Source: Tenuifilum thalassicum (GTDB lineage: Bacteria; Bacteroidota; Bacteroidia; Bacteroidales; Tenuifilaceae). From it: a stretch of DNA of 64,000 bases. The notes below the pieces were generated by a model. The model was given only the letters and a program-made list of their open reading frames with translations, did no database searches and was not told the DNA's origin. Location: the NCBI RefSeq assembly GCF_013265555.1, contig NZ_CP041345.1:2154581-2218580 (forward strand). The letters run 5' to 3'. Both the position numbers and the translations under genes were made by a program. Shown here piece by piece: positions 1 to 64,000 of the stretch (the stretch's first letter is position 1; each line of letters opens with the position of its first letter).

Positions 1-2029
1 CATAACTAGCTTTCAAACGAGCATTGTTCAACCACGATAATCCTTTTAAGAATTCTTCATCACTAATTCTCCATGAACCACCTACTGACCAGAATTTTCC
101 CCAACGTGTATCTTTATGAAATCTTGATGAACCATCAGTTCTAAAACTTAGGGACAAGTAATATTTACCTAAGTAATCATAATTTACACGAGCTAAATAA
201 CTTTCTAAACGTAAGTTAGACTCATACGATCCCGATGACTCATTTGTAGCAGCTGCATCTAGTTCGTATAAATCTGGTAATGGAAATCCAGTACGAGTAG
301 CACTTAGGTAATTATACATATACTGATAACTCTCATGTCCTATCAAAGCATCAATATTATGGTTATTAACGGATTTATTATAGTATAGAAGTTGATTAGC
401 TGATAAAGAAATTGAGCGTCCATAATCCCTTGTTGAACGGCCACCAAAAGACTGAGCATCACCAACTTCCATATTTTGATGAGTTAATCCAAAGTAACCA
501 TTATAGTCAACACTTGAATTTACTTGGAATTTGAAATCTTTTAAGAAACTAATTTCGGTAAACCCTCTGGCCGAAATATTATCATCTTTGTAAACACGTT
601 TATCAAGAACTATAGTACCCAATGGGTTGCTATTTGCACTATATAAACGGGCTCTTCCATAACTGTTCCCATAGTCGTATTGCTTTTTACCTTGTGCATC
701 TAATACTAACTCACCAGTATTAGGATCCCTCAAGTAAACAGGATAAATAGGTGCAATCATCCTGGACCACATAAAGGTATTTACATAGGCACTACCAGAA
801 GATACTGGATAGTTTTGTTCAGAATTTGATGCTCCCAAATTTAAACCTAACTTAAACCAATCTTTAAGTTGATGCTCGTTATTAATACGAATGCTATAAC
901 GTTTGTAATTAGATGACTGAACAATACCATCTTCATTTAAATAGTTTCCAGAAATATAATACTTTGACTTTTCTGAACCACCACTTGCTGAAACCAAATA
1001 ATCTTGTCTAATTCCAGTTTGATGAAGCTCATCATACCAACTATCGTTCCATAATACAGTATGGTTTGGGTTAAGTTTGCCATCGGTCCCAACTACATAT
1101 TCACCAGTTGGTACCCCAAACGGATTATACCCACCTGTATATGTACTTATTAAATCAGATGAAGCATTTACACGAGCAGTAGCATCATCATCTCCGTTAG
1201 CCAAGTTGTAATTGTAAACTTTCTGCCATAAAGCCTCCATATACTCAGCACTATTGAGTCGATCATACTCTGGTATACCTCTTGTACTTATACCAATATT
1301 AGCGACTGCTGTAAATTGAGTTCTATCCTTCTTTCCCTTCTTCGTAGTAATCATAATAACACCATTAGCGGCCCGAGAACCATAAAGCGATGTTGCTGAA
1401 GCATCCTTAAGAACTGAAATATTTTCAATATCCTGTGATGGAATACTATTAATATCTCCTGAAAATGGGAAACCATCAACAACGTACAAGGGAGCAGCAG
1501 AAGCATTTACAGAGCCAATACCACGAATGCGTATTGTAGCAGTTGTTCCTGGCTGTCCCAGTCCTGATGTCACTTGAATTCCAGAAGATAATCCCTCAAG
1601 TGCTTTGGTCACATTGGAAACTTGAATTTCTTGTAGTTTCTCGGTTTTAACAGCAGATGCAGAACCAGTAAACGATTCCTTTTTAAAAGTGCCATAAGGT
1701 GCCACAACCACCACCTCATCAATCTGCTTTGATTCCGGATTCATTACTACATCAATGACCGAACGCCCAGCGATGGCAACATCTTGCATTTCGTATCCTA
1801 CGAAACTGAATTGAAGGGTTTGTGCATTGGCTGGCACGTTAAGCTCGTACTTACCATCCACATTGGTAGTTACACCAATAGTAGTACCTTTCACAACAAC
1901 TGAAACACCCGGCATGGGCATTCCATCCTCGGAACTGGTAACTGTTCCGGTAATCCTTACCGTTTGCGCCTGAACCAGGGTAATTCCTGCCAGAAGCAAA
2001 CTTGCAAGAAAAACGCTTAGTTTTTTCAT
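1..2029 (-). CDS. SusC/RagA-family TonB-dependent outer membrane receptor, N-terminal part (C-terminus beyond window)
   Basis: Translation from the ATG at 2029 gives a signal peptide (MKKLSVFLASLLLAG...), then a carboxypeptidase-regulatory-like domain at about residues 25-95 (GTVTSSEDGMPMPGVSV, GTTIGVTTNVDGKYEL), the SusC hallmark FVGYEMQDV, and a TonB-dependent plug at about 120-200 (IRIRGIGSVN, PLYVVDGFPF, VLKDASATSLYGSRAANGV). Long aromatic-rich beta-barrel sequence follows. These proteins import oligosaccharides or peptides across the outer membrane with a SusD lipoprotein. The SusD gene would lie downstream, outside the window, so the substrate cannot be named. About 676 residues are visible of an expected 1000 or so. 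The reading frame is intact throughout. An ECF sigma gene lies divergently upstream, but no FecR-type anti-sigma is present. Confidence 0.95.
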   Translation of the reverse strand, partial: MKKLSVFLASLLLAGITLVQAQTVRITGTVTSSEDGMPMPGVSVVVKGTTIGVTTNVDGKYELNVPANAQTLQFSFVGYEMQDVAIAGRSVIDVVMNPESKQIDEVVVVAPYGTFKKESFTGSASAVKTEKLQEIQVSNVTKALEGLSSGIQVTSGLGQPGTTATIRIRGIGSVNASAAPLYVVDGFPFSGDINSIPSQDIENISVLKDASATSLYGSRAANGVIMITTKKGKKDRTQFTAVANIGISTRGIPEYDRLNSAEYMEALWQKVYNYNLANGDDDATARVNASSDLISTYTGGYNPFGVPTGEYVVGTDGKLNPNHTVLWNDSWYDELHQTGIRQDYLVSASGGSEKSKYYISGNYLNEDGIVQSSNYKRYSIRINNEHQLKDWFKLGLNLGASNSEQNYPVSSGSAYVNTFMWSRMIAPIYPVYLRDPNTGELVLDAQGKKQYDYGNSYGRARLYSANSNPLGTIVLDKRVYKDDNISARGFTEISFLKDFKFQVNSSVDYNGYFGLTHQNMEVGDAQSFGGRSTRDYGRSISLSANQLLYYNKSVNNHNIDALIGHESYQYMYNYLSATRTGFPLPDLYELDAAATNESSGSYESNLRLESYLARVNYDYLGKYYLSLSFRTDGSSRFHKDTRWGKFWSVGGSWRISDEEFLKGLSWLNNARLKASY

Positions 2030-2619
2030 AGAACAAGTTTTAGGTTTACAATAATAGTTAGTTAATAATACTATTTCCGCCGCTAATATATGTAACACTT
2101 TTTTAAAAAACAACCGTTTGCAGCGCTATTTATTAACAAAAGAAGTGTTAAAACCCCATAAACACTACTAATCAATTGTTTTTTTCTTCAAAAAGTTCAG
2201 AAAAATCAATGAATTCAGATTGATTGAATTTAAAAATCTCATTTTCAAACTTAAGGCTCACCTTGTTTGTCAATTCTTCACGATAGGCAGCGAGAAAGTT
2301 TAAATAACAGGTAAAGTAGATAGATAAAATGTTCACACTAAATATCATTCAGAATTTTTCCAATAAGTTACCCTCTTTGAATCTAATTTCCAATATTTTT
2401 TACACACACCGCTATAAAATCAACATAGGAAATAGGGCTAAACTTTAGGTTAATAATATCAGGCCAAATTGTAACCTTAAAAGGGATCATAGAGTATAAC
2501 TGTAAAAAGATATTTGCACTTTATTACACTTTTTTGTAAAATTGCGTTAAAGTTTAACACTCAAAAACTAGTTGCCTATCGATAGAAGTTCTACACGCTA
2601 ACCAAAAAAGGATGTAGCC
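2030..2619. other. Intergenic region between divergent susC-like and ECF sigma genes
   Basis: About 590 bases without a credible ORF, strongly AT-rich, with several T/A tracts. It must hold the promoters of both flanking genes, but no full TTG-N19-TAnnTTTG promoter was found. A perfect 10-base palindrome, CTATCGATAG, sits at 2576-2585, 34 bases before the sigma GTG. An imperfect dyad (ATCAAT / ATTGAT) lies near 2206-2225. No RNA gene was recognised. Confidence 0.6.
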
Positions 2620-3216
2620 GTGGATAATTTAAAGCGTTCCGATCAGGAACTTCTATCAGATTTTTTATCGGGCAACAATTCAGCCCTAGAAGTTTTATAT
2701 AAAAGGTATGAAAGGAAACTTTATACCTATATCTTTTTAATGGTACGCAAGGCGCACCTTGCCGAAGATCTATTACAGGAAACATTTATCAAGGCGATAA
2801 AATCGGTTAAAGAAGGTAAGTATTCCGATTCGAACCGTTTTGGATCGTGGCTTATGCGTATTGCACACAATCTGGTCATTGACCAGTTTAGGCATAAAAA
2901 GCAGTATAGAGAGATATCGAACGACGACTATGAGCTAGATATTTTTAGCACTCCCCGATTTTCCGATGCCACCATCGAACAAAAAATGGTTTATGAGCGA
3001 GTGCTCTTTGAGGTACGCACACTTATCGATTACCTTCCAGAAGAACAACGAGAGGTTGTTATGTTACGCTATTATGGCGACCTCAGCTTTAAGGAGATTG
3101 CCGAGGCTACTAATGTCAGCATAAACACCGCTTTAGGCAGAATGCGCTACGCTCTCATCAACCTAAGAAAAATGGTTAAGGAACGAAATCTTAGCTTCGA
3201 GTTTGAGAAGGTGTAA
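2620..3216 (+). CDS. RNA polymerase ECF-type sigma factor
   Basis: A 198-residue sigma-70 family factor. Region 2 is at about 25-95 (LYKRYERKLYTYIF, AEDLLQETFIKAI, SWLMRIAHNLVIDQFRHKK) and region 4 at about 130-185 (YLPEEQREVVMLRYYGDLSFKEIAEATN, whose helix-turn-helix continues into SINTALGRMRYAL). It directs core RNA polymerase to a dedicated promoter set. The start is GTG at 2620, because the only nearby upstream ATG (2612) runs straight into a stop. No anti-sigma gene adjoins it, so it may be controlled at its own transcription or be a constitutive alternative sigma. It is divergent from the SusC-like gene, but its spacing and lack of FecR differ from classical SusC/sigma/anti-sigma sets, so a regulatory link is only possible. 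Confidence 0.93.
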   Translation: MDNLKRSDQELLSDFLSGNNSALEVLYKRYERKLYTYIFLMVRKAHLAEDLLQETFIKAIKSVKEGKYSDSNRFGSWLMRIAHNLVIDQFRHKKQYREISNDDYELDIFSTPRFSDATIEQKMVYERVLFEVRTLIDYLPEEQREVVMLRYYGDLSFKEIAEATNVSINTALGRMRYALINLRKMVKERNLSFEFEKV

Positions 3217-3322
3217 CTTTTATTGTAACTTATTTTTTCAACTTTGCTTAAAACAACTTGAGGTTTTTCCTGATTAGGTTATTTAAAAATTTGCTTAGAT
3301 AACAAAACAGTTTCCCATTCGC

Positions 3323-3330
3323 TATCTTTG
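3323..3330 (+). promoter_or_regulatory. Probable -7 promoter box (TATCTTTG) for rtcB
   Basis: TATCTTTG matches the Bacteroidota -7 consensus TAnnTTTG and ends four bases before the rtcB ATG. Transcription would then begin at or just beyond the start codon, giving a leaderless or nearly leaderless mRNA. No correctly spaced -33 TTTG was found (the nearest TTTG is 29 bases upstream), so the call rests on the -7 box only. Confidence 0.45.
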
Positions 3331-3334
3331 CCTT

Positions 3335-4792
3335 ATGGGCAAGAATAAAATAAAACCGAAGGAGTTACACTTTTTAAAACCAATCAAAGGGGTTGATATT
3401 GCTTCTATTTGTCGAGAAGCAAATATTATCCTTCGTACAAAAAATGTGTCGAAACACGAGCTGCTTAATTTTCTCCAAAATGCCACAAATAAGACAGATG
3501 AAGATATTTATGATAAAAAATTCGAACCTCTAGTCAAATACATCAAACCTGACAAGCCGAGTGAGGGAAAACTACAGGAATTTATCATTAACAATAAAAG
3601 GATCAGTTTGCGTACACCATTGCCATATAAAATATACGGAAGTGACAACATTGAACCTGGTGCTATTGCCCAGATGGAAAATGCCATGAGTTTACCCGTA
3701 TCAAAAGCAGGAGCACTTATGGCCGATGCTCATGAAGGATACGGGCTGCCAATTGGGGGTGTGCTTGCAACACCAAACAATGTTGTAATTCCCTACGCCG
3801 TTGGTGTTGATATTGCATGTAGGATGTGCCTATCGGTATTTGCCATTTCTCCAGAAGTAATCCACACAAAATCAGAAACGCTTAAGCAAATACTTGAGGA
3901 AAGCACCATTTTTGGTGTTGGGAGTAAGAATAAAAAACATATCGACACATCTGTATTCGATAAGCAGGAATGGTCTTCGACAAAAATAATTAGGAAGTAC
4001 CGAGATTTGGCCTACAGCCAACTTGGAACATCGGGTGGAGGAAACCACTTTGCCGAATGGGGTGAACTAACAGTAAAGGGCACAGATGAACTATTAGGTT
4101 TAGAACCAGGAGCCTATCTGGCTCTTCTTACTCACTCTGGATCAAGGGGTTTTGGTAGCGAAATAGCTCTTTACTATTCAAAACTAGCCATGTCTCAGAT
4201 TGCTCTACCTGGCAGTGCCAAACATCTTGCATGGCTATACCTTGACACGCAGGAAGGTAACGAGTACTGGATAGCCATGAATTTAGCAGGGGAATACGCT
4301 TCGGCAAATCACCATGAGATACATCGGAAGGTAGCACGAGCATTAAACGAAAAGCCATTAAAAATTGTCGAGAATCATCATAATTTTGCTTGGGAAGAAA
4401 CTCTACCTAATGGCGAGAAGGCAATAGTTCATAGAAAAGGGGCAACACCAGCATATCGGAACTCCCTAGGGATCATACCGGGGACAATGGTACATCGTGC
4501 ATATGTAGTTAGAGGAAAGGGAAATTACGACTCGCTATTTTCGGCTTCGCATGGTGCTGGAAGACAAATGTCAAGAAAAAAAGCCATACAAAAATTTACC
4601 CGTGATGACCTAAATTACATTCTTGACAAATATGGGGTTAAGCTAATTGGAGGTGGGCTTGATGAAGTTCCTATGGCCTATAAGGATATAGGCAAAGTTA
4701 TGAACGAACAAAAAGACCTAGTAGAGGTATTGGCTCAATTTCAGCCTAAAATAGTAAGGATGGCAAATCCAGAACGAAAACATCGCTGGTAG
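3335..4792 (+). CDS. rtcB: RtcB-family RNA ligase
   Basis: A 485-residue RtcB protein. RtcB enzymes join 2',3'-cyclic phosphate or 3'-phosphate RNA ends to 5'-OH ends using GTP and Mn2+, in RNA repair or tRNA splicing. All core motifs are present in order: MADAHEGYGLPIGGV, GVDIACRM with the metal-binding Cys, LGTSGGGNHFAE, LLTHSGSRG, HHEIHRKVARAL, the His-rich NHHNFAWEE, HRKGATPA, IIPGTMVHRAYVVRGKGN and the guanylylation-site SASHGAGRQMSR. Length fits the family. No archease or RtcR regulator adjoins it. It is preceded by the ECF sigma gene (118-base gap) and followed by a small unknown ORF. Confidence 0.96.
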   Translation: MGKNKIKPKELHFLKPIKGVDIASICREANIILRTKNVSKHELLNFLQNATNKTDEDIYDKKFEPLVKYIKPDKPSEGKLQEFIINNKRISLRTPLPYKIYGSDNIEPGAIAQMENAMSLPVSKAGALMADAHEGYGLPIGGVLATPNNVVIPYAVGVDIACRMCLSVFAISPEVIHTKSETLKQILEESTIFGVGSKNKKHIDTSVFDKQEWSSTKIIRKYRDLAYSQLGTSGGGNHFAEWGELTVKGTDELLGLEPGAYLALLTHSGSRGFGSEIALYYSKLAMSQIALPGSAKHLAWLYLDTQEGNEYWIAMNLAGEYASANHHEIHRKVARALNEKPLKIVENHHNFAWEETLPNGEKAIVHRKGATPAYRNSLGIIPGTMVHRAYVVRGKGNYDSLFSASHGAGRQMSRKKAIQKFTRDDLNYILDKYGVKLIGGGLDEVPMAYKDIGKVMNEQKDLVEVLAQFQPKIVRMANPERKHRW

Positions 4793-4868
4793 TAATTTTT
4801 TTTCTTTTTAATACAATACTTTTCTTTAGCTTTTCGTTTTGCTAATAGATAATAAACAAATTCTGCCT

Positions 4869-5078
4869 ATGGTAAATCTTTACTCAATGCTAAACAGCCA
4901 AGTTGATAAAAAATGGGGGGAAGGCTCAATTAGAAAAGCAGAACATAAAGAAACAACTTTTTTAAAAGAGCATCCACATAAGCTTATTTTGGATAAGCTG
5001 AAGAGACTAGAAATGATTACACCTCCATCTGCTAAAAACCAGTTTCATCAACTTTTAGAAAAAATTAGTTCAATGTAA
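4869..5078 (+). CDS. Small hypothetical protein downstream of rtcB
   Basis: Encodes 69 residues from the ATG at 4869; a TTG at 4839 would add ten. The sequence is hydrophilic and charged (KKWGEGSIRKAEHKETTF, HKLILDKLKRLEM), predicted mostly helical, with no signal peptide or membrane segment. No family is recognised. It lies 76 bases after rtcB on the same strand, and a clear terminator follows 18 bases after its stop, which supports it being transcribed as the end of the rtcB unit. It could still be a chance ORF; codon use is unremarkable. Confidence 0.5.
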   Translation: MVNLYSMLNSQVDKKWGEGSIRKAEHKETTFLKEHPHKLILDKLKRLEMITPPSAKNQFHQLLEKISSM

Positions 5079-5096
5079 GTAGTTGGAGTTTAAAAG

Positions 5097-5134
5097 GAGG
5101 AAAATCCGATAGCCTCGGGTTTTCCTCTATTTTT
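5097..5134 (+). terminator. Rho-independent terminator
   Basis: Stem GAGGAAAATCCGA (5097-5109) pairs with TCGGGTTTTCCTC (5115-5127), 13 pairs with one G-U, loop of five bases, followed by TATTTTTAT. The reverse strand reads a T run as well, so it could also stop minus-strand transcription arriving from rsmE (ends 5227). Confidence 0.8.
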
Positions 5135-5226
5135 ATGACTCAAAAGGCAATATAAAAAACATTGATTTTAACTGAAGAAACTGACTAATTAAAAGCTAGC
5201 AAGATCTACTTTATTAAGATTTTTGT

Positions 5227-5934
5227 TTAAACGCCATTGATTAGATTGGCAGTGTGACATGCTACTAAACCTGCAGTTTCAGTTCTAAGACGAGAAGTGC
5301 TAAGGCTAATTGCATTAAAACCTACATCTAATGCCTGAGTAACTTCATCGGGGGTAAAATCACCTTCGGGGCCAATAAGAACCAGCACCTTCTTCCCTCT
5401 TTCAATAACATTCCGAAAAGGTTCTAAATCCCAGCTGTTACAATGAGCAATTGCCTTTATATCGTAATCGTTGGCATTTTTTACTACCTCTGCATATGGC
5501 TTCATTACGTTTACCTGCGGCAGGTAAGCTTTTACCGATTGCTTCATTGCAGCAACTGCCACTTTTATTAACCTATCAACCTTAACTACCTTTCGCTCTG
5601 AACGTTGACAAAGTAACGGAGTTACTTCATCGATTCCTATTTCGGTGGCCTTTTCTAAAAACCACTCGAATCGATCGATGTTTTTGGTTGGAGCAATCGC
5701 TATATGTAAATAGAAAGGGCGTTTCCCATACTCATGATTTGCTTCAACAATTTCCACCGCACAACGTTTAGGGTTATCGTCGATTATTTTAGCTGTAAAT
5801 AGAGAACCAATACCGTTAGTTAGATATAGCAGGTCGCCTACTTTCATTCTTAAAACACGAATGCAGTGTTTTGATTCGTCCTCTGGGAGTATATATTCAT
5901 TCCCATTCACTTCTGGGGCATAAAATATTTGCAT
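5227..5934 (-). CDS. rsmE: 16S rRNA (uracil-1498-N3)-methyltransferase RsmE
   Basis: A SPOUT-class methyltransferase of 235 residues that methylates U1498 of 16S rRNA. An N-terminal PUA-like domain (MQIFYAPEVNGNEYILPEDE, HCIRVLRMKVGD) is followed by a trefoil-knot SAM domain with VLIGPEGDFTPDEV and the C-terminal SLSTSRLRTETAGLVA knot motif. The start was moved to the ATG at 5934, because family members begin MQxFYAP; an in-frame TTG at 5976 would add 14 residues with no family counterpart. Divergent from the phosphoesterase gene, with 83 bases between start codons. Confidence 0.95.
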   Translation of the reverse strand: MQIFYAPEVNGNEYILPEDESKHCIRVLRMKVGDLLYLTNGIGSLFTAKIIDDNPKRCAVEIVEANHEYGKRPFYLHIAIAPTKNIDRFEWFLEKATEIGIDEVTPLLCQRSERKVVKVDRLIKVAVAAMKQSVKAYLPQVNVMKPYAEVVKNANDYDIKAIAHCNSWDLEPFRNVIERGKKVLVLIGPEGDFTPDEVTQALDVGFNAISLSTSRLRTETAGLVACHTANLINGV

Positions 5935-6017
5935 GGGTAAATGATTTATTCCTTGCAAATTTAAGATATCGGTCAAAGTATGTACTTTTGAATAATGAAA
6001 TTTTACAAACTTATTTA

Positions 6018-6515
6018 ATGAAATCGATTGGTATAGTTTCAGATACTCACGGTTTTTGGGACAATGGGCTGAATGATTTTTTTGCTGAATGCGATGAGAT
6101 TTGGCATGCTGGGGATATTGGTTCGCTTGAACTTGCCGATAGAATCAATACATTCAAACAGTTGAGAGCAGTATATGGCAATATTGACGACCATAAAACA
6201 CGATTAGCACATCCTGAATTTCAGCGTTTTTCTGTTGAGAATGTTTCTGTGCTAATTACACACATTGGAGGGAAACCCGGCAGATATGAACCAAGGGTTA
6301 AAGAGCAGCTTTTAAAAAATCCTGTAAAAATATTTGTTTGTGGGCACAGCCACATTCTTCGTGTTCAGTTCGATAAAGCATTTAATATGCTTTACATCAA
6401 TCCTGGAGCTGCAGGCAACAATGGGTTTCACCAAGTAAAAACAGCATTACGTTTAAAGATTGATGGTGAAAACATTTTCGACCTTGAGGTCTGGGAGAAA
6501 AAAAGAGGAATTTAA
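6018..6515 (+). CDS. YfcE/MJ0936-type metallophosphoesterase
   Basis: A 165-residue calcineurin-like phosphodiesterase of the YfcE family. Metal-binding motifs are visible in order: the N-terminal SDTHG, the WHAGDIGSLE block, the YGNIDD block, VLITHIGGKPGRY and the C-terminal CGHSH, followed by LYINPGAAG. It probably hydrolyses phosphodiesters with two metal ions in the cytoplasm; the true substrate is unknown. The start is the ATG at 6018; longer in-frame extension upstream would overlap rsmE and lacks homology to the family N-terminus. The repeat element at 6525 begins ten bases after its stop. Confidence 0.92.
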   Translation: MKSIGIVSDTHGFWDNGLNDFFAECDEIWHAGDIGSLELADRINTFKQLRAVYGNIDDHKTRLAHPEFQRFSVENVSVLITHIGGKPGRYEPRVKEQLLKNPVKIFVCGHSHILRVQFDKAFNMLYINPGAAGNNGFHQVKTALRLKIDGENIFDLEVWEKKRGI

Positions 6516-6524
6516 ATGAATGGT

Positions 6525-6635
6525 TCGGAATGAATCGGAAATAATCGGAAGATATTGTCATGCCGAGCGTAGCCGACGCATCTTTCGCGGAGGAATTTGA
6601 GGAAGCTAGAGGAAGTTAAAAACGTTTCGGAATGA
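6525..6635. repeat. Composite intergenic repeat, copy A (10-bp-period modules flanking a dyad core)
   Basis: Three tandem decamers TCGGAATGAA, TCGGAAATAA and TCGGAAGATA (6525-6554) are followed by a core, TGTCATGCCGAGCG... to ...GCATCTTTC (6556-6583). Next come GAGGAATTT, GAGGAAGCTA and GAGGAAGTTA (6590-6618), then another TCGGAATGAT (6626-6635). The same modules recur in inverted orientation at 44142-44255 and 44367-44503. It lies between the convergent ends of the phosphoesterase gene and the 1534-residue protein gene. Confidence 0.85.
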
Positions 6636-6946
6636 TACAGTGTTTCTTGTATTGTTTTTAATGTTTCGAACATGGTTTTAATCATTCTTTTTGGCATGAA
6701 TTAGATTTCTTGCCACATAGGTAGGATTTAGCGATTGTAAAATTTCCTAATACGATGCCGACTCATACAATAATGAAACCTAAAAACCAGCATTGAGGTC
6801 TAGAAACCCATGCTCGAAAAAATTCCCAAGAAACAATTTACATACAGGGCATAACAGAATACCTCACATTAAGAATTTAAAAAGGCAAAAAGGGAAATCT
6901 CCCGATCCAATGAATATGTCATTTAGGTTGACTTCTTAACTAATGT
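6636..6946. other. Remainder of convergent intergenic region
   Basis: About 310 bases, AT-rich and without a credible ORF. The only feature seen is a short hairpin with T run on the minus strand near 6892-6903, listed separately. No RNA gene or further repeat was recognised. Confidence 0.6.
6887..6903 (-). terminator. Possible weak terminator of the tpiA-prmA operon
   Basis: On the minus strand GGGA-GATT-TCCC (6903-6892) is followed by TTTTTGCC. The stem is only four pairs, so it is a weak candidate, but it is placed 44 bases after the stop of the last gene. Confidence 0.35.
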
Positions 6947-9900
6947 TTAATCATCATTTGACTCACTTCCATTTTCTTCCACAGGTTCATTATCTTTAGC
7001 ATCGGACTTAATACCAAATGCAATTTCTTTATACCGCTTCAATGCCCTGTTTAGTTCACGTTTTGAACCAATCATATATTTGAAGCTTCTCCCTCGCTTA
7101 TCGGCTTTAACCCTTCGTTCACGGGCTTTTTGCATATCAATTGGGTTATAAAACTCTGGATTTGTGGCATTAACATACATCACCCCGTTTACATAGTAAA
7201 AAGAATAGTACTCGTTATCGCCGAGATGAATATGAAGAATCATCCAATCGCGGTTTCGGCCTTTATAAAACTCAAGAAAACCGTTTACATACCTATTTAC
7301 TTGGATATTACCAATTGTGCCAATTCCTAGCTTACCTTCCGAAACGAAGGACTTTCGTTTTGCATCCCACTTAAGCTTAACATCAGCAAGGGTTATTGTG
7401 CTTTCAAGGCTTTTGGGGGTTTGGGTAGGCGCTCCAAATAACGATATTTGGTTTAGGGCTAACGGTAGTTCATCGGGAGTAAGCCAATCGTAAAGCATTT
7501 TTCGATAAAGTTTTCTTTTCAAATCGACCTGTTCTGCAGTTATTGCGCCACCAATTTGATTTGCCATTGCCTCTAATGACTTCTGATTAAAGTGGAAATC
7601 AAACTTAATTATAGCATTAATAGTTGCCTCATTAGTTTTAAGTTTATGAATAGTACTTCCATAGATTTTAGTCTGTATTCTTTCAAGGTCAATAGGTAAA
7701 ACAACGTTACCTTCCTCAAAAACCCAACAGTAGTCCTTTTGTAAGCTAACGCTATTACCAGTTGTATCAGGATTATCAAGTTTGTATAGTGGTGCTAAGG
7801 TGAACCTACGATTCTTATTGTTAAAATCCATATATCCCCATGCATGTACTAGGGCGGAATCTTCCCAATATTTTCTACTTCTTAGCAAACCACCATAAAG
7901 TTTAAGCGAATCCATGGCAATAGCTGTACCACTAATAAGTCTATGTAGATTAAGATTAACTGGTTTAGGGCTAACAGGAATTAGCACATGCTTTGAATTT
8001 ATTTGGGCTTCGAATTTCAACCAATTGGCTATTGTACCTGGACAACTATAAATAGGCTTTGCACCACCTTTGAAAAACAAATCTTTTTCAGGAGCCGAAA
8101 GGCTAACTTGCCCAATAAAGGCAAATTCAGGGCTTAACTTAAAGCTATCGGGCTCAGTAAGTGTACCCTCAGCAAAAGTGTTCATGTTATTATCGGAATA
8201 TACCTTAGGGAAGAAAATTGTTTGAACAGAATCCCTCTCATCAATGTAATCGTAATATGCTGAGCCTCCATAACTTTTTCGGCCATTAATTCTAATTTCA
8301 GCATCGTGAAATCTATGATATGCCGTATAATTGTTTGCCTTTATTGCAGCTCTCTTTAATTTATGCATTCGAATTTTTGAATCGACAACAACCTTTTTCC
8401 TGTAAGGATAAACCGTTGCATCGGCAGTGAAGATATAGTTCACGCTATCGGCAGCAAGAGTGATATTGGTTGTATTATATTTTGCTTTAGGTGAGAAAAA
8501 ATACAGAGAATCTTCGGAAAACTTTGTGCTGTAGAACAGGGAGCCACGTGGGATGCTATCGGCATCTAACATGTTACTAACTCTGAATTTCCCAGCCACA
8601 ACATCCTCTTGTGGGAAAATTGTTTCAAACGACACAACATGCTTTTTCATATCCCACTCAAAGCGGTCGTTATAGGTGTCGTAACGCAATGCATCGAGAG
8701 TTGCAAAAATGCTTTTGTCAACACGAGCCACTTCGGTTTTCATAGTGCTAAAGTTGACTAGCGCTTTTACCTTGTCGGAGTTGAGAGCGATGCTATCGGT
8801 ATTTGTTTTGTAAATTGTGAGTGAACTCTCCTTGGTTTGGAAAGTGTTAGATGAAAAGTCAAATTGCTGTGCAATTAGTTTACCATCTGGAACGCGTACC
8901 TCGCCATCGCCAACAAGCCCTAATGGCTGCAATAGCAAATTCCCCTTTAACACAGCAAGGCTATCGTACATTACAAAAGGCGACTTACCTTTTGAAACAT
9001 ACATTTTATCGGACTTTGGCAACCATTTAATTTGGTGTTCACCCCCTTTTACATTTGGAAACTCTATTCCCGTTTCACGCTTTGCTATTGTAAAGCGTGA
9101 AGAACGTGTAATCATAGAATCGGGAAAAAGAGTCATGCTATCGGATTCGGTAACAGAAGTAATGTAACTGATACTTCCATTTATATTTAGCCCCTTGTTG
9201 CTCAAATCAATTTTATTAAACACCCTACCCTTCCCCTTATAAACAGCCATGCCTTCGGATGGGGTTTTAGTAACAAATCCCAAAGAGTTATCGGGCCGAA
9301 TTCTTAAAGTTTCCTCAATTGGGGCTAAGATATTTCCCGAATAAAGGATTCCTTTAAAATTCATGTCTGCCTTTTCAAAGTTATCCATATTCTTGTAGAC
9401 AAAAGGCAGAATTTCAAAATAGAAAGAATCGCGTTTATAAACCCCTCCATAAATTTCAGGGGCATCGTAATAAACATACGATTTACTTGTACAGTTAAAA
9501 ATTGGATACTCAGGATTGTACTCCCTACCCGATTTATTGTAAGGTTTATCAATTAAAATATCGCCAGAAATAATATGAAGAGCATTGGCTACACCCTGTA
9601 AAATCCTTCGGCCATAATTATCGCGGTAGTTTGTTTGGTAATCAATAAGAAGAGAATCAACCTTATTGAGTTCAATTTTGAATTTTGAATAATCAAACTG
9701 AAACGATTTCCCATAAAATGTAAACAAACCTGCCCTTACATTCCCAGCGAACTGGAAGTTTCTATTTTTTTGAAATGTAATTTTATTTTTATAAGGCGAG
9801 ATAAATACATTTTGCGAATCGCTCACTGAGATTCTTTCAACCCCATCAATAAAAAGATTTAGATTATTAAGGTTCAAGCGTGCATTTGGTTTAGCCCCGT

Positions 9901-11551
9901 CAGTTTTAGAGAAAAAATGAATTACATCAAAATCGGTTTTGCCGAAACGAGCCATTACGTTGTATTTCAACTTTTTGGTAATGGTAACCTCGTCGGTTTC
10001 AAAATTATAAAGCACATACCCCTTTTTGGCCAGGCGCATCATCTCAATCTTAACTTCTTCTGGAGCACGATGAACATGAACGGCCAGGTCGGAAGCTAAA
10101 AACGTATTGCTTTTAATTTTTCGAGTGTAATTCCAAATTGTCAGCACAGGATGGAAGTTACTCGCCCCCATCATCCTATCAAACAGCTCTTGGTTGAAAA
10201 AGTTTTCCGATTCGAATTCGGCATTTGAGATAACAGTTCCAAATCCGCTACCAAATTGCAGCTCATCGGATTCAATATTCCAAGTTATTTGATTTACCCA
10301 AAGATTAATCTTATGATATGAGCTATAAAAAGGACTCTGCGTTGTAAGCCTATCAGTTGTATTAACGGTTACTGTTTTGTTAGAGTTGTGGTAGGCAAAA
10401 TAAAGGCCGCTATGGTAAATTGAGTCGCTATCAATATAAAATACCACTTCGGCCTTATCGGCTGAAAGCCTAGACTGTTCAATTAGGACAATTCGTCCGC
10501 GCGAGGTCATAAATGGTTTGCCATTTCTTTTAATGGTTACTTTAGCCAGGCTACCATCAGGACCTATTCCCTCCATGCGGGAACCTTTTATCTGGAAATT
10601 ACCAGCGTAATCAATTCTAGGAAAAATGTTTTTTATTTCGAATATCTTCTTGTATGGATTGAATTGAGGATAATCAACCTGGCCATCCCTATAGATAGGT
10701 GTAACCTTGTCGGTTAGCCTTCCAAGCACAGGCTTTTTGAAATATTCGGGGTAGTAAAGTTGCGCAGAATCGACAGAGAACTCATTTTGCGATAAATTGA
10801 TTAGATGATGGTTGTAAGAAGCATAAACTTTCTCATCATCAAACCCTGCACGGAACCACGTAGTTTTCCCTTTCCTTCCATGCCAGATTTGGTTAAGTAA
10901 ATCGACCTCACCTTCAGCTTCTTTAACGATAATGCTATCCTTCCTATTATTATGGCAAACCAATAAAATTGGAGTTTCAAACCGTACCTTAAGAACTCCA
11001 TCGCCTTTAAAGATGTAGCCATTACGAGGATAAACCTTCCAGTGATGAGAAGTGTTTATTGAAATGGTTGAACTGTCGATAATAGCCTCAGTAAGTTTAA
11101 CTAATGAGTAAAAGCTGTTTGCTTTTAAAGCTTTTTCATGGAGCTTATTCTCAAGATATCCAAACCAATTTGAATACTGCGATTGAGCATACTGATTGCG
11201 ATAAAACTTTGCAATAAGTTTTACATAGTTCAGGATAAACGATTTATCATCGGGTAAGATATCCAAGATTTCGTTAGCAGCGCTTACAATTGACTTTTTA
11301 CTTTCAACATCAATGGTGTCGGAAAGCCAAAAAGGTGAAAATCCTTTTAGAAAATCTTCATTCTTATCCTTTACGTTATCGTTAATCAACGAGTTGAGTT
11401 CGGCGGGGAAAAGAAGGACGTCGCCAGAGAACTTATCGTCTTCGGGTTTTGCCAAACCAAAAATTACCGAAGCAGCAATTACAACCAAAATGGCTGTTGC
11501 AACAACCTTTCTTACCCTTTTTAGACTCACCTGACTATGCATAACAATCAT
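6947..11551 (-). CDS. Very large exported or membrane-anchored protein of unknown function (1534 aa)
   Basis: No family is recognised. The N-terminus carries a basic stretch and one hydrophobic segment (about residues 10-34, KRVRKVVATAILVVIAASV), consistent with an uncleaved inner-membrane anchor or signal. Residues about 50-150 look helical. From about 170 to 1450 the sequence is a long series of short alternating beta-strand-like segments (for example VKVRF/GDGEVRVPDGKLIAQ patterns) rich in Asp, Ser, Tyr and Asn and poor in Cys, reminiscent of beta-helix or beta-groove proteins. The last 60 residues are charged and helical (KARERRVKADKRGRS). It is the last gene of the tpiA-prmA operon, 25 bases after prmA. 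Two ATGs (11551 and 11542) are possible starts. The base composition and unbroken 4.6-kb frame indicate a functional gene. A cell-envelope role is inferred. Confidence 0.85.
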   Translation of the reverse strand: MIVMHSQVSLKRVRKVVATAILVVIAASVIFGLAKPEDDKFSGDVLLFPAELNSLINDNVKDKNEDFLKGFSPFWLSDTIDVESKKSIVSAANEILDILPDDKSFILNYVKLIAKFYRNQYAQSQYSNWFGYLENKLHEKALKANSFYSLVKLTEAIIDSSTISINTSHHWKVYPRNGYIFKGDGVLKVRFETPILLVCHNNRKDSIIVKEAEGEVDLLNQIWHGRKGKTTWFRAGFDDEKVYASYNHHLINLSQNEFSVDSAQLYYPEYFKKPVLGRLTDKVTPIYRDGQVDYPQFNPYKKIFEIKNIFPRIDYAGNFQIKGSRMEGIGPDGSLAKVTIKRNGKPFMTSRGRIVLIEQSRLSADKAEVVFYIDSDSIYHSGLYFAYHNSNKTVTVNTTDRLTTQSPFYSSYHKINLWVNQITWNIESDELQFGSGFGTVISNAEFESENFFNQELFDRMMGASNFHPVLTIWNYTRKIKSNTFLASDLAVHVHRAPEEVKIEMMRLAKKGYVLYNFETDEVTITKKLKYNVMARFGKTDFDVIHFFSKTDGAKPNARLNLNNLNLFIDGVERISVSDSQNVFISPYKNKITFQKNRNFQFAGNVRAGLFTFYGKSFQFDYSKFKIELNKVDSLLIDYQTNYRDNYGRRILQGVANALHIISGDILIDKPYNKSGREYNPEYPIFNCTSKSYVYYDAPEIYGGVYKRDSFYFEILPFVYKNMDNFEKADMNFKGILYSGNILAPIEETLRIRPDNSLGFVTKTPSEGMAVYKGKGRVFNKIDLSNKGLNINGSISYITSVTESDSMTLFPDSMITRSSRFTIAKRETGIEFPNVKGGEHQIKWLPKSDKMYVSKGKSPFVMYDSLAVLKGNLLLQPLGLVGDGEVRVPDGKLIAQQFDFSSNTFQTKESSLTIYKTNTDSIALNSDKVKALVNFSTMKTEVARVDKSIFATLDALRYDTYNDRFEWDMKKHVVSFETIFPQEDVVAGKFRVSNMLDADSIPRGSLFYSTKFSEDSLYFFSPKAKYNTTNITLAADSVNYIFTADATVYPYRKKVVVDSKIRMHKLKRAAIKANNYTAYHRFHDAEIRINGRKSYGGSAYYDYIDERDSVQTIFFPKVYSDNNMNTFAEGTLTEPDSFKLSPEFAFIGQVSLSAPEKDLFFKGGAKPIYSCPGTIANWLKFEAQINSKHVLIPVSPKPVNLNLHRLISGTAIAMDSLKLYGGLLRSRKYWEDSALVHAWGYMDFNNKNRRFTLAPLYKLDNPDTTGNSVSLQKDYCWVFEEGNVVLPIDLERIQTKIYGSTIHKLKTNEATINAIIKFDFHFNQKSLEAMANQIGGAITAEQVDLKRKLYRKMLYDWLTPDELPLALNQISLFGAPTQTPKSLESTITLADVKLKWDAKRKSFVSEGKLGIGTIGNIQVNRYVNGFLEFYKGRNRDWMILHIHLGDNEYYSFYYVNGVMYVNATNPEFYNPIDMQKARERRVKADKRGRSFKYMIGSKRELNRALKRYKEIAFGIKSDAKDNEPVEENGSESNDD

Positions 11552-11576
11552 TCTTATACCATTTTAGAACGAATAT

Positions 11577-12413
11577 CTATTTTTTGAAGGAAACCATAGC
11601 CCAACCATCTTTAAACTGTACATCTATTGGCGATAAACCATTTTTAGATGCTTCCATTTCAAGCGTATCAACATCGTCTTTTAAAATACCACTCATAAAG
11701 ATTTTTCCATAATCTTTCAAAGAATTGGCATATTTTGATAAGTCAGCAATGAGGATGTTTAAATTGATATTAGCAAGGATTATATCGAACTTGTACTCCT
11801 TTAGCAGGTTAGCATCACCTAGAAAAGCTTTTATTCTTTCACATCCATTAAGTTTAATATTTTCCAAGGTATTTCGGTAAGCCCATTCATCGTTATCGAT
11901 AGCTACGACTGATTTGGCGCCTCGCATTTCAGCAAGGATAGCTAACACTCCAGTCCCACATCCCATGTCTAAAACCGACAAACCATCAACCTGGCTATTA
12001 AGCAGAGCCGAAATCATGAGCGAAGTAGTTTGATGGTGGCCAGTTCCAAAAGCCATTTTGGGGTCAATCACAATCTCGTAATCGACATTAGGGGTATCAT
12101 GATGAAAAGATGCTCTTACTAAGCACCGATTATCAACGATAATAGGCTCAAAATTTGATTCCCAAACCTCGTTCCAATTCTTATCGAGTATTTCCTGGCG
12201 CTTAACTTCAATTTGAGCATCATTGGGAAGGATAATCAGAGCAAAGAAATTAGAAGGCAAATCCTTTAACCTATTGGTTTGAATGTATGCCAACAGTTCT
12301 GGTTCCGCCTCCATAAAACTTTCAAAGCCCAACTCCGAAAGTTGGGCTATAATTATGTCTACGGTATCGCTAGAATAAGGTTCTACTGTAATTCTAAATT
12401 CTGTATAGCTCAT
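11577..12413 (-). CDS. prmA: Ribosomal protein L11 methyltransferase
   Basis: A 278-residue SAM-dependent enzyme that trimethylates ribosomal protein L11. An N-terminal substrate-recognition domain (EFRITVEPYSSDTVDIIIAQ) precedes a class I methyltransferase fold with PKMAFGTGHHQTTSLM, motif I VLDMGCGTGVLAILA, VAIDNDEWAY and the NPPF-like IILANINLNIL. The start is the ATG at 12413, one base after the tpiA stop (TAATATG), implying translational coupling; the nine-residue upstream extension overlapping tpiA is rejected. Confidence 0.96.
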   Translation of the reverse strand: MSYTEFRITVEPYSSDTVDIIIAQLSELGFESFMEAEPELLAYIQTNRLKDLPSNFFALIILPNDAQIEVKRQEILDKNWNEVWESNFEPIIVDNRCLVRASFHHDTPNVDYEIVIDPKMAFGTGHHQTTSLMISALLNSQVDGLSVLDMGCGTGVLAILAEMRGAKSVVAIDNDEWAYRNTLENIKLNGCERIKAFLGDANLLKEYKFDIILANINLNILIADLSKYANSLKDYGKIFMSGILKDDVDTLEMEASKNGLSPIDVQFKDGWAMVSFKK

Positions 12414-12414
12414 A

Positions 12415-13170
12415 TTAGAACGATTTGGCAATGGCAACAAAATCGCTTGCTACTAACGACGCGCCTCCAATCAATCCCCCATCAACATCGGGTTTTGCAA
12501 AAATCTCGGCAGCATTCGATGGCTTGCAACTCCCGCCATAAAGGATACTGATTGAGTTAGCCACATCGTTACCATACTTATCGGCTAACAACTTTCTAAT
12601 GTATGCATGCATTTCCTGAGCTTGTTCGGCTGTAGCTGTTTTGCCAGTTCCAATTGCCCAAACAGGCTCATAAGCAATCACCACATTTTTAATACTACTC
12701 TCATCAAGTTTAAAAAGTGCCTCTTCAACCTGAACCTTCACCACGTCGAAATGGGTATTCGATTCACGTTCCTGGAGTTTTTCACCACAACAGAAAATTG
12801 GAATTAAATCGTGTTTATGGGCAAGTACAATTTTTTCGAAAAGATGCTGATTGGTCTCGCCAAAATACTCTCTACGTTCCGAATGACCGACGATAACATA
12901 TTTTAAGCCAAGAGCCTTCAGCATGGAAGCAGAAACCTCACCGGTATAAGCCCCTTTTTCCCAACGCGCACAATTTTGAGCACCAACTGCAACACGTGTT
13001 CCGCTTGCAAGCTTTGACACCTCATTCAAATGGGTAAAAGGGGGAATAACAACTAGCTCTACATCATTAGGCACACCAGCCGAACTAGAAATCACATCTT
13101 TGGCTAACGCTAAACCCTCAACTGGAAGAGTGTTCATTTTCCAGTTACCTGCAACAATCTTTTTTCTCAT
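12415..13170 (-). CDS. tpiA: Triosephosphate isomerase
   Basis: A 251-residue TIM-barrel enzyme that interconverts dihydroxyacetone phosphate and glyceraldehyde 3-phosphate in glycolysis and gluconeogenesis. Present are the N-terminal GNWKMN with substrate Lys, the catalytic His in VGHSERREYFGE, the catalytic Glu in AYEPVWAIGTGKTAT with flexible loop 6, and the phosphate-binding YGGSCKPSNA and GLIGGASL. Length is normal. It follows the OppB-like permease gene by 69 bases and overlaps functionally with prmA in one transcript. Confidence 0.98.
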   Translation of the reverse strand: MRKKIVAGNWKMNTLPVEGLALAKDVISSSAGVPNDVELVVIPPFTHLNEVSKLASGTRVAVGAQNCARWEKGAYTGEVSASMLKALGLKYVIVGHSERREYFGETNQHLFEKIVLAHKHDLIPIFCCGEKLQERESNTHFDVVKVQVEEALFKLDESSIKNVVIAYEPVWAIGTGKTATAEQAQEMHAYIRKLLADKYGNDVANSISILYGGSCKPSNAAEIFAKPDVDGGLIGGASLVASDFVAIAKSF

Positions 13171-13239
13171 CTCAGTATATATTAGTTAATCAAAAAATCC
13201 AATTGACGTTTAACAAATTTACAATAATTCTCGGACTAT

Positions 13240-14322
13240 TTACCCCAATCGTACCCTTGGGTCAAGTATGCCATAAATAATATCAACCAGTAGGTTGACC
13301 AAGCTAAAAATCACTGCAATGGTAAGCACACATCCTACCACAAGCGGAACATCGTAACTATTTAATGCGTTTACCATAATATATCCAAGACCTTTCCAGC
13401 TAAATATGTATTCAACAAATATAACACCTGCCATCATGGAAGCGAACCAACCAGAGATTGATGTAACAACAGGATTTAACGAATTCCGTAGGGCATGACG
13501 GAATATTATTGCCCTTTTATTTAATCCTTTTGCTTTAGCCGTGCGAATATAATCCTGGCTCAGGGTTTCGAGCAACGAGCTACGCATTAGCTGGGTAATA
13601 ACACCTAGAGGTCTTAAACCAAGGGTTAATGCTGGAAGAATTAGGTTTTGCAACCTTAAATGCACGCCTTCGCCCAAATCATCAACCTCCCATAAATTTC
13701 CCGTTAAGTTCAGCCCAGTAAATTTTCCTAAAACAATGGCAAAAAGCCAACCAATGAGAATTGCAGCAAAAAAGGAAGGAAGCGCCATTCCCAATGCTGA
13801 ATTCACGAGCAACAACCTATCCCAAAAAGTATCCTTAAAAATGGCAGCAAGAACCCCCATACTGATTCCAAATATTGTTGCAAAAACAATTGCAGCAAGA
13901 GCTAAATAAAACGTGTTTGGTAATGTGTTAGAAATTATTTCAGAAATTGGTTGTCGGCTTTGATATGAACGGCGTAAATAGGGTACCTTTAAGAAGATTG
14001 CCTCCCCATTCCCAAGCGAAATAACCTTTATTCCATCACCATAGGCTTCAGGATTGTAGTACATATAACTCGATTTATCATTTAATTCATGAAATGATAT
14101 TGGTGAAATGTCATTAATGTACTTTACATACTGTTTCCAAACAGGCAAATCGAGACCCAAATCGGAACGGGCAGCTTGAATAGATAGAGAATCGGTTCGT
14201 TGGCCAAGAACCATACGAGCAGGATCACCAGGTATAAGGTTAAAAAGAGCAAAAATGAGAGTGGCTACTCCAAAAACCACAAGAAAGGTGTAAAGTATTT
14301 TCCGAAGTAGGTATAAAATCAT
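13240..14322 (-). CDS. OppB/DppB-type ABC transporter permease (orphan)
   Basis: A 360-residue binding-protein-dependent transport permease. It begins with the family N-terminus ILYLLRKILYTFLVVFGVAT and LIPGDPARMVLG, has about six membrane segments, and ends with the EAA-type loop region (SLLETLSQDYIRTAKAKGL, RHALRNSLNPVVTS) and GLGYIMVNAL. A periplasmic insertion of roughly 90 residues sits between TM1 and TM2. Such proteins form one half of a peptide or nickel importer channel, but no partner DppC permease, ATPase or binding protein is nearby. The gene lies ten bases after mazG in the same operon. Substrate unknown. Confidence 0.92.
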   Translation of the reverse strand: MILYLLRKILYTFLVVFGVATLIFALFNLIPGDPARMVLGQRTDSLSIQAARSDLGLDLPVWKQYVKYINDISPISFHELNDKSSYMYYNPEAYGDGIKVISLGNGEAIFLKVPYLRRSYQSRQPISEIISNTLPNTFYLALAAIVFATIFGISMGVLAAIFKDTFWDRLLLVNSALGMALPSFFAAILIGWLFAIVLGKFTGLNLTGNLWEVDDLGEGVHLRLQNLILPALTLGLRPLGVITQLMRSSLLETLSQDYIRTAKAKGLNKRAIIFRHALRNSLNPVVTSISGWFASMMAGVIFVEYIFSWKGLGYIMVNALNSYDVPLVVGCVLTIAVIFSLVNLLVDIIYGILDPRVRLG

Positions 14323-14332
14323 ATGTTAGATA

Positions 14333-15127
14333 TTAGTCGTAACGCTTAGCCTCTTCCCAAATCTTATTCATCTCATCAAGAGTCATCTCTTTTAGCGACT
14401 TTCCTTGCTTTATTGTTTCCTGCTCAAGATAGCCAAAACGTTTCATGAACTTACGGTTTGTTCGTTCAAGGGCTGTCTCTGGGTCAACACCATAAAGCCT
14501 AGCAGCATTAACTATAGAAAAGAGAAGGTCACCAAATTCAAGTTCGATATCCTCATCGGAGGTATTCACCTCAACCTCATGCTTTAACTCATTAAGTTCC
14601 TCCTGAACCTTATCCCAGACCTGAGAGCGTTCATCCCAATCAAAACCTACAGCACGCACCTTTTCCTGAATCCGATTTGCTTTAATTAGAGCCGGCAACG
14701 ATGAAGGAACACCAGATAGTACGGTTTTATTCCCATCCTTTTCCTTAATTTTTAGCTGCTCCCAATTTTCTAAAACATCATTTGTACCTCCAACCTTAAC
14801 ATCTCCATAGATATGAGGGTGACGATAAATTAGCTTATCGCAAAGTGAATTGATAACATCAACAACATCGAATTGCTTGTCCTCCTCTGCAATTTTGGAA
14901 TAGAAAACTATGTGTAAAAGAATATCACCCAGCTCTTTTTTTATTGTGCTGAAATCCTTCTCCAGAATACCTTCTGAAAGCTCATAGGTTTCCTCAATGG
15001 TCAACGGACGAATTGATTCCAATGTTTGCTCCCTATCCCAGGGGCACTTTTCGCGTAGGTCGTCCATTATTTCAAGCAACCTTAAAAAAGCCTTTACGGC
15101 TTCATCTTTCCTTTTATTTGTCATCAT
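14333..15127 (-). CDS. mazG: Nucleoside triphosphate pyrophosphohydrolase MazG
   Basis: A 264-residue protein with two all-alpha MazG domains (about 10-120 and 150-255). Metal-binding Glu/Asp clusters are visible: CPWDREQT, ESIRPLTIEETYELSEG, KELGDILLHIVFYSKIAEE and, in the second repeat, IELEFGDLLFSIVNAARL. It hydrolyses NTPs to NMP and pyrophosphate and is tied to nucleotide-pool sanitation and ppGpp levels in E. coli. The start ATG overlaps the stop of the upstream SAM hydrolase gene (ATGA); a second ATG follows immediately. Confidence 0.96.
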   Translation of the reverse strand: MMTNKRKDEAVKAFLRLLEIMDDLREKCPWDREQTLESIRPLTIEETYELSEGILEKDFSTIKKELGDILLHIVFYSKIAEEDKQFDVVDVINSLCDKLIYRHPHIYGDVKVGGTNDVLENWEQLKIKEKDGNKTVLSGVPSSLPALIKANRIQEKVRAVGFDWDERSQVWDKVQEELNELKHEVEVNTSDEDIELEFGDLLFSIVNAARLYGVDPETALERTNRKFMKRFGYLEQETIKQGKSLKEMTLDEMNKIWEEAKRYD

Positions 15128-15930
15128 TTAAGAATTTTTTCATCTTCAAAAAAACGCACCATAATATTAGAGCCAACCGACAAGTTATACATTTGGGCTG
15201 CATATCCTTCGCGAATGGCAATTTCAAGCAATCCAAGAGAATTGAAAAGTGCAAGCAAATCGCCCTTCTCAACATCCTTATAGGATTTGCTCAACCTGTT
15301 TATCCCATGAGAATAGCTTTGGACATATATGACAAACTTGCGCGATTGCCTGTACATCTCAAAATCGTCGAAAGTAATATTTGTAATTGCGTTCAAATAT
15401 GAATCGAGATAGATTACGCTTCCAGTTAATCCATCCTGTTCGGGAACTGGCATAAGCTGAGTAAATCGCTTAATTTCAGATGCCTCAATTGCGAAATCGG
15501 TCAATGTGCTATCAGATAGCAAAGCCTCAATTGCAATAGTAACCGAGTCAAGCGAACCAAAACTCGTTGTGCTGTCAATAGGAACCCCAAATATTGAGTT
15601 AGGTAGATAATCTGTTATCAAAGAGATTACTCCATTATCGGGAACAATGAAGAAATGTTTTTCATATTCAAAAACCAACATTCTTTCATTATCGGCAGTA
15701 TCGGCATTTACCATGCAAACATGAATTGAGCCTTCAGGGAAAAAACGAAAAGAGTGTCGCATTAAAAAAGCAGCATGCTTATAATTAAACGAGGGGACAC
15801 TATGGCTAAGCTCAACAAGTTTCAGATTAGTAGACACAGAATACACCTTACCGGTAAGCATTCCAAGGTAATAATCCTTGTTGCCCCAATCGGTAGTTAG
15901 AGAAATAATTCGTGTACTCTGGCTTGTCAT
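15124..15930 (-). CDS. SAM hydrolase (SAM hydroxide adenosyltransferase, DUF62 family)
   Basis: A 268-residue protein related to fluorinase/chlorinase. The N-terminal ISLTTDWGNKDYYLGMLTGKV, with its conserved TDWG..D, and the FIVPDNGVIS motif with NGV are typical, and a C-terminal beta-barrel domain follows. Family members without the halogenase-specific loop hydrolyse SAM to adenosine and methionine; halogenase activity is not expected here. The start was set to the ATG at 15930, since the upstream 21-residue in-frame extension is an unrelated hydrophobic stretch. First gene of the minus-strand operon that continues with mazG (4-base overlap). Confidence 0.92.
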   Translation of the reverse strand: MTSQSTRIISLTTDWGNKDYYLGMLTGKVYSVSTNLKLVELSHSVPSFNYKHAAFLMRHSFRFFPEGSIHVCMVNADTADNERMLVFEYEKHFFIVPDNGVISLITDYLPNSIFGVPIDSTTSFGSLDSVTIAIEALLSDSTLTDFAIEASEIKRFTQLMPVPEQDGLTGSVIYLDSYLNAITNITFDDFEMYRQSRKFVIYVQSYSHGINRLSKSYKDVEKGDLLALFNSLGLLEIAIREGYAAQMYNLSVGSNIMVRFFEDEKILK

Positions 15931-16070
15931 AAAAAAGAAAATTCTTACAAAGTTAACTCGGAAAATTAATAAAAATAGCATGAATTCCAGCAAACTTACT
16001 AACTAATTATTTGTTAGTAAGTTTTGATATTTGCATTACAAATCGATAAAAAGATTATTTGGTTTTGAAG

Positions 16071-16078
16071 TATCTTTG
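16071..16078 (+). promoter_or_regulatory. Probable -7 promoter box (TATCTTTG) for phoH-purC
   Basis: TATCTTTG, an exact TAnnTTTG match, ends 14 bases before the phoH ATG. The region between phoH and the divergent SAM hydrolase gene is 162 bases. A well-spaced -33 TTTG was not found. Confidence 0.5.
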
Positions 16079-16092
16079 CAAAAGTAATTTAA

Positions 16093-17097
16093 ATGCTAAT
16101 GACAGGAGAAAGAATTATCATAATAGAGGGTATAGACCCATTAGTTTTATACGGGGTTAACAACACTCGTTTTGAAATCATCACAAAACACTATCCAAAG
16201 CTTAAGATTGTTGGTCGTGGCGATATTATAAAAGTTATTGGCGATGAAGACCTAATAGAAGACCTAGATAGGAAACTACACACGATGGTGCAATTCTACA
16301 TAAAGTATGGCTATCTAGGAGAAACAAATATTAAGGATATTTTGCAGGATAATCCCGATTCGATAAATAAAGCCGAGGAGGACATTTCCGACGTTTTAGT
16401 TTATGGCAACCATGGAAAGCTGATTAAAGCCAGAACGGTAAATCAGCGTCAGTTGGTAGAACTGTACGACAAAAACGACCTAATCTTTGCTATAGGCCCA
16501 GCAGGATCAGGTAAAACATATACTGCCATTGCGCTAGCCGTAAGGGCTCTTAAAAACAAAGAGGTAAAAAGAATAATTTTGACACGACCAGCAGTTGAAG
16601 CTGGAGAACGTTTAGGTTTTCTCCCAGGCGATATGAAGGAAAAGCTTGACCCATACCTCCAGCCCCTCTACGATGCGCTAAACGATATGATTCCTGCCCG
16701 CAAGTTGCAAGAGTACATGGAGGATGGAACGGTCCAAATTGCCCCTCTAGCTTATATGCGTGGCCGCACACTCGACAATGCTTTTGTAATTCTTGATGAG
16801 GCACAGAATACAACTTTAAGCCAGCTAAAAATGTTTCTCACCAGAATGGGAAATAACGCCAAATTCATTGTAACGGGAGATATCACTCAGATTGACTTAC
16901 CAAACAAGAATGATTCGGGCCTTTTAAAAGCAATAAAACTACTTGATGGAATAAACGATATTGCTATAATTTACTTTGACACACGTGACATAATACGCCA
17001 CAAGCTGGTTAAATATATTGTAAACGCATTTGAAGGGATTGACAAAAAAGATGAAGACGATGACAAGAAAAATCACTCAAACCTAAATAACAAATAA
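16093..17097 (+). CDS. phoH: PhoH-family ATPase
   Basis: A 334-residue protein whose C-terminal two thirds is a PhoH P-loop ATPase: Walker A AIGPAGSGKTYTA, the family block ILTRPAVEAGERLGFLPGD, PLAYMRGRTLDNAFVILDEA carrying Walker B, and sensor-like TRMGNNAKFIVTGDITQIDL. The N-terminal ~110 residues contain a KH-like nucleic-acid-binding region. PhoH/YbeZ proteins are linked to RNA metabolism and ribosome maturation together with YbeY; the mechanism is not settled. A second ATG at 16099 is an equally likely start. purC begins three bases after its stop, so the two are cotranscribed. Confidence 0.95.
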   Translation: MLMTGERIIIIEGIDPLVLYGVNNTRFEIITKHYPKLKIVGRGDIIKVIGDEDLIEDLDRKLHTMVQFYIKYGYLGETNIKDILQDNPDSINKAEEDISDVLVYGNHGKLIKARTVNQRQLVELYDKNDLIFAIGPAGSGKTYTAIALAVRALKNKEVKRIILTRPAVEAGERLGFLPGDMKEKLDPYLQPLYDALNDMIPARKLQEYMEDGTVQIAPLAYMRGRTLDNAFVILDEAQNTTLSQLKMFLTRMGNNAKFIVTGDITQIDLPNKNDSGLLKAIKLLDGINDIAIIYFDTRDIIRHKLVKYIVNAFEGIDKKDEDDDKKNHSNLNNK

Positions 17098-17100
17098 AAA

Positions 17101-18045
17101 ATGGAAGCAATTACTCGCACCGAATTTAACTTTCCAGGACAAGTATCGGTCTATCATGGGAAAGTGAGGGATGTTTACAACATTCAAAACAAATTCCTTG
17201 TAATGGTTGTAACCGATAGGATATCGGCATTTGACGTTGTTCTACCTAAGGGAATTCCTTATAAAGGACAGGTACTAAACCAAATTGCCACCAAGTTCCT
17301 AGATGCAACATCCGACATTGTTCCAAACTGGAAAATAGGTTCTCCTGACCCGATGGTGACCGTTGGACACTTCTGCGAACCTTTTAAGGTAGAAATGGTA
17401 GTTAGAGGTTACCTAACCGGGCATGCTTGGCGCGAGTATAAAGCTGGTAAAAGAACTCTTTGTGGCGTTCCCCTGCCAGAAGGGATGCGCGAACACCAGA
17501 AGTTCCCTAAACCAATAATCACTCCTACTACAAAAGCCGACGAAGGACACGACGAGGATATTTCACGCGAGGAGATTATTGCAAAAGGATTGGTAAGCGA
17601 AGAAGAATACAACCTTTTAGAAAAAGACTCTCTTGAGCTATTTGAACGCGGAACCCAAATGGCTGAAAAAATGGGCCTTATACTTGTTGACACAAAATAC
17701 GAGTTTGGCAAAAAAGATGGCAAGATTTACCTGATTGATGAAATTCACACACCCGATTCATCACGCTACTTTTACAAAGATGGCTATCAGGAGCGTTTTG
17801 AAAAAGGAGAAGATCAGCGTCAGCTTTCAAAAGAATTTGTTCGCGAATGGCTTATGGCAAATGGCTTTCAAGGTAAAGAAGGACAAAAAGTTCCCGAAAT
17901 GACCCCAGAATTTGTTGAAGAGGTTTCGGAACGCTACATTGAACTTTTTGAAAAAATTACTGGCGATAAATTCCAAAGATCTAGCAACGACAACATACTT
18001 GAAAGAATTGAGAGTAACGTTGTTAACTTTTTAAAAACCATATAA
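17101..18045 (+). CDS. purC: Phosphoribosylaminoimidazole-succinocarboxamide synthase
   Basis: A 314-residue SAICAR synthetase that condenses CAIR with aspartate using ATP, in purine biosynthesis. Motifs include [65 protein letters not shown] and [12 protein letters not shown], which form the ATP- and CAIR-binding sites. Its length matches the longer Bacteroidota/eukaryote-like form. It is followed by a strong terminator and is convergent with pckA. Confidence 0.98.
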
Positions 18046-18052
18046 CTCCAAC

Positions 18053-18088
18053 AAAAAAAAGAGGCTATCGTTTCCGATAGCCTCTTTT
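18053..18088. terminator. Bidirectional terminator between purC and pckA
   Basis: Perfect 10-bp stem GAGGCTATCG (18061-18070), loop TTTC, CGATAGCCTC (18075-18084), followed by TTTT. A run of A immediately upstream gives a T run on the other strand, so it can end both convergent transcripts. Confidence 0.92.
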
Positions 18089-18101
18089 CATTTGCCACTC
18101 T

Positions 18102-19712
18102 TTATAAAGTTGGGCCAGCAGCAACTAGTCGCTGTCCCCATTCGTTATCGGTAAAGTTATTGAAATTATCAATAAACTTTTGAGCCAAATCTCTTGCAGC
18201 GGCATCCCACTCTTCGGGCACTTCCCAAAGATTACGAGGATTAAGCAGTTTTGAATCCACCCCATGTAATGATTTTGGAATTTGGAGATTAAAAATTGGC
18301 AGGATCTCAAAATCCTCATTCTCAATGCTTCCATCAAGAATCGCATTAATTATGGCTCGAGTTGATTTTAGGTCTATTCGCTTCCCCACTCCATATGCAC
18401 CACCGATCCATCCAGTATTAACTAAATACGCTTTAGAACCATGCTCTTGCATCTTTTTAACCAGCTCACGAGCATAAACTGTAGGATGCAGCATCAAGAA
18501 TGCTTGTCCAAAACAGCTGCTAAAAGTTGGTTGGGGTTCTAATATTCCCCTTTCTGTACCTGCAAGTTTAGCAGTAAATCCGCTCAGGAAGTGATACTGT
18601 GTTTGATTTGGGGTAAGCCTTGCCACTGGAGGCAATACACCAAAAGCATCAGCAGTTAGGAAAATAACATTCTTGGCATGGCCCGCACGCGAAACAGGCT
18701 TAACAATGTTTTTAATGTGATAAATAGGATATGAAACTCTCGTATTTTCTGTTTTACGCTTAGAATGGAAATCAATGTTACCCTCCTCATCAACATCTAG
18801 ATTCTCTAACAGCGCATCCCTCTTGATAGCTGCAAAAATATCTGGTTCCTTTTCAGGGTCAAGGTCGATGCATTTTGCATAGCAACCGCCTTCAAAGTTG
18901 AAAACGCCCGAATCGTCCCAACCATGCTCATCGTCGCCAATAAGTGCACGATTAGGGTCGGCTGAGAGGGTTGTTTTACCAGTACCAGAAAGACCAAAAA
19001 AAACAGCCACATCGCCATCTTTCCCCACGTTGGCACTACAGTGCATAGTTGCAATACCCTTTAAAGGTAGATAAAAATTCATAACAGAAAAGATACCCTT
19101 TTTCATTTCACCCCCATACCAAGTGCCACCAATTAACGCCATCCGCTCAGTAAGGTGAAATGCAACAAATACCTCACTGTTAAGATTTTGCTCCTTCCAG
19201 TAGGGGTTGGTTGCTTTTGAAGCTACAAGAACAACAAAATCGGGTTCAAAATCTTTAAGTTCATCCTCGGTTGGGCGAATAAACATGTTTTTAACAAAAT
19301 GAGCCTGCCAGGCAACCTCCATAACAAACCTAACCCTTAACCTTGAATCCTCATTTGCACCAGCAAAAGCATCAACAACATATAGCTTTTTCCCATTAAG
19401 CTGTTCAACGCTAACTTCCTTAAGTTTATTCCAAACTTCCTGCGAAATAGGTTTATTGTCGGACCCCTTCTTTCCAAGTTCTGCCCACCAAACATCTTTT
19501 TCCGTTGCAGGTTCTTTAACAACATACTTATCTTTTGGGGAACGGCCAGTAAAAATGCCAGTATCAACATTTACGGCACCTAATTTGGTGACAACTCCTC
19601 GCTCGAACCCTTCTAGGCTTGGGTCTGTTTCATGCTCATAGAGCAAATCGTACGATGGGTTATAATACAACTTCTTAACAGAATTGATTCCATATTTCGA
19701 CAAATCGACCAT
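18102..19712 (-). CDS. pckA: Phosphoenolpyruvate carboxykinase (ATP)
   Basis: A 536-residue ATP-type PEPCK that interconverts oxaloacetate and PEP with ATP/ADP; in anaerobic Bacteroidota it can run in the CO2-fixing direction of fumarate fermentation. Motifs: [34 protein letters not shown], kinase-1a [16 protein letters not shown], kinase-2 [10 protein letters not shown] and [14 protein letters not shown]. Length is typical. It is monocistronic, with a consensus promoter upstream and a bidirectional terminator behind. Confidence 0.98.
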
Positions 19713-19753
19713 TTTGATAATTTTAAGAACTACAACAAGTTGATATTTTATAG

Positions 19754-19786
19754 CAAATTTAAACGTTTTACTTAATACAATTCAAA
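19754..19786 (-). promoter_or_regulatory. Promoter of pckA
   Basis: Reading the minus strand, TTTG (19786-19783) is followed after 21 bases by TAAATTTG (19761-19754), matching the Bacteroidota TTTG / TAnnTTTG promoter. Transcription would start about 19746, leaving a leader of roughly 35 bases before the ATG at 19712. Confidence 0.6.
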
Positions 19787-19997
19787 CAAATCGCGAATTT
19801 TATTTCACTTTATTACCAAAAACAAAAGCTCGAGTTACAAATAGCAACTCAAACCATTGCAAATATAACAAACTTTATCAATCAATATATACATATATAT
19901 TGATATTTTCAACAAATACAAAAAGATTGACATTCATCAATGAACAACAGTCACAAACAAGACCTAAGGGCTTGAAAATAAAAAAAAACAGAAATTA

Positions 19998-20900
19998 CTA
20001 ATCAATATGCTTGCAGTTCTTATCGGTAATAAATGGCTCAATGTGAATAGTTGCATCAATTCCTAACTCATTGAGAATCACACTTTCAATATTTGATACA
20101 ATGCGATGAGCTTGTTCAATAGACATTTCGTTTGGCAAACGAACATGAAATGTTAGCTCATGGTGCATCACATAGTTATGAATATGGAAATGATGTGGTG
20201 CCATACCATCAATTCCCAAACGATTTACAATTTTTTTCACAGACTCAATTGTAGCAGGATCAGGCCTTTCACCCAGAATAACCGAAGCACTATCGGCAAT
20301 AATTTTAAACCCAGAATACAATATTAACAGCGCAACTGCAATACTTAAAGCACCATCTATCCACCAGAAATACTTGCCTACAAAAATCCCTACCAGCACT
20401 ATAACTGAGGAAAACGCATCGCTCCTATGATGCCAACCATCGGCAATCACTGAATTAGACTTAGTTTTACGCCCCACAAAAAAAGCATACTGGGCCAAAG
20501 CCTCTTTTGTAAGTATAGAGATTATTGTAACAGCTAATGCAATAGTCCCATAGTTTGAGCCTTCGTGCGAGTGCAGCTTATCGTATCCCTCCAATGCAAA
20601 GAAAAACGCGACAAAGCCAAGAATCGAACCAATAAGAATTGATGTGATCAATTCGGAACGTCCATGTCCAAAAGGATGACCTTTATCGGCAGGTTTACGG
20701 GTATACCTATTTCCAATAAGTAGTATAACTGAACTAATTGAATCGGAAAGAGTGTGCCACGCATCAGCAATTAACGCCAAGGAACCAGATACTATCCCAG
20801 CCCAATACTTCAAAAAGAAAAGAATAAGGTTAGCTAAAATAGCCACCCAACCCTCACTATTAATCAATTTTGAAGCCTTCCTTTCAAACTCAACACCCAT
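19998..20900 (-). CDS. Cation diffusion facilitator family transporter
   Basis: A 300-residue CDF metal efflux protein with about six membrane helices. Metal-site motifs are in TM2 (LIADAWHTLSDSISSVILL) and TM5 (VIADGWHHRSDAFSSVIVL); the D/H-containing HxxxD pattern suggests Zn2+ or a related divalent cation exchanged for protons. A cytoplasmic C-terminal domain of about 90 residues contains several His (MAPHHFHIHNYVMHHELTFH). The start is the ATG at 20900; an upstream TTG would overlap the previous stop. It follows the LysM/PBP1 gene by ten bases. Confidence 0.93.
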   Translation of the reverse strand: MGVEFERKASKLINSEGWVAILANLILFFLKYWAGIVSGSLALIADAWHTLSDSISSVILLIGNRYTRKPADKGHPFGHGRSELITSILIGSILGFVAFFFALEGYDKLHSHEGSNYGTIALAVTIISILTKEALAQYAFFVGRKTKSNSVIADGWHHRSDAFSSVIVLVGIFVGKYFWWIDGALSIAVALLILYSGFKIIADSASVILGERPDPATIESVKKIVNRLGIDGMAPHHFHIHNYVMHHELTFHVRLPNEMSIEQAHRIVSNIESVILNELGIDATIHIEPFITDKNCKHID

Positions 20901-20910
20901 GAATAACAAG

Positions 20911-22779
20911 TTACTTTGTTCCTAAAATGCTATAGGATAAGGTGAAATCTGGGTTATACCTAATAAAATAGAGCCCATCATTGAGCATATACCCTTTGTC
21001 CACCAAATTAAACTTAAACTCTGACTGTAGAAGTTGCATAGGGAATGTGGACAAGCAGTTTGAAAAGTCTGGACCAAACTCCTTCAATGCGCTAATAAAA
21101 TAGTACCCAACGTCGAAACCCAAGTATGAAAATTGCGATGGTTCATCCCTGTATGTCTCTCTATACTTAGCAATAAAGTTTTTCACATCGGCTCTTGAGT
21201 AATCAACATAAAACGGAGAGAAAATACACGTGTTAAGAGCGAAAAGATAATCGGAAGGTACGTTCTTTAGTCTACGCCAGCGGGATGGACCATAAACCTC
21301 AGTGGTTAACCCATAGTACGATTTCACTGCATACAAACTACCAAGAATATCTGTTACAAAAGGTTCATCTTCCGAAGGAACAATAACAACATTTACGCTA
21401 TCTTTATTAAGAACCTTGAGCAAACTGCTTTGTAAATCAAAAGAGTTAAGGCTCGATGTTTTGTGGAAAAACTTTTGAATTGTAACGCCATATTCATTTG
21501 CCTTTTCCATCAACAAGGAGTCAAACTCAGACATTTCTGGATAAATCAATGAAGATGAATCTAAAACTACAACATAGTTTTTTGATGTATCGGGTTCAAA
21601 ATTGGCAGCAAATACCCTTAACTGGTCATAAAAGTTTTGGTTTACTGAAATCACATTTTGGCTTTTATCCAAACGAGCTATTTTGCTATATATTGGAGAA
21701 ACAAAATTCACTTTTTCATCAGTTGCATACTTGGCTACAGGTTTTATCTCCTCGTACAAAAAGGGTCCTATTATAAGTTCATTTTTACGGAATGATTCAT
21801 CGCTTAAAATCTCATTAACATGCACTGCCGAACGTTTTGTATCGTAGGCATTTAAAGATACAGAAACACCTAAGCGTTTTAAAGTATCGAGAGCCAGTAA
21901 GAATCCTTCATAAAACTCTAAAGACACCTCAGAAATTTGACTTATCTTCTTTATCTCAGCCTTAGGGGTCTCTTCCTCTAAACCCTCGTTTTCGCCATCT
22001 GCACTATCTTTTTTTTGCTGGGTAAAAGGAAGCAAAAGGGCCACATTAAACATTCTCCCATCATAATCAAATGTATCTTGGCAAACACCCTTTTGAGAAA
22101 GCATCTGCGTTAAGGTGTCCTGTTTTACAGTATCTTGCTGCTCAACAACACTTTTCTTAATCGGAATTCGAAGGACGGTACCTAATTTTAATCCACCTTT
22201 TACCAGGTCCGAATTATAAAACTCTATTTCCTTTGGTGAAACCCCATACTGGCGGGAAATTGCGAATAAACCCTCGCGCGGCTGAACCTCATGCATAATA
22301 AAATCAATGGTATCAACCGCAGCCTGGTTCTGAATTGCACTAATATGCTTCTTAGGAATTCTTAATGTTTGACTTGTTTTAAGTCCATCTTTAGCCTCTG
22401 GATTTAAGTTTAGGATCTCATCAATTGTAACATTGTACATTCTCGAAATACCAAACAAGGTTTCTTTACGCTTTACGATATGGTAGATAAAGTTCTCGTC
22501 TGAATCTATCTTTTTAACTCTTACAGGAATTTTCAGAGCCTGCCCCACTTTTAAACCAGCATAAATATCTGGATTATTTACAGCAATATCGGATTGACTA
22601 ACACCATAGGCTTTGCTTATTGAATAAAGTGTTTCGCCTTTTTTAACAATATGTACGTAATAGCTTTTACCATCTACCCTAACCTTATTGCGCGAAACTT
22701 CGACCTGAACATTTTGAGAATAAAGTGTGGTGGATAAGATTGTTATGGCTAAAAAAGAAAAAAGTATTTTTCTTAACAT
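20911..22779 (-). CDS. Exported protein with three LysM domains and a periplasmic-binding-protein-like domain
   Basis: Encodes 622 residues from the ATG at 22779. A signal peptide (MLRKILFSFLAITILSTTLYS) is followed by three LysM repeats (about 38-85, 95-140 and 160-205), each with the GETLYSIS / ETLFGIS / EGLFAIS core and a terminal LRIP or LKIP. A linker (about 210-280) leads to a PBP1-fold domain to the end (VALLLPFTQQ, LEFYEGFLLALDTLKRLGV, NELIIGPFLYEEIKPVAKYA, YLGFDVGYYFISALKEFG). LysM binds peptidoglycan; the PBP1 fold is used by ABC solute receptors and by LpoA, an activator of peptidoglycan synthases. No ABC transporter genes are near, so a wall-associated sensor or regulator is more likely. 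The TTG-initiated ten-residue extension is rejected. Confidence 0.9.
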   Translation of the reverse strand: MLRKILFSFLAITILSTTLYSQNVQVEVSRNKVRVDGKSYYVHIVKKGETLYSISKAYGVSQSDIAVNNPDIYAGLKVGQALKIPVRVKKIDSDENFIYHIVKRKETLFGISRMYNVTIDEILNLNPEAKDGLKTSQTLRIPKKHISAIQNQAAVDTIDFIMHEVQPREGLFAISRQYGVSPKEIEFYNSDLVKGGLKLGTVLRIPIKKSVVEQQDTVKQDTLTQMLSQKGVCQDTFDYDGRMFNVALLLPFTQQKKDSADGENEGLEEETPKAEIKKISQISEVSLEFYEGFLLALDTLKRLGVSVSLNAYDTKRSAVHVNEILSDESFRKNELIIGPFLYEEIKPVAKYATDEKVNFVSPIYSKIARLDKSQNVISVNQNFYDQLRVFAANFEPDTSKNYVVVLDSSSLIYPEMSEFDSLLMEKANEYGVTIQKFFHKTSSLNSFDLQSSLLKVLNKDSVNVVIVPSEDEPFVTDILGSLYAVKSYYGLTTEVYGPSRWRRLKNVPSDYLFALNTCIFSPFYVDYSRADVKNFIAKYRETYRDEPSQFSYLGFDVGYYFISALKEFGPDFSNCLSTFPMQLLQSEFKFNLVDKGYMLNDGLYFIRYNPDFTLSYSILGTK

Positions 22780-22959
22780 CTTAAAATGTTTTAGTTTCAA
22801 AAGCGACAAAAATAATTAGATTACAAAATTAATCATAAATATAAGTAATCAAATACAATTCCAAAGTCAATCTAAATAGGAAAATCAAACACAAAGTCAA
22901 AACGGCTTCGAGTACTAGTTATTGCATTTTTATGCATGCATTATCATTTTTTTATTTGC

Positions 22960-22967
22960 TAATTTTG
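22960..22967 (+). promoter_or_regulatory. Possible -7 box (TAATTTTG) for the SNF2 helicase gene
   Basis: TAATTTTG matches TAnnTTTG and lies 46 bases before the ATG at 23014, in the 234-base divergent gap. No -33 element at the usual spacing was identified. Confidence 0.4.
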
Positions 22968-23013
22968 CTCAATTGTAGTTGATTTTTCTTAAAATTGCAG
23001 TAAAATAGGATAA

Positions 23014-25899
23014 ATGGATTCAACAGACAACCAACTTTTTTTTGCCATAGCCCTATATCAACACAGAGAATTAGGACTTACTGCTGGAGCCTATTTATTG
23101 GAACCTATTAACGAAGACTCTTATAAAATAGAAAGAAATCTGATAGTAGATTCAGCCATTTTGCATTCCGACCGCACAACAACCGAAGAAACTGAAATAT
23201 TAAAAAACATAAATGAGATTACAGAGAAAGCTTTACTTAAACTTTTTGGGCGAGACACAAAAACATTCACCGAACTCATTAGCAAAATACATACCGACGA
23301 TAACCTCAAAAGCTACATAAGGAACTATATTGACCGTAGAATATTTAAAATCTTAGAAAAGGCTAGCGAAATTGGCACTCCAATATTTTTTAGAGACCGG
23401 AATGCAAACAATCTTTACGACGAGAGAAGGGTTTCTTACCATAAAGAACCAGCGAAACCTGTTTTCCGTTTCGAACTTGATGAAAACGGCATTAAATATT
23501 CTTTAAAAATCAAGCATGGAAACCAAGTTCTCATTGCAAAGCCAGGTGATTTTGAAGTTCTAACCATGGAACCCTGCCTGCTAAAGTTTTCAAACAATAT
23601 TTTTTATATCGACGGAATTGATGGCAAAAAATTCACCCCCTATCTAAACAAAGACTTTATAACCATACCGTTGCAATCGGTTCAAAGATATATGGAATCC
23701 TTTGTGCTAAACGCAGTACGGAACAACATAGTTGAGGCCATCGGTTTTGAAATAGATGAGAAAAACAGCAGACCAACGCCTGTGCTAACTCTTGAAGAAA
23801 GGCTTGCAGGGGGAGCATGCCTAACCTTAAACTTTAAATACGGTAACAAAATCATTGCAGCAAACACCCCACCTACAACCGAAGTAAAACTATCACATAG
23901 AGCTGGAAAATATAAATTCACAAAACTTATAAGAAACACTCCCAAAGAAACCAAGCTAAGGGGCAAAGTTGAAAAGGACTTGCATCTAAAAAAGGTTGGT
24001 GAGAATGAGTACTTCCCTGGCAAACCTGAAAATGATGGTTTGGATGATTTCAGACTAATTGAATGGCTCAACCGAAACCAACAAAAACTCTCCGAACTAG
24101 GATTCGAAATCCAACAAAAATACAAACAAGCCAACTACCATATAAACGGGTTTAACCTTTCAATAAGAGTAAACGAAGGTATTGATTGGTTCGATTTATA
24201 TGGCATGGTTGAAATTGGCTCATTTAAAGTTCCTTTTATACACTTCAGGAAGCATATAATTAAAAATATCCGAGAATACACTCTACCAAATGGGCAAATC
24301 TTTATACTTCCCGATGAATGGTTTGCCAAATACCGAACCATATTTATGTTTGGGAAAGAAGAGGGAGAGAAACTCTTAATTTCTAAAGCCAATGTCGCTC
24401 TTTTGTCAGACAATAACATCGAAACACAAAGCATGTCAGATTTTGCAGAAAGAATCAAAAACATAACTGCAAAATCGGTTGAACTCCCCAAATCATTAGA
24501 CGCTAGGCTTAGGAAGTATCAAACTATTGGCTACGTATGGCTAAAAACGCTATCCGAAAACGGGCTAAACGGATGCCTAGCCGATGACATGGGGTTAGGA
24601 AAGACCCTACAAACCATTACCTTTATTCTGTCGGAACTGGAAAATGGTGATTATAAAAAAGGAGAACACAAAACAACCTTGATAGTTGCACCGACTTCAA
24701 TAATATTCAACTGGTTTAACGAATTTGAAAAATTTGCACCAACAATTCGGGTTGGCATTTACCATGGCACAAACCGAGAGAAAAGCCTAAAATTATTTAA
24801 AACAAACCATGTAGTTATAACATCATACGGCACAATAAGAAACGATATAAACCTGCTTAAAGATTTCCCTTTTAGGCTTGTAGTACTTGACGAAAGTCAA
24901 ACTATTAAAAATCCAGCCTCAAAAATTTACAGAAGTGTATTGCTGCTAAAATCAGATAAAAAGCTATGCTTAAGCGGTACGCCTATCGAGAACAACCTTT
25001 TCGACCTATGGTCTCAAATGAACTTCCTGAACAGAGGGATGTTAGGTGGCATTAAAGTATTCAGCGATGAATTTGCCACTCCTATCGAAAAAAGAAACGA
25101 TTCAGAAAAGCAAAAACTTCTTAAAAAACTTATAGAACCATTAATCTTAAGGCGGACAAAAGAACAAGTGGCTAAAGAGTTACCTCCGCTTACCGAGCAA
25201 ATTGTTTATTGTGAGATGAGCGATGAACAAAGCAGAATATATGAGGAGGAAAAATCGAAAACGAGAAGGATGATTATTGATGCTTTTGAAAACAGTCAAA
25301 CCGATTCAATTTCCGTTAACATCCTATCGGCGCTAACTCGACTACGCCAACTTGCCAATCACCCTGCCATGCTAGACGAATACTCCGAAATACCCTCTGG
25401 CAAGTTCGAAGAAATAACCCAGATGATAGAAAGCGTCATATCGGAAAACCATAAAATTTTGATATTCTCATCGTTTGTAAAGCACCTTAACCAGGTTGAA
25501 AGCTACCTGCAAGAAAGCAATATAGGATATGAGATGTTAACTGGTTCAACAACAAATAGGGAAAATGTTGTGGAAAACTTCCAGAACGACCCAGATAAAA
25601 AGATATTCCTCATATCGCTCAAAGCCGGTGGTGTAGGATTAAATCTCACTGCTGCCGATTACATTTTTATACTCGACCCCTGGTGGAACCCAGCAGCCGA
25701 AATGCAAGCTGCTTCGCGCGCCCACCGAATTGGGCAAACAAAAAAGGTTTTCGTTTATCGATTCATTTCAAGAAACACTGTAGAAGAAAAGATTATCAGA
25801 CTTCAATCGCATAAGGAAAATCTTGCCCATGAATTTGTTAACAGCAACAATCCGATGGTAATCCTTAACAAGGAACAAATAATGAGTCTTGTAGAATAG
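23014..25899 (+). CDS. SNF2-family DEAD/DEAH-box helicase
   Basis: A 961-residue Swi2/Snf2 ATPase. The C-terminal half holds the motor: motif I ADDMGLGKTLQTITFI (about 524-540), motif Ia LIVAPTSIIFNW, motif II VVLDESQTIKNPASK (DESQ instead of the usual DEAQ/DEAH), LCLSGTPIENNLFDLWS, LILRRTKEQVAKELPPL, and in the second lobe LISLKAGGVGLNLTAADYIF, DPWWNPAAEMQAASRAHRIG with motif VI. The N-terminal ~490 residues are family-specific with no Zn-finger-like SWIM motif visible. Such enzymes translocate on double-stranded DNA to remodel nucleoprotein, for example RNA polymerase. It stands alone between divergent and unrelated genes, with no restriction or defence genes next to it. Confidence 0.94.
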   Translation: MDSTDNQLFFAIALYQHRELGLTAGAYLLEPINEDSYKIERNLIVDSAILHSDRTTTEETEILKNINEITEKALLKLFGRDTKTFTELISKIHTDDNLKSYIRNYIDRRIFKILEKASEIGTPIFFRDRNANNLYDERRVSYHKEPAKPVFRFELDENGIKYSLKIKHGNQVLIAKPGDFEVLTMEPCLLKFSNNIFYIDGIDGKKFTPYLNKDFITIPLQSVQRYMESFVLNAVRNNIVEAIGFEIDEKNSRPTPVLTLEERLAGGACLTLNFKYGNKIIAANTPPTTEVKLSHRAGKYKFTKLIRNTPKETKLRGKVEKDLHLKKVGENEYFPGKPENDGLDDFRLIEWLNRNQQKLSELGFEIQQKYKQANYHINGFNLSIRVNEGIDWFDLYGMVEIGSFKVPFIHFRKHIIKNIREYTLPNGQIFILPDEWFAKYRTIFMFGKEEGEKLLISKANVALLSDNNIETQSMSDFAERIKNITAKSVELPKSLDARLRKYQTIGYVWLKTLSENGLNGCLADDMGLGKTLQTITFILSELENGDYKKGEHKTTLIVAPTSIIFNWFNEFEKFAPTIRVGIYHGTNREKSLKLFKTNHVVITSYGTIRNDINLLKDFPFRLVVLDESQTIKNPASKIYRSVLLLKSDKKLCLSGTPIENNLFDLWSQMNFLNRGMLGGIKVFSDEFATPIEKRNDSEKQKLLKKLIEPLILRRTKEQVAKELPPLTEQIVYCEMSDEQSRIYEEEKSKTRRMIIDAFENSQTDSISVNILSALTRLRQLANHPAMLDEYSEIPSGKFEEITQMIESVISENHKILIFSSFVKHLNQVESYLQESNIGYEMLTGSTTNRENVVENFQNDPDKKIFLISLKAGGVGLNLTAADYIFILDPWWNPAAEMQAASRAHRIGQTKKVFVYRFISRNTVEEKIIRLQSHKENLAHEFVNSNNPMVILNKEQIMSLVE

Positions 25900-26076
25900 A
25901 AGTAATTCACCTCTAGCATTAATTTATAACCAAAACCGCACTTGGTTCCTGAACTTATGCAACATGTGCAAAAAATCAAAACCAGCAAAGAACGTACAAA
26001 CCTGGATATCTGACTATTACTTCTACAAACAGCTAAAAAGTCAAAACATTAGAAACTAATTCCGTATTAAAGTTCT

Positions 26077-26084
26077 TATCTTTG
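26077..26084 (+). promoter_or_regulatory. Probable -7 box (TATCTTTG) for plsY
   Basis: TATCTTTG ends four bases before the plsY ATG at 26089, the same geometry as at rtcB, suggesting a leaderless or very short-leader transcript. The 189-base gap before it holds only a weak AACCAA/TTGGTT dyad near 25930. Confidence 0.45.
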
Positions 26085-26088
26085 TAGC

Positions 26089-26742
26089 ATGGAAACTATT
26101 CTCAAAATTGCTATAATATTTGCAGCATACCTTTTAGGTTCAATACCTACATCGGTTTGGGTAGGTAAAATTTTTTATGGTGTTGATGTTAGAGATCATG
26201 GCAGCGGAAACGCTGGTGCAACAAATACCATTAGAGTTCTTGGGCTGCTCCCTGGAATATTTGTTTTCATAGTAGATGTACTGAAAGGCTATCTAGCTGT
26301 CAGGTTGCTTTATTTAACCGATTTCTACATCCCTAAAACTGGAATGTTTATAAACTTTCAGCTCTTCCTTGGAATTGCAGCATTACTTGGGCACATCTTC
26401 CCCATTTTCGCACAATTTCGAGGGGGAAAAGGTGTGGCCGTTCTATCGGGTGTAGTTTTTGCATTGCACCCTTATGCAACACTTATTGTTTTTGGAATTT
26501 GGACAGTTTCGGTAATCATCACGAAATATGTTTCACTTAGCTCTATGATTGCAGGGTTTTCGTTCCCGTTGGTTTTAATTTTCATTTACCGAACGTCGAA
26601 CCCTTCGCTTATTATCTTTGCATTTGCACTTGCAATACTAATGCTATTCACTCATCAAAAAAATATAGAAAGGCTTATCAAAGGGGAAGAATCTAAATTC
26701 TCCCTCAAAAAAAAGGGGAAGATAAATCAACAAAAAAAGTAA
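26089..26742 (+). CDS. plsY: Glycerol-3-phosphate acyltransferase PlsY
   Basis: A 217-residue integral membrane enzyme that transfers the acyl group of acyl-phosphate to glycerol-3-phosphate, the first step of phospholipid synthesis. Motif 1 YLLGSIPTSVWVGKIFYGVD with DHGSGNAGATNTIRVLG, motif 2 GHIFPIFAQFRGGKGVAV and a third block near KYVSLSSMIAGF are present, with five to six membrane segments. The C-terminal tail is unusually basic (KGEESKFSLKKKGKINQQKK). PlsX and ACP genes are not nearby. Confidence 0.96.
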   Translation: METILKIAIIFAAYLLGSIPTSVWVGKIFYGVDVRDHGSGNAGATNTIRVLGLLPGIFVFIVDVLKGYLAVRLLYLTDFYIPKTGMFINFQLFLGIAALLGHIFPIFAQFRGGKGVAVLSGVVFALHPYATLIVFGIWTVSVIITKYVSLSSMIAGFSFPLVLIFIYRTSNPSLIIFAFALAILMLFTHQKNIERLIKGEESKFSLKKKGKINQQKK

Positions 26743-26803
26743 TCAGTTTACATTAGCATTTAATTTTATACTGCTCTACTCAAGAGGAATGAAATATTTT
26801 TTA

Positions 26804-26811
26804 TAATTTTG
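26804..26811 (+). promoter_or_regulatory. Probable -7 box (TAATTTTG) of the thrS operon
   Basis: TAATTTTG matches TAnnTTTG and ends 29 bases before the thrS ATG, implying a leader of about 20 bases. No T-box-like structure is possible in such a short leader. Confidence 0.45.
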
Positions 26812-26840
26812 CATTTCGTTTAAAATTGATATTCAGCAAT

Positions 26841-28781
26841 ATGATTAAAATAACATTTCCCGATGGTGCGGTAAGGGAGTATCCCAAAGGTGTGACTGGT
26901 TTGGATATAGCCAAAAGCATATCCGAACGGCTTGCAAAAGAGGTTTTAGCAATCTCAGTAAACAATGAAGTATGGGATTTAACACGTGGGATTGAAACTG
27001 ATGCTACAATCAAGTTACACAAATGGGACGATCCTGAAGGGAAGCATGCATTTTGGCACTCTTCGGCTCACCTAATGGCTGAAGCCATAGAAGCCCTCTA
27101 CCCTGGAGTAAAACTTGGCATTGGCCCAAGCATTGAGAATGGGTTTTACTACGACATTGACTTTAATGGCCATTCCATTTCCGAAGAAGATCTACCCAAG
27201 ATAGAGAAAAAGATGCTTGAGTTTGCTCAACAAAAGCAGCCAATCACTAGAAAAGAAGTTTCAAAGGAGCAAGCTCTTAAAACATACAAGGAGAAGAGCG
27301 ACCCATATAAGGTTGAGCTAATCAACGACCTTGAAGATGGCACTATCACATTCTACACACAGGGTGACTTCACCGATTTGTGTCGAGGTCCTCACCTACC
27401 CCATACTGGATACATCAAGGCCATAAAGCTACTAAGCGTTGCTGGTGCTTACTGGAGGGGCGATGAAAAGAATAAAATGCTTACCCGCATTTATGGAATT
27501 ACTTTCCCCAAAAAGAATCTACTCGATGAGTACTTGGCAATGCTTGAAGAGGCAAAGAAACGCGATCACCGTAAAATTGGGAAGGAATTAGAACTTTTTA
27601 CTTTCTCGCAAAGCGTTGGCCAGGGATTACCTCTATGGCTACCCAAAGGAGCCCAACTCCGTGAACGTCTTGAAATGTTTTTAAAGCGTGTTCAAAAGAA
27701 ATACGGCTACGAGCAGGTAATTACTCCTCATATTGGCCAAAAAGAACTTTACGAGACATCGGGGCACTGGGCTAAATATGGAAAAGACAGTTTCCGACCA
27801 ATTAACACCCCTCAAGAAGGCGAAGAGTTCCTGTTAAAACCCATGAACTGCCCTCATCACTGCGAGATATACAAGTCAAAACCTAGGTCGTACAAAGACT
27901 TACCCCTTCGCCTAGCAGAGTTTGGAACTGTTTACCGTTACGAGCAAAGCGGCGAACTACATGGTTTAACCCGTGTAAGGGGATTTACTCAGGACGACGC
28001 CCATATATTCTGCCGTCCCGATCAACTTAAAGAGGAATTTGTTAAGGTTATCGACATTGTTTTATACATATTCAAAACCCTGAACTTTCAGGACTATACT
28101 GCTCAGATATCGCTTCGCGATCCTAACAATAAAGAGAAATATATTGGCTCTGACGAAAATTGGGAAAAAGCAGAAAAAGCTATTGTTGAAGCGGCTGCAG
28201 AGCGCGGGCTTAAAACCGTAACCGAATTAGGTGAAGCAGCCTTTTATGGGCCTAAACTTGACTTCATGGTACGCGATGCAATTGGACGCAAATGGCAGCT
28301 TGGTACCATTCAGGTAGATTATAACCTACCCGAGCGCTTTCAGCTCGAATACATCGGTTCGGACGATAAACGTTATCGGCCAATTATGATTCACAGAGCT
28401 CCGTTTGGCTCAATGGAGCGTTTTGTAGCTGTTTTAATTGAGCATACTGGCGGAAAGTTTCCACTATGGCTAACTCCCGACCAGGTTGTAGTGCTACCAA
28501 TAAGTGAAAAATTTAACGAATACGCAAAAAGTGTTTCAAATTTCCTAAATAATTACGATATTCGCAGCCTGATTGATGACCGAAACGAAAAAATCGGTAA
28601 AAAGATAAGGGACAATGAGTTACGAAGAATCCCTTACCTTTTGATTGTTGGCGAGAAAGAACAAGAAAGCAACTCTGTTGCGGTTCGTGTTCAAGGGCAA
28701 GGCGATAAAGGACAAATGAAACTTGAAGAATTTGTTAAACATATAAAGGCTGAAATTGATAACCAGCTAAAAGAAATATAG
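26841..28781 (+). CDS. thrS: Threonine-tRNA ligase
   Basis: A 646-residue class II aminoacyl-tRNA synthetase that charges tRNA-Thr. Domains in order: TGS ubiquitin-like N-terminus ([19 protein letters not shown]), the second additional/editing domain with its [11 protein letters not shown] and CRGPHLP zinc-like site, the catalytic core ([16 protein letters not shown], motif 2 [35 protein letters not shown], motif 3 [12 protein letters not shown]) and the anticodon-binding domain ([16 protein letters not shown]). The start is the ATG at 26841; an in-frame TTG 15 bases upstream is less likely. It heads thrS-infC-rpmI-rplT. Confidence 0.98.
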
Positions 28782-28795
28782 TGTTAACTAAAATT

Positions 28796-28801
28796 AGGAG
28801 G
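28796..28801 (+). promoter_or_regulatory. Strong Shine-Dalgarno site (AGGAGG) for infC
   Basis: A perfect AGGAGG at 28796-28801 is eight bases upstream of the inferred AUA start at 28810. Comparable sites are absent before rtcB, thrS, rpmI, rplT, pruA and other genes here, as usual for Bacteroidota. It therefore stands out and decides the infC start. Confidence 0.8.
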
Positions 28802-28809
28802 ACACAGTT

Positions 28810-29367
28810 ATAGCAGCACCAAACAGAAATAGAAATAGAAAGCCTGAGGTTGAAGCCTATCAAATTAACGAAAAAATTAAAGCGAAAACTGTACGCTTAG
28901 TAGGCGACAACATCGAAAATCCAGGTATTTATCCTATAGAAAAGGCACTTCAAATTGCCGATGAAATGGAACTGGATTTGGTAATGATTTCTGATAAGGC
29001 AGACCCACCAGTTTGCAAAATAACCGATTATCAGAAATTCCTTTACCAGCTTAAAAAGAAACAAAAGGAAATTAAGGCTAATGCACAAAAAATTGTAGTT
29101 AAAGAGATTCGTTTTGGTCCTAATACCGATGAACACGACTACAACTTCAAATTGAAACATGCCATAAATTTCCTACAAGATGGTGCAAAAGTAAAGGCGT
29201 ACGTGTTCTTTAAAGGACGGTCAATCCTATTTAAAGAGCAGGGGGAGATTTTGCTTCTTCGATTTGCTCAAGATGTCGAAGAGTATGGCAAAGTTGAACA
29301 ACTCCCTAAACTTGAAGGGAAACGAATGATAATGATTATTGCACCCAAGGGAAGCAAAAAGAAATAG
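28810..29367 (+). CDS. infC: Translation initiation factor IF-3 with a non-canonical AUA start
   Basis: A 185-residue IF-3. The N-terminal domain ([55 protein letters not shown]) is joined to the C-terminal domain ([49 protein letters not shown]). IF-3 binds the 30S subunit and checks start-codon pairing. No in-frame ATG, GTG or TTG exists upstream of residue 53 until the stop at 28795-28797, so the first ATG (28966) would delete the N-terminal domain. ATA at 28810 follows a perfect Shine-Dalgarno at ideal spacing. E. coli infC likewise uses a rare AUU start and is autorepressed by IF-3; the same logic is inferred here. Confidence 0.92.
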
Positions 29368-29401
29368 TAAACCATTTAGTAATCAATAAATAAATTGTAG
29401 G

Positions 29402-29599
29402 ATGCCAAAAACAAAGACTCATTCTGGTGCAAAAAAGCGTTTCGCTTTAACCGGAACAGGTAAGATTAAAAGAAAACATGCTTACAAGAGTCACATTTTG
29501 ACTAAGAAAGAGACTAAGCAAAAGCGTAACCTTACCCACGTTGGTTTAGTTGACAAAACTGATGAGGGAAGAGTAAAACTAATGCTTGGTCTTAAGTAG
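29402..29599 (+). CDS. rpmI: 50S ribosomal protein L35
   Basis: A 65-residue L35, recognised by [40 protein letters not shown] and the C-terminal RVKLMLGLK. Very basic, as expected. It lies 34 bases after infC in the conserved infC-rpmI-rplT order. Confidence 0.98.
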
Positions 29600-29652
29600 C
29601 AAACCGTTTTCTTTTTTAGTTTATTATCAACTTTTCTATTTAATGTTTAACA

Positions 29653-29702
29653 GAATGAATTAGCAGCAAAAGAGTTCAAATGGAGTGAACCGCTAATCAT
29701 TC
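29653..29702 (+). promoter_or_regulatory. Structured RNA leader before rplT, candidate L20 autoregulatory element
   Basis: GAATGAATTAGC (29653-29664) pairs with GCTAATCATTC (29692-29702) in an 11-bp stem with one bulged A. Inside, after an asymmetric 9-to-1 internal loop (AGCAAAAGA / C), GTTCA (29674-29678) pairs with TGAAC (29686-29690) around a 7-base loop. The 3' arm ends 15 bases before the rplT ATG. The 118-base rpmI-rplT gap is unusually long for an operon, and a two-stem irregular structure before rplT resembles, in position and type, known L20 autoregulatory leaders in other phyla. Pairing is seen; L20 binding is inferred. Confidence 0.55.
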
Positions 29703-29717
29703 AAAAATTGTAAAAAA

Positions 29718-30062
29718 ATGCCAAGATCAGTAAATGCAGTAGCATCGCGCAAACGCAGAAAAAAAATTCTTAAACAGACTAAAGGGAATTTTCTTGCGCG
29801 CAAAAATGTTTACACGGTTGCAAAAAACACTCTTGAAAAAGGGTTAACCTACGCATATCGCGACCGTAAGAAAAAGAAAATTGAGTTCCGTGCTCTTTGG
29901 ATTCAGCGTATTAATGCTGCAGTTCGTGAGTATGGCATGACTTACTCTGAATTTATGGGCAAAATCAACAAAAAGGGTATTGAAATCAACCGCAAGGTTT
30001 TAGCCGATTTGGCTATGAATAATCCCGAAGCATTTAAAGCTATTGTTGATTCTGTAAAATAG
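29718..30062 (+). CDS. rplT: 50S ribosomal protein L20
   Basis: A 114-residue L20 with the family N-terminus [20 protein letters not shown], the basic [20 protein letters not shown] and the globular C-terminal part ([36 protein letters not shown]). L20 binds 23S rRNA early in 50S assembly and in several bacteria represses its own operon. It ends the thrS-infC-rpmI-rplT transcript, with a strong terminator 24 bases after the stop. Confidence 0.98.
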
Positions 30063-30085
30063 CATTCTTTCAAAAGTTATAAAAC

Positions 30086-30109
30086 AGGGGCATCACTGCC
30101 CCTTTTTTT
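30086..30109 (+). terminator. Rho-independent terminator after rplT
   Basis: AGGGGCA (30086-30092), loop TCAC, TGCCCCT (30097-30103), followed by a T run to 30109. Seven perfect GC-rich pairs. Confidence 0.92.
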
Positions 30110-30194
30110 GTTAATTTTATTTAAGTTATAATTAATGAAATCTACATTATTCCCAACCTTTTTATAAATTGCAAACTGAAATATTAAATAAAAG

Positions 30195-30917
30195 ATGCTT
30201 AAAATTGCTATTATCGGATACGGTAAAATGGGGCATCAGGTTGAAAGTGTTGCCACCGAGCGAGGACATAAGATTGTACTAACCATCGACAATAACAACC
30301 TAAATGACCTTACTACCGAAAATTTAAAAATGGCAGATGTTGCCATTGAGTTTACATCGCCTGAAACAGCATACAAAAACGTGAAGAAATGCTTTGAAGC
30401 GGGTATCCCAGTAGTTTGCGGAACTACAGGTTGGAATAATCAGCTAGAAGAACTAATTAAAGTAGCCCAAAAAGGCGAAAACACGTTCTTTTACGCATCG
30501 AATTTTAGCATTGGGGTTAACATCTTTTTTAAAATAACCAGATACGCATCGACTCTTATTGAACGATTTGGAAGTTACTCTCCCGAAATAACAGAAATTC
30601 ATCATACGCAAAAAATTGACGCACCAAGCGGAACGGCTATTAGCATAGCAAATATTTTAGCAGATGAACTCTCAAACTATAACGGATGGACTTTGAAGCC
30701 TGAAACTTCGGATGAAAAAATTCCAATAGAAGCTATCCGTGAAGGAACGGTTCCAGGGACCCACATAGTCAATTTCAACTCCGAAATAGATTCAATCACT
30801 TTAAAGCACGAAGCCAAAAGCAGAAGAGGGTTCGCTTTCGGAGCAGTTATGGCTGCTGAATTTATTCATGGCCGGAAAGGCTTCTTCAACATGGACGATT
30901 TACTAAAACTTGACTAA
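30195..30917 (+). CDS. dapB: 4-hydroxy-tetrahydrodipicolinate reductase
   Basis: A 240-residue enzyme of lysine/diaminopimelate synthesis. It has the Rossmann N-terminus KIAIIGYGKMGHQVE, ADVAIEFTSPETA, VVCGTTGW, the DapB signature EITEIHHTQKIDAPSGTA with catalytic His and Lys, and a C-terminal GAVMAAEFIHGRKGFFNMDD. NAD(P)H-dependent, cytoplasmic. lepB begins 12 bases after its stop, matching the dapB-lepB-wbqC order common in Bacteroidales. Confidence 0.97.
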   Translation: MLKIAIIGYGKMGHQVESVATERGHKIVLTIDNNNLNDLTTENLKMADVAIEFTSPETAYKNVKKCFEAGIPVVCGTTGWNNQLEELIKVAQKGENTFFYASNFSIGVNIFFKITRYASTLIERFGSYSPEITEIHHTQKIDAPSGTAISIANILADELSNYNGWTLKPETSDEKIPIEAIREGTVPGTHIVNFNSEIDSITLKHEAKSRRGFAFGAVMAAEFIHGRKGFFNMDDLLKLD

Positions 30918-30929
30918 ACCTATACAACA

Positions 30930-32267
30930 ATGTTTCAAAAAGTTAAAGATTTTCTGAAAAACAAGTATTTTCGATTTGCAGTTACAGCAACCATTTTTAT
31001 CCTATGGGTAATATGGATTGGAAACTACTGGCTACTACTTGGACTGCCCATTATTTTTGACCACTACATAACCCAAAAGGTAAACTGGACGTTTTGGAAG
31101 AAACGGGGGCAAAAAAAATCCGTTTTAATTGAATGGGTCGATGCTATAATTTTTGCTGTTGTTGCAGCAACTCTCATACGAATGTTTTTCATTGAAGCAT
31201 ACACCATACCAACATCATCAATGGAAAAATCGTTGCTTGTAGGCGACTACCTTTTTGTTAGTAAGGTTGCATACGGACCAAAACTCCCAAACACGCCTAT
31301 CTCATTCCCATTTGTTCATCACACGCTACCATTCACTAAATACACAAAATCGTTTATTGAGTGGCCCCGTTGGCCATATAAGCGTCTAAAAGGCTTCGGT
31401 AGTATTAAACGTAACGATGTGGTAGTTTTCAACTTTCCCGAAGGCGATACTGTTTGTTTGCAGGACCAAAACTCAAGCTACTATACCCTAGCAAGAATTT
31501 ATGGACGTGACTACATTCGACAAAACTTTGATGTTATTTATCGGCCTGTTGATAAGCGCGAAAACTACATCAAAAGATGTGTAGCCATACCTGGTGATAC
31601 CATTCAGGTTATTCATGGTGTTCTTTATGTTAATGGAAAAGAACAGGAAAAAATTGGTAAACGACAATATAACTACACCATTAAGACCAATGGTAGTACA
31701 ATAAACCCTCTGCGACTTCAGGAAATGGGAATCGCCAAATCGGATGTCAACTACAATCCTCAAGAATCGGTTTACACGATGCCCTTAACTGAGGAGATGG
31801 TAGAGCGCTTTAAATCGTTCAGCAACATAGTTGAAATCACCCGAAATGAAAACCTCGATACCATGGTTATGTGGAAGTTAATTTTCCCTCACGACCCACG
31901 CTTTGCATGGAACGAAGACAACTTTGGCCCACTTTGGATTCCCAAAAAAGGGACTACAGTAAAACTAACTACCGCGAATTTGCCAATTTATAGAAGAATA
32001 ATAGATGTGTACGAAAACAACGACCTAAAAGTTGAAAACGATACCATATTTATCAATGGAAAACCAGCCGATTCCTATACCTTTAAAATGGACTACTATT
32101 TTATGATGGGTGATAACAGACACAACTCGGCCGATAGCCGTTTCTGGGGCTTTGTACCTGAGGACCATGTCGTAGGAAAAGCTTCGTTTATTTGGCTTTC
32201 CATTGACAAAGAAAGGAGTTTCCCGTCAAATATCCGATTCAACCGAATATTTAAGGCAATTAAATAA
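30930..32267 (+). CDS. lepB: Signal peptidase I (Bacteroidota-type, long form)
   Basis: A 445-residue S26 peptidase that removes signal peptides at the periplasmic face of the inner membrane. Two N-terminal hydrophobic segments (about 15-45 and 70-95) precede the nucleophile Ser in TIPTSSMEKSLLVGDYLFVS. The catalytic Lys lies in NYIKRCVAIPGDTIQV, and the C-terminal box is YFMMGDNRHNSADSRFWGFV. The Lys box is far downstream of Ser and an insertion of about 130 residues separates it from the C-terminal box, which explains the length and is usual in this phylum. Confidence 0.96.
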   Translation: MFQKVKDFLKNKYFRFAVTATIFILWVIWIGNYWLLLGLPIIFDHYITQKVNWTFWKKRGQKKSVLIEWVDAIIFAVVAATLIRMFFIEAYTIPTSSMEKSLLVGDYLFVSKVAYGPKLPNTPISFPFVHHTLPFTKYTKSFIEWPRWPYKRLKGFGSIKRNDVVVFNFPEGDTVCLQDQNSSYYTLARIYGRDYIRQNFDVIYRPVDKRENYIKRCVAIPGDTIQVIHGVLYVNGKEQEKIGKRQYNYTIKTNGSTINPLRLQEMGIAKSDVNYNPQESVYTMPLTEEMVERFKSFSNIVEITRNENLDTMVMWKLIFPHDPRFAWNEDNFGPLWIPKKGTTVKLTTANLPIYRRIIDVYENNDLKVENDTIFINGKPADSYTFKMDYYFMMGDNRHNSADSRFWGFVPEDHVVGKASFIWLSIDKERSFPSNIRFNRIFKAIK

Positions 32268-32287
32268 TATACCCTATACACCTCTTA

Positions 32288-32326
32288 ACCCTGTTGCGGA
32301 AATTTCTCTCTTCAACAGGGTCTTTC
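32288..32326 (+). terminator. Terminator-like hairpin between lepB and wbqC
   Basis: ACCCTGTTG (32288-32296) pairs perfectly with CAACAGGGT (32313-32321) across a 16-base loop, followed by CTTTC. The T tract is poor, so it may act as partial terminator or mRNA stabiliser inside the dapB-lepB-wbqC run. Confidence 0.6.
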
Positions 32327-32342
32327 ATAAAAACGCTTTACA

Positions 32343-32969
32343 ATGAGTGATAGTAAGTTATTGGCTAGTACAGCATACCTTCCACCTATTAGCTACTTTT
32401 CAGCAATTCTTAACGCAGAAAAAATCATTTTTGAAGCCCATGAAACGTACATTAAACAAACCTATCGAAATAGATGTTTAATTTTAAGCGCTAATGGACC
32501 TCTTCCATTGATTATACCTGTCATTAGGCCAAAGGGTAACCATACACCAATTACAGAGGTTGAAGTTGATTACTCAACCAGGTGGAACAAAAACCATGTA
32601 AGAGCTATTGAATCAGCTTACCGATCATCGGCTTACTTTGAGTTTATTGCTGACTTCCTATTCCCTTTCTATGAAAAAAAATTCGATACGCTTTGGGAGC
32701 TAAACCTTAGTTTAATAAATGCTATTTTTGAATTTCTTGAAATAAAAAAGAATATTGAAACAACCAGCCACTTTGTAAAAGAAACAGATAAAGGAACAAC
32801 AGACTTACGATCCCTCTCCCCAAAACAAAAAAGTAATTCTATATTTCCAGAGTCTGTCCCTTACTATCAAGTATTTGAACATAAATTCGGGTTCACCCCA
32901 AATTTAAGCATTATAGATATGCTATTTAACGAAGGGCTTGAATCCTTGGAACTTCTAAAAAGAGGATGA
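32343..32969 (+). CDS. WbqC-family protein
   Basis: A 208-residue WbqC-like protein. Family features are the N-terminal STAYLPPISYFSAILNAEKI, the segment HETYIKQTYRNRCLILSANG, LPLIIPVI, and the basic WNKNHVRAIESAYRSSAYFE. WbqC genes were first noted in O-antigen clusters, but the Bacteroidales paralogue beside lepB is not in such a cluster and its biochemical role is unknown. The C-terminal NIFPESVPYYQVFEHKFGF-like part and the final FNEGLESLELLKR agree with the family. Confidence 0.88.
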   Translation: MSDSKLLASTAYLPPISYFSAILNAEKIIFEAHETYIKQTYRNRCLILSANGPLPLIIPVIRPKGNHTPITEVEVDYSTRWNKNHVRAIESAYRSSAYFEFIADFLFPFYEKKFDTLWELNLSLINAIFEFLEIKKNIETTSHFVKETDKGTTDLRSLSPKQKSNSIFPESVPYYQVFEHKFGFTPNLSIIDMLFNEGLESLELLKRG

Positions 32970-33413
32970 ATTCTGCACATCTCAACTATTAGCAAGTCAT
33001 TGCTCAAATCAAAGGTTAAAATCTCATTTTTTCTAACTATATAAGATAGATTGATTAAATTTAACTCAGCAATAAGCTGCTAGAAGCGACAAGTAATTAA
33101 CGCCCAAATATTATGTCCACTCTAGCTCTTCCTACTCATTCCGCTATACGCGCTCCAAAACCGCCCCTGATGGGTAGGGCTATCCCTTATTTAGGGGTAA
33201 TATTATTTTTATCATCTCCTTTAGGCTGATGGAGAAAGGGAGTAATCGCAAACTGAACATACACAACAAATCTCACACAAAGGGAAACGTAGATTAAATC
33301 ACTCAAAAACCTTCAAAATACCATAACTTCTTTTACACACTGAAAGATGTTTCTACCACCCTAACCCCAAATAACAGCGGCACACTATACACTGCATCCT
33401 GACCGCAGTCGTT

Positions 33414-33463
33414 CCTCTATCTTCTTTTAACTTCATCTAACTTCATCTAACTTCTTCAAATTT
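33414..33463. repeat. Decameric tandem repeat (CATCTAACTT type)
   Basis: Five contiguous 10-base units: CCTCTATCTT, CTTTTAACTT, CATCTAACTT, CATCTAACTT, CTTCAAATTT. The same unit (TTCCTCTAAC in another phase) is repeated at 44454-44503 and, inverted, at 6590-6618. The core and TTCCGA modules seen in the other copies are missing here. Confidence 0.8.
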
Positions 33464-33616
33464 TTTAACCGATACTTTGCCTTAAGCCTAAAAACCAGAC
33501 TAACCTTTTTCCATAAAACATTCTTATCTGTTTTTTGTTACTATTTAGAATCATTCTAATTATAGATTTGTTATAAAAGAATGATTTTCGTTATGTATTT
33601 TTTTGCATATCGTATT

Positions 33617-33624
33617 TATATTTG
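33617..33624 (+). promoter_or_regulatory. Probable -7 box (TATATTTG) for pruA
   Basis: TATATTTG matches TAnnTTTG and ends 25 bases before the ATG at 33650. The nearest TTTG upstream is only 11 bases away, so the -33 element is uncertain. Confidence 0.45.
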
Positions 33625-33649
33625 TAAAAACCATAATTAAATATAAGCT

Positions 33650-35293
33650 ATGAACAACGCAATCTTTAAGTACGATCTACCTAAAAATGAGCCTATATTA
33701 AGCTATCTTCCGTGCTCGCCCGAAAGGGAGGCTCTGGAAAATGAGATAAAAAGGCTATCATCGGAGGTGATGGAAATACCCCTAATAATTGGGGGGAAAG
33801 AGGTTCGCACTGGTAAAAAAGGGAAGGTTGTTATGCCTCACAATCATGGTCATGTGCTAGCTGAATATCATATGGCAGGGCCCGAAGAGACACAACTGGC
33901 AATAGAGGCTGCTCTTAAGGCACACGAATACTGGTCGCAGGTTTCGTGGGTGGAGCGTTTAAGCATAACGCTCAAAGTTGCCGAGCTGATATCAAAAAAA
34001 TACAGGGCAACACTAAATGCAGCAACCATGCTAGGTCAAGGGAAAAACGTTTACCAAGCCGAAATTGATGCGGCATGCGAGACAATTGATTTCCTGAGGT
34101 TTAACGCCCACTACATCTCTGAAATATACAACCAGCAACCCATCTCTGAAACGGGCACTATAAACCGTTTGGAATACAGACCGCTTGAAGGGTTTATCTT
34201 TACTGTTAGCCCATTCAACTTTACTGCTATTGCCTCGAATCTAAACATGGCACCAGTTTTAATGGGAAATACCGTAGTATGGAAACCTGCATCAACAGCA
34301 CTACTATCGAACTACATCTTGATGCAGATTTATAAGGAGGCAGGAGTGCCTGACGGAGTCATTAACTTTATACCAGGTAAAGGTTCCGCAATTGGCAACG
34401 TGGTATTCAATCATCCTATGCTTGCAGGGATTCACTTTACCGGTTCCACTGTAACGTTTAACACCTTCTGGAAGGCTGTAAGCAACAACATTGGGAAATA
34501 TCGCTCATACCCAAAACTTGTTGGCGAAACAGGCGGTAAAGATTTTATCTTCATGCACCCTAGTGCAAATGTAAACGAAGCGGTAATAGCAGCTGTGAGA
34601 GGTGCTTTTGAGTACCAGGGACAAAAATGTTCTGCTGCATCGCGTGCATACATTCCACAATCGGTATGGCCTGAGTTTAAAACCAAGCTGCAAGGCATTC
34701 TTCATGAGCTAAACATGGGGGAACCAACTGATTATGAAACCTTTGTAAATGCGGTGATCGACGAGGCCTCTTTCGACAATATCATGAGTTACATTGAAAA
34801 GGCCAAGGAATCTGATAAAGCAGAAATAGTTGCAGGAGGCAAAGGCGATAAAAGCAAAGGCTATTTTGTGGAACCAACAGTTATTGTAACATCCGATCCT
34901 CACTTTATAACCATGGAGGAAGAAATTTTTGGCCCTGTGCTTACCATCTATGTTTATCCCGATGAGAAGTTTGAAGAAACGCTTGAACTATGCGACCAAA
35001 CATCTCCATACGCACTAACCGGAGCAATTTTCTCAGCAGATAGAGAAGCATTAAACACGGCATGCCGTATTCTTAGATATTCAGCAGGTAACTTCTACTT
35101 TAACGATAAACCAACTGGAGCCGTGGTTGGCCAGCAGCCCTTTGGAGGAGCTCGTGCTAGCGGCACAAACGACAAGGCTGGAGGTCCATTCAACCTTATC
35201 CGTTGGACTAGTCCAAGAACCATTAAAGAAAACCTAAACCCTCCAACTGATTATCGCTATCCTTACATGACAAATGCACGTTGTGGAGAGTAA
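33650..35293 (+). CDS. pruA: L-glutamate gamma-semialdehyde (delta-1-pyrroline-5-carboxylate) dehydrogenase
   Basis: A 547-residue aldehyde dehydrogenase of the ALDH4 type, oxidising glutamate semialdehyde to glutamate with NAD+, the second step of proline breakdown. Motifs: the EYRPLEGFIFTVSPFNFTAI signature, NTVVWKPAS, GIHFTGST cofactor site, catalytic Glu in LVGETGGKDF, catalytic Cys in YQGQKCSAASRAY, and EEEIFGPVLTIYVYP. It resembles the stand-alone (mitochondrial-like) enzyme rather than the PutA fusion; no proline dehydrogenase gene lies adjacent. A strong terminator follows. Confidence 0.95.
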   Translation: MNNAIFKYDLPKNEPILSYLPCSPEREALENEIKRLSSEVMEIPLIIGGKEVRTGKKGKVVMPHNHGHVLAEYHMAGPEETQLAIEAALKAHEYWSQVSWVERLSITLKVAELISKKYRATLNAATMLGQGKNVYQAEIDAACETIDFLRFNAHYISEIYNQQPISETGTINRLEYRPLEGFIFTVSPFNFTAIASNLNMAPVLMGNTVVWKPASTALLSNYILMQIYKEAGVPDGVINFIPGKGSAIGNVVFNHPMLAGIHFTGSTVTFNTFWKAVSNNIGKYRSYPKLVGETGGKDFIFMHPSANVNEAVIAAVRGAFEYQGQKCSAASRAYIPQSVWPEFKTKLQGILHELNMGEPTDYETFVNAVIDEASFDNIMSYIEKAKESDKAEIVAGGKGDKSKGYFVEPTVIVTSDPHFITMEEEIFGPVLTIYVYPDEKFEETLELCDQTSPYALTGAIFSADREALNTACRILRYSAGNFYFNDKPTGAVVGQQPFGGARASGTNDKAGGPFNLIRWTSPRTIKENLNPPTDYRYPYMTNARCGE

Positions 35294-35315
35294 TACCAAT
35301 TAGAAAATTAGGATG

Positions 35316-35347
35316 AACGGCTATCATATGGTAGCCGTTTATTTTTT
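35316..35347 (+). terminator. Rho-independent terminator after pruA
   Basis: AACGGCTATCAT (35316-35327) pairs with ATGGTAGCCGTT (35328-35339), nearly perfect dyad with one G-U, followed by TATTTTTT. Confidence 0.85.
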
Positions 35348-35394
35348 GCAAGGATTGATTTAATTTCGTTTTTTTGTGTCGTAATTTTACGATT

Positions 35395-37539
35395 ATGGAA
35401 ATTATTAACAAAGCCAAGCACGTTGAACTTATTTCGTCGGAGCTTAATATCAATAGCCGTGGTGTTGCCAACACCATAAAACTTCTTGATGAAGGTGCTA
35501 CCATCCCATTTATTAGTCGATACCGTAAGGAAATGACGGGCAACCTTGACGAAACTCAGGTTACTGCAATACGCGACCTTTCAAATAAATATGTTGAACT
35601 TGACAAGCGCAAGGAAACAATACTCTCAACCATTGATGAGCAAGGGAAACTTACCGATGAGCTGCGAGCTAGAATTACAAGTTGCTACAACCCAACAGAG
35701 CTTGAAGATATCTACCTACCCTATAAACCCAAAAGGAGGACAAGGGCAACAATAGCAAAAGAAAAAGGACTTGAACCATTAGCATTGATAATTTTCAAGC
35801 AACAAGAAAGTAACATCCTTGCAAAGGCAGAAAATTTCCTAAACGACGATGTTTCTGATACGGATGAAGCTCTTGCAGGCGCACGCGATATAATAGCAGA
35901 ATGGATTAGCGAAGATGAAAAAGCCCGTAACATTGTTCGTAAGCATTTCAAAAAGGCTGCCATTATTAAATCGAAAGTTGTAAAAGGTAAAGAAACTGAA
36001 GGCATAAAATACTCCGATTACTTTAGCTGGGAGGAAGAGGTAAAAAGATGCGCATCGCATCGTTTCCTAGCCATGCGTCGTGGGCAAGACGAAGGATTCC
36101 TTCGAGTTAGTATTTCGCCACCTCTTGAACCAGTAGTTGAGGAGCTAGAACGAGTATTTATACGCTCCAAAGGCGAGGCTGCCGATCAAATGCTACTAGC
36201 CATCACCGATAGCTATAAAAGGCTAATTGAACCATCAATTGAAAATGAATTCACTTCGGAGCTAAAGGATAAAGCCGATGAGGAAGCTATTCGTGTATTT
36301 GCCGAGAATTTAAGGCAGCTACTCCTTTCACCACCCCTAGGACAAAAAAGCGTTTTAGCCATTGACCCTGGATATCGCACTGGTTGCAAGGTCGTTTGTC
36401 TTGACCAACAAGGCAACCTACTGCACAATGAAACCATTTACCCTCACCCACCCCAGAGTGAGCAGGGAAAAGCTATGAGTAAGATATCGGCATTAGTTGA
36501 CACCTATAAGATAGAAGCCATTGCCATTGGAAATGGAACTGCAAGCCGTGAAACAGAATCGCTTATAAAAAGGATTAGATTTAACCGTGATGTAAAAGTA
36601 TTTGTGGTTAGCGAGGATGGGGCATCGGTTTACTCAGCATCGGCTGTTGCAAGGGAAGAGTTTCCCGAATACGACGTAACCGTGAGAGGTGCTGTATCCA
36701 TTGGCCGTAGGCTAATGGACCCATTGGCCGAATTGGTAAAGATTGACCCCAAATCAATTGGCGTGGGGCAATACCAACATGATGTAGATCAGAACAAGCT
36801 AAAGCAAAGCCTCGACCAGGTGGTTGAAAGTTGCGTTAATCATGTTGGAGTCCACCTGAATACTGCCAGTAAGCATTTGCTAACCTATGTTTCAGGTCTA
36901 GGCCCACAGCTAGCCAAAAACATTGTTGAGTATCGCGCTAAGAATGGACCATTTAAAAGTCGAAGTGAACTAAAGAAAGTACCCCGTCTTGGCGAAAAGG
37001 CTTTTGAACAATGTGCAGGATTCCTTAGGATTTCCGATGCCGAAAACCCACTCGACAACACCGCTGTTCACCCCGAGAGCTATCATATTGTTGAAAAAAT
37101 GGCTGCTGATTTAAACTGTTCAGTTGTAGATCTTATTCAGAACAGTGACCTAAGGTCGAAAATCAAACTTGAGAAATATGTGACAGATAAGGTAGGGCTT
37201 CCAACGCTCAACGATATAATGCAAGAACTCTCAAAACCTGGCCGCGACCCTAGAAAAAACATCAAAGTATTTGAATTTGCCGATGGGATCTATAAAATTG
37301 ATGATCTTAAACCGGGCATGGTGCTACCTGGAATTGTAACAAACATAACCAACTTTGGTGTTTTTGTTGATGTTGGTGTAAAGCAGGATGGTTTAGTTCA
37401 CATTTCTCAGCTAGCAAACCACTTTGTTTCAAACCCTCTCGACATAGTTAAACTACACCAACACGTTAAGGTAAAGGTTATTGATGTTGATATTGCACGA
37501 AAACGAATTCAACTTTCAATGAAAGATGTTGATCAATAA
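35395..37539 (+). CDS. tex: Tex-family RNA-binding transcription accessory protein
   Basis: A 714-residue Tex protein. The helical N-terminal Tex domain (NTIKLLDEGATIPFISRYRK, ETQVTAIRDL) is followed by the YqgF/RNase H-like domain (VLAIDPGYRTGCKVVCLD), helix-hairpin-helix repeats (LTYVSGLGPQLAKNIVEYRA, RSELKKVPRLGEKAFEQCAG) and a C-terminal S1 domain (GMVLPGIVTNITNFGVFVDV, DGLVHISQLA). Tex/Spt6-like proteins bind nucleic acid and influence transcription. The start is the ATG at 35395; an in-frame TTG 21 bases upstream is not needed. It converges on the chemoreceptor gene with a 27-base gap. Confidence 0.96.
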   Translation: MEIINKAKHVELISSELNINSRGVANTIKLLDEGATIPFISRYRKEMTGNLDETQVTAIRDLSNKYVELDKRKETILSTIDEQGKLTDELRARITSCYNPTELEDIYLPYKPKRRTRATIAKEKGLEPLALIIFKQQESNILAKAENFLNDDVSDTDEALAGARDIIAEWISEDEKARNIVRKHFKKAAIIKSKVVKGKETEGIKYSDYFSWEEEVKRCASHRFLAMRRGQDEGFLRVSISPPLEPVVEELERVFIRSKGEAADQMLLAITDSYKRLIEPSIENEFTSELKDKADEEAIRVFAENLRQLLLSPPLGQKSVLAIDPGYRTGCKVVCLDQQGNLLHNETIYPHPPQSEQGKAMSKISALVDTYKIEAIAIGNGTASRETESLIKRIRFNRDVKVFVVSEDGASVYSASAVAREEFPEYDVTVRGAVSIGRRLMDPLAELVKIDPKSIGVGQYQHDVDQNKLKQSLDQVVESCVNHVGVHLNTASKHLLTYVSGLGPQLAKNIVEYRAKNGPFKSRSELKKVPRLGEKAFEQCAGFLRISDAENPLDNTAVHPESYHIVEKMAADLNCSVVDLIQNSDLRSKIKLEKYVTDKVGLPTLNDIMQELSKPGRDPRKNIKVFEFADGIYKIDDLKPGMVLPGIVTNITNFGVFVDVGVKQDGLVHISQLANHFVSNPLDIVKLHQHVKVKVIDVDIARKRIQLSMKDVDQ

Positions 37540-37566
37540 AACATTTCATCAACAAAAAGTAGATAT

Positions 37567-38703
37567 TTACCTTTTCTTTTTTGGAATTTTAAAATAGGCG
37601 ACAAGCTCTTTAAACTGATTAGCAAACTCGGCTAGGCTGTTGCTTCCGCCAACACACTCTTCGCTGATTGCTGCATTACGCTGTGCAACCTGATTCTGTT
37701 GCTGTAAAGCATTATTAACCTGCTCAACACCAACATGCTGCTCCATACTGGCAGCAGTAATTTCCTGAATTAGCTCAGTTGTTTTTGTGATATCAGGGAT
37801 AAGCTCGTTAAGCATAACTTTAGTATGCTCAGCCACCCCAACACTTTTATTAGCCAGTTGTACAATTTCATCAGCGGCAATCTTACTGGTTTCAGCAAGT
37901 TTACGCACCTCAGCAGCCACAACTGCAAATCCTTTTCCATGAGCACCAGCACGAGCAGCCTCAACCGCTGCATTTAGTGCCAATATGTTAGTTTGAAATG
38001 CTATATCAGTAATCACATTAATCTTTTGGGCAATATTAGTAATGGCATCTAAATTCTCATCTGCTGCCTTGTCGAGATTCTTAACCCCTTCAAATACCTT
38101 TTTCGAATAACCCTCAGTAACTCTTGAATTGTCTGCATTCTTTTCAATATGAGCAGCAATCTGCTCCATTGACGATGATATCTCTTCAATTGAAGATGAA
38201 TCTTCAGCAGCCCCCTCTGCTATTTGGTTTGAAATTGCATTCAGCTCATCGCTCATCAGCTGAAGTTTTTCCACATTCTCTTTAATTTGAAGGACAACAC
38301 TTCCAAAGTTATCCTTTATCATGCTGGTAGCTTGTATCAGTCTACCTAAATCGGTTTTTGGATTAACATAAGAATCATCATCAGCTATATTAAAATCGCC
38401 TTCGGCAAGCTTGTAAAGCTTTTCAATAGCCTTTGACAATGGCCTTACTACTTTAATTGTGGCATAGTAGAAACATGAAACACTAAACAAAACGTTAACA
38501 ATGAGAGTTATGTAGCGCACCAAAGTGTCACCATCATAAAATTTCACTCTGATGCTTACCGTTGTCATTATAAACAACAGGTTTATCAACCAAACAACGC
38601 CAACTTTTACAAATATGCTATTCTTGTAAACTCGATTTAAAAGAATGGCAGCAGCGATACCTGAAACAACCGAACTTATTAGAAGGCTTAATACAAAACT
38701 CAT
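37567..38703 (-). CDS. Methyl-accepting chemotaxis protein without a periplasmic sensor domain
   Basis: A 378-residue chemoreceptor. Three hydrophobic segments (about 1-22, 32-52 and 61-86) replace the usual TM-sensor-TM layout; a HAMP-like stretch ([20 protein letters not shown]) follows, then the MCP signalling coiled coil with the highly conserved hairpin tip [20 protein letters not shown] and [18 protein letters not shown], plus [11 protein letters not shown]-type methylation helices. It ends in a basic KIPKKKR without a CheR-docking pentapeptide. No che genes are in the window. Membrane-embedded or cytoplasmic signals could be sensed. The ATG at 38703 is preferred to the preceding GTG. 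Confidence 0.93.
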
Positions 38704-39029
38704 CACTATCTTATTTGATATTTTTTAATAATACTTTTTCATAAAGTTATAAAACTAACTCCAAGAAAACAATAGTTGATGAGAAACAAATCTGGATGTT
38801 AGTCAAATAACTAGAAGAATAAAAAATAAACTTATCTTAGAACCAAAAGACATTGAAACCCGTCAACATTTAGAGCAATGGCTTGATGTGCAACAGCTAC
38901 TTAAATTTGGTCACATCTTGTATATTTGCAAATTAATTTATTACAGTACGAGTATTTTTATTTCAGAATACAAAATACATCCTGCTAAATAGGAACATCA
39001 TATTACCTTTGCAAAAAATAGTGTCCAAA
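38704..39029. other. Divergent intergenic region between the chemoreceptor and mutS2
   Basis: About 325 AT-rich bases with no ORF. TATATTTG (38921-38928) and TACCTTTG (39004-39011) both fit the TAnnTTTG -7 box on the plus strand; the second ends 18 bases before the mutS2 ATG and is the better placed. On the minus strand only an imperfect TAACTTTA was seen for the chemoreceptor. Confidence 0.5.
39004..39011 (+). promoter_or_regulatory. Probable -7 box (TACCTTTG) for mutS2
   Basis: Exact TAnnTTTG match, 18 bases upstream of the ATG at 39030; transcription would start about ten bases before the start codon. No TTG at the usual -33 distance. Confidence 0.4.
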
Positions 39030-41510
39030 ATGATATACCCCACAACATTTGAGCAGAAGGTTGGATTTGACAGAGTTCGTGAGCTAGCCATAGCAAGCTG
39101 TTTATGTCCACTTGGAGAGCAGCGTGTAAGGGATGTCAAATTCACCACAGACCCCTCAACTATTTTTGAATGGATAGAGCAGACCCATGAGATGAAAACC
39201 ATCTGTTTGATGGAGGACAACTTCCCAACTGATGGTTTCATTGATATTACCCCAGCACTCAAGAAACTTCAAATAGATGGGCAATGGCTCGATGAGAACG
39301 AGCTCCATCAGCTACGCCGATCGCTGGAAACCATTAAACAACTACTTAATTTTATTAAACGAGTCTCAGAAAAATATCCTTCCATTGCTAAATTAGCCAC
39401 TGGCGTTAACTACTACCCTTATGTTATTGAAAGAATCAATAGTATCATAGACCGATTTGGACGAATAAAGGATAACGCATCGCCGCAGCTAGCCGAAATA
39501 AGAGTTTCTATTAGGAGCAAAGAAGCATCGGTATCGAAATTGGTGCAAAGCATTCTGCGGCATGCCCGCGAAGGCGGAATTGTTGACTCCGACGCACAGC
39601 CCACTGTGCGAGAAGGCCGTGTGGTTATTCCAGTTGCAGCAGCTAACAAGCGGAAGCTAAAAGGGATTGTTCACGACGAGTCGGCCACTGGCAAAACGGT
39701 TTTCATTGAACCCGTGGAGGTGGTTGAGCTAAACAACGAAATTAGGGAACTGGAATACGAAGAGCGAAGAGAAATTGTAAAAATACTGATTGAATTCACC
39801 GATAACATTCGCCCATACCTACCAGACCTGCTTTCGGCCTACGACTTTATGGGCGAAATTGATTTCATAAGGGCTAAAGCTCTGGTTGCCATAGAATTTG
39901 AAGGCTCAAAACCCATATTAAGCAGTGATACAACAGGTATATACTTACGACAAGCACGCCATCCTATTCTACAGCTAAGCCTAAAAAAGGAGGGCAAAAA
40001 GATTGTTCCCCTTGACATCCAGCTAAACAAACAGAATAGAATTCTACTCATTTCTGGTCCTAATGCTGGCGGAAAGTCGGTTTGCCTAAAAACAGTAGGA
40101 TTGCTACAGTATATGTTGCAATGCGGTTTCCTACCGTGCACACTTGAAAACTCCGAAATGGGAATCTTTTCAAACATATTCATTGACATTGGCGACGAGC
40201 AATCTATTGAAAATGACCTAAGTACGTACAGCTCTCACTTAATAAACATGAAACAGATTCTCCGAAGTAGCGACGAGCAAAGCCTTATTTTAATAGATGA
40301 ATTTGGCTCGGGGACTGAACCTACTGCTGGTGGTGCAATCGCCGAAGCCATTTTGCAGGAGCTCAGAGATAAAGGCACCTATGGAGTAATCACAACCCAC
40401 TATTCAAACCTTAAACACTTTGCTGCAAATACTCCTGGCATCATAAACGGCGCAATGCTATTTGATATCGAACGAATAGAGCCCCTATTCAAACTCGAAA
40501 TAGGGAAGCCAGGAAGCAGCTTTGCATTCGAAATAGCCAGAAAGATAGGACTTCCTGAAACCGTTCTTAACGAAGCTGCTAATAAAGTGGGCTCCGACTA
40601 TATCACCTTTGAAAAGCACTTGCGCAAAATCTCGAGAGATAAACGTTACTGGGAAAAGAAAAGGGATAGCATTAGACTTGCCAACAAACGTGCAGAGGAG
40701 GCCGAACAAAAACTTCAAAAGGAGCTGGAAGAGCTAGAAAAAAAACGAAAAGAGATATTAGCCGCTGCTAAAAAAGAGGCCCAAGAGATTTTAGCAACTG
40801 TAAACAAGCAGATTGAAAACACCATTAGGATCATCAAGGAGAGCAACGCCGAAAAAAATCAAACAAAAAAGGCAAGAGAAGAAATAGAAAAGTTAAAAAC
40901 CGAAGTAACACAATTAGGGCAGGATACAGATGCACTAGTTGAGCGTAAAATGGAGCTGATAAAGCAAAGACAAGCCCGAAAAGCCAGTAAAAAAAATCAA
41001 AAAACAACCAACGAACACAAAGCACAAGTTCAAAAAGAAGAAAAACCTATTGAACCAGGCGATAAGGTAAAGGTTGAAGGCAGCGATGTAATTGGAGAGG
41101 TAATTAGCATAAACGAAAAAACAGCATCAATAGCTGTTGGTGGAATGATTACAGTTGTTAAAACAAAGAAACTTAAAAGAGTTTCGTCGGGAGAGTTTCA
41201 GAATATAGCTAAACAAAAGCCCAAGCCAGCTGGAAATTTTGACATCTACAAGCGTCGTCTAAACTTCAAATCGGATATCGACATAAGAGGATATAGGGCT
41301 GAAGAAGCGATTGAAGCTGTTCAAGACCTGATAGACGACGCTTTAATGCTAGGATTTAGCAAGGTTAGAATACTTCATGGCAAAGGCGATGGAATACTAA
41401 GGCAAGTTGTAAGAGACCTGCTTAAATCGACACCAGGCATTAAATGGTTTGGCGATGAGCACATTGAATTTGGTGGTGCTGGCATCACTGTTGTTGAGCT
41501 AGATGTATAG
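39030..41510 (+). CDS. mutS2: MutS2-family ATPase/endonuclease with Smr domain
   Basis: An 826-residue MutS2. A lever/clamp-like N-terminal half (VRELAIASCLCPLGEQRV, ATGKTVFIEPVEVVELNNEI) precedes the ABC-type ATPase with Walker A ISGPNAGGKSVCLKTVGL, FIDIGDEQSIENDLSTYSSH and Walker B LILIDEFGSGTEPTAGG. A long charged coiled coil (about 520-650, rich in Lys/Glu) and a KOW-like segment (EPGDKVKVEGSDVIGEVISI) lead to the C-terminal Smr nuclease domain (DIRGYRAEEAIEAVQDLIDD, VRILHGKGDGILRQVV). MutS2 acts on recombination intermediates or stalled ribosomes rather than mismatches. The ATG at 39030 is preferred to a TTG 21 bases upstream. Confidence 0.97.
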   Translation: MIYPTTFEQKVGFDRVRELAIASCLCPLGEQRVRDVKFTTDPSTIFEWIEQTHEMKTICLMEDNFPTDGFIDITPALKKLQIDGQWLDENELHQLRRSLETIKQLLNFIKRVSEKYPSIAKLATGVNYYPYVIERINSIIDRFGRIKDNASPQLAEIRVSIRSKEASVSKLVQSILRHAREGGIVDSDAQPTVREGRVVIPVAAANKRKLKGIVHDESATGKTVFIEPVEVVELNNEIRELEYEERREIVKILIEFTDNIRPYLPDLLSAYDFMGEIDFIRAKALVAIEFEGSKPILSSDTTGIYLRQARHPILQLSLKKEGKKIVPLDIQLNKQNRILLISGPNAGGKSVCLKTVGLLQYMLQCGFLPCTLENSEMGIFSNIFIDIGDEQSIENDLSTYSSHLINMKQILRSSDEQSLILIDEFGSGTEPTAGGAIAEAILQELRDKGTYGVITTHYSNLKHFAANTPGIINGAMLFDIERIEPLFKLEIGKPGSSFAFEIARKIGLPETVLNEAANKVGSDYITFEKHLRKISRDKRYWEKKRDSIRLANKRAEEAEQKLQKELEELEKKRKEILAAAKKEAQEILATVNKQIENTIRIIKESNAEKNQTKKAREEIEKLKTEVTQLGQDTDALVERKMELIKQRQARKASKKNQKTTNEHKAQVQKEEKPIEPGDKVKVEGSDVIGEVISINEKTASIAVGGMITVVKTKKLKRVSSGEFQNIAKQKPKPAGNFDIYKRRLNFKSDIDIRGYRAEEAIEAVQDLIDDALMLGFSKVRILHGKGDGILRQVVRDLLKSTPGIKWFGDEHIEFGGAGITVVELDV

Positions 41511-41604
41511 GATATTTCTCAACAATTACATTTTTAGCTTTATATTTCAAACCAATATGAAAATTTATAGGCATTTTGTATATTGCCCATAAATTTCTTT
41601 TGTC

Positions 41605-42921
41605 GTGGAACTACTAATATACAGTCGAAAAATCACTCCAAGACTTGAATATATTTGTCGGTTTATTTTCAAAGACATAATGCACATTCCTTACCGGCTA
41701 TCAAGTTCCTATTCTGAAGCATCGGAATACACAGGACCAATTATAAGCTACGACAAGCAACCAGTTACAAGCTCATTAACCATCTACCCCTCTCCTATTC
41801 TTTTTGAAGATAACATTGTTCCAATTCACAATAGCATTGGCGAGTGGGAAGGATTACCCGCATTCCCAATGTGCTCAAGCAACCATAAAGCCGATCTACC
41901 ATTCGATTTGCTTGGTGGTGCATTTTACATGATAACACGATATGAAGAGTATTTACCCCACAAAAAAGACAAACACGGCCGATTCAGACACACTGACTGT
42001 ATGGCCTTCCAAAACGGCTTCCTAGAACTCCCCATTGTAGATTTATGGACCTATAAGCTCCTTGAAATACTCAAAGACAAATACGGCCCCCTTAGCCATA
42101 AGAAGCGCCAATTTATTAGCCAGGTTACCATAGACCTTGATAGCGCTTTTGCCATAAAAGGGAAAGGAATGGTAAGAAACCTTGCAGGTTTTGGGAAATC
42201 GTTGATCAAACTAGATTTTCAAGCTGCCAAACTTCGTTTTGATGTACTTACCAACAAAAGCGCAGACCCTTACGACATCTATGATTATCTATTTAGCATT
42301 CTACCTGAAGGTGAGAAAACAAAATGGTTTATTCATGTTGGGGATTGGGGCAAGTACGATAAGCAAATCAAGGTTAATAATCATCTTTTACCAAACCTGG
42401 TTAGCAAACTTTCCAGCCGATACTCCGTAGGAATACACCCATCATATAGATCTTTTGTAAATGAGGATTTATTTAGGAAAGAACTTAAAAGGCTGCTAAA
42501 CATTGTTGGACAAGCTGTATACTCTTCACGTTTTCATTACTTACGACAAAACATACCCTACTCCTACTATCCTCTAATACGTGCTGGTATTGCACAAGAG
42601 TATTCTATGGGATTTGCCGACAAACCCGGTTTTAGAGCTGGAACTTGTACCCCTTACCAGTTCTTTGATTTATTCGACAATACAACCAAAAACCTAAAGG
42701 TTTACCCCTTTGCTTTAATGGATAAAGCATTATTAAACATAGCAAAATACGACGCAAACCAAGCAAAGGAGCTAATAACACGAATAATAAACACAATTAA
42801 AAAAGTTGATGGTACTTTTATTGGAATTTGGCATATCGATTATCTCTCAAACAACCTAAACAACATGCCATCGTTATTAAATCTTTTTAAAGATACTTTA
42901 GCACTTTGCAAAAATGAGTAG
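41605..42921 (+). CDS. Polysaccharide deacetylase family protein (Bacteroidota type)
   Basis: A 438-residue protein starting at GTG 41605 (MELLIYSRKITPRLEYICRF), which fits the N-terminus of this family; the next ATG would remove 26 residues. An N-terminal alpha/beta domain (GGAFYMITRYEEYLPHKKDK) leads to a NodB-like deacetylase region with VTIDLDSAFAIKGKG (Asp pair), KTKWFIHVGDWGKYD, SVGIHPSYRSF, FHYLRQNIPYSYYPL, GFADKPGFRAGTCTPY and FIGIWHIDYLS. It probably removes acetyl groups from an envelope polysaccharide or glycan precursor; the substrate is unknown. Its end overlaps the next gene by eight bases, so the two are translated together. Confidence 0.85.
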   Translation: MELLIYSRKITPRLEYICRFIFKDIMHIPYRLSSSYSEASEYTGPIISYDKQPVTSSLTIYPSPILFEDNIVPIHNSIGEWEGLPAFPMCSSNHKADLPFDLLGGAFYMITRYEEYLPHKKDKHGRFRHTDCMAFQNGFLELPIVDLWTYKLLEILKDKYGPLSHKKRQFISQVTIDLDSAFAIKGKGMVRNLAGFGKSLIKLDFQAAKLRFDVLTNKSADPYDIYDYLFSILPEGEKTKWFIHVGDWGKYDKQIKVNNHLLPNLVSKLSSRYSVGIHPSYRSFVNEDLFRKELKRLLNIVGQAVYSSRFHYLRQNIPYSYYPLIRAGIAQEYSMGFADKPGFRAGTCTPYQFFDLFDNTTKNLKVYPFALMDKALLNIAKYDANQAKELITRIINTIKKVDGTFIGIWHIDYLSNNLNNMPSLLNLFKDTLALCKNE

Positions 42922-43849
42922 AATTCCTGAAATAGTATTTGTAACCCGCGAAGAGATTATTGATGAGCTATGGAATAAAGGTATTGAAAGTGCATTTAAC
43001 AGCAACATCTATGCTTATACCTGGTATTTGGATATTGTTTCTCCAGGTTGGAGCGCACTAATTACCGATAACTACGATTATCTTTTCCCTCTTCCTACAA
43101 AGAAAAAATATGGGATAAACTACATTATCCAGCCCCTTTATTGTCAGCAGTTAGGGCTATACTCTTCAAAGCACATCACCCCTGAACTGGTTGATACATT
43201 TATCGATAATATTCCAAGTAAGTTCAAATACGTAAATATCAACCTAAATATTCACAATAAAACTGATAAACATAAAAGTGACACCAACTCCAGAGTAACC
43301 TATATGCTCGACCTTCTAAACTACGACGATCAAATTTTTCCAAAATACAAGGAAAATACAAAGAGAAACATACTTAAAGCCTTTGCAAAAAACCACACAA
43401 TTACAACATCATTAACTCCTTCCGAGTTCATTTCCTTTTATAAATATAATGGCCATATAGAAAGCCCTGCTAAAGAGATTAAAATAATCAAGCAGCTGAT
43501 TGAGTGCTTAATACGACAGCAGAAACTGACTTTGCTAGGATGCATTAACCAAAGCAACGAAATTGGAAGCGTTGCGCTGTTCGCAGAAAACAATGATACT
43601 ATCTACTATCTACTTGGAGCTCGAAACAAAAGAATTAAAAGCAGTTCGCTTCATTTCCTTTTAGACTACCAAATTAAAAACCGTTCGGGCTTAGGTAAAA
43701 CCTTAGATTTTGAAGGATCAATGATCCCAAGCATCGCACATTTCTTTTCAGGATTTGGAGCAAAGCCCTGCAAATATCTAAACTACACAAAAAACAGTAT
43801 ACCTGCATCTGACTTAATACTAAGGCTAAAGAAGGAATTAGGACTTTAG
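42914..43849 (+). CDS. FemAB/GNAT-like acyl- or aminoacyltransferase
   Basis: A 311-residue protein whose layout resembles FemAB/GNAT-type transferases. The N-terminal half contains FNSNIYAYTWYLDIVSPGWS and QQLGLYSSKHIT; the C-terminal half has LGCINQSNEIGSVALFAEN, TIYYLLGARNKRIKSSSLHF and LDFEGSMIPSIAHFFSGFG, typical of a GNAT fold with a final substrate-binding GFGAKP. Such enzymes add amino acids or acyl groups to cell-wall or polysaccharide precursors. The overlap with the deacetylase gene suggests one pathway of envelope glycan modification. Exact reaction unknown. Confidence 0.75.
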   Translation: MSRIPEIVFVTREEIIDELWNKGIESAFNSNIYAYTWYLDIVSPGWSALITDNYDYLFPLPTKKKYGINYIIQPLYCQQLGLYSSKHITPELVDTFIDNIPSKFKYVNINLNIHNKTDKHKSDTNSRVTYMLDLLNYDDQIFPKYKENTKRNILKAFAKNHTITTSLTPSEFISFYKYNGHIESPAKEIKIIKQLIECLIRQQKLTLLGCINQSNEIGSVALFAENNDTIYYLLGARNKRIKSSSLHFLLDYQIKNRSGLGKTLDFEGSMIPSIAHFFSGFGAKPCKYLNYTKNSIPASDLILRLKKELGL

Positions 43850-43931
43850 ACATATAGTTTTATAGTCAAGTGAAAGTAGTATCCCATAAAATGAACTAGC
43901 TAAAAACCTAAGGCAAATTAGGTGGAGAAGG

Positions 43932-44028
43932 ATTCAAGATTTCAAATTCAAAATTTCAAATTCAAAATTCAAGACTTGTGCTTCTTAAACGAATAAAAGG
44001 CGTTAAACGTTAAACGTTAAACGATAAA
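43932..44028. repeat. Heptameric repeat block, copy 1 (TTCAAA-type then CGTTAAA-type)
   Basis: ATTTCAA/ATTCAAA units alternate with a 7-base period from 43932 to about 43973. After a 27-base spacer come CGTTAAA, CGTTAAA, CGTTAAA and CGATAAA (44001-44028). The same order of TTCAA units, spacer ending TAAAAGG or TAAGAGG, and CGTTAAA units recurs at 44270-44365. Confidence 0.85.
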
Positions 44029-44065
44029 ATATTGTATATTAGAGGGATCTGCATTATATTTCTTA

Positions 44066-44110
44066 CACCACAGAGTTACACAGAGAAATGCACAGAGGCA
44101 TAGAGGAGGA
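44066..44110. repeat. Approximate decameric ACACAGAG repeat
   Basis: Units around CACAGAG recur about every ten bases: CACCACAGAG, TTACACAGAG, AAATGCACAGAG, GCATAGAGG. Spacing is 10 then 12 then 8, so it is less regular than the neighbouring arrays. Confidence 0.6.
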
Positions 44111-44141
44111 AAACAAACATGGCCACATAAATCTTCACGTT

Positions 44142-44255
44142 CATTCCAAATATTTCCGTTTCATTCCGAATCATTCCGAGTCTTTCATTCCTCTAACTTC
44201 TTTTAACTTCCTAATATTCTTCAGGAAGAGATGCTTCGGCAAGCTCAGCATGACA
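44142..44255. repeat. Composite intergenic repeat, copy B (inverted relative to copy A)
   Basis: Decamers CATTCCAAAT, ATTTCCGTTT, CATTCCGAAT, CATTCCGAGT, CTTTCATTCC, TCTAACTTCT, TTTAACTTCC run without gaps from 44142 to 44211. After TAATATTCTTCAGGAA comes the core GAGATGCTTCGGCAAGCTC...AGCATGACA (44228-44255), whose ends ATGCT/AGCAT are inverted repeats. Its reverse complement matches the module order of copy A at 6556-6635. Confidence 0.85.
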
Positions 44256-44269
44256 AGGCATGGTTCAAG

Positions 44270-44365
44270 GATAAAGGATAAAGTTCAAGGTTCAAAATTT
44301 CAGATTTGTCTGGCGAGGACGGATAAGAGGCGTTAAACGTTAAATGTTAAGCGTTAAACGACAAA
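44270..44365. repeat. Heptameric repeat block, copy 2
   Basis: GGATAAA, GGATAAA, GTTCAAG, GTTCAAA, ATTTCAG follow a 7-base period. After a GC-richer spacer ending ATAAGAGG come CGTTAAA, CGTTAAA, TGTTAAG, CGTTAAA, CGACAAA (44331-44365). It is a diverged duplicate of 43932-44028. Confidence 0.8.
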
Positions 44366-44366
44366 A

Positions 44367-44503
44367 TCTTCCGATTATTTCCGAGTCATTCCGATTCATT
44401 CTTCAAGAAGAGATGCCTCGACTACGCACGGCATGACAAAACAATACACTGTGTTCCTCTAACTTCCTCTAACTTCCTCTAACTTCCTCTAACTTCTTTT
44501 AAC
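44367..44503. repeat. Composite intergenic repeat, copy C
   Basis: Decamers TCTTCCGATT, ATTTCCGAGT, CATTCCGATT, CATTCTTCAA (44367-44406) are followed by the core GAGATGCCTCGACTACGCAC...GGCATGACA (44410-44437). Then TTCCTCTAAC occurs four times exactly (44454-44493), plus TTCTTTTAAC (44494-44503). The identical units suggest recent slippage or unequal exchange. Confidence 0.88.
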
Positions 44504-44528
44504 TCCATCACATTCCTCAATAAATCTC

Positions 44529-45239
44529 CTACAATTCCATCAGGCTTTCAAAGTCGATTTCGGTCATGTGCTGAGTTTCAATAACCTTTCCCTTTTCGCA
44601 TTTAAAGGTCTTAGCAGGAAATTTCTTAATCAGATGCGTGTTATGAGTAGCCATTAAGACAGAGATTCCTGAGTTTGATAGGTTGTGTAGAATTTGCATT
44701 ATACCCTCGGATGTCTCCATATCGAGATTACCAGTTGGCTCATCGGCAAGAATTAGTTCAGGATTGTTCAGGAGAGCCCTGGCAATAACAACACGCTGCT
44801 GCTCACCACCCGAAAGCTGATGGGGCATTTTATAGTCTTTGAACTTTAGCTCTACCAGGTCGAGCACTTCAGTAATTCGCTGTTTGATGGCTTGCTTATC
44901 TTTCCAGCCAGTTGCCTTGAGCACAAACAGCAAATTGTTGTATACGCTCCTATCGTTAAGCAGCTGAAAATCTTGAAAAACCACTCCTATTTTCCGACGC
45001 AACTTTGGGATTTGCTTTCGCTTAAGCTTGCGTAAGTTAAACCCACACACTGTACCCTCGCCATCTTTCAGCGGAATTTCAGCAGTAATTGTTTTTATCA
45101 AGCTGGTTTTACCACTCCCCACTCTACCAATAAGATAAGCAAAATCACCCTTAGCAAGCGAAAAGTTCACATCAGAAAGGATTAAGTTGTCATCTTGAAA
45201 GATATTAGCTGAACGAATATCAATAGTCAAATCATCCAT
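44529..45239 (-). CDS. ftsE: Cell-division ABC ATPase FtsE
   Basis: A 236-residue ABC ATPase: Walker [18 protein letters not shown]-loop [17 protein letters not shown], signature [18 protein letters not shown], Walker [13 protein letters not shown] and H-loop MATHNTHLI. The FQDFQLL...R..Y.N block and size point to FtsE, which with FtsX regulates septal peptidoglycan hydrolysis. No ftsX gene is adjacent; in this phylum it is often elsewhere. Related LolD/MacB ATPases are the main alternative. The repeat island begins right after its stop. Confidence 0.87.
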
Positions 45240-45289
45240 AATGCTCTGAAATAATTCAGTTTGCTAAGTTAAGAAAAATATTTGCAAAC

Positions 45290-46219
45290 CTACTTGTCCA
45301 AAAGATTTCTAATAGCCTTATCGAGTGTAGGAAAACTCCAGGCAAATCCAAGACCAATCAATCGTTCTGGCTTAACAGGTTGGTTTGCAAGAAAAACCTC
45401 ATCGCCCATTTTACCAGGAAGTAAACGTAATAAAAACGAAGGTACCTTAAACAAAACTGGTCGTCTGTAATATTTAGCCACCTCTTTTACAATATCGGAG
45501 TAGCTTGAAAATGAAGGGGCAGTAAGATTAAAAGCACCTACTGCGTCAGGTTTATCAATAAGAAACTTAACTGCCCTAATATGGTCGGAAATATGAATCC
45601 AAGGTACAACTTGTTTTCCGTTTCCAAATATGGTTCCCAGAAACAAACGAACTGTTTTTGCAATTTTTGGAAAGAAGCCCCCAGATTTTGACAAAACAAT
45701 ACCAGTTCGGATTAAAACTACACGAGTAGAGTTAGAGCTGGCAAGCGTTTCTTGCTCCCAGCCACTAACTAGCTGCGAAAGAAATCCGTTACCAGCCTGT
45801 GAATGTTCGGTTAAAACGTCGATACTGTTAAATGGATAAATCCCAACTGCCGAAGCCTGAACAAAGGCTTTAGGGGGATTTTGGCACATGAGGATAGCCT
45901 TTGCAATAGAGCGAGTTGTATGAATTCGGCTTGAGAAAATTCTATCTCTATTCTTTTTAGTCCAAAGCGTTGCAATGTTATGCCCTGCAAGGTTAATAAC
46001 CACATCGGTGTTTTCTAACGCCCCCACTAAGTCATCATTGAGTTCACCATTCCATTTTATTACATCAATTTTTGAATTAGTTGACTTCACATTTTCTGGC
46101 CTTCGAGTTAGGAGTTTTAACCTATAACCATCATCAACGAGTAAAGGAATGAGATGGCTACCTATAAGACCAGATCCACCAACAATTACAGCAGTTTTTT
46201 TGAATGTACTATTGCTCAT
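45290..46219 (-). CDS. TIGR01777-family NAD-dependent epimerase-like protein
   Basis: A 309-residue extended SDR protein with AVIVGGSGLIGSHLIPLLVD (Rossmann), LTRRPENVKS, the conserved VDVVINLAGHNIA-like segment (DVVINLAGHNIATLWTKKN), HTTRSIAKAI, QASAVGIYPF and WIHISDHIRAVKFLID. The C-terminal GLGFAWSFPTLDKAIRNLL is the family's terminal domain. The family is conserved from bacteria to plants and has no established substrate. Its ATG at 46219 overlaps the stop of the upstream lipoprotein gene by one base (TGATG), indicating translational coupling. Confidence 0.9.
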   Translation of the reverse strand: MSNSTFKKTAVIVGGSGLIGSHLIPLLVDDGYRLKLLTRRPENVKSTNSKIDVIKWNGELNDDLVGALENTDVVINLAGHNIATLWTKKNRDRIFSSRIHTTRSIAKAILMCQNPPKAFVQASAVGIYPFNSIDVLTEHSQAGNGFLSQLVSGWEQETLASSNSTRVVLIRTGIVLSKSGGFFPKIAKTVRLFLGTIFGNGKQVVPWIHISDHIRAVKFLIDKPDAVGAFNLTAPSFSSYSDIVKEVAKYYRRPVLFKVPSFLLRLLPGKMGDEVFLANQPVKPERLIGLGFAWSFPTLDKAIRNLLDK

Positions 46220-46935
46220 CACTTTAAAATTTCAACCCAGGCCCTATCAACAATTTTAAGTGCTGATGTAAAGGTAGATATATCAGGCTCTATCTCGCCA
46301 TTCGATCCCGATGGATGACTATGCCCTATAGGCTTAAAATAGAATTGTTTTTCAGCAGAACTCTTTAAAATAACTGCCTCATAAATTAAAGCGGGCTGGC
46401 CTGATGTTGCATACTCCTTGTCGCCTGGATAACGGTTATTGTGCCAGTAATTATTGAAATCCCACGGTTTGTTTACTTCCATTACAACCCTAATGGAATC
46501 TATACCTTTAGGCAACCTGGTTTTTAGCGTAAAGGAACCAAATGGCGTAGCACCACTAAAAGCATCAACAGGTTGAGATTCGCTTGATTTTAATGTTGAA
46601 ACATTTTTCCAACGCGGCAATGCTGCTGGCCTGTTCCTTTCGCCCGGCATCCACTTACCCTTCTCGTAAACCCCATATCTAAAAACCCCTGTTGATATTG
46701 ATTTAGAAGCGTATAGCGTGCCCAAATAGTTACCATTTAAATCTTCCACCCAAATTGCCATTATCGGATATTTATACTCCTCACCACCAACTACTACTAT
46801 TTGGGCAGGAATGCCATCGGCAAAAGGCTCCGTATCCAATTCTTGCATCACATTTTCCGACTTGGGCTGATTGGCAGTGCCGCACGATGCAAACATTGCA
46901 GCCATCAATGGAATATATAAAGTTTTTTTAATCAT
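46219..46935 (-). CDS. Predicted lipoprotein of unknown function
   Basis: A 238-residue protein from the ATG at 46935 with a lipoprotein signal (MIKKTLYIPLMAAMFASC; lipobox FASC, Cys18). The mature part is a beta-rich domain with VVVGGEEYKYPIMAIWVEDL, GNYLGTLYASKSISTGVFRY, RPAALPRWKNVST and a C-terminal SALKIVDRAWVEIL. The layout suggests a periplasmic beta-sandwich, perhaps of the DUF2271 kind, but this is unsure. It lies 12 bases after the TonB receptor gene, so the two are likely cotranscribed and may work in the same uptake system. Confidence 0.75.
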   Translation of the reverse strand: MIKKTLYIPLMAAMFASCGTANQPKSENVMQELDTEPFADGIPAQIVVVGGEEYKYPIMAIWVEDLNGNYLGTLYASKSISTGVFRYGVYEKGKWMPGERNRPAALPRWKNVSTLKSSESQPVDAFSGATPFGSFTLKTRLPKGIDSIRVVMEVNKPWDFNNYWHNNRYPGDKEYATSGQPALIYEAVILKSSAEKQFYFKPIGHSHPSGSNGEIEPDISTFTSALKIVDRAWVEILK

Positions 46936-46946
46936 CACTTCAGAAT

Positions 46947-49355
46947 TTAAAATTCTACAATAACACCAATTGTTGGCAGCACGGTTCCTCCACCTGAACC
47001 CTCAATCCTTTTAAGCTGGTATCTAGTAGGATCGTTGGGATCGACTAATGCTGCACCATTCGCATCCGCAGCAGTTGTGTAGAGCGGTGGTCTATCTCCC
47101 TGAAAATTATAAACATTTTGGACATCAACATAGATGTTCAACATCCACTTATCAAAGAAATATGACTTATCGATGCGCACGTCGAGCTGGTGAAAAGCCG
47201 ACAGCCTTTTACTATTAAAACGGGAATAATCAAACAACGGCTGGCGCTGAACATCCCACACATTGATTAACGAGGAGGTAGCTAAATCGTAGGGAGTATA
47301 TGGAGGACCTCCAACCAAACGCCACTTAAACCCAAAGTCCCAACCTTTTTTGAACGATCGCGTAGCGGTTATTGTAACTAGGTGGCGGTTATCCCACGAT
47401 GTAGGAATCCAACTATCGGTTGGTTGTAAGTTATTATCCATAAGGCTCGTCTCGCTTCTAACTAAAGTGTAAGAAAACAAAGCATTAAAGCCAAGCAATT
47501 TTTTATTTCGATAAAGAAGCTCTAGGCCATAGGATCTTCCTTGACCTGTCGAAACCAACGGCTCATCGCCAAAAGTTCCATAATCGGCACTTTTGCTTGA
47601 TATTGATACCGAATCGTTTATTGAGACAGGATACTTATCATAAAACTTAAGGAAACCCTCAACCGTTAGCTGGCTAGTTTCATTGGGCTGCCACTCAAAA
47701 CCCGCCATTAAGTGATCGGATTTAATATATGTTATTCCATTCTCTTTATTAACCAAATTACCATTTGTATCAGCAAATCCTAAAGCAGTATATGGTGGTA
47801 ATTGAAAATAACGTCCCACATTAGCATTAAGGAAAAAGTTTGGCTTAAGTGCATATGAGGCGGAAAAGCGGGGGCTAATTTGATCAAGAAGATTACTAAT
47901 AGTATTAGAGTAGCTATTTGCATCGGCTCTAATTCCGAATGAAAGTGTTAAATATTTAAGGAAAGTCCTATTCAGCTGACCAAACATGCTCCATTTAAAC
48001 AAATCCATGTTTGTTTCATAGGTGTCGGGCAGATAGGTATCGCCAACAAATTTTGCCCGAAATGTAGAGTTAAAGTAACGGGCATACTCTAAACCAGCAC
48101 CATAGTTTACATTAAAATCGTTCCATTTAAAATCGTGTTCGTAGCGCAGCTTGTTTTCGGCTTCCCATGATGTATAGTCAAGGAGTTTTGGAAGATTTTC
48201 ATCGTTGTTGGTAAATTTATACTGACGGTTGTTAAGCATATTTCTACTTACAACAAAGGTATGGTAACCATTGTCGGCATAATGCTTATAAACAACTCCC
48301 AATGTATAATTCCATTGTGTATTTACAGGCAGATAACCAAGAATATAACTCTGATACTCATCGGGATTTTTTAAACCAAGATTTAGCTCAAAGTCATCAA
48401 TGGCCCCAAGACCTAAAACTGTAATTTCGTTTTTTGAGTCAATTCTAGTCTTTGTTTTAAACTGAAAATCGTTGTAGGTAGGCAAAAAGGGCAGCCCTAA
48501 AGCGCTAAAAAGGAATTGTAGGTATGAACGACGAGCCGAAAAGATCATGGTTGTATTTTTTGTTAGTGGGCCATCAAGTGTTAGTGCCAAATCGGAGGCA
48601 CCAACAGCAGCCTTTACCTTTAACCGCTCACTATTACCGTCAATTAAACGAAAATCGAGAATTGAACTTAACGCATTCCCAGCAGAGCTAGGGAAAGCGC
48701 CTGAATAGAAGTTGACTTCTCTTACAAAATCAACATTAATAATTCCAACAGGGCCACCTGATGCACCTTGCGTCGCAAAGTGATTTAGGTTAGGGATCTC
48801 AACTCCATCGAGGTAAAACCTATTTTCATTTGGGCCACCCCCGCGGACAATCACGTCGTTTCGGTAGGCGAGCGATGGAGCAACACCAGGCAGCGACTGG
48901 ATCACCCGACTTATATCGCGATTACCACCTGGGTTACGCTCAATCTCAGCAATACCAATTCGGCGAAGCGAAAGCGGTGCTTCCTCGCTTCTGCGAAAAG
49001 CAGAAGCCGTAACCACTACCCCCTCAATGTCCAAAGCCACTTCCTCCAAAGGAATTTCGAGGAAAACATTTTTAGAACGGGTAACCATAACCGCAGGAGT
49101 AACATAAGGCTTATAGCCAATAAAAGAAACCTGAAGTTCAACCCAGCCAGGTTCAAGTCCTGCTATCACAAAGTTTCCATCAAAATCAGAGGTAGTTCCA
49201 ATAGTTGTTCCAAACACAACTACTGTAGCAAAAGGAATGGGTTCGTTTGTCTTTGAATCAAACACCCTCCCTTTAACCAATCCTTTATCCTGTGCAGCTA
49301 TGGAAGCAGGAATAGACAGTATCGCTATCAATAATATTAATATTTTTCGATTCAT
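46947..49355 (-). CDS. TonB-dependent outer membrane receptor with carboxypeptidase-regulatory-like domain
   Basis: An 802-residue receptor. A signal peptide (MNRKILILLIAILSIPASIA) precedes a CarboxypepD_reg-like domain (about 27-115: GRVFDSKTNEPIPFATVVVF, GTTIGTTSDFDGNF). The plug follows (ISRVIQSLPGVAPSLAYRND, IVRGGGPNENRFYLDGVEIP, VNFYSGAFPSSAGNALSSIL), then a 22-strand-type barrel ending GGGTVLPTIGVIVEF with terminal Phe. It lacks the SusC hallmark, and no SusD is adjacent, so it is closer to siderophore/cobalamin-type or generic TonB receptors. The ATG at 49355 is chosen over a TTG two codons upstream. Confidence 0.93.
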   Translation of the reverse strand: MNRKILILLIAILSIPASIAAQDKGLVKGRVFDSKTNEPIPFATVVVFGTTIGTTSDFDGNFVIAGLEPGWVELQVSFIGYKPYVTPAVMVTRSKNVFLEIPLEEVALDIEGVVVTASAFRRSEEAPLSLRRIGIAEIERNPGGNRDISRVIQSLPGVAPSLAYRNDVIVRGGGPNENRFYLDGVEIPNLNHFATQGASGGPVGIINVDFVREVNFYSGAFPSSAGNALSSILDFRLIDGNSERLKVKAAVGASDLALTLDGPLTKNTTMIFSARRSYLQFLFSALGLPFLPTYNDFQFKTKTRIDSKNEITVLGLGAIDDFELNLGLKNPDEYQSYILGYLPVNTQWNYTLGVVYKHYADNGYHTFVVSRNMLNNRQYKFTNNDENLPKLLDYTSWEAENKLRYEHDFKWNDFNVNYGAGLEYARYFNSTFRAKFVGDTYLPDTYETNMDLFKWSMFGQLNRTFLKYLTLSFGIRADANSYSNTISNLLDQISPRFSASYALKPNFFLNANVGRYFQLPPYTALGFADTNGNLVNKENGITYIKSDHLMAGFEWQPNETSQLTVEGFLKFYDKYPVSINDSVSISSKSADYGTFGDEPLVSTGQGRSYGLELLYRNKKLLGFNALFSYTLVRSETSLMDNNLQPTDSWIPTSWDNRHLVTITATRSFKKGWDFGFKWRLVGGPPYTPYDLATSSLINVWDVQRQPLFDYSRFNSKRLSAFHQLDVRIDKSYFFDKWMLNIYVDVQNVYNFQGDRPPLYTTAADANGAALVDPNDPTRYQLKRIEGSGGGTVLPTIGVIVEF

Positions 49356-49439
49356 GCTCAATGTTTAAGTTTTAATAGAAACATGTCAATGCACCGTTTG
49401 TTTGTATTTTAATCTTATTTAACATACATATTGGTCATC

Positions 49440-51485
49440 TTAATTATTCTTTTTCTTCTCAACATCTTTAATAATAAACCAATTCATAGCAGCAGTTAAT
49501 GCCTTAGCCCTAACCATTAATGAGTCGAAATGCGAGTCATTTTCAACCACATGAGGGTTTAACTTACGATGCTCCTTATCGTTCCATTTATAGTACAAGG
49601 GCACCGAAGAAAAGTCGATAAAACCAACACTATCGGCAGCAATTGTGTAGCAATGCATTCCAAAATCGAAAGTATTAATACTATCGCATAAATTATTCCC
49701 AAAGTTAAGGTATTTTGCATCTGACAAAGCCAAATGATAAAGGGTTGGGAATATATCCTTATGAGAAGCAAATCGTTTTGTATTTATTCCTTTTTTAGGG
49801 CGATATTTGGGAGGTATATACATAAGCATTGGGACAGAATACTTCATAAACAGTTCCTCTTGAGGATACTCAAAGTTTTGCTTAATATTGTGATCGCCCG
49901 TTGCGACAATGATTGTATTCTCACCTAAGGGTGAGTAAATAACCTGTTTAATAAAATCTCCCAAACAGCTATTTGCATACTGAAAAGCTTTTAGCCCTTT
50001 CATCACAACATCCTCATCGAATTTCATCCGCTCTTTAGCCCAAGATGGTAGAGAGATGGGGAAAGGTTTATAGTCATCGGGAATATCGTATGGAGTATGA
50101 TGCGAAATAGTCATACCGAAAATAAGATAAGGTTTACCGTCGGATTGACTTAGCAAATCGTAGGCCCTTTTAAAAAGCACCTCATCGTGCATGCCCCATT
50201 CACCATATTTCCCATTGGGATAATTCTTTCGAAGTGTTGGCTCTGCCTCAACGGCATTAAAATACTGACGTGGAATAAACTTATCCAAATCCCGCCAACC
50301 CATTTTCCCACCAGTGAGGAAAATATTGGTGTATCCTTTATCATAAAAAGGTTTGACAGCAGAAGTGGTAAATGAGTGGTGTTGGTATTGCGATTGAGAA
50401 AGGGGGCTTTTGGGAGAATTAACCAGAATACTTTCCAGAGAATAAATTGTTCCAGCCGATGATGGGAGAAAATTTCTAAAGAGATAGCAGCTATCAATCA
50501 CATCAGCAAGAGTTCCTAGCAAATTGCAGCTATCGGAATGGATATCGAAATAAAAATTACTCATACTTTCCATTAGGATAAACACAACATTAGGTGGATT
50601 ATCCTTAAGAAAATCACTTTTTGGGGTAAATGCGTAAAAGGTTTCATTTGTAACCGAATCTGCATTCACATCATATAGAACACTTGCAACTTCTGATATC
50701 GACTTAAACCCATACCGCTTAAGCATTTTACTAGGATTGGTTTCAATCCTACTTTTTTCCCGTTCTTTCCATGCCATTTTAGTACAGAATAAACCATTAA
50801 TTGGCAAGTCATTAACAAATACGTTTCCCGAGATGGTTGCATGCCTTCCATCAAGCGGAACAACACCAAGGTTCCCATACATACCTAAAAAGTAAAGTCC
50901 CAAAACAAAAAAAGCTACAACACACCTCAACCATAAGGGTTTTACATAATCGCTAAAACGAAATCTTAGGGGTATAAAAAGTCTGCCATACAGCTTACTT
51001 AAAGCCCAAAAAACTACAATAAACATTAAAAGCATTGGAATTACAGGATATTCCTTCCAAATTGACACTAAAACAGCCCATGTATCATCCTCAAAAAAGC
51101 CAAAAATGATAACGCTAATTTTTGAATAGTAGAATTTATAAAAGTAGAAGTTGATGACCTCAAAAAGTATTACAAAAAAAATTACCAGAGTGGAGTACCA
51201 CTTAAAGAATTTAAAAAACGCCCCTACCCTATTGCCAAAAACAAAACGAACTAACGAAACCAAAGCTAAAGGAAGCATTGCTATGGTTAACACCTTAATA
51301 TCAAACTTTAGCCCAACACCAAATGCTCGTATAACATCAAGATAATATCCACTTAGTTCCTGCCAATTGGCATAGGAAACAAGAAAAACCAATCGAGAAA
51401 TGAAAAGAATCGCAACACCAATCAGCAAACTTTTAGCAATCCAGGAAATAGCCTCAATAAAATTGTCAAATTTTGTTTTTATCAT
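49440..51485 (-). CDS. LTA-synthase-family sulfatase-fold membrane transferase
   Basis: A 681-residue protein with five N-terminal membrane helices (within about residues 12-205) and a periplasmic alkaline-phosphatase/sulfatase domain. Active-site features are NVVFILMESMSNFYFDIHSD (first metal Glu), LPSSAGTIYSLESILVNSPK with the nucleophilic Thr, NIFLTGGKMGWRDLDKFIPR, GMTISHHTPYDIPDDYKPFP and TIIVATGDHNIKQNF. In Gram-negatives such enzymes usually transfer phosphoglycerol or phosphoethanolamine to glycans or lipid A rather than make lipoteichoic acid; the acceptor is unknown. Its ATG overlaps the tlyA stop by four bases. Confidence 0.93.
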   Translation of the reverse strand: MIKTKFDNFIEAISWIAKSLLIGVAILFISRLVFLVSYANWQELSGYYLDVIRAFGVGLKFDIKVLTIAMLPLALVSLVRFVFGNRVGAFFKFFKWYSTLVIFFVILFEVINFYFYKFYYSKISVIIFGFFEDDTWAVLVSIWKEYPVIPMLLMFIVVFWALSKLYGRLFIPLRFRFSDYVKPLWLRCVVAFFVLGLYFLGMYGNLGVVPLDGRHATISGNVFVNDLPINGLFCTKMAWKEREKSRIETNPSKMLKRYGFKSISEVASVLYDVNADSVTNETFYAFTPKSDFLKDNPPNVVFILMESMSNFYFDIHSDSCNLLGTLADVIDSCYLFRNFLPSSAGTIYSLESILVNSPKSPLSQSQYQHHSFTTSAVKPFYDKGYTNIFLTGGKMGWRDLDKFIPRQYFNAVEAEPTLRKNYPNGKYGEWGMHDEVLFKRAYDLLSQSDGKPYLIFGMTISHHTPYDIPDDYKPFPISLPSWAKERMKFDEDVVMKGLKAFQYANSCLGDFIKQVIYSPLGENTIIVATGDHNIKQNFEYPQEELFMKYSVPMLMYIPPKYRPKKGINTKRFASHKDIFPTLYHLALSDAKYLNFGNNLCDSINTFDFGMHCYTIAADSVGFIDFSSVPLYYKWNDKEHRKLNPHVVENDSHFDSLMVRAKALTAAMNWFIIKDVEKKKNN

Positions 51486-52273
51486 TTCAATGTTCTATTT
51501 AAATCAAAAGCCTTATTAACTACAAAATTAATATTGGTTGTAATTGTTTGCGATTTACTAAAAAGGCCAAGATACTCAATGTTATACCCTTTACCTTTTA
51601 AAGGTGCGAATGTAATATTATTTAGATAGAGGTTTAGGCTTGCAAAGCATCTAGCCACATTTCCAACAACAACCTCGTGTACCTTTTTATCCTTAACTAT
51701 TCCATTTTTACCAACATGCTCTTTCCCAGCCTCAAATTGTGGTTTAATAAGAAGCACCATGAAGCCATCGGGCTTAAGAAACCGAACCAAGGATTCGGCA
51801 ACTTGGGTAAGCGATATAAACGAAAGGTCGGCAGTGACAACATCTACCTGTGTTCCAATAGTTTTCAAATCGAGCGTTCTGATATCAGTTTTTTCCAATG
51901 AGCAAACCTTAGAGTGATTAATCAAAAATTCATCGAGCTGGTTGGATCCCACATCTACTGCCCAAACAAACTTTGCCCCATGCTGTAAAGCACAAAAGGT
52001 AAAACCACCAGTTGAGGCCCCTACATCAAGCACGAGTTTATCGTTAAAATCAAGATTAAAGTCATTTATTGCTTTCTGCAACTTTTGAGCACCCTTACTG
52101 AAAAAATCAGACGAAGACTGGTTTAACCCTACAATATCAGCATCGGAAACTGCGTACGAAGGTTTAATAACCTTTTTGCCATTTACCAAAACATTACCAG
52201 CCATAATATGATACTTTGCACGTTCGCGTGAACGGCAAAAGCCATTTTCAACTAAATAAACATCAAGTCTCAT
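51482..52273 (-). CDS. tlyA: TlyA-family rRNA 2'-O-methyltransferase (haemolysin A family)
   Basis: A 263-residue protein: an N-terminal S4 RNA-binding domain (RLDVYLVENGFCRSRERAKY, GNVLVNGKKVIKPSYAV) followed by an FtsJ-like methyltransferase (VLDVGASTGGFTFCALQHGA, VWAVDVGSNQLDEFL, DVVTADLSFISL, LLIKPQFEAGKEHVGKNGIV). TlyA in mycobacteria methylates 16S and 23S rRNA ribose positions and sets capreomycin sensitivity; the haemolysin name is historical. It overlaps the upstream HEAT-like gene by 11 bases and the downstream LTA-type gene by four. Confidence 0.94.
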   Translation of the reverse strand: MRLDVYLVENGFCRSRERAKYHIMAGNVLVNGKKVIKPSYAVSDADIVGLNQSSSDFFSKGAQKLQKAINDFNLDFNDKLVLDVGASTGGFTFCALQHGAKFVWAVDVGSNQLDEFLINHSKVCSLEKTDIRTLDLKTIGTQVDVVTADLSFISLTQVAESLVRFLKPDGFMVLLIKPQFEAGKEHVGKNGIVKDKKVHEVVVGNVARCFASLNLYLNNITFAPLKGKGYNIEYLGLFSKSQTITTNINFVVNKAFDLNRTLK

Positions 52274-52832
52274 TACCTAATTCTAAATTTTTATTTAACC
52301 TACGGACCATTGCTCGAACCCCCGGTGAACTATTAATCTGAACTAATCTAAAAATATTTGGGAGTTCATTCCTAAGCCAATTAAAATGTCTCGACAGAAC
52401 AAAAAAGATTTCTAAACAATGCGCCTTAACGGCGACCGGAACTTTAGCATCTAGCAACCAATCGTAACAAGTTTCTACCAACGCCTCAGCATCTTCATTG
52501 TACTCTCTAACAAGTTTTTGCAAATTTCTATCATCCTGAACCAACCAAACCTTAAGAATCTTACAAAAATGACGTCGCACTGAACTATTTCTCAACTCTG
52601 GAATACTTTTAAGTAATAGAGGTACATATACTTCAAGAAGATTTTTATCGGCCAGCAAACAATTTTCAAGCACCCAAGCTGCATGAAAGGCTAGCTCTTT
52701 ATTATTTGAGGTGCTAATTTCAAAAAGCAAGCTCACTCCGTCGGGATGCTCGCAAAAAAAATGTGCTAGTTGTTGCACATCTTTTTTCCGAAGTGAGTAT
52801 TTTAGCCGTTCAGTTAGAGCAGTAATTTCCAT
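52263..52832 (-). CDS. HEAT/ARM-like helical repeat protein, unknown function
   Basis: A 189-residue, all-helical, soluble-looking protein. Helix pairs of about 35-40 residues (VSLLFEISTSNNKELAFHAA, SIPELRNSSVRRHFCKILKV, VPVAVKAHCLEIFFVLSRHF, NSSPGVRAMVRRLNKNL) have the alternating pattern of HEAT/ARM repeats. No catalytic motif or signal peptide is seen. It is first in an operon with tlyA and the LTA-type transferase, with overlapping reading frames. Probably a scaffold or protein-binding factor. Confidence 0.8.
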   Translation of the reverse strand: MEITALTERLKYSLRKKDVQQLAHFFCEHPDGVSLLFEISTSNNKELAFHAAWVLENCLLADKNLLEVYVPLLLKSIPELRNSSVRRHFCKILKVWLVQDDRNLQKLVREYNEDAEALVETCYDWLLDAKVPVAVKAHCLEIFFVLSRHFNWLRNELPNIFRLVQINSSPGVRAMVRRLNKNLELGNET

Positions 52833-52848
52833 TTAATTAAATAATACC

Positions 52849-52856
52849 CAAAGATA
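52849..52856 (-). promoter_or_regulatory. Probable -7 box (TATCTTTG) of the HEAT-tlyA operon
   Basis: On the minus strand TATCTTTG (52856-52849) ends 16 bases before the ATG at 52832. It sits in the 28-base divergent space shared with the DUF364 gene (ATG at 52861), so the two promoters must overlap. Confidence 0.5.
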
Positions 52857-52860
52857 GACA

Positions 52861-53565
52861 ATGAACACAAAGCTAGATATTCTGGAGAAACTTTTTGCAA
52901 AAGCAAATCAGCAAATTCCATATAAAGATATAACTTTTACATTAGGTGATAAATATGTTGCAGCCCAATGTCCCGATGGAAACATTGGCGTATGCGCAAC
53001 ACTTGGGACTAAAGTTAGAGAACAAAATTCTGATGGAATTACTTTTGAAAGTCAAAACAATAGAATTTTAGCAAATGCTTACGTTAACTCTGTACTTAAC
53101 TACAGAGTTAAATTTGATGGTACGGGCGACATTTTTAATGCTGTGGAATTTAAAGACTTCAACAATGTTGTCATGATTGGATATTTTGGATCGCTGGTTG
53201 AAAAATTAAAAAGCAAAGGTGTATCGCCTTATGTATTTGACATTGACCAACACGAAGCTCCAGTTCTACCTATGGAAGTGCAAGCCAAGTATCTATCGCA
53301 TGCAGATTGCATCATCCTTACCTCAACCAGCATTAGCAACAACACCTTTTATGGAATAGTTAAATCGACACCAGAACATTGCTCCATTTTCATGCTAGGC
53401 CCATCTACACCACTCGACGATTTCATGTTTAGCATTCCAAAAATCAAAGGACTATTCGGATCGATATTTCCAAATAATAACACCGAAACTCTCCATCTTA
53501 TTGCTCAAGGAGTGGGGACTAGGGGGTTTATGCACAACATGCAGAAAGTATTTAGATTAAAATGA
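52861..53565 (+). CDS. DUF364-type (putative heavy-metal chelation) protein
   Basis: A 234-residue protein. An N-terminal enolase-like DUF4213 part (about 1-85, ITFTLGDKYVAAQCPDGNIG, ANAYVNSVLNY) and a C-terminal Rossmann-like DUF364 domain (VVMIGYFGSLVEKLKSKG, VFDIDQHEAP, ADCIILTSTSISNNTFYGIV, CSIFMLGPSTPL). DUF364 proteins occur mainly in anaerobes and archaea; a metal-chelation role has been proposed from structure but no reaction is known. Divergent from the HEAT-tlyA operon with only 28 bases between starts. Confidence 0.8.
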   Translation: MNTKLDILEKLFAKANQQIPYKDITFTLGDKYVAAQCPDGNIGVCATLGTKVREQNSDGITFESQNNRILANAYVNSVLNYRVKFDGTGDIFNAVEFKDFNNVVMIGYFGSLVEKLKSKGVSPYVFDIDQHEAPVLPMEVQAKYLSHADCIILTSTSISNNTFYGIVKSTPEHCSIFMLGPSTPLDDFMFSIPKIKGLFGSIFPNNNTETLHLIAQGVGTRGFMHNMQKVFRLK

Positions 53566-53854
53566 AACGCGATTAACAAAAACCCTCAACCAAAACAATA
53601 GCAAACATTTTTCTTTGCAATTAAAAGTAAGAAAAAGTTCAACCAACACTATATCATTGAAATTCTGTCTTATAGATTTAACTCATAATATTCAAGTCAA
53701 TAATCAAACATTTCTACTCTACAAAATCCTACTTATTTTCTCATCCCAATTGATTATTTATTGCATTTATCCAACCTTATATCAGAAACCAATTTAAATG
53801 TTTTACGTATTTCTATTTGAAACATGACTAAAAATACCAGTTTATATCTTTTTT

Positions 53855-55246
53855 ATGACTCAGATATTCAAAAACATAAGAAACCGTTACTATGAAAAAA
53901 TAATTTGCATTCCAAATCACTTATACGAAAGGAAGGACCTATCTTTTTTGAGAAATGATCTTTTTTTCTCCATTTTGCTTATTACTTTTCTCTTTGGAAT
54001 ATTAGCTTACATACCAAGCGTTTTTTTTTCAGTTGAACATGAGAAATATGCAATAGGTATAATTGACACGATTGCAATAGCAACAATAACTTACATCACA
54101 TTTAGCAGGAAATTAAGCATTACTACTAAAAAAATTATCTTCGTCGTAAATGCTTACATTCTAGCCATAGTCCTATTCATTTATTTAGGGACAAAAGGGC
54201 CTGCAACCATTGTATTATTCAGCATCTCACTTCTATCTACACTATTTTTTAGTAAACGAGTTGGACTTATATCAGTTGCAATCAACGCAGCTGTTTATTT
54301 TTCGTTGCCCTTTACTATAAACAATCTAATTCCTAGACCTAATTTTTTTAATGATTTAACAGTAAATGCATGGCTGATTATTGGGTTTAACCTGATAATC
54401 TTTAATACCATTTTAGTTATTGCAATATCATTCTTAGTTGATCATCTTGAAAGTTTAATCATAAATGAAAAAGAGTTACAAAATCAACTTAAGAAGGAAA
54501 GAGAAGATTTGATAGTTGCAAAACAAAGAGCAGAAGAATCAGACAAGTTAAAATCGGCATTTTTAGCTAATATGAGCCATGAGATTCGAACACCAATGAA
54601 TGGAATTTTGGGCTTTCTTGACCTTTTACAACAGCCCGACCTATCAGAAGCAACCAAATCTAAATACATCCACATTGTTAACAAAAGCGCTGAGCGGCTG
54701 ATGAATACAATTAACGATTTAATTGATATTTCGAAGATTGAAGCTGGTGAAATTAACATAGTAAATACTGAAACCGATATTGACAAATTACTAATTGAAC
54801 TTTACAACTTTTATAACCCTCAGGCTATCAAAAAAGGGATAACCCTATTCCCTTCTATACCTTACAGCAATTTGGAACTGAAGATATATACTGACAACCA
54901 AAAGCTATATGCCATTCTGAGCAACCTTATAAAAAATGCGTTGAAATTTACCGATGAAGGAAACATTTGTTTTGGTTACCTTTTAAAAGACAACATAATT
55001 GAATTTTTTGTTAAAGATACTGGAATTGGTATCCCAAAAGATAGACAAGATGTAATTTTCAACCGTTTTGTTCAAGCCGATTTATCGGACAAACGAGCAT
55101 TTCAAGGTTCAGGTTTAGGGCTTTCCATTGCAAAAGCATACGTGGAGCTGTTAGGTGGTAAAATTTGGGTTGAAAGCGAGGAAGGGGTTGGCTCTGTATT
55201 CAAGTTCACAATACCACTTATACTTAGCAAACCACAAAACATTTGA
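53855..55246 (+). CDS. Membrane-bound sensor histidine kinase (orphan)
   Basis: A 463-residue kinase. Six or so membrane helices (about residues 36-195) form a compact sensor with little periplasmic sequence, followed by a coiled coil (200-230) and a HisKA domain with phospho-acceptor His242 in NMSHEIRTPMNGILGF. The HATPase domain has N-box LIKNALKFTDEG, G1 KDTGIGIPKDRQ, F-box FNRFVQADLSD and G2 FQGSGLGLSIAKAYVELLGG. No receiver or Hpt domain and no adjacent response regulator are present. The sequence before it (53566-53854) holds no gene. Confidence 0.94.
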   Translation: MTQIFKNIRNRYYEKIICIPNHLYERKDLSFLRNDLFFSILLITFLFGILAYIPSVFFSVEHEKYAIGIIDTIAIATITYITFSRKLSITTKKIIFVVNAYILAIVLFIYLGTKGPATIVLFSISLLSTLFFSKRVGLISVAINAAVYFSLPFTINNLIPRPNFFNDLTVNAWLIIGFNLIIFNTILVIAISFLVDHLESLIINEKELQNQLKKEREDLIVAKQRAEESDKLKSAFLANMSHEIRTPMNGILGFLDLLQQPDLSEATKSKYIHIVNKSAERLMNTINDLIDISKIEAGEINIVNTETDIDKLLIELYNFYNPQAIKKGITLFPSIPYSNLELKIYTDNQKLYAILSNLIKNALKFTDEGNICFGYLLKDNIIEFFVKDTGIGIPKDRQDVIFNRFVQADLSDKRAFQGSGLGLSIAKAYVELLGGKIWVESEEGVGSVFKFTIPLILSKPQNI

Positions 55247-55311
55247 TTTTACTAAACAATTTGAACCGCATAAGCATCAATACAATCCCTTTAAACCATC
55301 AACAAATAGCA

Positions 55312-55339
55312 CAAAAAAAGCCACCCTAAAAGGGCGGCT
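55312..55339 (-). terminator. Terminator of the DPP11-like peptidase operon (bidirectional)
   Basis: AGCCACCCT (55319-55327) pairs with AGGGCGGCT (55331-55339) with one A-C mismatch; seven A's at 55312-55318 give a T run on the minus strand, so it mainly ends the minus-strand operon. The plus strand has only a weak TTAATTAT tail for the kinase gene. Confidence 0.8.
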
Positions 55340-55360
55340 TAATTATGCATAATGATAAAT

Positions 55361-57520
55361 CTAGTTAATAATCTCCATCTCATCGACTAAGTTTTTAGCA
55401 CCAGCAAACTTATCAATGATAAATAGTGCATAGCGTATATCAAGGGTTATGTTCCGGCAGTAGTTAGGATCGAACATTACATCGCTCATGGTACTTTCCC
55501 AGCAGCGGTCGAAGTTAACACCTATTAAGTTGCCTTCAGCATCCAGAACAGGACTACCTGAATTACCACCAGTGGTATGATTCGAAGCAATAAATGCAAC
55601 TGGCACAGTGCCATTTTCGGCATAGGGGCCAAAATCCTTTTTCTTGTAAAATTCAATTAAACGCTCGGGTGCAACATAATCAGGCACATTGCGCTGCTGC
55701 GCCTTTTCATATACCCCATCGATAGTTGTATAATAGTTGTAAACTACGCCATCGCGCGGAGCAAAACCTCCAACTTTACCATATGCAATTCGTAATGTGG
55801 AATTTGCATCGGGGAAAAATCGCTTGTCAGGCTGCATACGCATTAAGCCCTCAACGTAGTATCGATAAAGCACGTTAAGGCTATCGCTAATCTCGTAATA
55901 TCTATCGCGTATGTTTTGACGATAAAAATCTTCAAAATCAAGGTAGATGCCAAATACGGGATCGTTAACAAACTCTTTTACTGTAATGCTGTCAATACCT
56001 GAAAGAAGGGTAATTACTCTAACGCTATCGGCAAAAGCAGTTTGGGAGTATATTTGCGAAGCAAGCTGTCGCCAATTACCATTTTGCTCCTTCACTTTGA
56101 GAAGAAATTGAGGTTGAAGTTGCTCAGGCACCCGTTCTGAGTATGCCTGCATCATAGCAGCAAATACTTCGCGGTCAACAGCAAGTTCAAAATCCTTAAA
56201 GAATCTTCTGGAATATCCTATAAGTGCCTGTTTTTGCGCTTCAAGTTTATCTTTATCAGCCTTTGGATCTAGAACAAGATTGATTAATTTTTCAAAACGC
56301 GATGCAAAGCCAATAAGCTCAACACCATATACAGCTTCGTACCTATAATTTGCAATTAACGATAGCGGTGCAAGTTCGGAATATAGCTGTTCAAATTTAG
56401 GGAGTAGCCATCCGTATCGTTCATTCAACTCTGGTTTTGACGATGCCCAGGCAGCAAACATGCTCTCAAGTTCCTGCTTCTTTGAAACAGCATTAAGTCT
56501 TTTAAGTCCCATTGTTTCACCAATCCATTTTTTCCAGGCATTGGCAACACGCGCATGTTTTGAAGCATACTTAATGGCAATGGTATCATTTTTACTCATA
56601 AAGCTATCAAAAATCGACAACCTAATATCGCGCAAAGCAATATTATTTGGGTTTATCTGGTTAATTATCAGATTTACTTCGTGTGAAGTAATATACTGCT
56701 TTGTACGACCAGGGAAACCATAAACCAGAGTAAAATCGCCTTCTTTTATACCTTTCGTTGATATCTTCAGGAAACGTTTTGGTTTATAGGGTACATTATC
56801 GGGCGAGTATGGTGCAGGATTATTATTTTTATCGGCGTAAATACGAAACATTGAGAAATCGCCAGTATGGCGTGGCCAAACCCAGTTGTCGGTATCGCCA
56901 CCAAATTTGCCAATAGTTTCAGGTGGGGCACCTACCAGCCTAACATCTTCAAAAACCTGATAAACAAAAATGAAATACTGGTTTCCATAGTAAAAAGGAC
57001 GAATAATAGCCTCATAGCCAACCCCTTCTTTTTCTGCCAATTCAATAAGGCTATCAGCAACCTGCCCAATGGCTTTTGCGCGTTCTAGCTCAGTCATGGT
57101 GGTCGTTACATTCTTCAACACCTTATCGGTTACGTCATCCATTCTAACAAGAAACCTAACCGTGAGCCCTGGGTTGGGAAGTTCGTCGGCATGCGACTTT
57201 GCCCAAAAACCATTTGCTAGAAGATTATTATCGACAGTTGAATGGGATTGTATTGACGAAAAACCACAATGGTGATTTGTGATTAAAAGACCTTGATCGG
57301 AAATTAGCTCGCCAGTACATCCTCTACCAAACTGAACAATGGCATCTTTCAAACTAGAATGGTTTACACTGTAGAGGTCCTCGGCTGTTAACTTAAATCC
57401 CATGCGTTGCATTTCGGGAATATTTTTGCCTATTAGCATGGGTATCCACATACCCTCATCGGCAATGGCACTAAAAGTAAACACTGCTGATAATACTAGT
57501 AATAACACTTTTTTCTTCAT
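55361..57520 (-). CDS. S46-family dipeptidyl-peptidase, DPP11-like (acidic specificity)
   Basis: A 719-residue secreted serine exopeptidase releasing N-terminal dipeptides in the periplasm. A signal peptide (MKKKVLLLVLSAVFTFS) is followed by the chymotrypsin-fold blocks LLITNHHCGFSSIQSHS (catalytic His84), WPRHTGDFSMFRIYADKNN (Asp) and GGNSGSPVLDAEGNL (Ser654). Arg672, in GVNFDRCWE, is 18 residues after the Ser, the position that is Arg in DPP11 (Asp/Glu at P1) and Gly in DPP7. Length agrees with both. Such enzymes feed asaccharolytic Bacteroidota with dipeptides. It is the last gene of an operon, 16 bases after maf. Confidence 0.92.
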   Translation of the reverse strand: MKKKVLLLVLSAVFTFSAIADEGMWIPMLIGKNIPEMQRMGFKLTAEDLYSVNHSSLKDAIVQFGRGCTGELISDQGLLITNHHCGFSSIQSHSTVDNNLLANGFWAKSHADELPNPGLTVRFLVRMDDVTDKVLKNVTTTMTELERAKAIGQVADSLIELAEKEGVGYEAIIRPFYYGNQYFIFVYQVFEDVRLVGAPPETIGKFGGDTDNWVWPRHTGDFSMFRIYADKNNNPAPYSPDNVPYKPKRFLKISTKGIKEGDFTLVYGFPGRTKQYITSHEVNLIINQINPNNIALRDIRLSIFDSFMSKNDTIAIKYASKHARVANAWKKWIGETMGLKRLNAVSKKQELESMFAAWASSKPELNERYGWLLPKFEQLYSELAPLSLIANYRYEAVYGVELIGFASRFEKLINLVLDPKADKDKLEAQKQALIGYSRRFFKDFELAVDREVFAAMMQAYSERVPEQLQPQFLLKVKEQNGNWRQLASQIYSQTAFADSVRVITLLSGIDSITVKEFVNDPVFGIYLDFEDFYRQNIRDRYYEISDSLNVLYRYYVEGLMRMQPDKRFFPDANSTLRIAYGKVGGFAPRDGVVYNYYTTIDGVYEKAQQRNVPDYVAPERLIEFYKKKDFGPYAENGTVPVAFIASNHTTGGNSGSPVLDAEGNLIGVNFDRCWESTMSDVMFDPNYCRNITLDIRYALFIIDKFAGAKNLVDEMEIIN

Positions 57521-57536
57521 CGCTAAGTATTTTTTT

Positions 57537-58145
57537 TTATTTTGATATCAATTTTATGAAAGAGATTAATTGATCGTGTAAAGTTTCTACAGGCAGCCCC
57601 ATTACATTGTAGTAGGAACCATCGATTCGTTCAACACCCACATACCCAATCCATTCCTGAACGCCATATGCACCCGCCTTATCGAAAGGCTTATATTTTG
57701 ATACGTAGTAATCGATTTGCTCTGGGCTCAACCTTTTAAAATATACCTCTGTAGAAACCGAGAACACACGCTCTATATCTTTCGATTTAATGCAAACACC
57801 AGTTATTACTGTATGTGATTTATTCTGAAGCGCACCTATTATCTGCCTGGCATCCGCTTCATCTTTTGGTTTACCAAGTATTTGGTTACAACAAACAACT
57901 ATAGTGTCGCATGCCAAAAGAATTGTTTTAGCATCAAGCCTATCGGCAAAATGGGAAGCCTTGTAACGAGCAAGATATACGGGAACATCATGAAGAGGAA
58001 TATTTTGAGGAAAAGGTTCATCATCGTCGTGCGAGGTATCCCATATCTCAAAATCAACATCCAATCCTTTAAGTAAATTCCTTCGTCGTGGCGATTTAGA
58101 TGCCAGGACCAATTTTTTATCGATTAGCAATTCCTGTAAAAGCAT
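57537..58145 (-). CDS. maf: Maf-family nucleoside triphosphate pyrophosphatase
   Basis: A 202-residue Maf protein: LVLASKSPRRRNLLKGLDVD, YLARYKASHF, ILLACDTIVVCCNQILGKPK, IIGALQNKSHTVITGVCIKS and AGAYGVQEWIGYVGVERIDG. Maf/YhdE enzymes hydrolyse dTTP, UTP and modified nucleotides, preventing their incorporation; the septum-inhibition name comes from B. subtilis. It lies eight bases after the prenyltransferase gene. Confidence 0.94.
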   Translation of the reverse strand: MLLQELLIDKKLVLASKSPRRRNLLKGLDVDFEIWDTSHDDDEPFPQNIPLHDVPVYLARYKASHFADRLDAKTILLACDTIVVCCNQILGKPKDEADARQIIGALQNKSHTVITGVCIKSKDIERVFSVSTEVYFKRLSPEQIDYYVSKYKPFDKAGAYGVQEWIGYVGVERIDGSYYNVMGLPVETLHDQLISFIKLISK

Positions 58146-58153
58146 AAAAAAAA

Positions 58154-59113
58154 CTAATTAACGATGTATGCAAAAACTAAAGTATAAAGCACACCAGAAA
58201 GCATTATTAGTTTACAAATAAGGCTTGCTCTATGATATTCGGACTTTGTACTAGCAAGCAACACGCTAAAAATTAAAACAAAAATCGGCAAGGCAACCAA
58301 AACGACCATGTAAACCAGTGAAATATAATCGAAACCAGTTTTGGAGATTTTAAAAAGATATGCTGAGAAGAGTATCACCAAAGCCACAAGGGTAATTGCT
58401 AGAATGGAAGCCACAATTAATTTAGCCTTTTTCACCCCATAATGGACAGGAATTGTATCTCTACCGAGGGTAGTGTCACCCTCAAAGTCTTCTATATCCT
58501 TAATAATCTCTCTAGCAAGTGTTAGCAAAAATCCAAAAAATGCGAATCCTCCTACCCAGTAGAGTATCACTCTCAAGTTAAGTTGATAAATAAAAATAAT
58601 ATCACGATAAGTACCAAGCATAGGAAGTTCAAAAATCAACGGGATTAAAGGAACAGTTCCCGTAAGAATGGCAACAACCAAATTACCAATTAAAAGCTGT
58701 CGCTTATAAATTGTAGAATAGAACCACAATATGCCGCTTGTCAAGAAAAACAGCAAAGAAAAAATTGGGCGTCCAACCTTAAAAGAAACGATTGTACCCA
58801 ATGCAATACCAGTTATAGTAAGAGCTAAATGAAATGCAATTGCACCACGCCGAGTAATTGTTTTGCCCACAACCACAGTTTCAGGCCTATTAATCAAATC
58901 GGCCTTAGTGTCGAAGTAGTCATTAATAACGTAACCACCAGCGGTAATCAATACGGTTGCAGCAACCAGCTCAACGAACCACCAAAGAGGAAGTTGTAGT
59001 TCCAATCCATAACCATTAAGGAGCGTTTGGATAATCATATACCGAATAAGAACCATTGTTGCTGCAACTATCAGCAAGTTCTTAACCCTAATTAAACGAA
59101 GGTATTTGTACAT
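58154..59113 (-). CDS. UbiA-family prenyltransferase (geranylgeranylglycerol-phosphate geranylgeranyltransferase-like)
   Basis: A 319-residue membrane protein with about eight helices. The two Asp-rich UbiA motifs are NDYFDTKADLINRPE and REIIKDIEDFEGDTTLG, which bind prenyl diphosphate through Mg2+. The N-terminal YLRLIRVKNLLIVAATM fits the Bacteroidota subgroup annotated by similarity to archaeal DGGGP synthase; its true product here is unknown. The ATG at 59113 is preferred to a TTG at 59122. It sits in the conserved DUF2520-KdsC-UbiA-Maf operon. Confidence 0.88.
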   Translation of the reverse strand: MYKYLRLIRVKNLLIVAATMVLIRYMIIQTLLNGYGLELQLPLWWFVELVAATVLITAGGYVINDYFDTKADLINRPETVVVGKTITRRGAIAFHLALTITGIALGTIVSFKVGRPIFSLLFFLTSGILWFYSTIYKRQLLIGNLVVAILTGTVPLIPLIFELPMLGTYRDIIFIYQLNLRVILYWVGGFAFFGFLLTLAREIIKDIEDFEGDTTLGRDTIPVHYGVKKAKLIVASILAITLVALVILFSAYLFKISKTGFDYISLVYMVVLVALPIFVLIFSVLLASTKSEYHRASLICKLIMLSGVLYTLVFAYIVN

Positions 59114-59125
59114 AACTTGCAAGTT

Positions 59126-59656
59126 TTACTGTAATCCATTAGACGATGGCCCCCATAAGCCTTTAACCCTGAGAACTTGTTCAATAACATCTCGAACACA
59201 ACCTTTCCCACCATTATATGACGAAATGTATGCCGAGATTTGCTGAATCTCCGGGGTAGCATCTCGAGGACATGTGGGAACACCAACTCGACTCATCACC
59301 TCATAATCGGGCATGTCATCGCCCATGTATAGGATTTCGGATAGTTCAATTCCATACTTAAATCTAAAATCTTCAAGAGCGTCAACTTTATCGTGTGTCC
59401 CCAGATAGATATCGGTTACTCCCAACCCTTTAAATCGATCTCGCACCGATTCCGATTTACCACCAGAAATAATTGCTATGGGGAATCCACGCTCAACTGC
59501 AACATGAACAGCATATCCATCGCGGGTGTTTGATGTGCGCAACATATCACCCGAGGGGTGAAGAATTACGGTTCCATCGGTAAAAACACCATCAACATCA
59601 AATGCAAATGCCTTAACCTGAGGTAGAAGCTCCTTAAAATTCTTTTTATTTGCCAT
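59126..59656 (-). CDS. KdsC-like HAD phosphatase
   Basis: A 176-residue C0-type HAD hydrolase. Motif I is FAFDVDGVFTDGTV (nucleophile and acid Asp), motif II AIISGGKSESV, the Lys motif in GTHDKVDALEDF, and motif IV YMGDDMPDYEVM. The C-terminal RDATPEIQQISAYISSYNGG-type tail completes a KdsC tetramer active site. KDO-8-phosphate phosphatase activity for lipopolysaccharide synthesis is the likely role, but NeuB-linked and other sugar phosphatases are close relatives; no kdsA/kdsB gene is near. Confidence 0.88.
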   Translation of the reverse strand: MANKKNFKELLPQVKAFAFDVDGVFTDGTVILHPSGDMLRTSNTRDGYAVHVAVERGFPIAIISGGKSESVRDRFKGLGVTDIYLGTHDKVDALEDFRFKYGIELSEILYMGDDMPDYEVMSRVGVPTCPRDATPEIQQISAYISSYNGGKGCVRDVIEQVLRVKGLWGPSSNGLQ

Positions 59657-59674
59657 GCGTAAAAATTGTATTTA

Positions 59675-60454
59675 TTATAGTTTTCTATTTTGAGCTAATT
59701 TCTGAATGCTCAAAGATAGCTGATTGTATAATTCATCCAAGCCAAATTCTTTCAACATTTCGGCATGCCGCCTCAATGTTACGCTATCATAACGAATGGC
59801 AGGCCCAGTTTGATAATCGGCTGGATTCCCTTCAAATGCTTTTGATATAGTTTCCAGCACTAATGGCTTTACTATATTAAAATCTATATTATGCATGGCT
59901 GTTATACTGTATGCCAGGGAAAGCATATGATTGGTAAAGTTACATGCAAACACACCTGTAAGGTGGAGCCATCGTCGCTGCTCCGAATTCATTGGCTCAA
60001 CTATATCGGAAATCTTTTGCGCTAAAAGTTCAAGTTTGGTATAGGTTTCCTCATCAGAGGCCTCGAGACAAATGGGAATATTGTTAAAGGGGATAACTTT
60101 TTCACGCGAGAAAGTTTGGAACGGGTAAAAAACTCCAAAACCTGGTGCCTGAACTCTATTAAGAACAGACATTGGCGTGCTCCCACTAGTGTGAGCCACA
60201 ATACCATTTAGTTTAGGTAATTTCTCAGCAACCTGTAAAATTGCATCGTCTGGCAGCGCCACAAAGTAGTACGATGCATCAGTGACGATATTACCAAAAC
60301 TATCTATCGCCTTAGCATCAACCTTGTCGGCTAGCGCTTTAGCGCTTTTCATAGTTCTAGAATAAACCTGAACAACTGAACATCCATGAATTTTTAAGGC
60401 ATAGGCCAGCGAGGTAGCCAAATTACCTGCCCCAATGAGCACTACTCTGTTCAT
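59675..60454 (-). CDS. Rossmann/DUF2520 domain protein
   Basis: A 259-residue protein with an NADP-binding N-terminus (NRVVLIGAGNLATSLAYALK, VQVYSRTMKSAKALAD, YYFVALPDDAILQVAEKLP, IVAHTSGSTPMSVL) and a helical DUF2520 C-terminal domain (RRWLHLTGVFACNFTNHMLS, TGPAIRYDSVTLRRHAEML). It resembles ProC-type reductases and 6-phosphogluconate dehydrogenase-like folds; no substrate is established. The ATG at 60454 matches the start of the Rossmann fold; an in-frame extension upstream to 60598 is not family-like. First gene of the operon. Confidence 0.88.
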   Translation of the reverse strand: MNRVVLIGAGNLATSLAYALKIHGCSVVQVYSRTMKSAKALADKVDAKAIDSFGNIVTDASYYFVALPDDAILQVAEKLPKLNGIVAHTSGSTPMSVLNRVQAPGFGVFYPFQTFSREKVIPFNNIPICLEASDEETYTKLELLAQKISDIVEPMNSEQRRWLHLTGVFACNFTNHMLSLAYSITAMHNIDFNIVKPLVLETISKAFEGNPADYQTGPAIRYDSVTLRRHAEMLKEFGLDELYNQLSLSIQKLAQNRKL

Positions 60455-60656
60455 GGCAATTATTGTTTGTTTGCATAAAGGTAACCATTTTTTGTAAACC
60501 GATATATCTACCTGAAAGAAGTGCCACACCAACTTTAAATTTACATTAACGAGGAATAAGCCAATTGTAGATTTTGGAACTATCTGGATTAGCAACATAA
60601 TGGTTTAAAGCCATGTTACGTAAAGGTAATTAATATCATCCCGGATCATACAACCA

Positions 60657-60697
60657 TAAAAAGAAGGCATCCGGGACGCCAAAACGACCCGGATGCC
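60657..60697 (-). terminator. Strong terminator of the 159-residue unknown gene
   Basis: Perfect 10-bp stem GGCATCCGGG (60666-60675) and CCCGGATGCC (60688-60697) with a 12-base loop. On the minus strand it is followed by TTCTTTTTATGG. GC content is far above the surroundings. Confidence 0.85.
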
Positions 60698-60734
60698 AAC
60701 CACCTAACCTATTGTAAACCTAAACCTAAAAAAA

Positions 60735-61214
60735 CTAATTATAAGAGTATTGCATGGTTTGAATGATAGAACACGACTCGTACCTCTCTTTTTCCAATAA
60801 TTTTGTGTAACTATCAGCTATAAACACTGAATACTCTTTGGAAATAGTAAACTCTATATTTTTTACTTTCGAATAAATATTATCGTTCATGATAGATCCT
60901 AAATCTTCTGACACAATTATTCTTTCAGCATTTTCATCAATTCTTATGCCAGATTTTTCCTCTAAACTCAATAAAGAATCGTTATTACTATTCAAGATCG
61001 ACCGTAGCCTAATTATCAGTTTAAAAAACGAAAGGCTCCTATTCCTGTTCATTGAATACTTAATCACAGAATCGATAATCTCTTTAGTTAAATGCTCAGG
61101 GTTAGCAGCCCATTTGCTCGTCATATTTTTCTCAGCCAAATCCAACTCAAGAAGTGAATTGGTTATTTCACTATCTAAACGATTAATTAATATATTGATA
61201 AACTCGCTACTCAT
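60735..61214 (-). CDS. Hypothetical protein, 159 aa
   Basis: A soluble, predominantly helical, acidic protein with no recognised family. Segments such as NRLDSEITNSLLELDLAEKN, HLTKEIIDSVIKYSMNRNRS and SVFIADSYTKLLEKERYESC alternate charged and aliphatic residues like coiled-coil or helical-bundle proteins; residues about 85-125 look beta-rich. No signal peptide. It has its own strong terminator 38 bases after the stop, which supports expression from the minus strand over the overlapping plus-strand ORF (60889-61236). Isolated between the DUF2520 operon and etfB. Confidence 0.7.
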   Translation of the reverse strand: MSSEFINILINRLDSEITNSLLELDLAEKNMTSKWAANPEHLTKEIIDSVIKYSMNRNRSLSFFKLIIRLRSILNSNNDSLLSLEEKSGIRIDENAERIIVSEDLGSIMNDNIYSKVKNIEFTISKEYSVFIADSYTKLLEKERYESCSIIQTMQYSYN

Positions 61215-61392
61215 AAAACAGAATCAACTTTATTAAATTTACTATCTAAACGACTTAAAATCAATTTTGTTAAGATGATTTTGGTCAATAAAAGCTAAAT
61301 GGTGACCAAAAAAATGTTAAAAGCGATAAAATCTCAACATCTTATAAATCTGCCAGTTATACTCTTTTTAAAATTATATATTTTAATAAGGG

Positions 61393-61422
61393 TTGATTTT
61401 TAGAGCAATTAATATAGATTTG
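61393..61422 (+). promoter_or_regulatory. Distal promoter P1 of etfBA
   Basis: TTG (61393-61395), 19-base spacer, TAGATTTG (61415-61422), an exact fit to the TTG / TAnnTTTG arrangement. It would give a leader of about 175 bases that includes the inverted repeat at 61442-61519. Confidence 0.6.
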
Positions 61423-61441
61423 CACGTTCGTTTAATAGCTA

Positions 61442-61519
61442 AAGGGTGTTGAAAAATAATATTTTAAATATTGTACTGATTTTCTTTTGATTACAAATTC
61501 TATTCTAAATAACACCCTT
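61442..61519 (+). promoter_or_regulatory. Long-range inverted repeat in the etfBA leader
   Basis: AAGGGTGTT (61442-61450) is exactly complementary to AACACCCTT (61511-61519), 60 bases apart, with one further G-U pair. The enclosed AT-rich segment holds a near-palindrome around AATATTTTAAATATT. Its 3' arm overlaps the -33 TTG of promoter P2. Confidence 0.55.
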
Positions 61520-61546
61520 GTAAATAGTAAGATTACATTAAATTTG
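61518..61546 (+). promoter_or_regulatory. Proximal promoter P2 of etfBA
   Basis: TTG (61518-61520), 18-base spacer, TAAATTTG (61539-61546). Transcription would start near 61553, about 53 bases before the etfB ATG. Confidence 0.65.
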
Positions 61547-61605
61547 TGGATTTGATATGAGTAGAACTTGCAACAACAAAATGTTTAACTAACAAATAAA
61601 AGCAA

Positions 61606-62355
61606 ATGAAAATTCTTGTTTGTATTAGCCATGTGCCTGATACCACCACAAAGGTGAAATTTGTTGATGGCGATACTAAGCTCGACACCAATGGAATACA
61701 ATGGGTAATAAACCCTTGGGACGAACTTTCACTAACCAGAGCTTTAGAGCTTAAAGATAATGCATCAACAGGAGTTAGCAGTGTTACTGTTGCTCATGTA
61801 GGTCCTGCTACAACAGAACCAACCATCCGCAAAGCACTTGCTATTGGAGCAGATAATGCTATTAGGGTAAACGCCGACCCTGCAGATGCATACTTTGTTG
61901 CGGCTCAGTTAGCCGAAGTGGTAAAGCAGGAACAATTCGACATTATCATGTGTGGTATTGAGTCAAGCGATTACAATGGTTCTGCAGTTGGTAGCATGCT
62001 TGCCGAATTTCTTGATATTCCTTCTGTATCAGCCGTTTCTGGGCTCAATATAGAAAATAATGAGGCTATTATTACCCGCGAAATTGATGGTGGAAAAGAG
62101 ACCGTTACTGTCCCCACGCCATTTGTGGCAATTGTGCAAAAAGGTATAGCCAAAGAACCAAGAATCGCTGCAATGCGTGGAATTATGATGGCTCGAAGCA
62201 AACCCATTAAAGTTATTGAACCTGTTGCTATAGATCCTTTAACTGAATACGTTAAATTCGAACTTCCAAAACCACGCGCTGCATGCAAGTTTGTTGATCC
62301 TGAAAATCCTAAGGAACTAATTACCTTACTACAAAACGAGACCAAACTTATTTAA
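61606..62355 (+). CDS. etfB: Electron transfer flavoprotein subunit beta
   Basis: A 249-residue EtfB/FixA protein: MKILVCISHVPDTTTKVKFV, NPWDELSLTRALELKD, ADPADAYFVAAQLAEVVKQE, the ETF-beta signature VVPTPFVAIVQKG-like segment (TVTVPTPFVAIVQKGIAKEP) and RGIMMARSKPI. With EtfA it accepts electrons from acyl-CoA or related dehydrogenases and binds AMP or FAD. It starts a transcript with etfA and lies upstream of a membrane Fe-S oxidoreductase. Confidence 0.96.
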   Translation: MKILVCISHVPDTTTKVKFVDGDTKLDTNGIQWVINPWDELSLTRALELKDNASTGVSSVTVAHVGPATTEPTIRKALAIGADNAIRVNADPADAYFVAAQLAEVVKQEQFDIIMCGIESSDYNGSAVGSMLAEFLDIPSVSAVSGLNIENNEAIITREIDGGKETVTVPTPFVAIVQKGIAKEPRIAAMRGIMMARSKPIKVIEPVAIDPLTEYVKFELPKPRAACKFVDPENPKELITLLQNETKLI

Positions 62356-62381
62356 GGTTAAACCTAAAAATTCTAAAGAAA

Positions 62382-63347
62382 ATGTCAGTACTAGTATATA
62401 CCGAGAATTGGGACGGCAAGTTTAAAAAGCTATCATACGAACTAGTATCATACGGTAGCAAAGTAGCCGAAATGTTGGGAACAACCACAACAGCAGTTAC
62501 CATAGGTAATGTTAATGATGATGAGCTAAACACCTTAGGCAAATATGGAGCCGATAAAGTACTTTGCCTTCAGAGCGAAAATTTAAAAAACCTCGACAGC
62601 CAGCTATATACAAACGCTATTGCAAAGGTTGCTCAGGACGAAGGTAGCAAGGTTATTGTAATATCAAATAACAACTCAGGGAAATCCATTGCACCTCGCC
62701 TTTCGGTAAAGCTAAAAGCAGCATTAGGCTCGGGCGTTTCGCAACTCCCACTTAGCACTTCGCCTTTTACTGTTTACAAGCGCACATTCTCAGGCGCTGC
62801 TTTTGCGCATGTGGTGCTTAAAACCGATGTTAAGATAATCACCCTTACCCAAAACTCTTTTGATATTGTTGAAAACAGCAAACAAGTAAAAGTTGAGAGG
62901 GTTGACTTCCAAACCGATGCACCTAAAACCGTTGTAAAAGACGTGCAAAAGCAAACTGGTAAGTTACTTCTAACTGATGCCGAAATTGTGGTTTCAGGTG
63001 GACGTGGTATGAAGTCGCCCGACAACTGGGGACCACTTGAGGAACTAGCCGAGCTTCTTGGTGGAGCAACCGCTTGTTCTCGCCCAGTTTCCGACGAAGG
63101 ATGGCGACCACACGAAGAACACACCGGACAAACTGGTAAAATCATTGCACCTAACCTTTACATCGCTGTTGGTATCTCTGGTGCAACACAACATATTGCT
63201 GGTGTTAGCGGTTCGAAATATATTGTTGCCATTAACAACGATAAAACCGCACCTATTTTTGAAGTAGCGCAATACGGAATTGTTGGCGATGCACAAAAAG
63301 TATTGCCACAGCTCGTTGAAGCTGTTAAAGAGATTAAAGGCAAATAG
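62382..63347 (+). CDS. etfA: Electron transfer flavoprotein subunit alpha
   Basis: A 321-residue EtfA. The N-terminal domain ([35 protein letters not shown]) is followed by the FAD-binding C-terminal domain: [80 protein letters not shown]. The FAD signature is complete. It follows etfB by 26 bases and is closed by a strong hairpin, after which the membrane partner begins. Confidence 0.97.
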
Positions 63348-63371
63348 TTTTTTTTAGCACTTAGTTTATTA

Positions 63372-63398
63372 AACCTGCTGCTTTTGCAGCAGGTTTTT
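63372..63398 (+). terminator. Terminator or attenuating hairpin after etfA
   Basis: Perfect stem AACCTGCTGC (63372-63381), loop TTTT, GCAGCAGGTT (63386-63395), followed by TTT. Placed between etfA and its presumed membrane partner, it may reduce rather than abolish readthrough. Confidence 0.85.
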
Positions 63399-63444
63399 AA
63401 GCTAAATAAGGCATAAACCAAAACATAAACCAAAAACCAACAAC

Positions 63445-64000
63445 ATGACTAAGCAAATAGTTTTTGCCTTAGCACTACTAGCAACCATTGGTGTTTTTGC
63501 TTACACTATCAGCCGAATAGCAAGGTTCTTCATGTTAACCCGCAAGGGGTTTAAGGTTGATAAGTTGGGCAAAAGGCTTTTGGTTACTCTTAAAGTGGCT
63601 TTTGGGCAAACAAAAATTTTTCGACGTCCTGTAATTGGATTATTACACGCACTAGTATTTTGGGGATTCTGCGTTATCCTTTTTGGCAGTATTGAAATGG
63701 TAATAGACGGACTCTTCGGAATAGAAAAATCATTGAGTTTTCTTGGTGGATTTTACAATTTCATGATGGCTGCTGGCGATATCTTCGCACTTTTAGTAGC
63801 CATATCAATTATTGTTTTCCTAATCCGCAGAATATTCCTTCATGTTAAGCGATTCGAAGGCATTGAGATGAAAAAAATCTCTCATATAGATGCCAACATT
63901 GCTTTAACAATAATACTTGTTCTCATGCTCTCGCTCATGGGCATGAATGCCGCATACATTAAGTGGGCTCAACTTGCAGGACACAATATTCATGGAATTT
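63445..64000 (+). CDS. Membrane Fe-S EtfAB:quinone oxidoreductase-like protein, N-terminal part
   Basis: The first 185 residues of a protein cut by the window end. At least four membrane helices are visible ([73 protein letters not shown]), with His residues in IGLLHALVF and a [17 protein letters not shown] loop. This is the NarI-like cytochrome-b-type N-terminal domain of large (Fe-S)-binding proteins found beside etfBA, which pass electrons from EtfAB to menaquinone. The Fe-S and CCG domains would be beyond the window. The assignment rests on the N-terminus and context. Confidence 0.8.

Follow-up and report, generated by a model that had tools for sequence, protein, structure and literature searches.

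The window analysed here (a stretch of 64,000 nucleotides, positions 2154581-2218580 of a 3.196-Mb single-contig genome) carries, in two of its intergenic gaps, three copies (A, B and C) of a composite repeat in which a short palindromic ‘core’ lies beside decamers that keep an exact 10-base register. The locus thus raises the question of what such an arrangement is: an array whose helical phase is under selection, a satellite that has grown in place, a signal that acts in RNA, debris of lost genes, or a unit that has spread. The initial annotation had described three shared modules, and these are indeed all present, with cores, TCGGAA-type decamers and GAGGAAGTTA-type decamers found in copies A, B and C. 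The features are as follows (window coordinates).

6525..6554, + strand: copy A, B-type decamers TCGGAATGAA TCGGAAATAA TCGGAAGATA, the tail of a partial upstream unit
6556..6583, + strand: copy A, core of 28 nt, TGTCATGCCGAGCGTAGCCGACGCATCT, a match to the core pattern
6584..6598, + strand: copy A, diverged linker TTCGCGGAGGAATTT, linker offset 16
6599..6618, + strand: copy A, A-type decamers GAGGAAGCTA GAGGAAGTTA
6619..6640, + strand: copy A, degenerate B-type remnant, which includes TTTCGGAATGATACA
33418..33457, - strand: an extra A-type decamer array with no core, between same-direction genes and absent from the initial annotation
44142..44189, - strand: copy B, B-type decamers
44194..44228, - strand: copy B, linker CTTCCTGAAGAATAT and A-type decamers
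44229..44255, - strand: copy B, core of 27 nt, TGTCATGCTGAGCTTGCCGAAGCATCT (genome 2198809-2198835)
44367..44410, - strand: copy C, linker with B-type decamers directly after it (A0-B-C-B, with one +1 shift)
44411..44438, - strand: copy C, core of 28 nt, TGTCATGCCGTGCGTAGTCGAGGCATCT, a match to the core pattern
44450..44509, - strand: A-type decamers (TAACTTCCTC when read on the + strand) that lie upstream of the copy C core, part of a separate core-less array

Across the genome, these repeats form a non-coding family of about 70 or more members that is specific to this lineage; the idea that the window might hold the only copies is thereby refuted. The canonical unit runs from the core (27 or 28 nt, of the form TGTCAT-NNN-GA...GA-N'N'N'-ATCT) through a 16-nt linker to A-type and then B-type decamers, where A is GAGGAAGTTA and B TCGGAATGAT...; two further types, C and D, read TCGGAAATAT and TCGGAAGGAA. 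The linker is exactly 16 nt long in 56 of the 62 copies with an A decamer, and 15, 17, 25 or 26 nt in the rest. Decomposed arrays follow the order A0-A-A(-A)-T/B1-B-C-D, with A(2-3), and only 16 of 409 array steps fall off register (ten of them as a shared +4 variant), in a decomposition that tries the 10-base step first and so leans towards 10.

This order holds for the family but differs among the three copies themselves: copy B is a canonical unit, and in copies A and C the unit has been rearranged or truncated. Copy A is made up of the B tail of a partial upstream unit followed by a core-A unit, and in copy C a run of A decamers precedes the core, its own A decamers having been lost. The B-type decamers of copy A begin a few bases past the point at which the upstream gene stops; the stop-codon region itself reads GAGGAATTTAA and resembles a T-type decamer, and the array goes on from it in register; in this single case the unit may have been joined at short homology.

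Family size was assessed in 0.93 Mb of sampled sequence (the window, stretches around matches, and 20 stretches of 20 kb at even intervals), which yielded 69 units, all in intergenic gaps (34 of them) and none inside called genes; with 0.93 of 3.196 Mb analysed, these unit counts are lower bounds. With copy A as the query, BLAST finds 79 matching places genome-wide, and 55 core-linker-array junctions occur in the genome. The core pattern has two matches in the window (0.00 in shuffles) and 19 genome-wide (none for the reversed pattern), and dimers of the A and B decamers have 209 and 137 genome-wide matches respectively, against one for each control. Solo decamer arrays also exist, such as one of 10 decamers at genome 827423.

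We propose, with a probability of roughly 0.6, that we are dealing with a composite repeat, non-coding and dispersed, in which a REP-like hairpin core has been fused to a decamer satellite and the two have spread as a unit; among the roles suggested by the initial annotation, that of a ‘mobile non-autonomous element’ fits best. In this scheme, a REP-like core with a TGTC tag would have been combined, in this lineage alone, with a decamer satellite (A decamers followed by B) that the genus already possessed, and the fused core-linker-array unit would then have been copied in one piece into dozens of intergenic gaps. Units would also have multiplied head to tail within gaps by local duplication, and the uniform orientation of the units in every gap that holds two or more of them (21 of 21, all head-to-tail) fits such tandem duplication. 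As to the route of dispersal, a trans-acting enzyme may have used the core, in single-stranded form, as its hairpin substrate; alternatively, units may have moved through recombination or template switching at short homologies. A role for the host is most likely absent or weak, with the units being selfish or neutral DNA that is tolerated in gaps.

The predicted hairpin comprises five Watson-Crick pairs, then a tandem G.A opposite G.A, then up to two further pairs. In a set of 81 distinct cores taken from other genera, 79 have a Watson-Crick pair at the outer variable stem position (shuffle mean 28, maximum 42), and 70 are paired at the inner one (shuffle mean 44, maximum 54). In thermodynamic terms single cores fold weakly: as DNA they reach -2.5 to -3.8 kcal/mol, which is no better than shuffled sequence, and the case for the hairpin thus rests on this covariation.

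The closest known kind is the CGTC-tagged REP superfamily, in its TGTC variant, and the match is a partial one, such that the element is REP-like rather than a plain member. As set out by Di Nocera et al. (2013; PMC3733652), that superfamily includes dRS3 of Neisseria and RPE-4/RPE-6 of Rickettsia; its repeats carry an unpaired 5' CGTC tag (TGTC or CCTC being accepted in many repeats), complementary AT at stem positions one and two, a stem of 8-9 bp with a loop of 4-5, and a short unpaired 3' tail, mostly CCA. The same paper describes them as predominantly HH dimers that are multicopy and intergenic, reported in Bacteroidetes and without a dedicated transposase, and notes that the intergenic regions holding the Neisseria CGTC-1 elements are mosaics, in which these elements are interleaved with repeats of other families (PMC3733652). 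Set against that account, the present core has the TGTC tag in nearly all copies, and TGTC-AT...AT-CT in most copies of its own genome (elsewhere this feature is built into the scan pattern); it is likewise a short palindrome with a covarying stem, multicopy and intergenic, lies in mosaic gaps as CGTC-1 does, and has no associated transposase, as judged here by a Y1_Tnp search alone. It departs from that description in having a 3' tail of CT or CTC and not CCA, in the tandem G.A position that interrupts its stem, in the fixed linker and decamer array that its units carry, and in the head-to-tail rather than HH arrangement of its multi-unit gaps. HH-like pairs of cores are seen just at genome 2697176-2698051 and in congeners. 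The former is a separate BIME-like array (L050) of alternating cores with two stem types and no decamers, GCT-type forward and CCC-type reverse, about 48 bases apart, as also found in congeners G001 and G006.

The GTAG REP/REPIN system with its RAYT transposase offers a further likeness, in that there too a short hairpin is scattered through intergenic sequence as a non-autonomous unit, but the core lacks the GTAG tag and its own genome has no match to Y1_Tnp (Y1/RAYT transposase); RAYT-driven GTAG REPs are excluded on these two grounds, and the congener Y1_Tnp loci that we examined neither hold cores nor are flanked by them. Bacterial interspersed mosaic elements combine REPs with further short repeats into mosaics within gaps; short tandemly repeated repetitive sequences consist of tandem units of short period. 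Compared by form alone, both recall the mosaic gaps and short-period units found here, whereas here the decamer types are ordered and the junction to the hairpin is fixed. A search of literature text for the letters of the core or the decamers returned nothing relevant.

The core alone has a far wider distribution. Going by record titles, and as a lower bound, it occurs among the matches listed in at least a dozen phyla, the taxa there comprising Bacteroidota, Bacillota, Chloroflexi, Omnitrophota, Armatimonadota (Fimbriimonadales), Acidobacteria, Planctomycetota, Pseudomonadota, Desulfobacteraceae, Hydrogenedentota, Ignavibacteria, Latescibacterota, Poribacteria and Thermodesulfovibrio; in two Bacteroidales records (L109 and L127) its immediate sequence context is the same as that in congener G001. 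It is conceivable, if rather doubtful, that the TGTC-ATCT core represents one very widespread non-autonomous class, with a mover other than Y1/RAYT, which has here captured and mobilised the decamer satellite.

The decamers, for their part, are found as arrays in six of the seven genomes of the genus, and also occur in a second genus of the same family; in congeners the arrays are joined to other modules (e.g. CGTGAACCGTGAGCC heptamers) and not to the core. The fused core-linker-array junction is absent from 39 relatives (six congeners among them), and an A decamer follows none of 173 cores from other genera and none of 38 congener cores. On this reading, the unit family exemplifies how two intergenic repeat families of independent standing can fuse and spread as one, with congeners that hold the parts separately; this makes the spread of transposase-less CGTC-type repeats testable by strain comparison.

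At the orthologous gap of copy A, four congeners have neither core nor decamer, and their convergent genes nearly abut. At the place of copies B and C, four congeners likewise lack core and decamers, and hold instead a different gene of about 1.1 kb that abuts an ABC-transporter gene, where the present genome has a repeat-filled gap (window 43850-44528). The units at both window sites are thus peculiar to this lineage. In both cases the stretch that was inserted or replaced exceeds the unit in length (by comparison with the congeners, the gap at copy A differs by some 430 bp), and no target-site duplication is definable in the comparison of copy A, or of copies B and C, with the congeners. At another unit site (genome 1725457-1725714) the upstream gene is not conserved.

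These comparisons bear on whether the repeats are remnants of gene decay, having built up passively at places of gene loss, by way of template switching or error-prone repair and with no mobility. The congener gene at the place of copies B and C would suit such a process, as would the unrelated repeat modules interleaved in the same gaps and a placement that is regional; the latter follows from the finding that the 20 evenly spaced stretches (400 kb, L069-L088) hold no fused unit, all 69 lying in other stretches. Against this, no gene is missing at copy A, where the congener genes simply abut. We regard passive build-up as unlikely, and note that it is a variant of the composite-repeat explanation rather than its opposite.

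Growth in place is the next possibility to weigh, and turns on the 10-base register, which is real. In 222 kb of non-coding sequence, GGAA words are spaced 10 bases apart 357 times, and 20, 30, 40 and 50 bases apart 297, 207, 140 and 101 times, with roughly 5 to 40 counts at spacings other than multiples of 10; coding sequence has no such peak. Were the arrays simple-sequence satellites produced in situ by slippage, with no dispersal as a unit and with the core adjacent by chance, then variation in length by whole decamers would be expected, and 21 indels are in fact multiples of 10 (indel counts being approximate, as they come from a simple local alignment and include its artefacts); the solo arrays point the same way. 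The fixed 16-nt linker and the order of decamer types are, however, conserved across distant gaps, and neighbouring decamers have not been homogenised. Adjacent A decamers of an array are identical at 8.19 of 10 positions, no more than those of different gaps (8.49 on average), which speaks against the ongoing slippage that had been suggested, and the highest likeness (8.96 of 10) is that between first-position A decamers of different gaps. It is decamers of the same ordinal position in different gaps that are most alike, and not array neighbours, and the array would thus have spread ready-made. We therefore consider in-situ slippage improbable as an account of the feature as a whole and largely refuted for the fused unit, although it probably gave rise to the older satellite that lacks a core. 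From these patterns in the sequence, the register is best explained as a probable relic of that satellite origin and of gains and losses of whole decamers, and not as a helical-phase requirement.

Whether the units act in RNA, as a structured element or as a 3'-end processing or termination signal transcribed from flanking genes, can be judged by their placement. REP-type repeats often lie at 3' ends and have been proposed to act as RNA, according to the same paper (PMC3733652), and the covariation of the core stem is consistent with this. The 34 unit-bearing gaps, as classified from gene calls made with a simple codon-score method and no trained gene finder, comprise 20 between same-direction, seven between divergent and seven between convergent genes; the divergent class argues against a 3'-end signal, as does the absence of transcriptional polarity, with units in same-direction gaps lying 8 times with the genes and 12 times against them. 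RNA folds of the units have z-scores from -1.7 to +2.7, and Rfam 15 has no match at gathering score in the window. We accordingly give little credence to an RNA element. Long-range pairing between a core arm and the B decamers was also considered and rejected; it appears when copies A and B are folded as RNA, but the z-scores are not significant, and the B decamers are unchanged whether the core arm reads GCC or GCT.

Least probable of all, and in our view very unlikely, is a helix-phased protein-binding array or transcription barrier maintained by selection between convergent genes, to which the exact register over up to 12 decamers, the convergent genes at both noted window sites and a slight convergent excess under one baseline (p = 0.034, gaps of at least 150 bp) would lend themselves, but against which stand the 27 of 34 gaps that are not convergent (p = 0.20 with all gaps and 0.087 with non-coding bases as the baseline), the unbiased 8:12 orientation, the integer period of 10 with no GGAA signal at 21 or 31 (the spacings that a 10.5-bp helical turn would favour), a period-9 stretch of the same satellite in congener G006 (L250), register-breaking indels whose rate of 10 per 100 substitutions shows no clear depletion beside the 0 to 28 of five other dispersed modules (approximate counts), and the absence of arrays from the orthologous congener sites. 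The proposal of selection on helical phase, and with it that of a phased binding array, is not supported by these observations; nor is that of a transcription barrier, given the orientation of the units and folding that is no better than in shuffled sequence for most pieces; and the association with convergent genes, correct for the two sites described initially, does not extend to the genome at large. The composite, dispersed unit that we favour instead cautions that a 10-bp period need not mean helical selection.

Other repeats share these gaps. Heptamer arrays (CGTTAAA, ATTCAAA and GGTTCAA/AAGGATA) are interleaved with the units at window 43932-44028 and 44262-44360, spaced 330 bases apart, and similar heptamer modules come back in other unit-bearing gaps. 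A CTCTGTG-type module lies at window 44060-44110 (CACCACAGAGTTACACAGAGAAATGCACAGAGG) and also at genome 63.9 kb, 64.6 kb and 1217.7 kb; it recurs after B decamers in several gaps, and an alignment from the sampled sequence comprises 16 to 17 copies. Another long repeat has a core-like start, TGTCATGCYGARCCTGCCGAAGCCACG, followed by CTTCTTTTGCCTTGATGCAAAAGAAGCAAAA..., and is present in about nine well-conserved copies (genome 1259172, 1267446, 2766108, 2768796, 2804183, 2807571, 2982658, 2986112 and 2992606); in same-direction gaps, all six of the six seen point against the genes.
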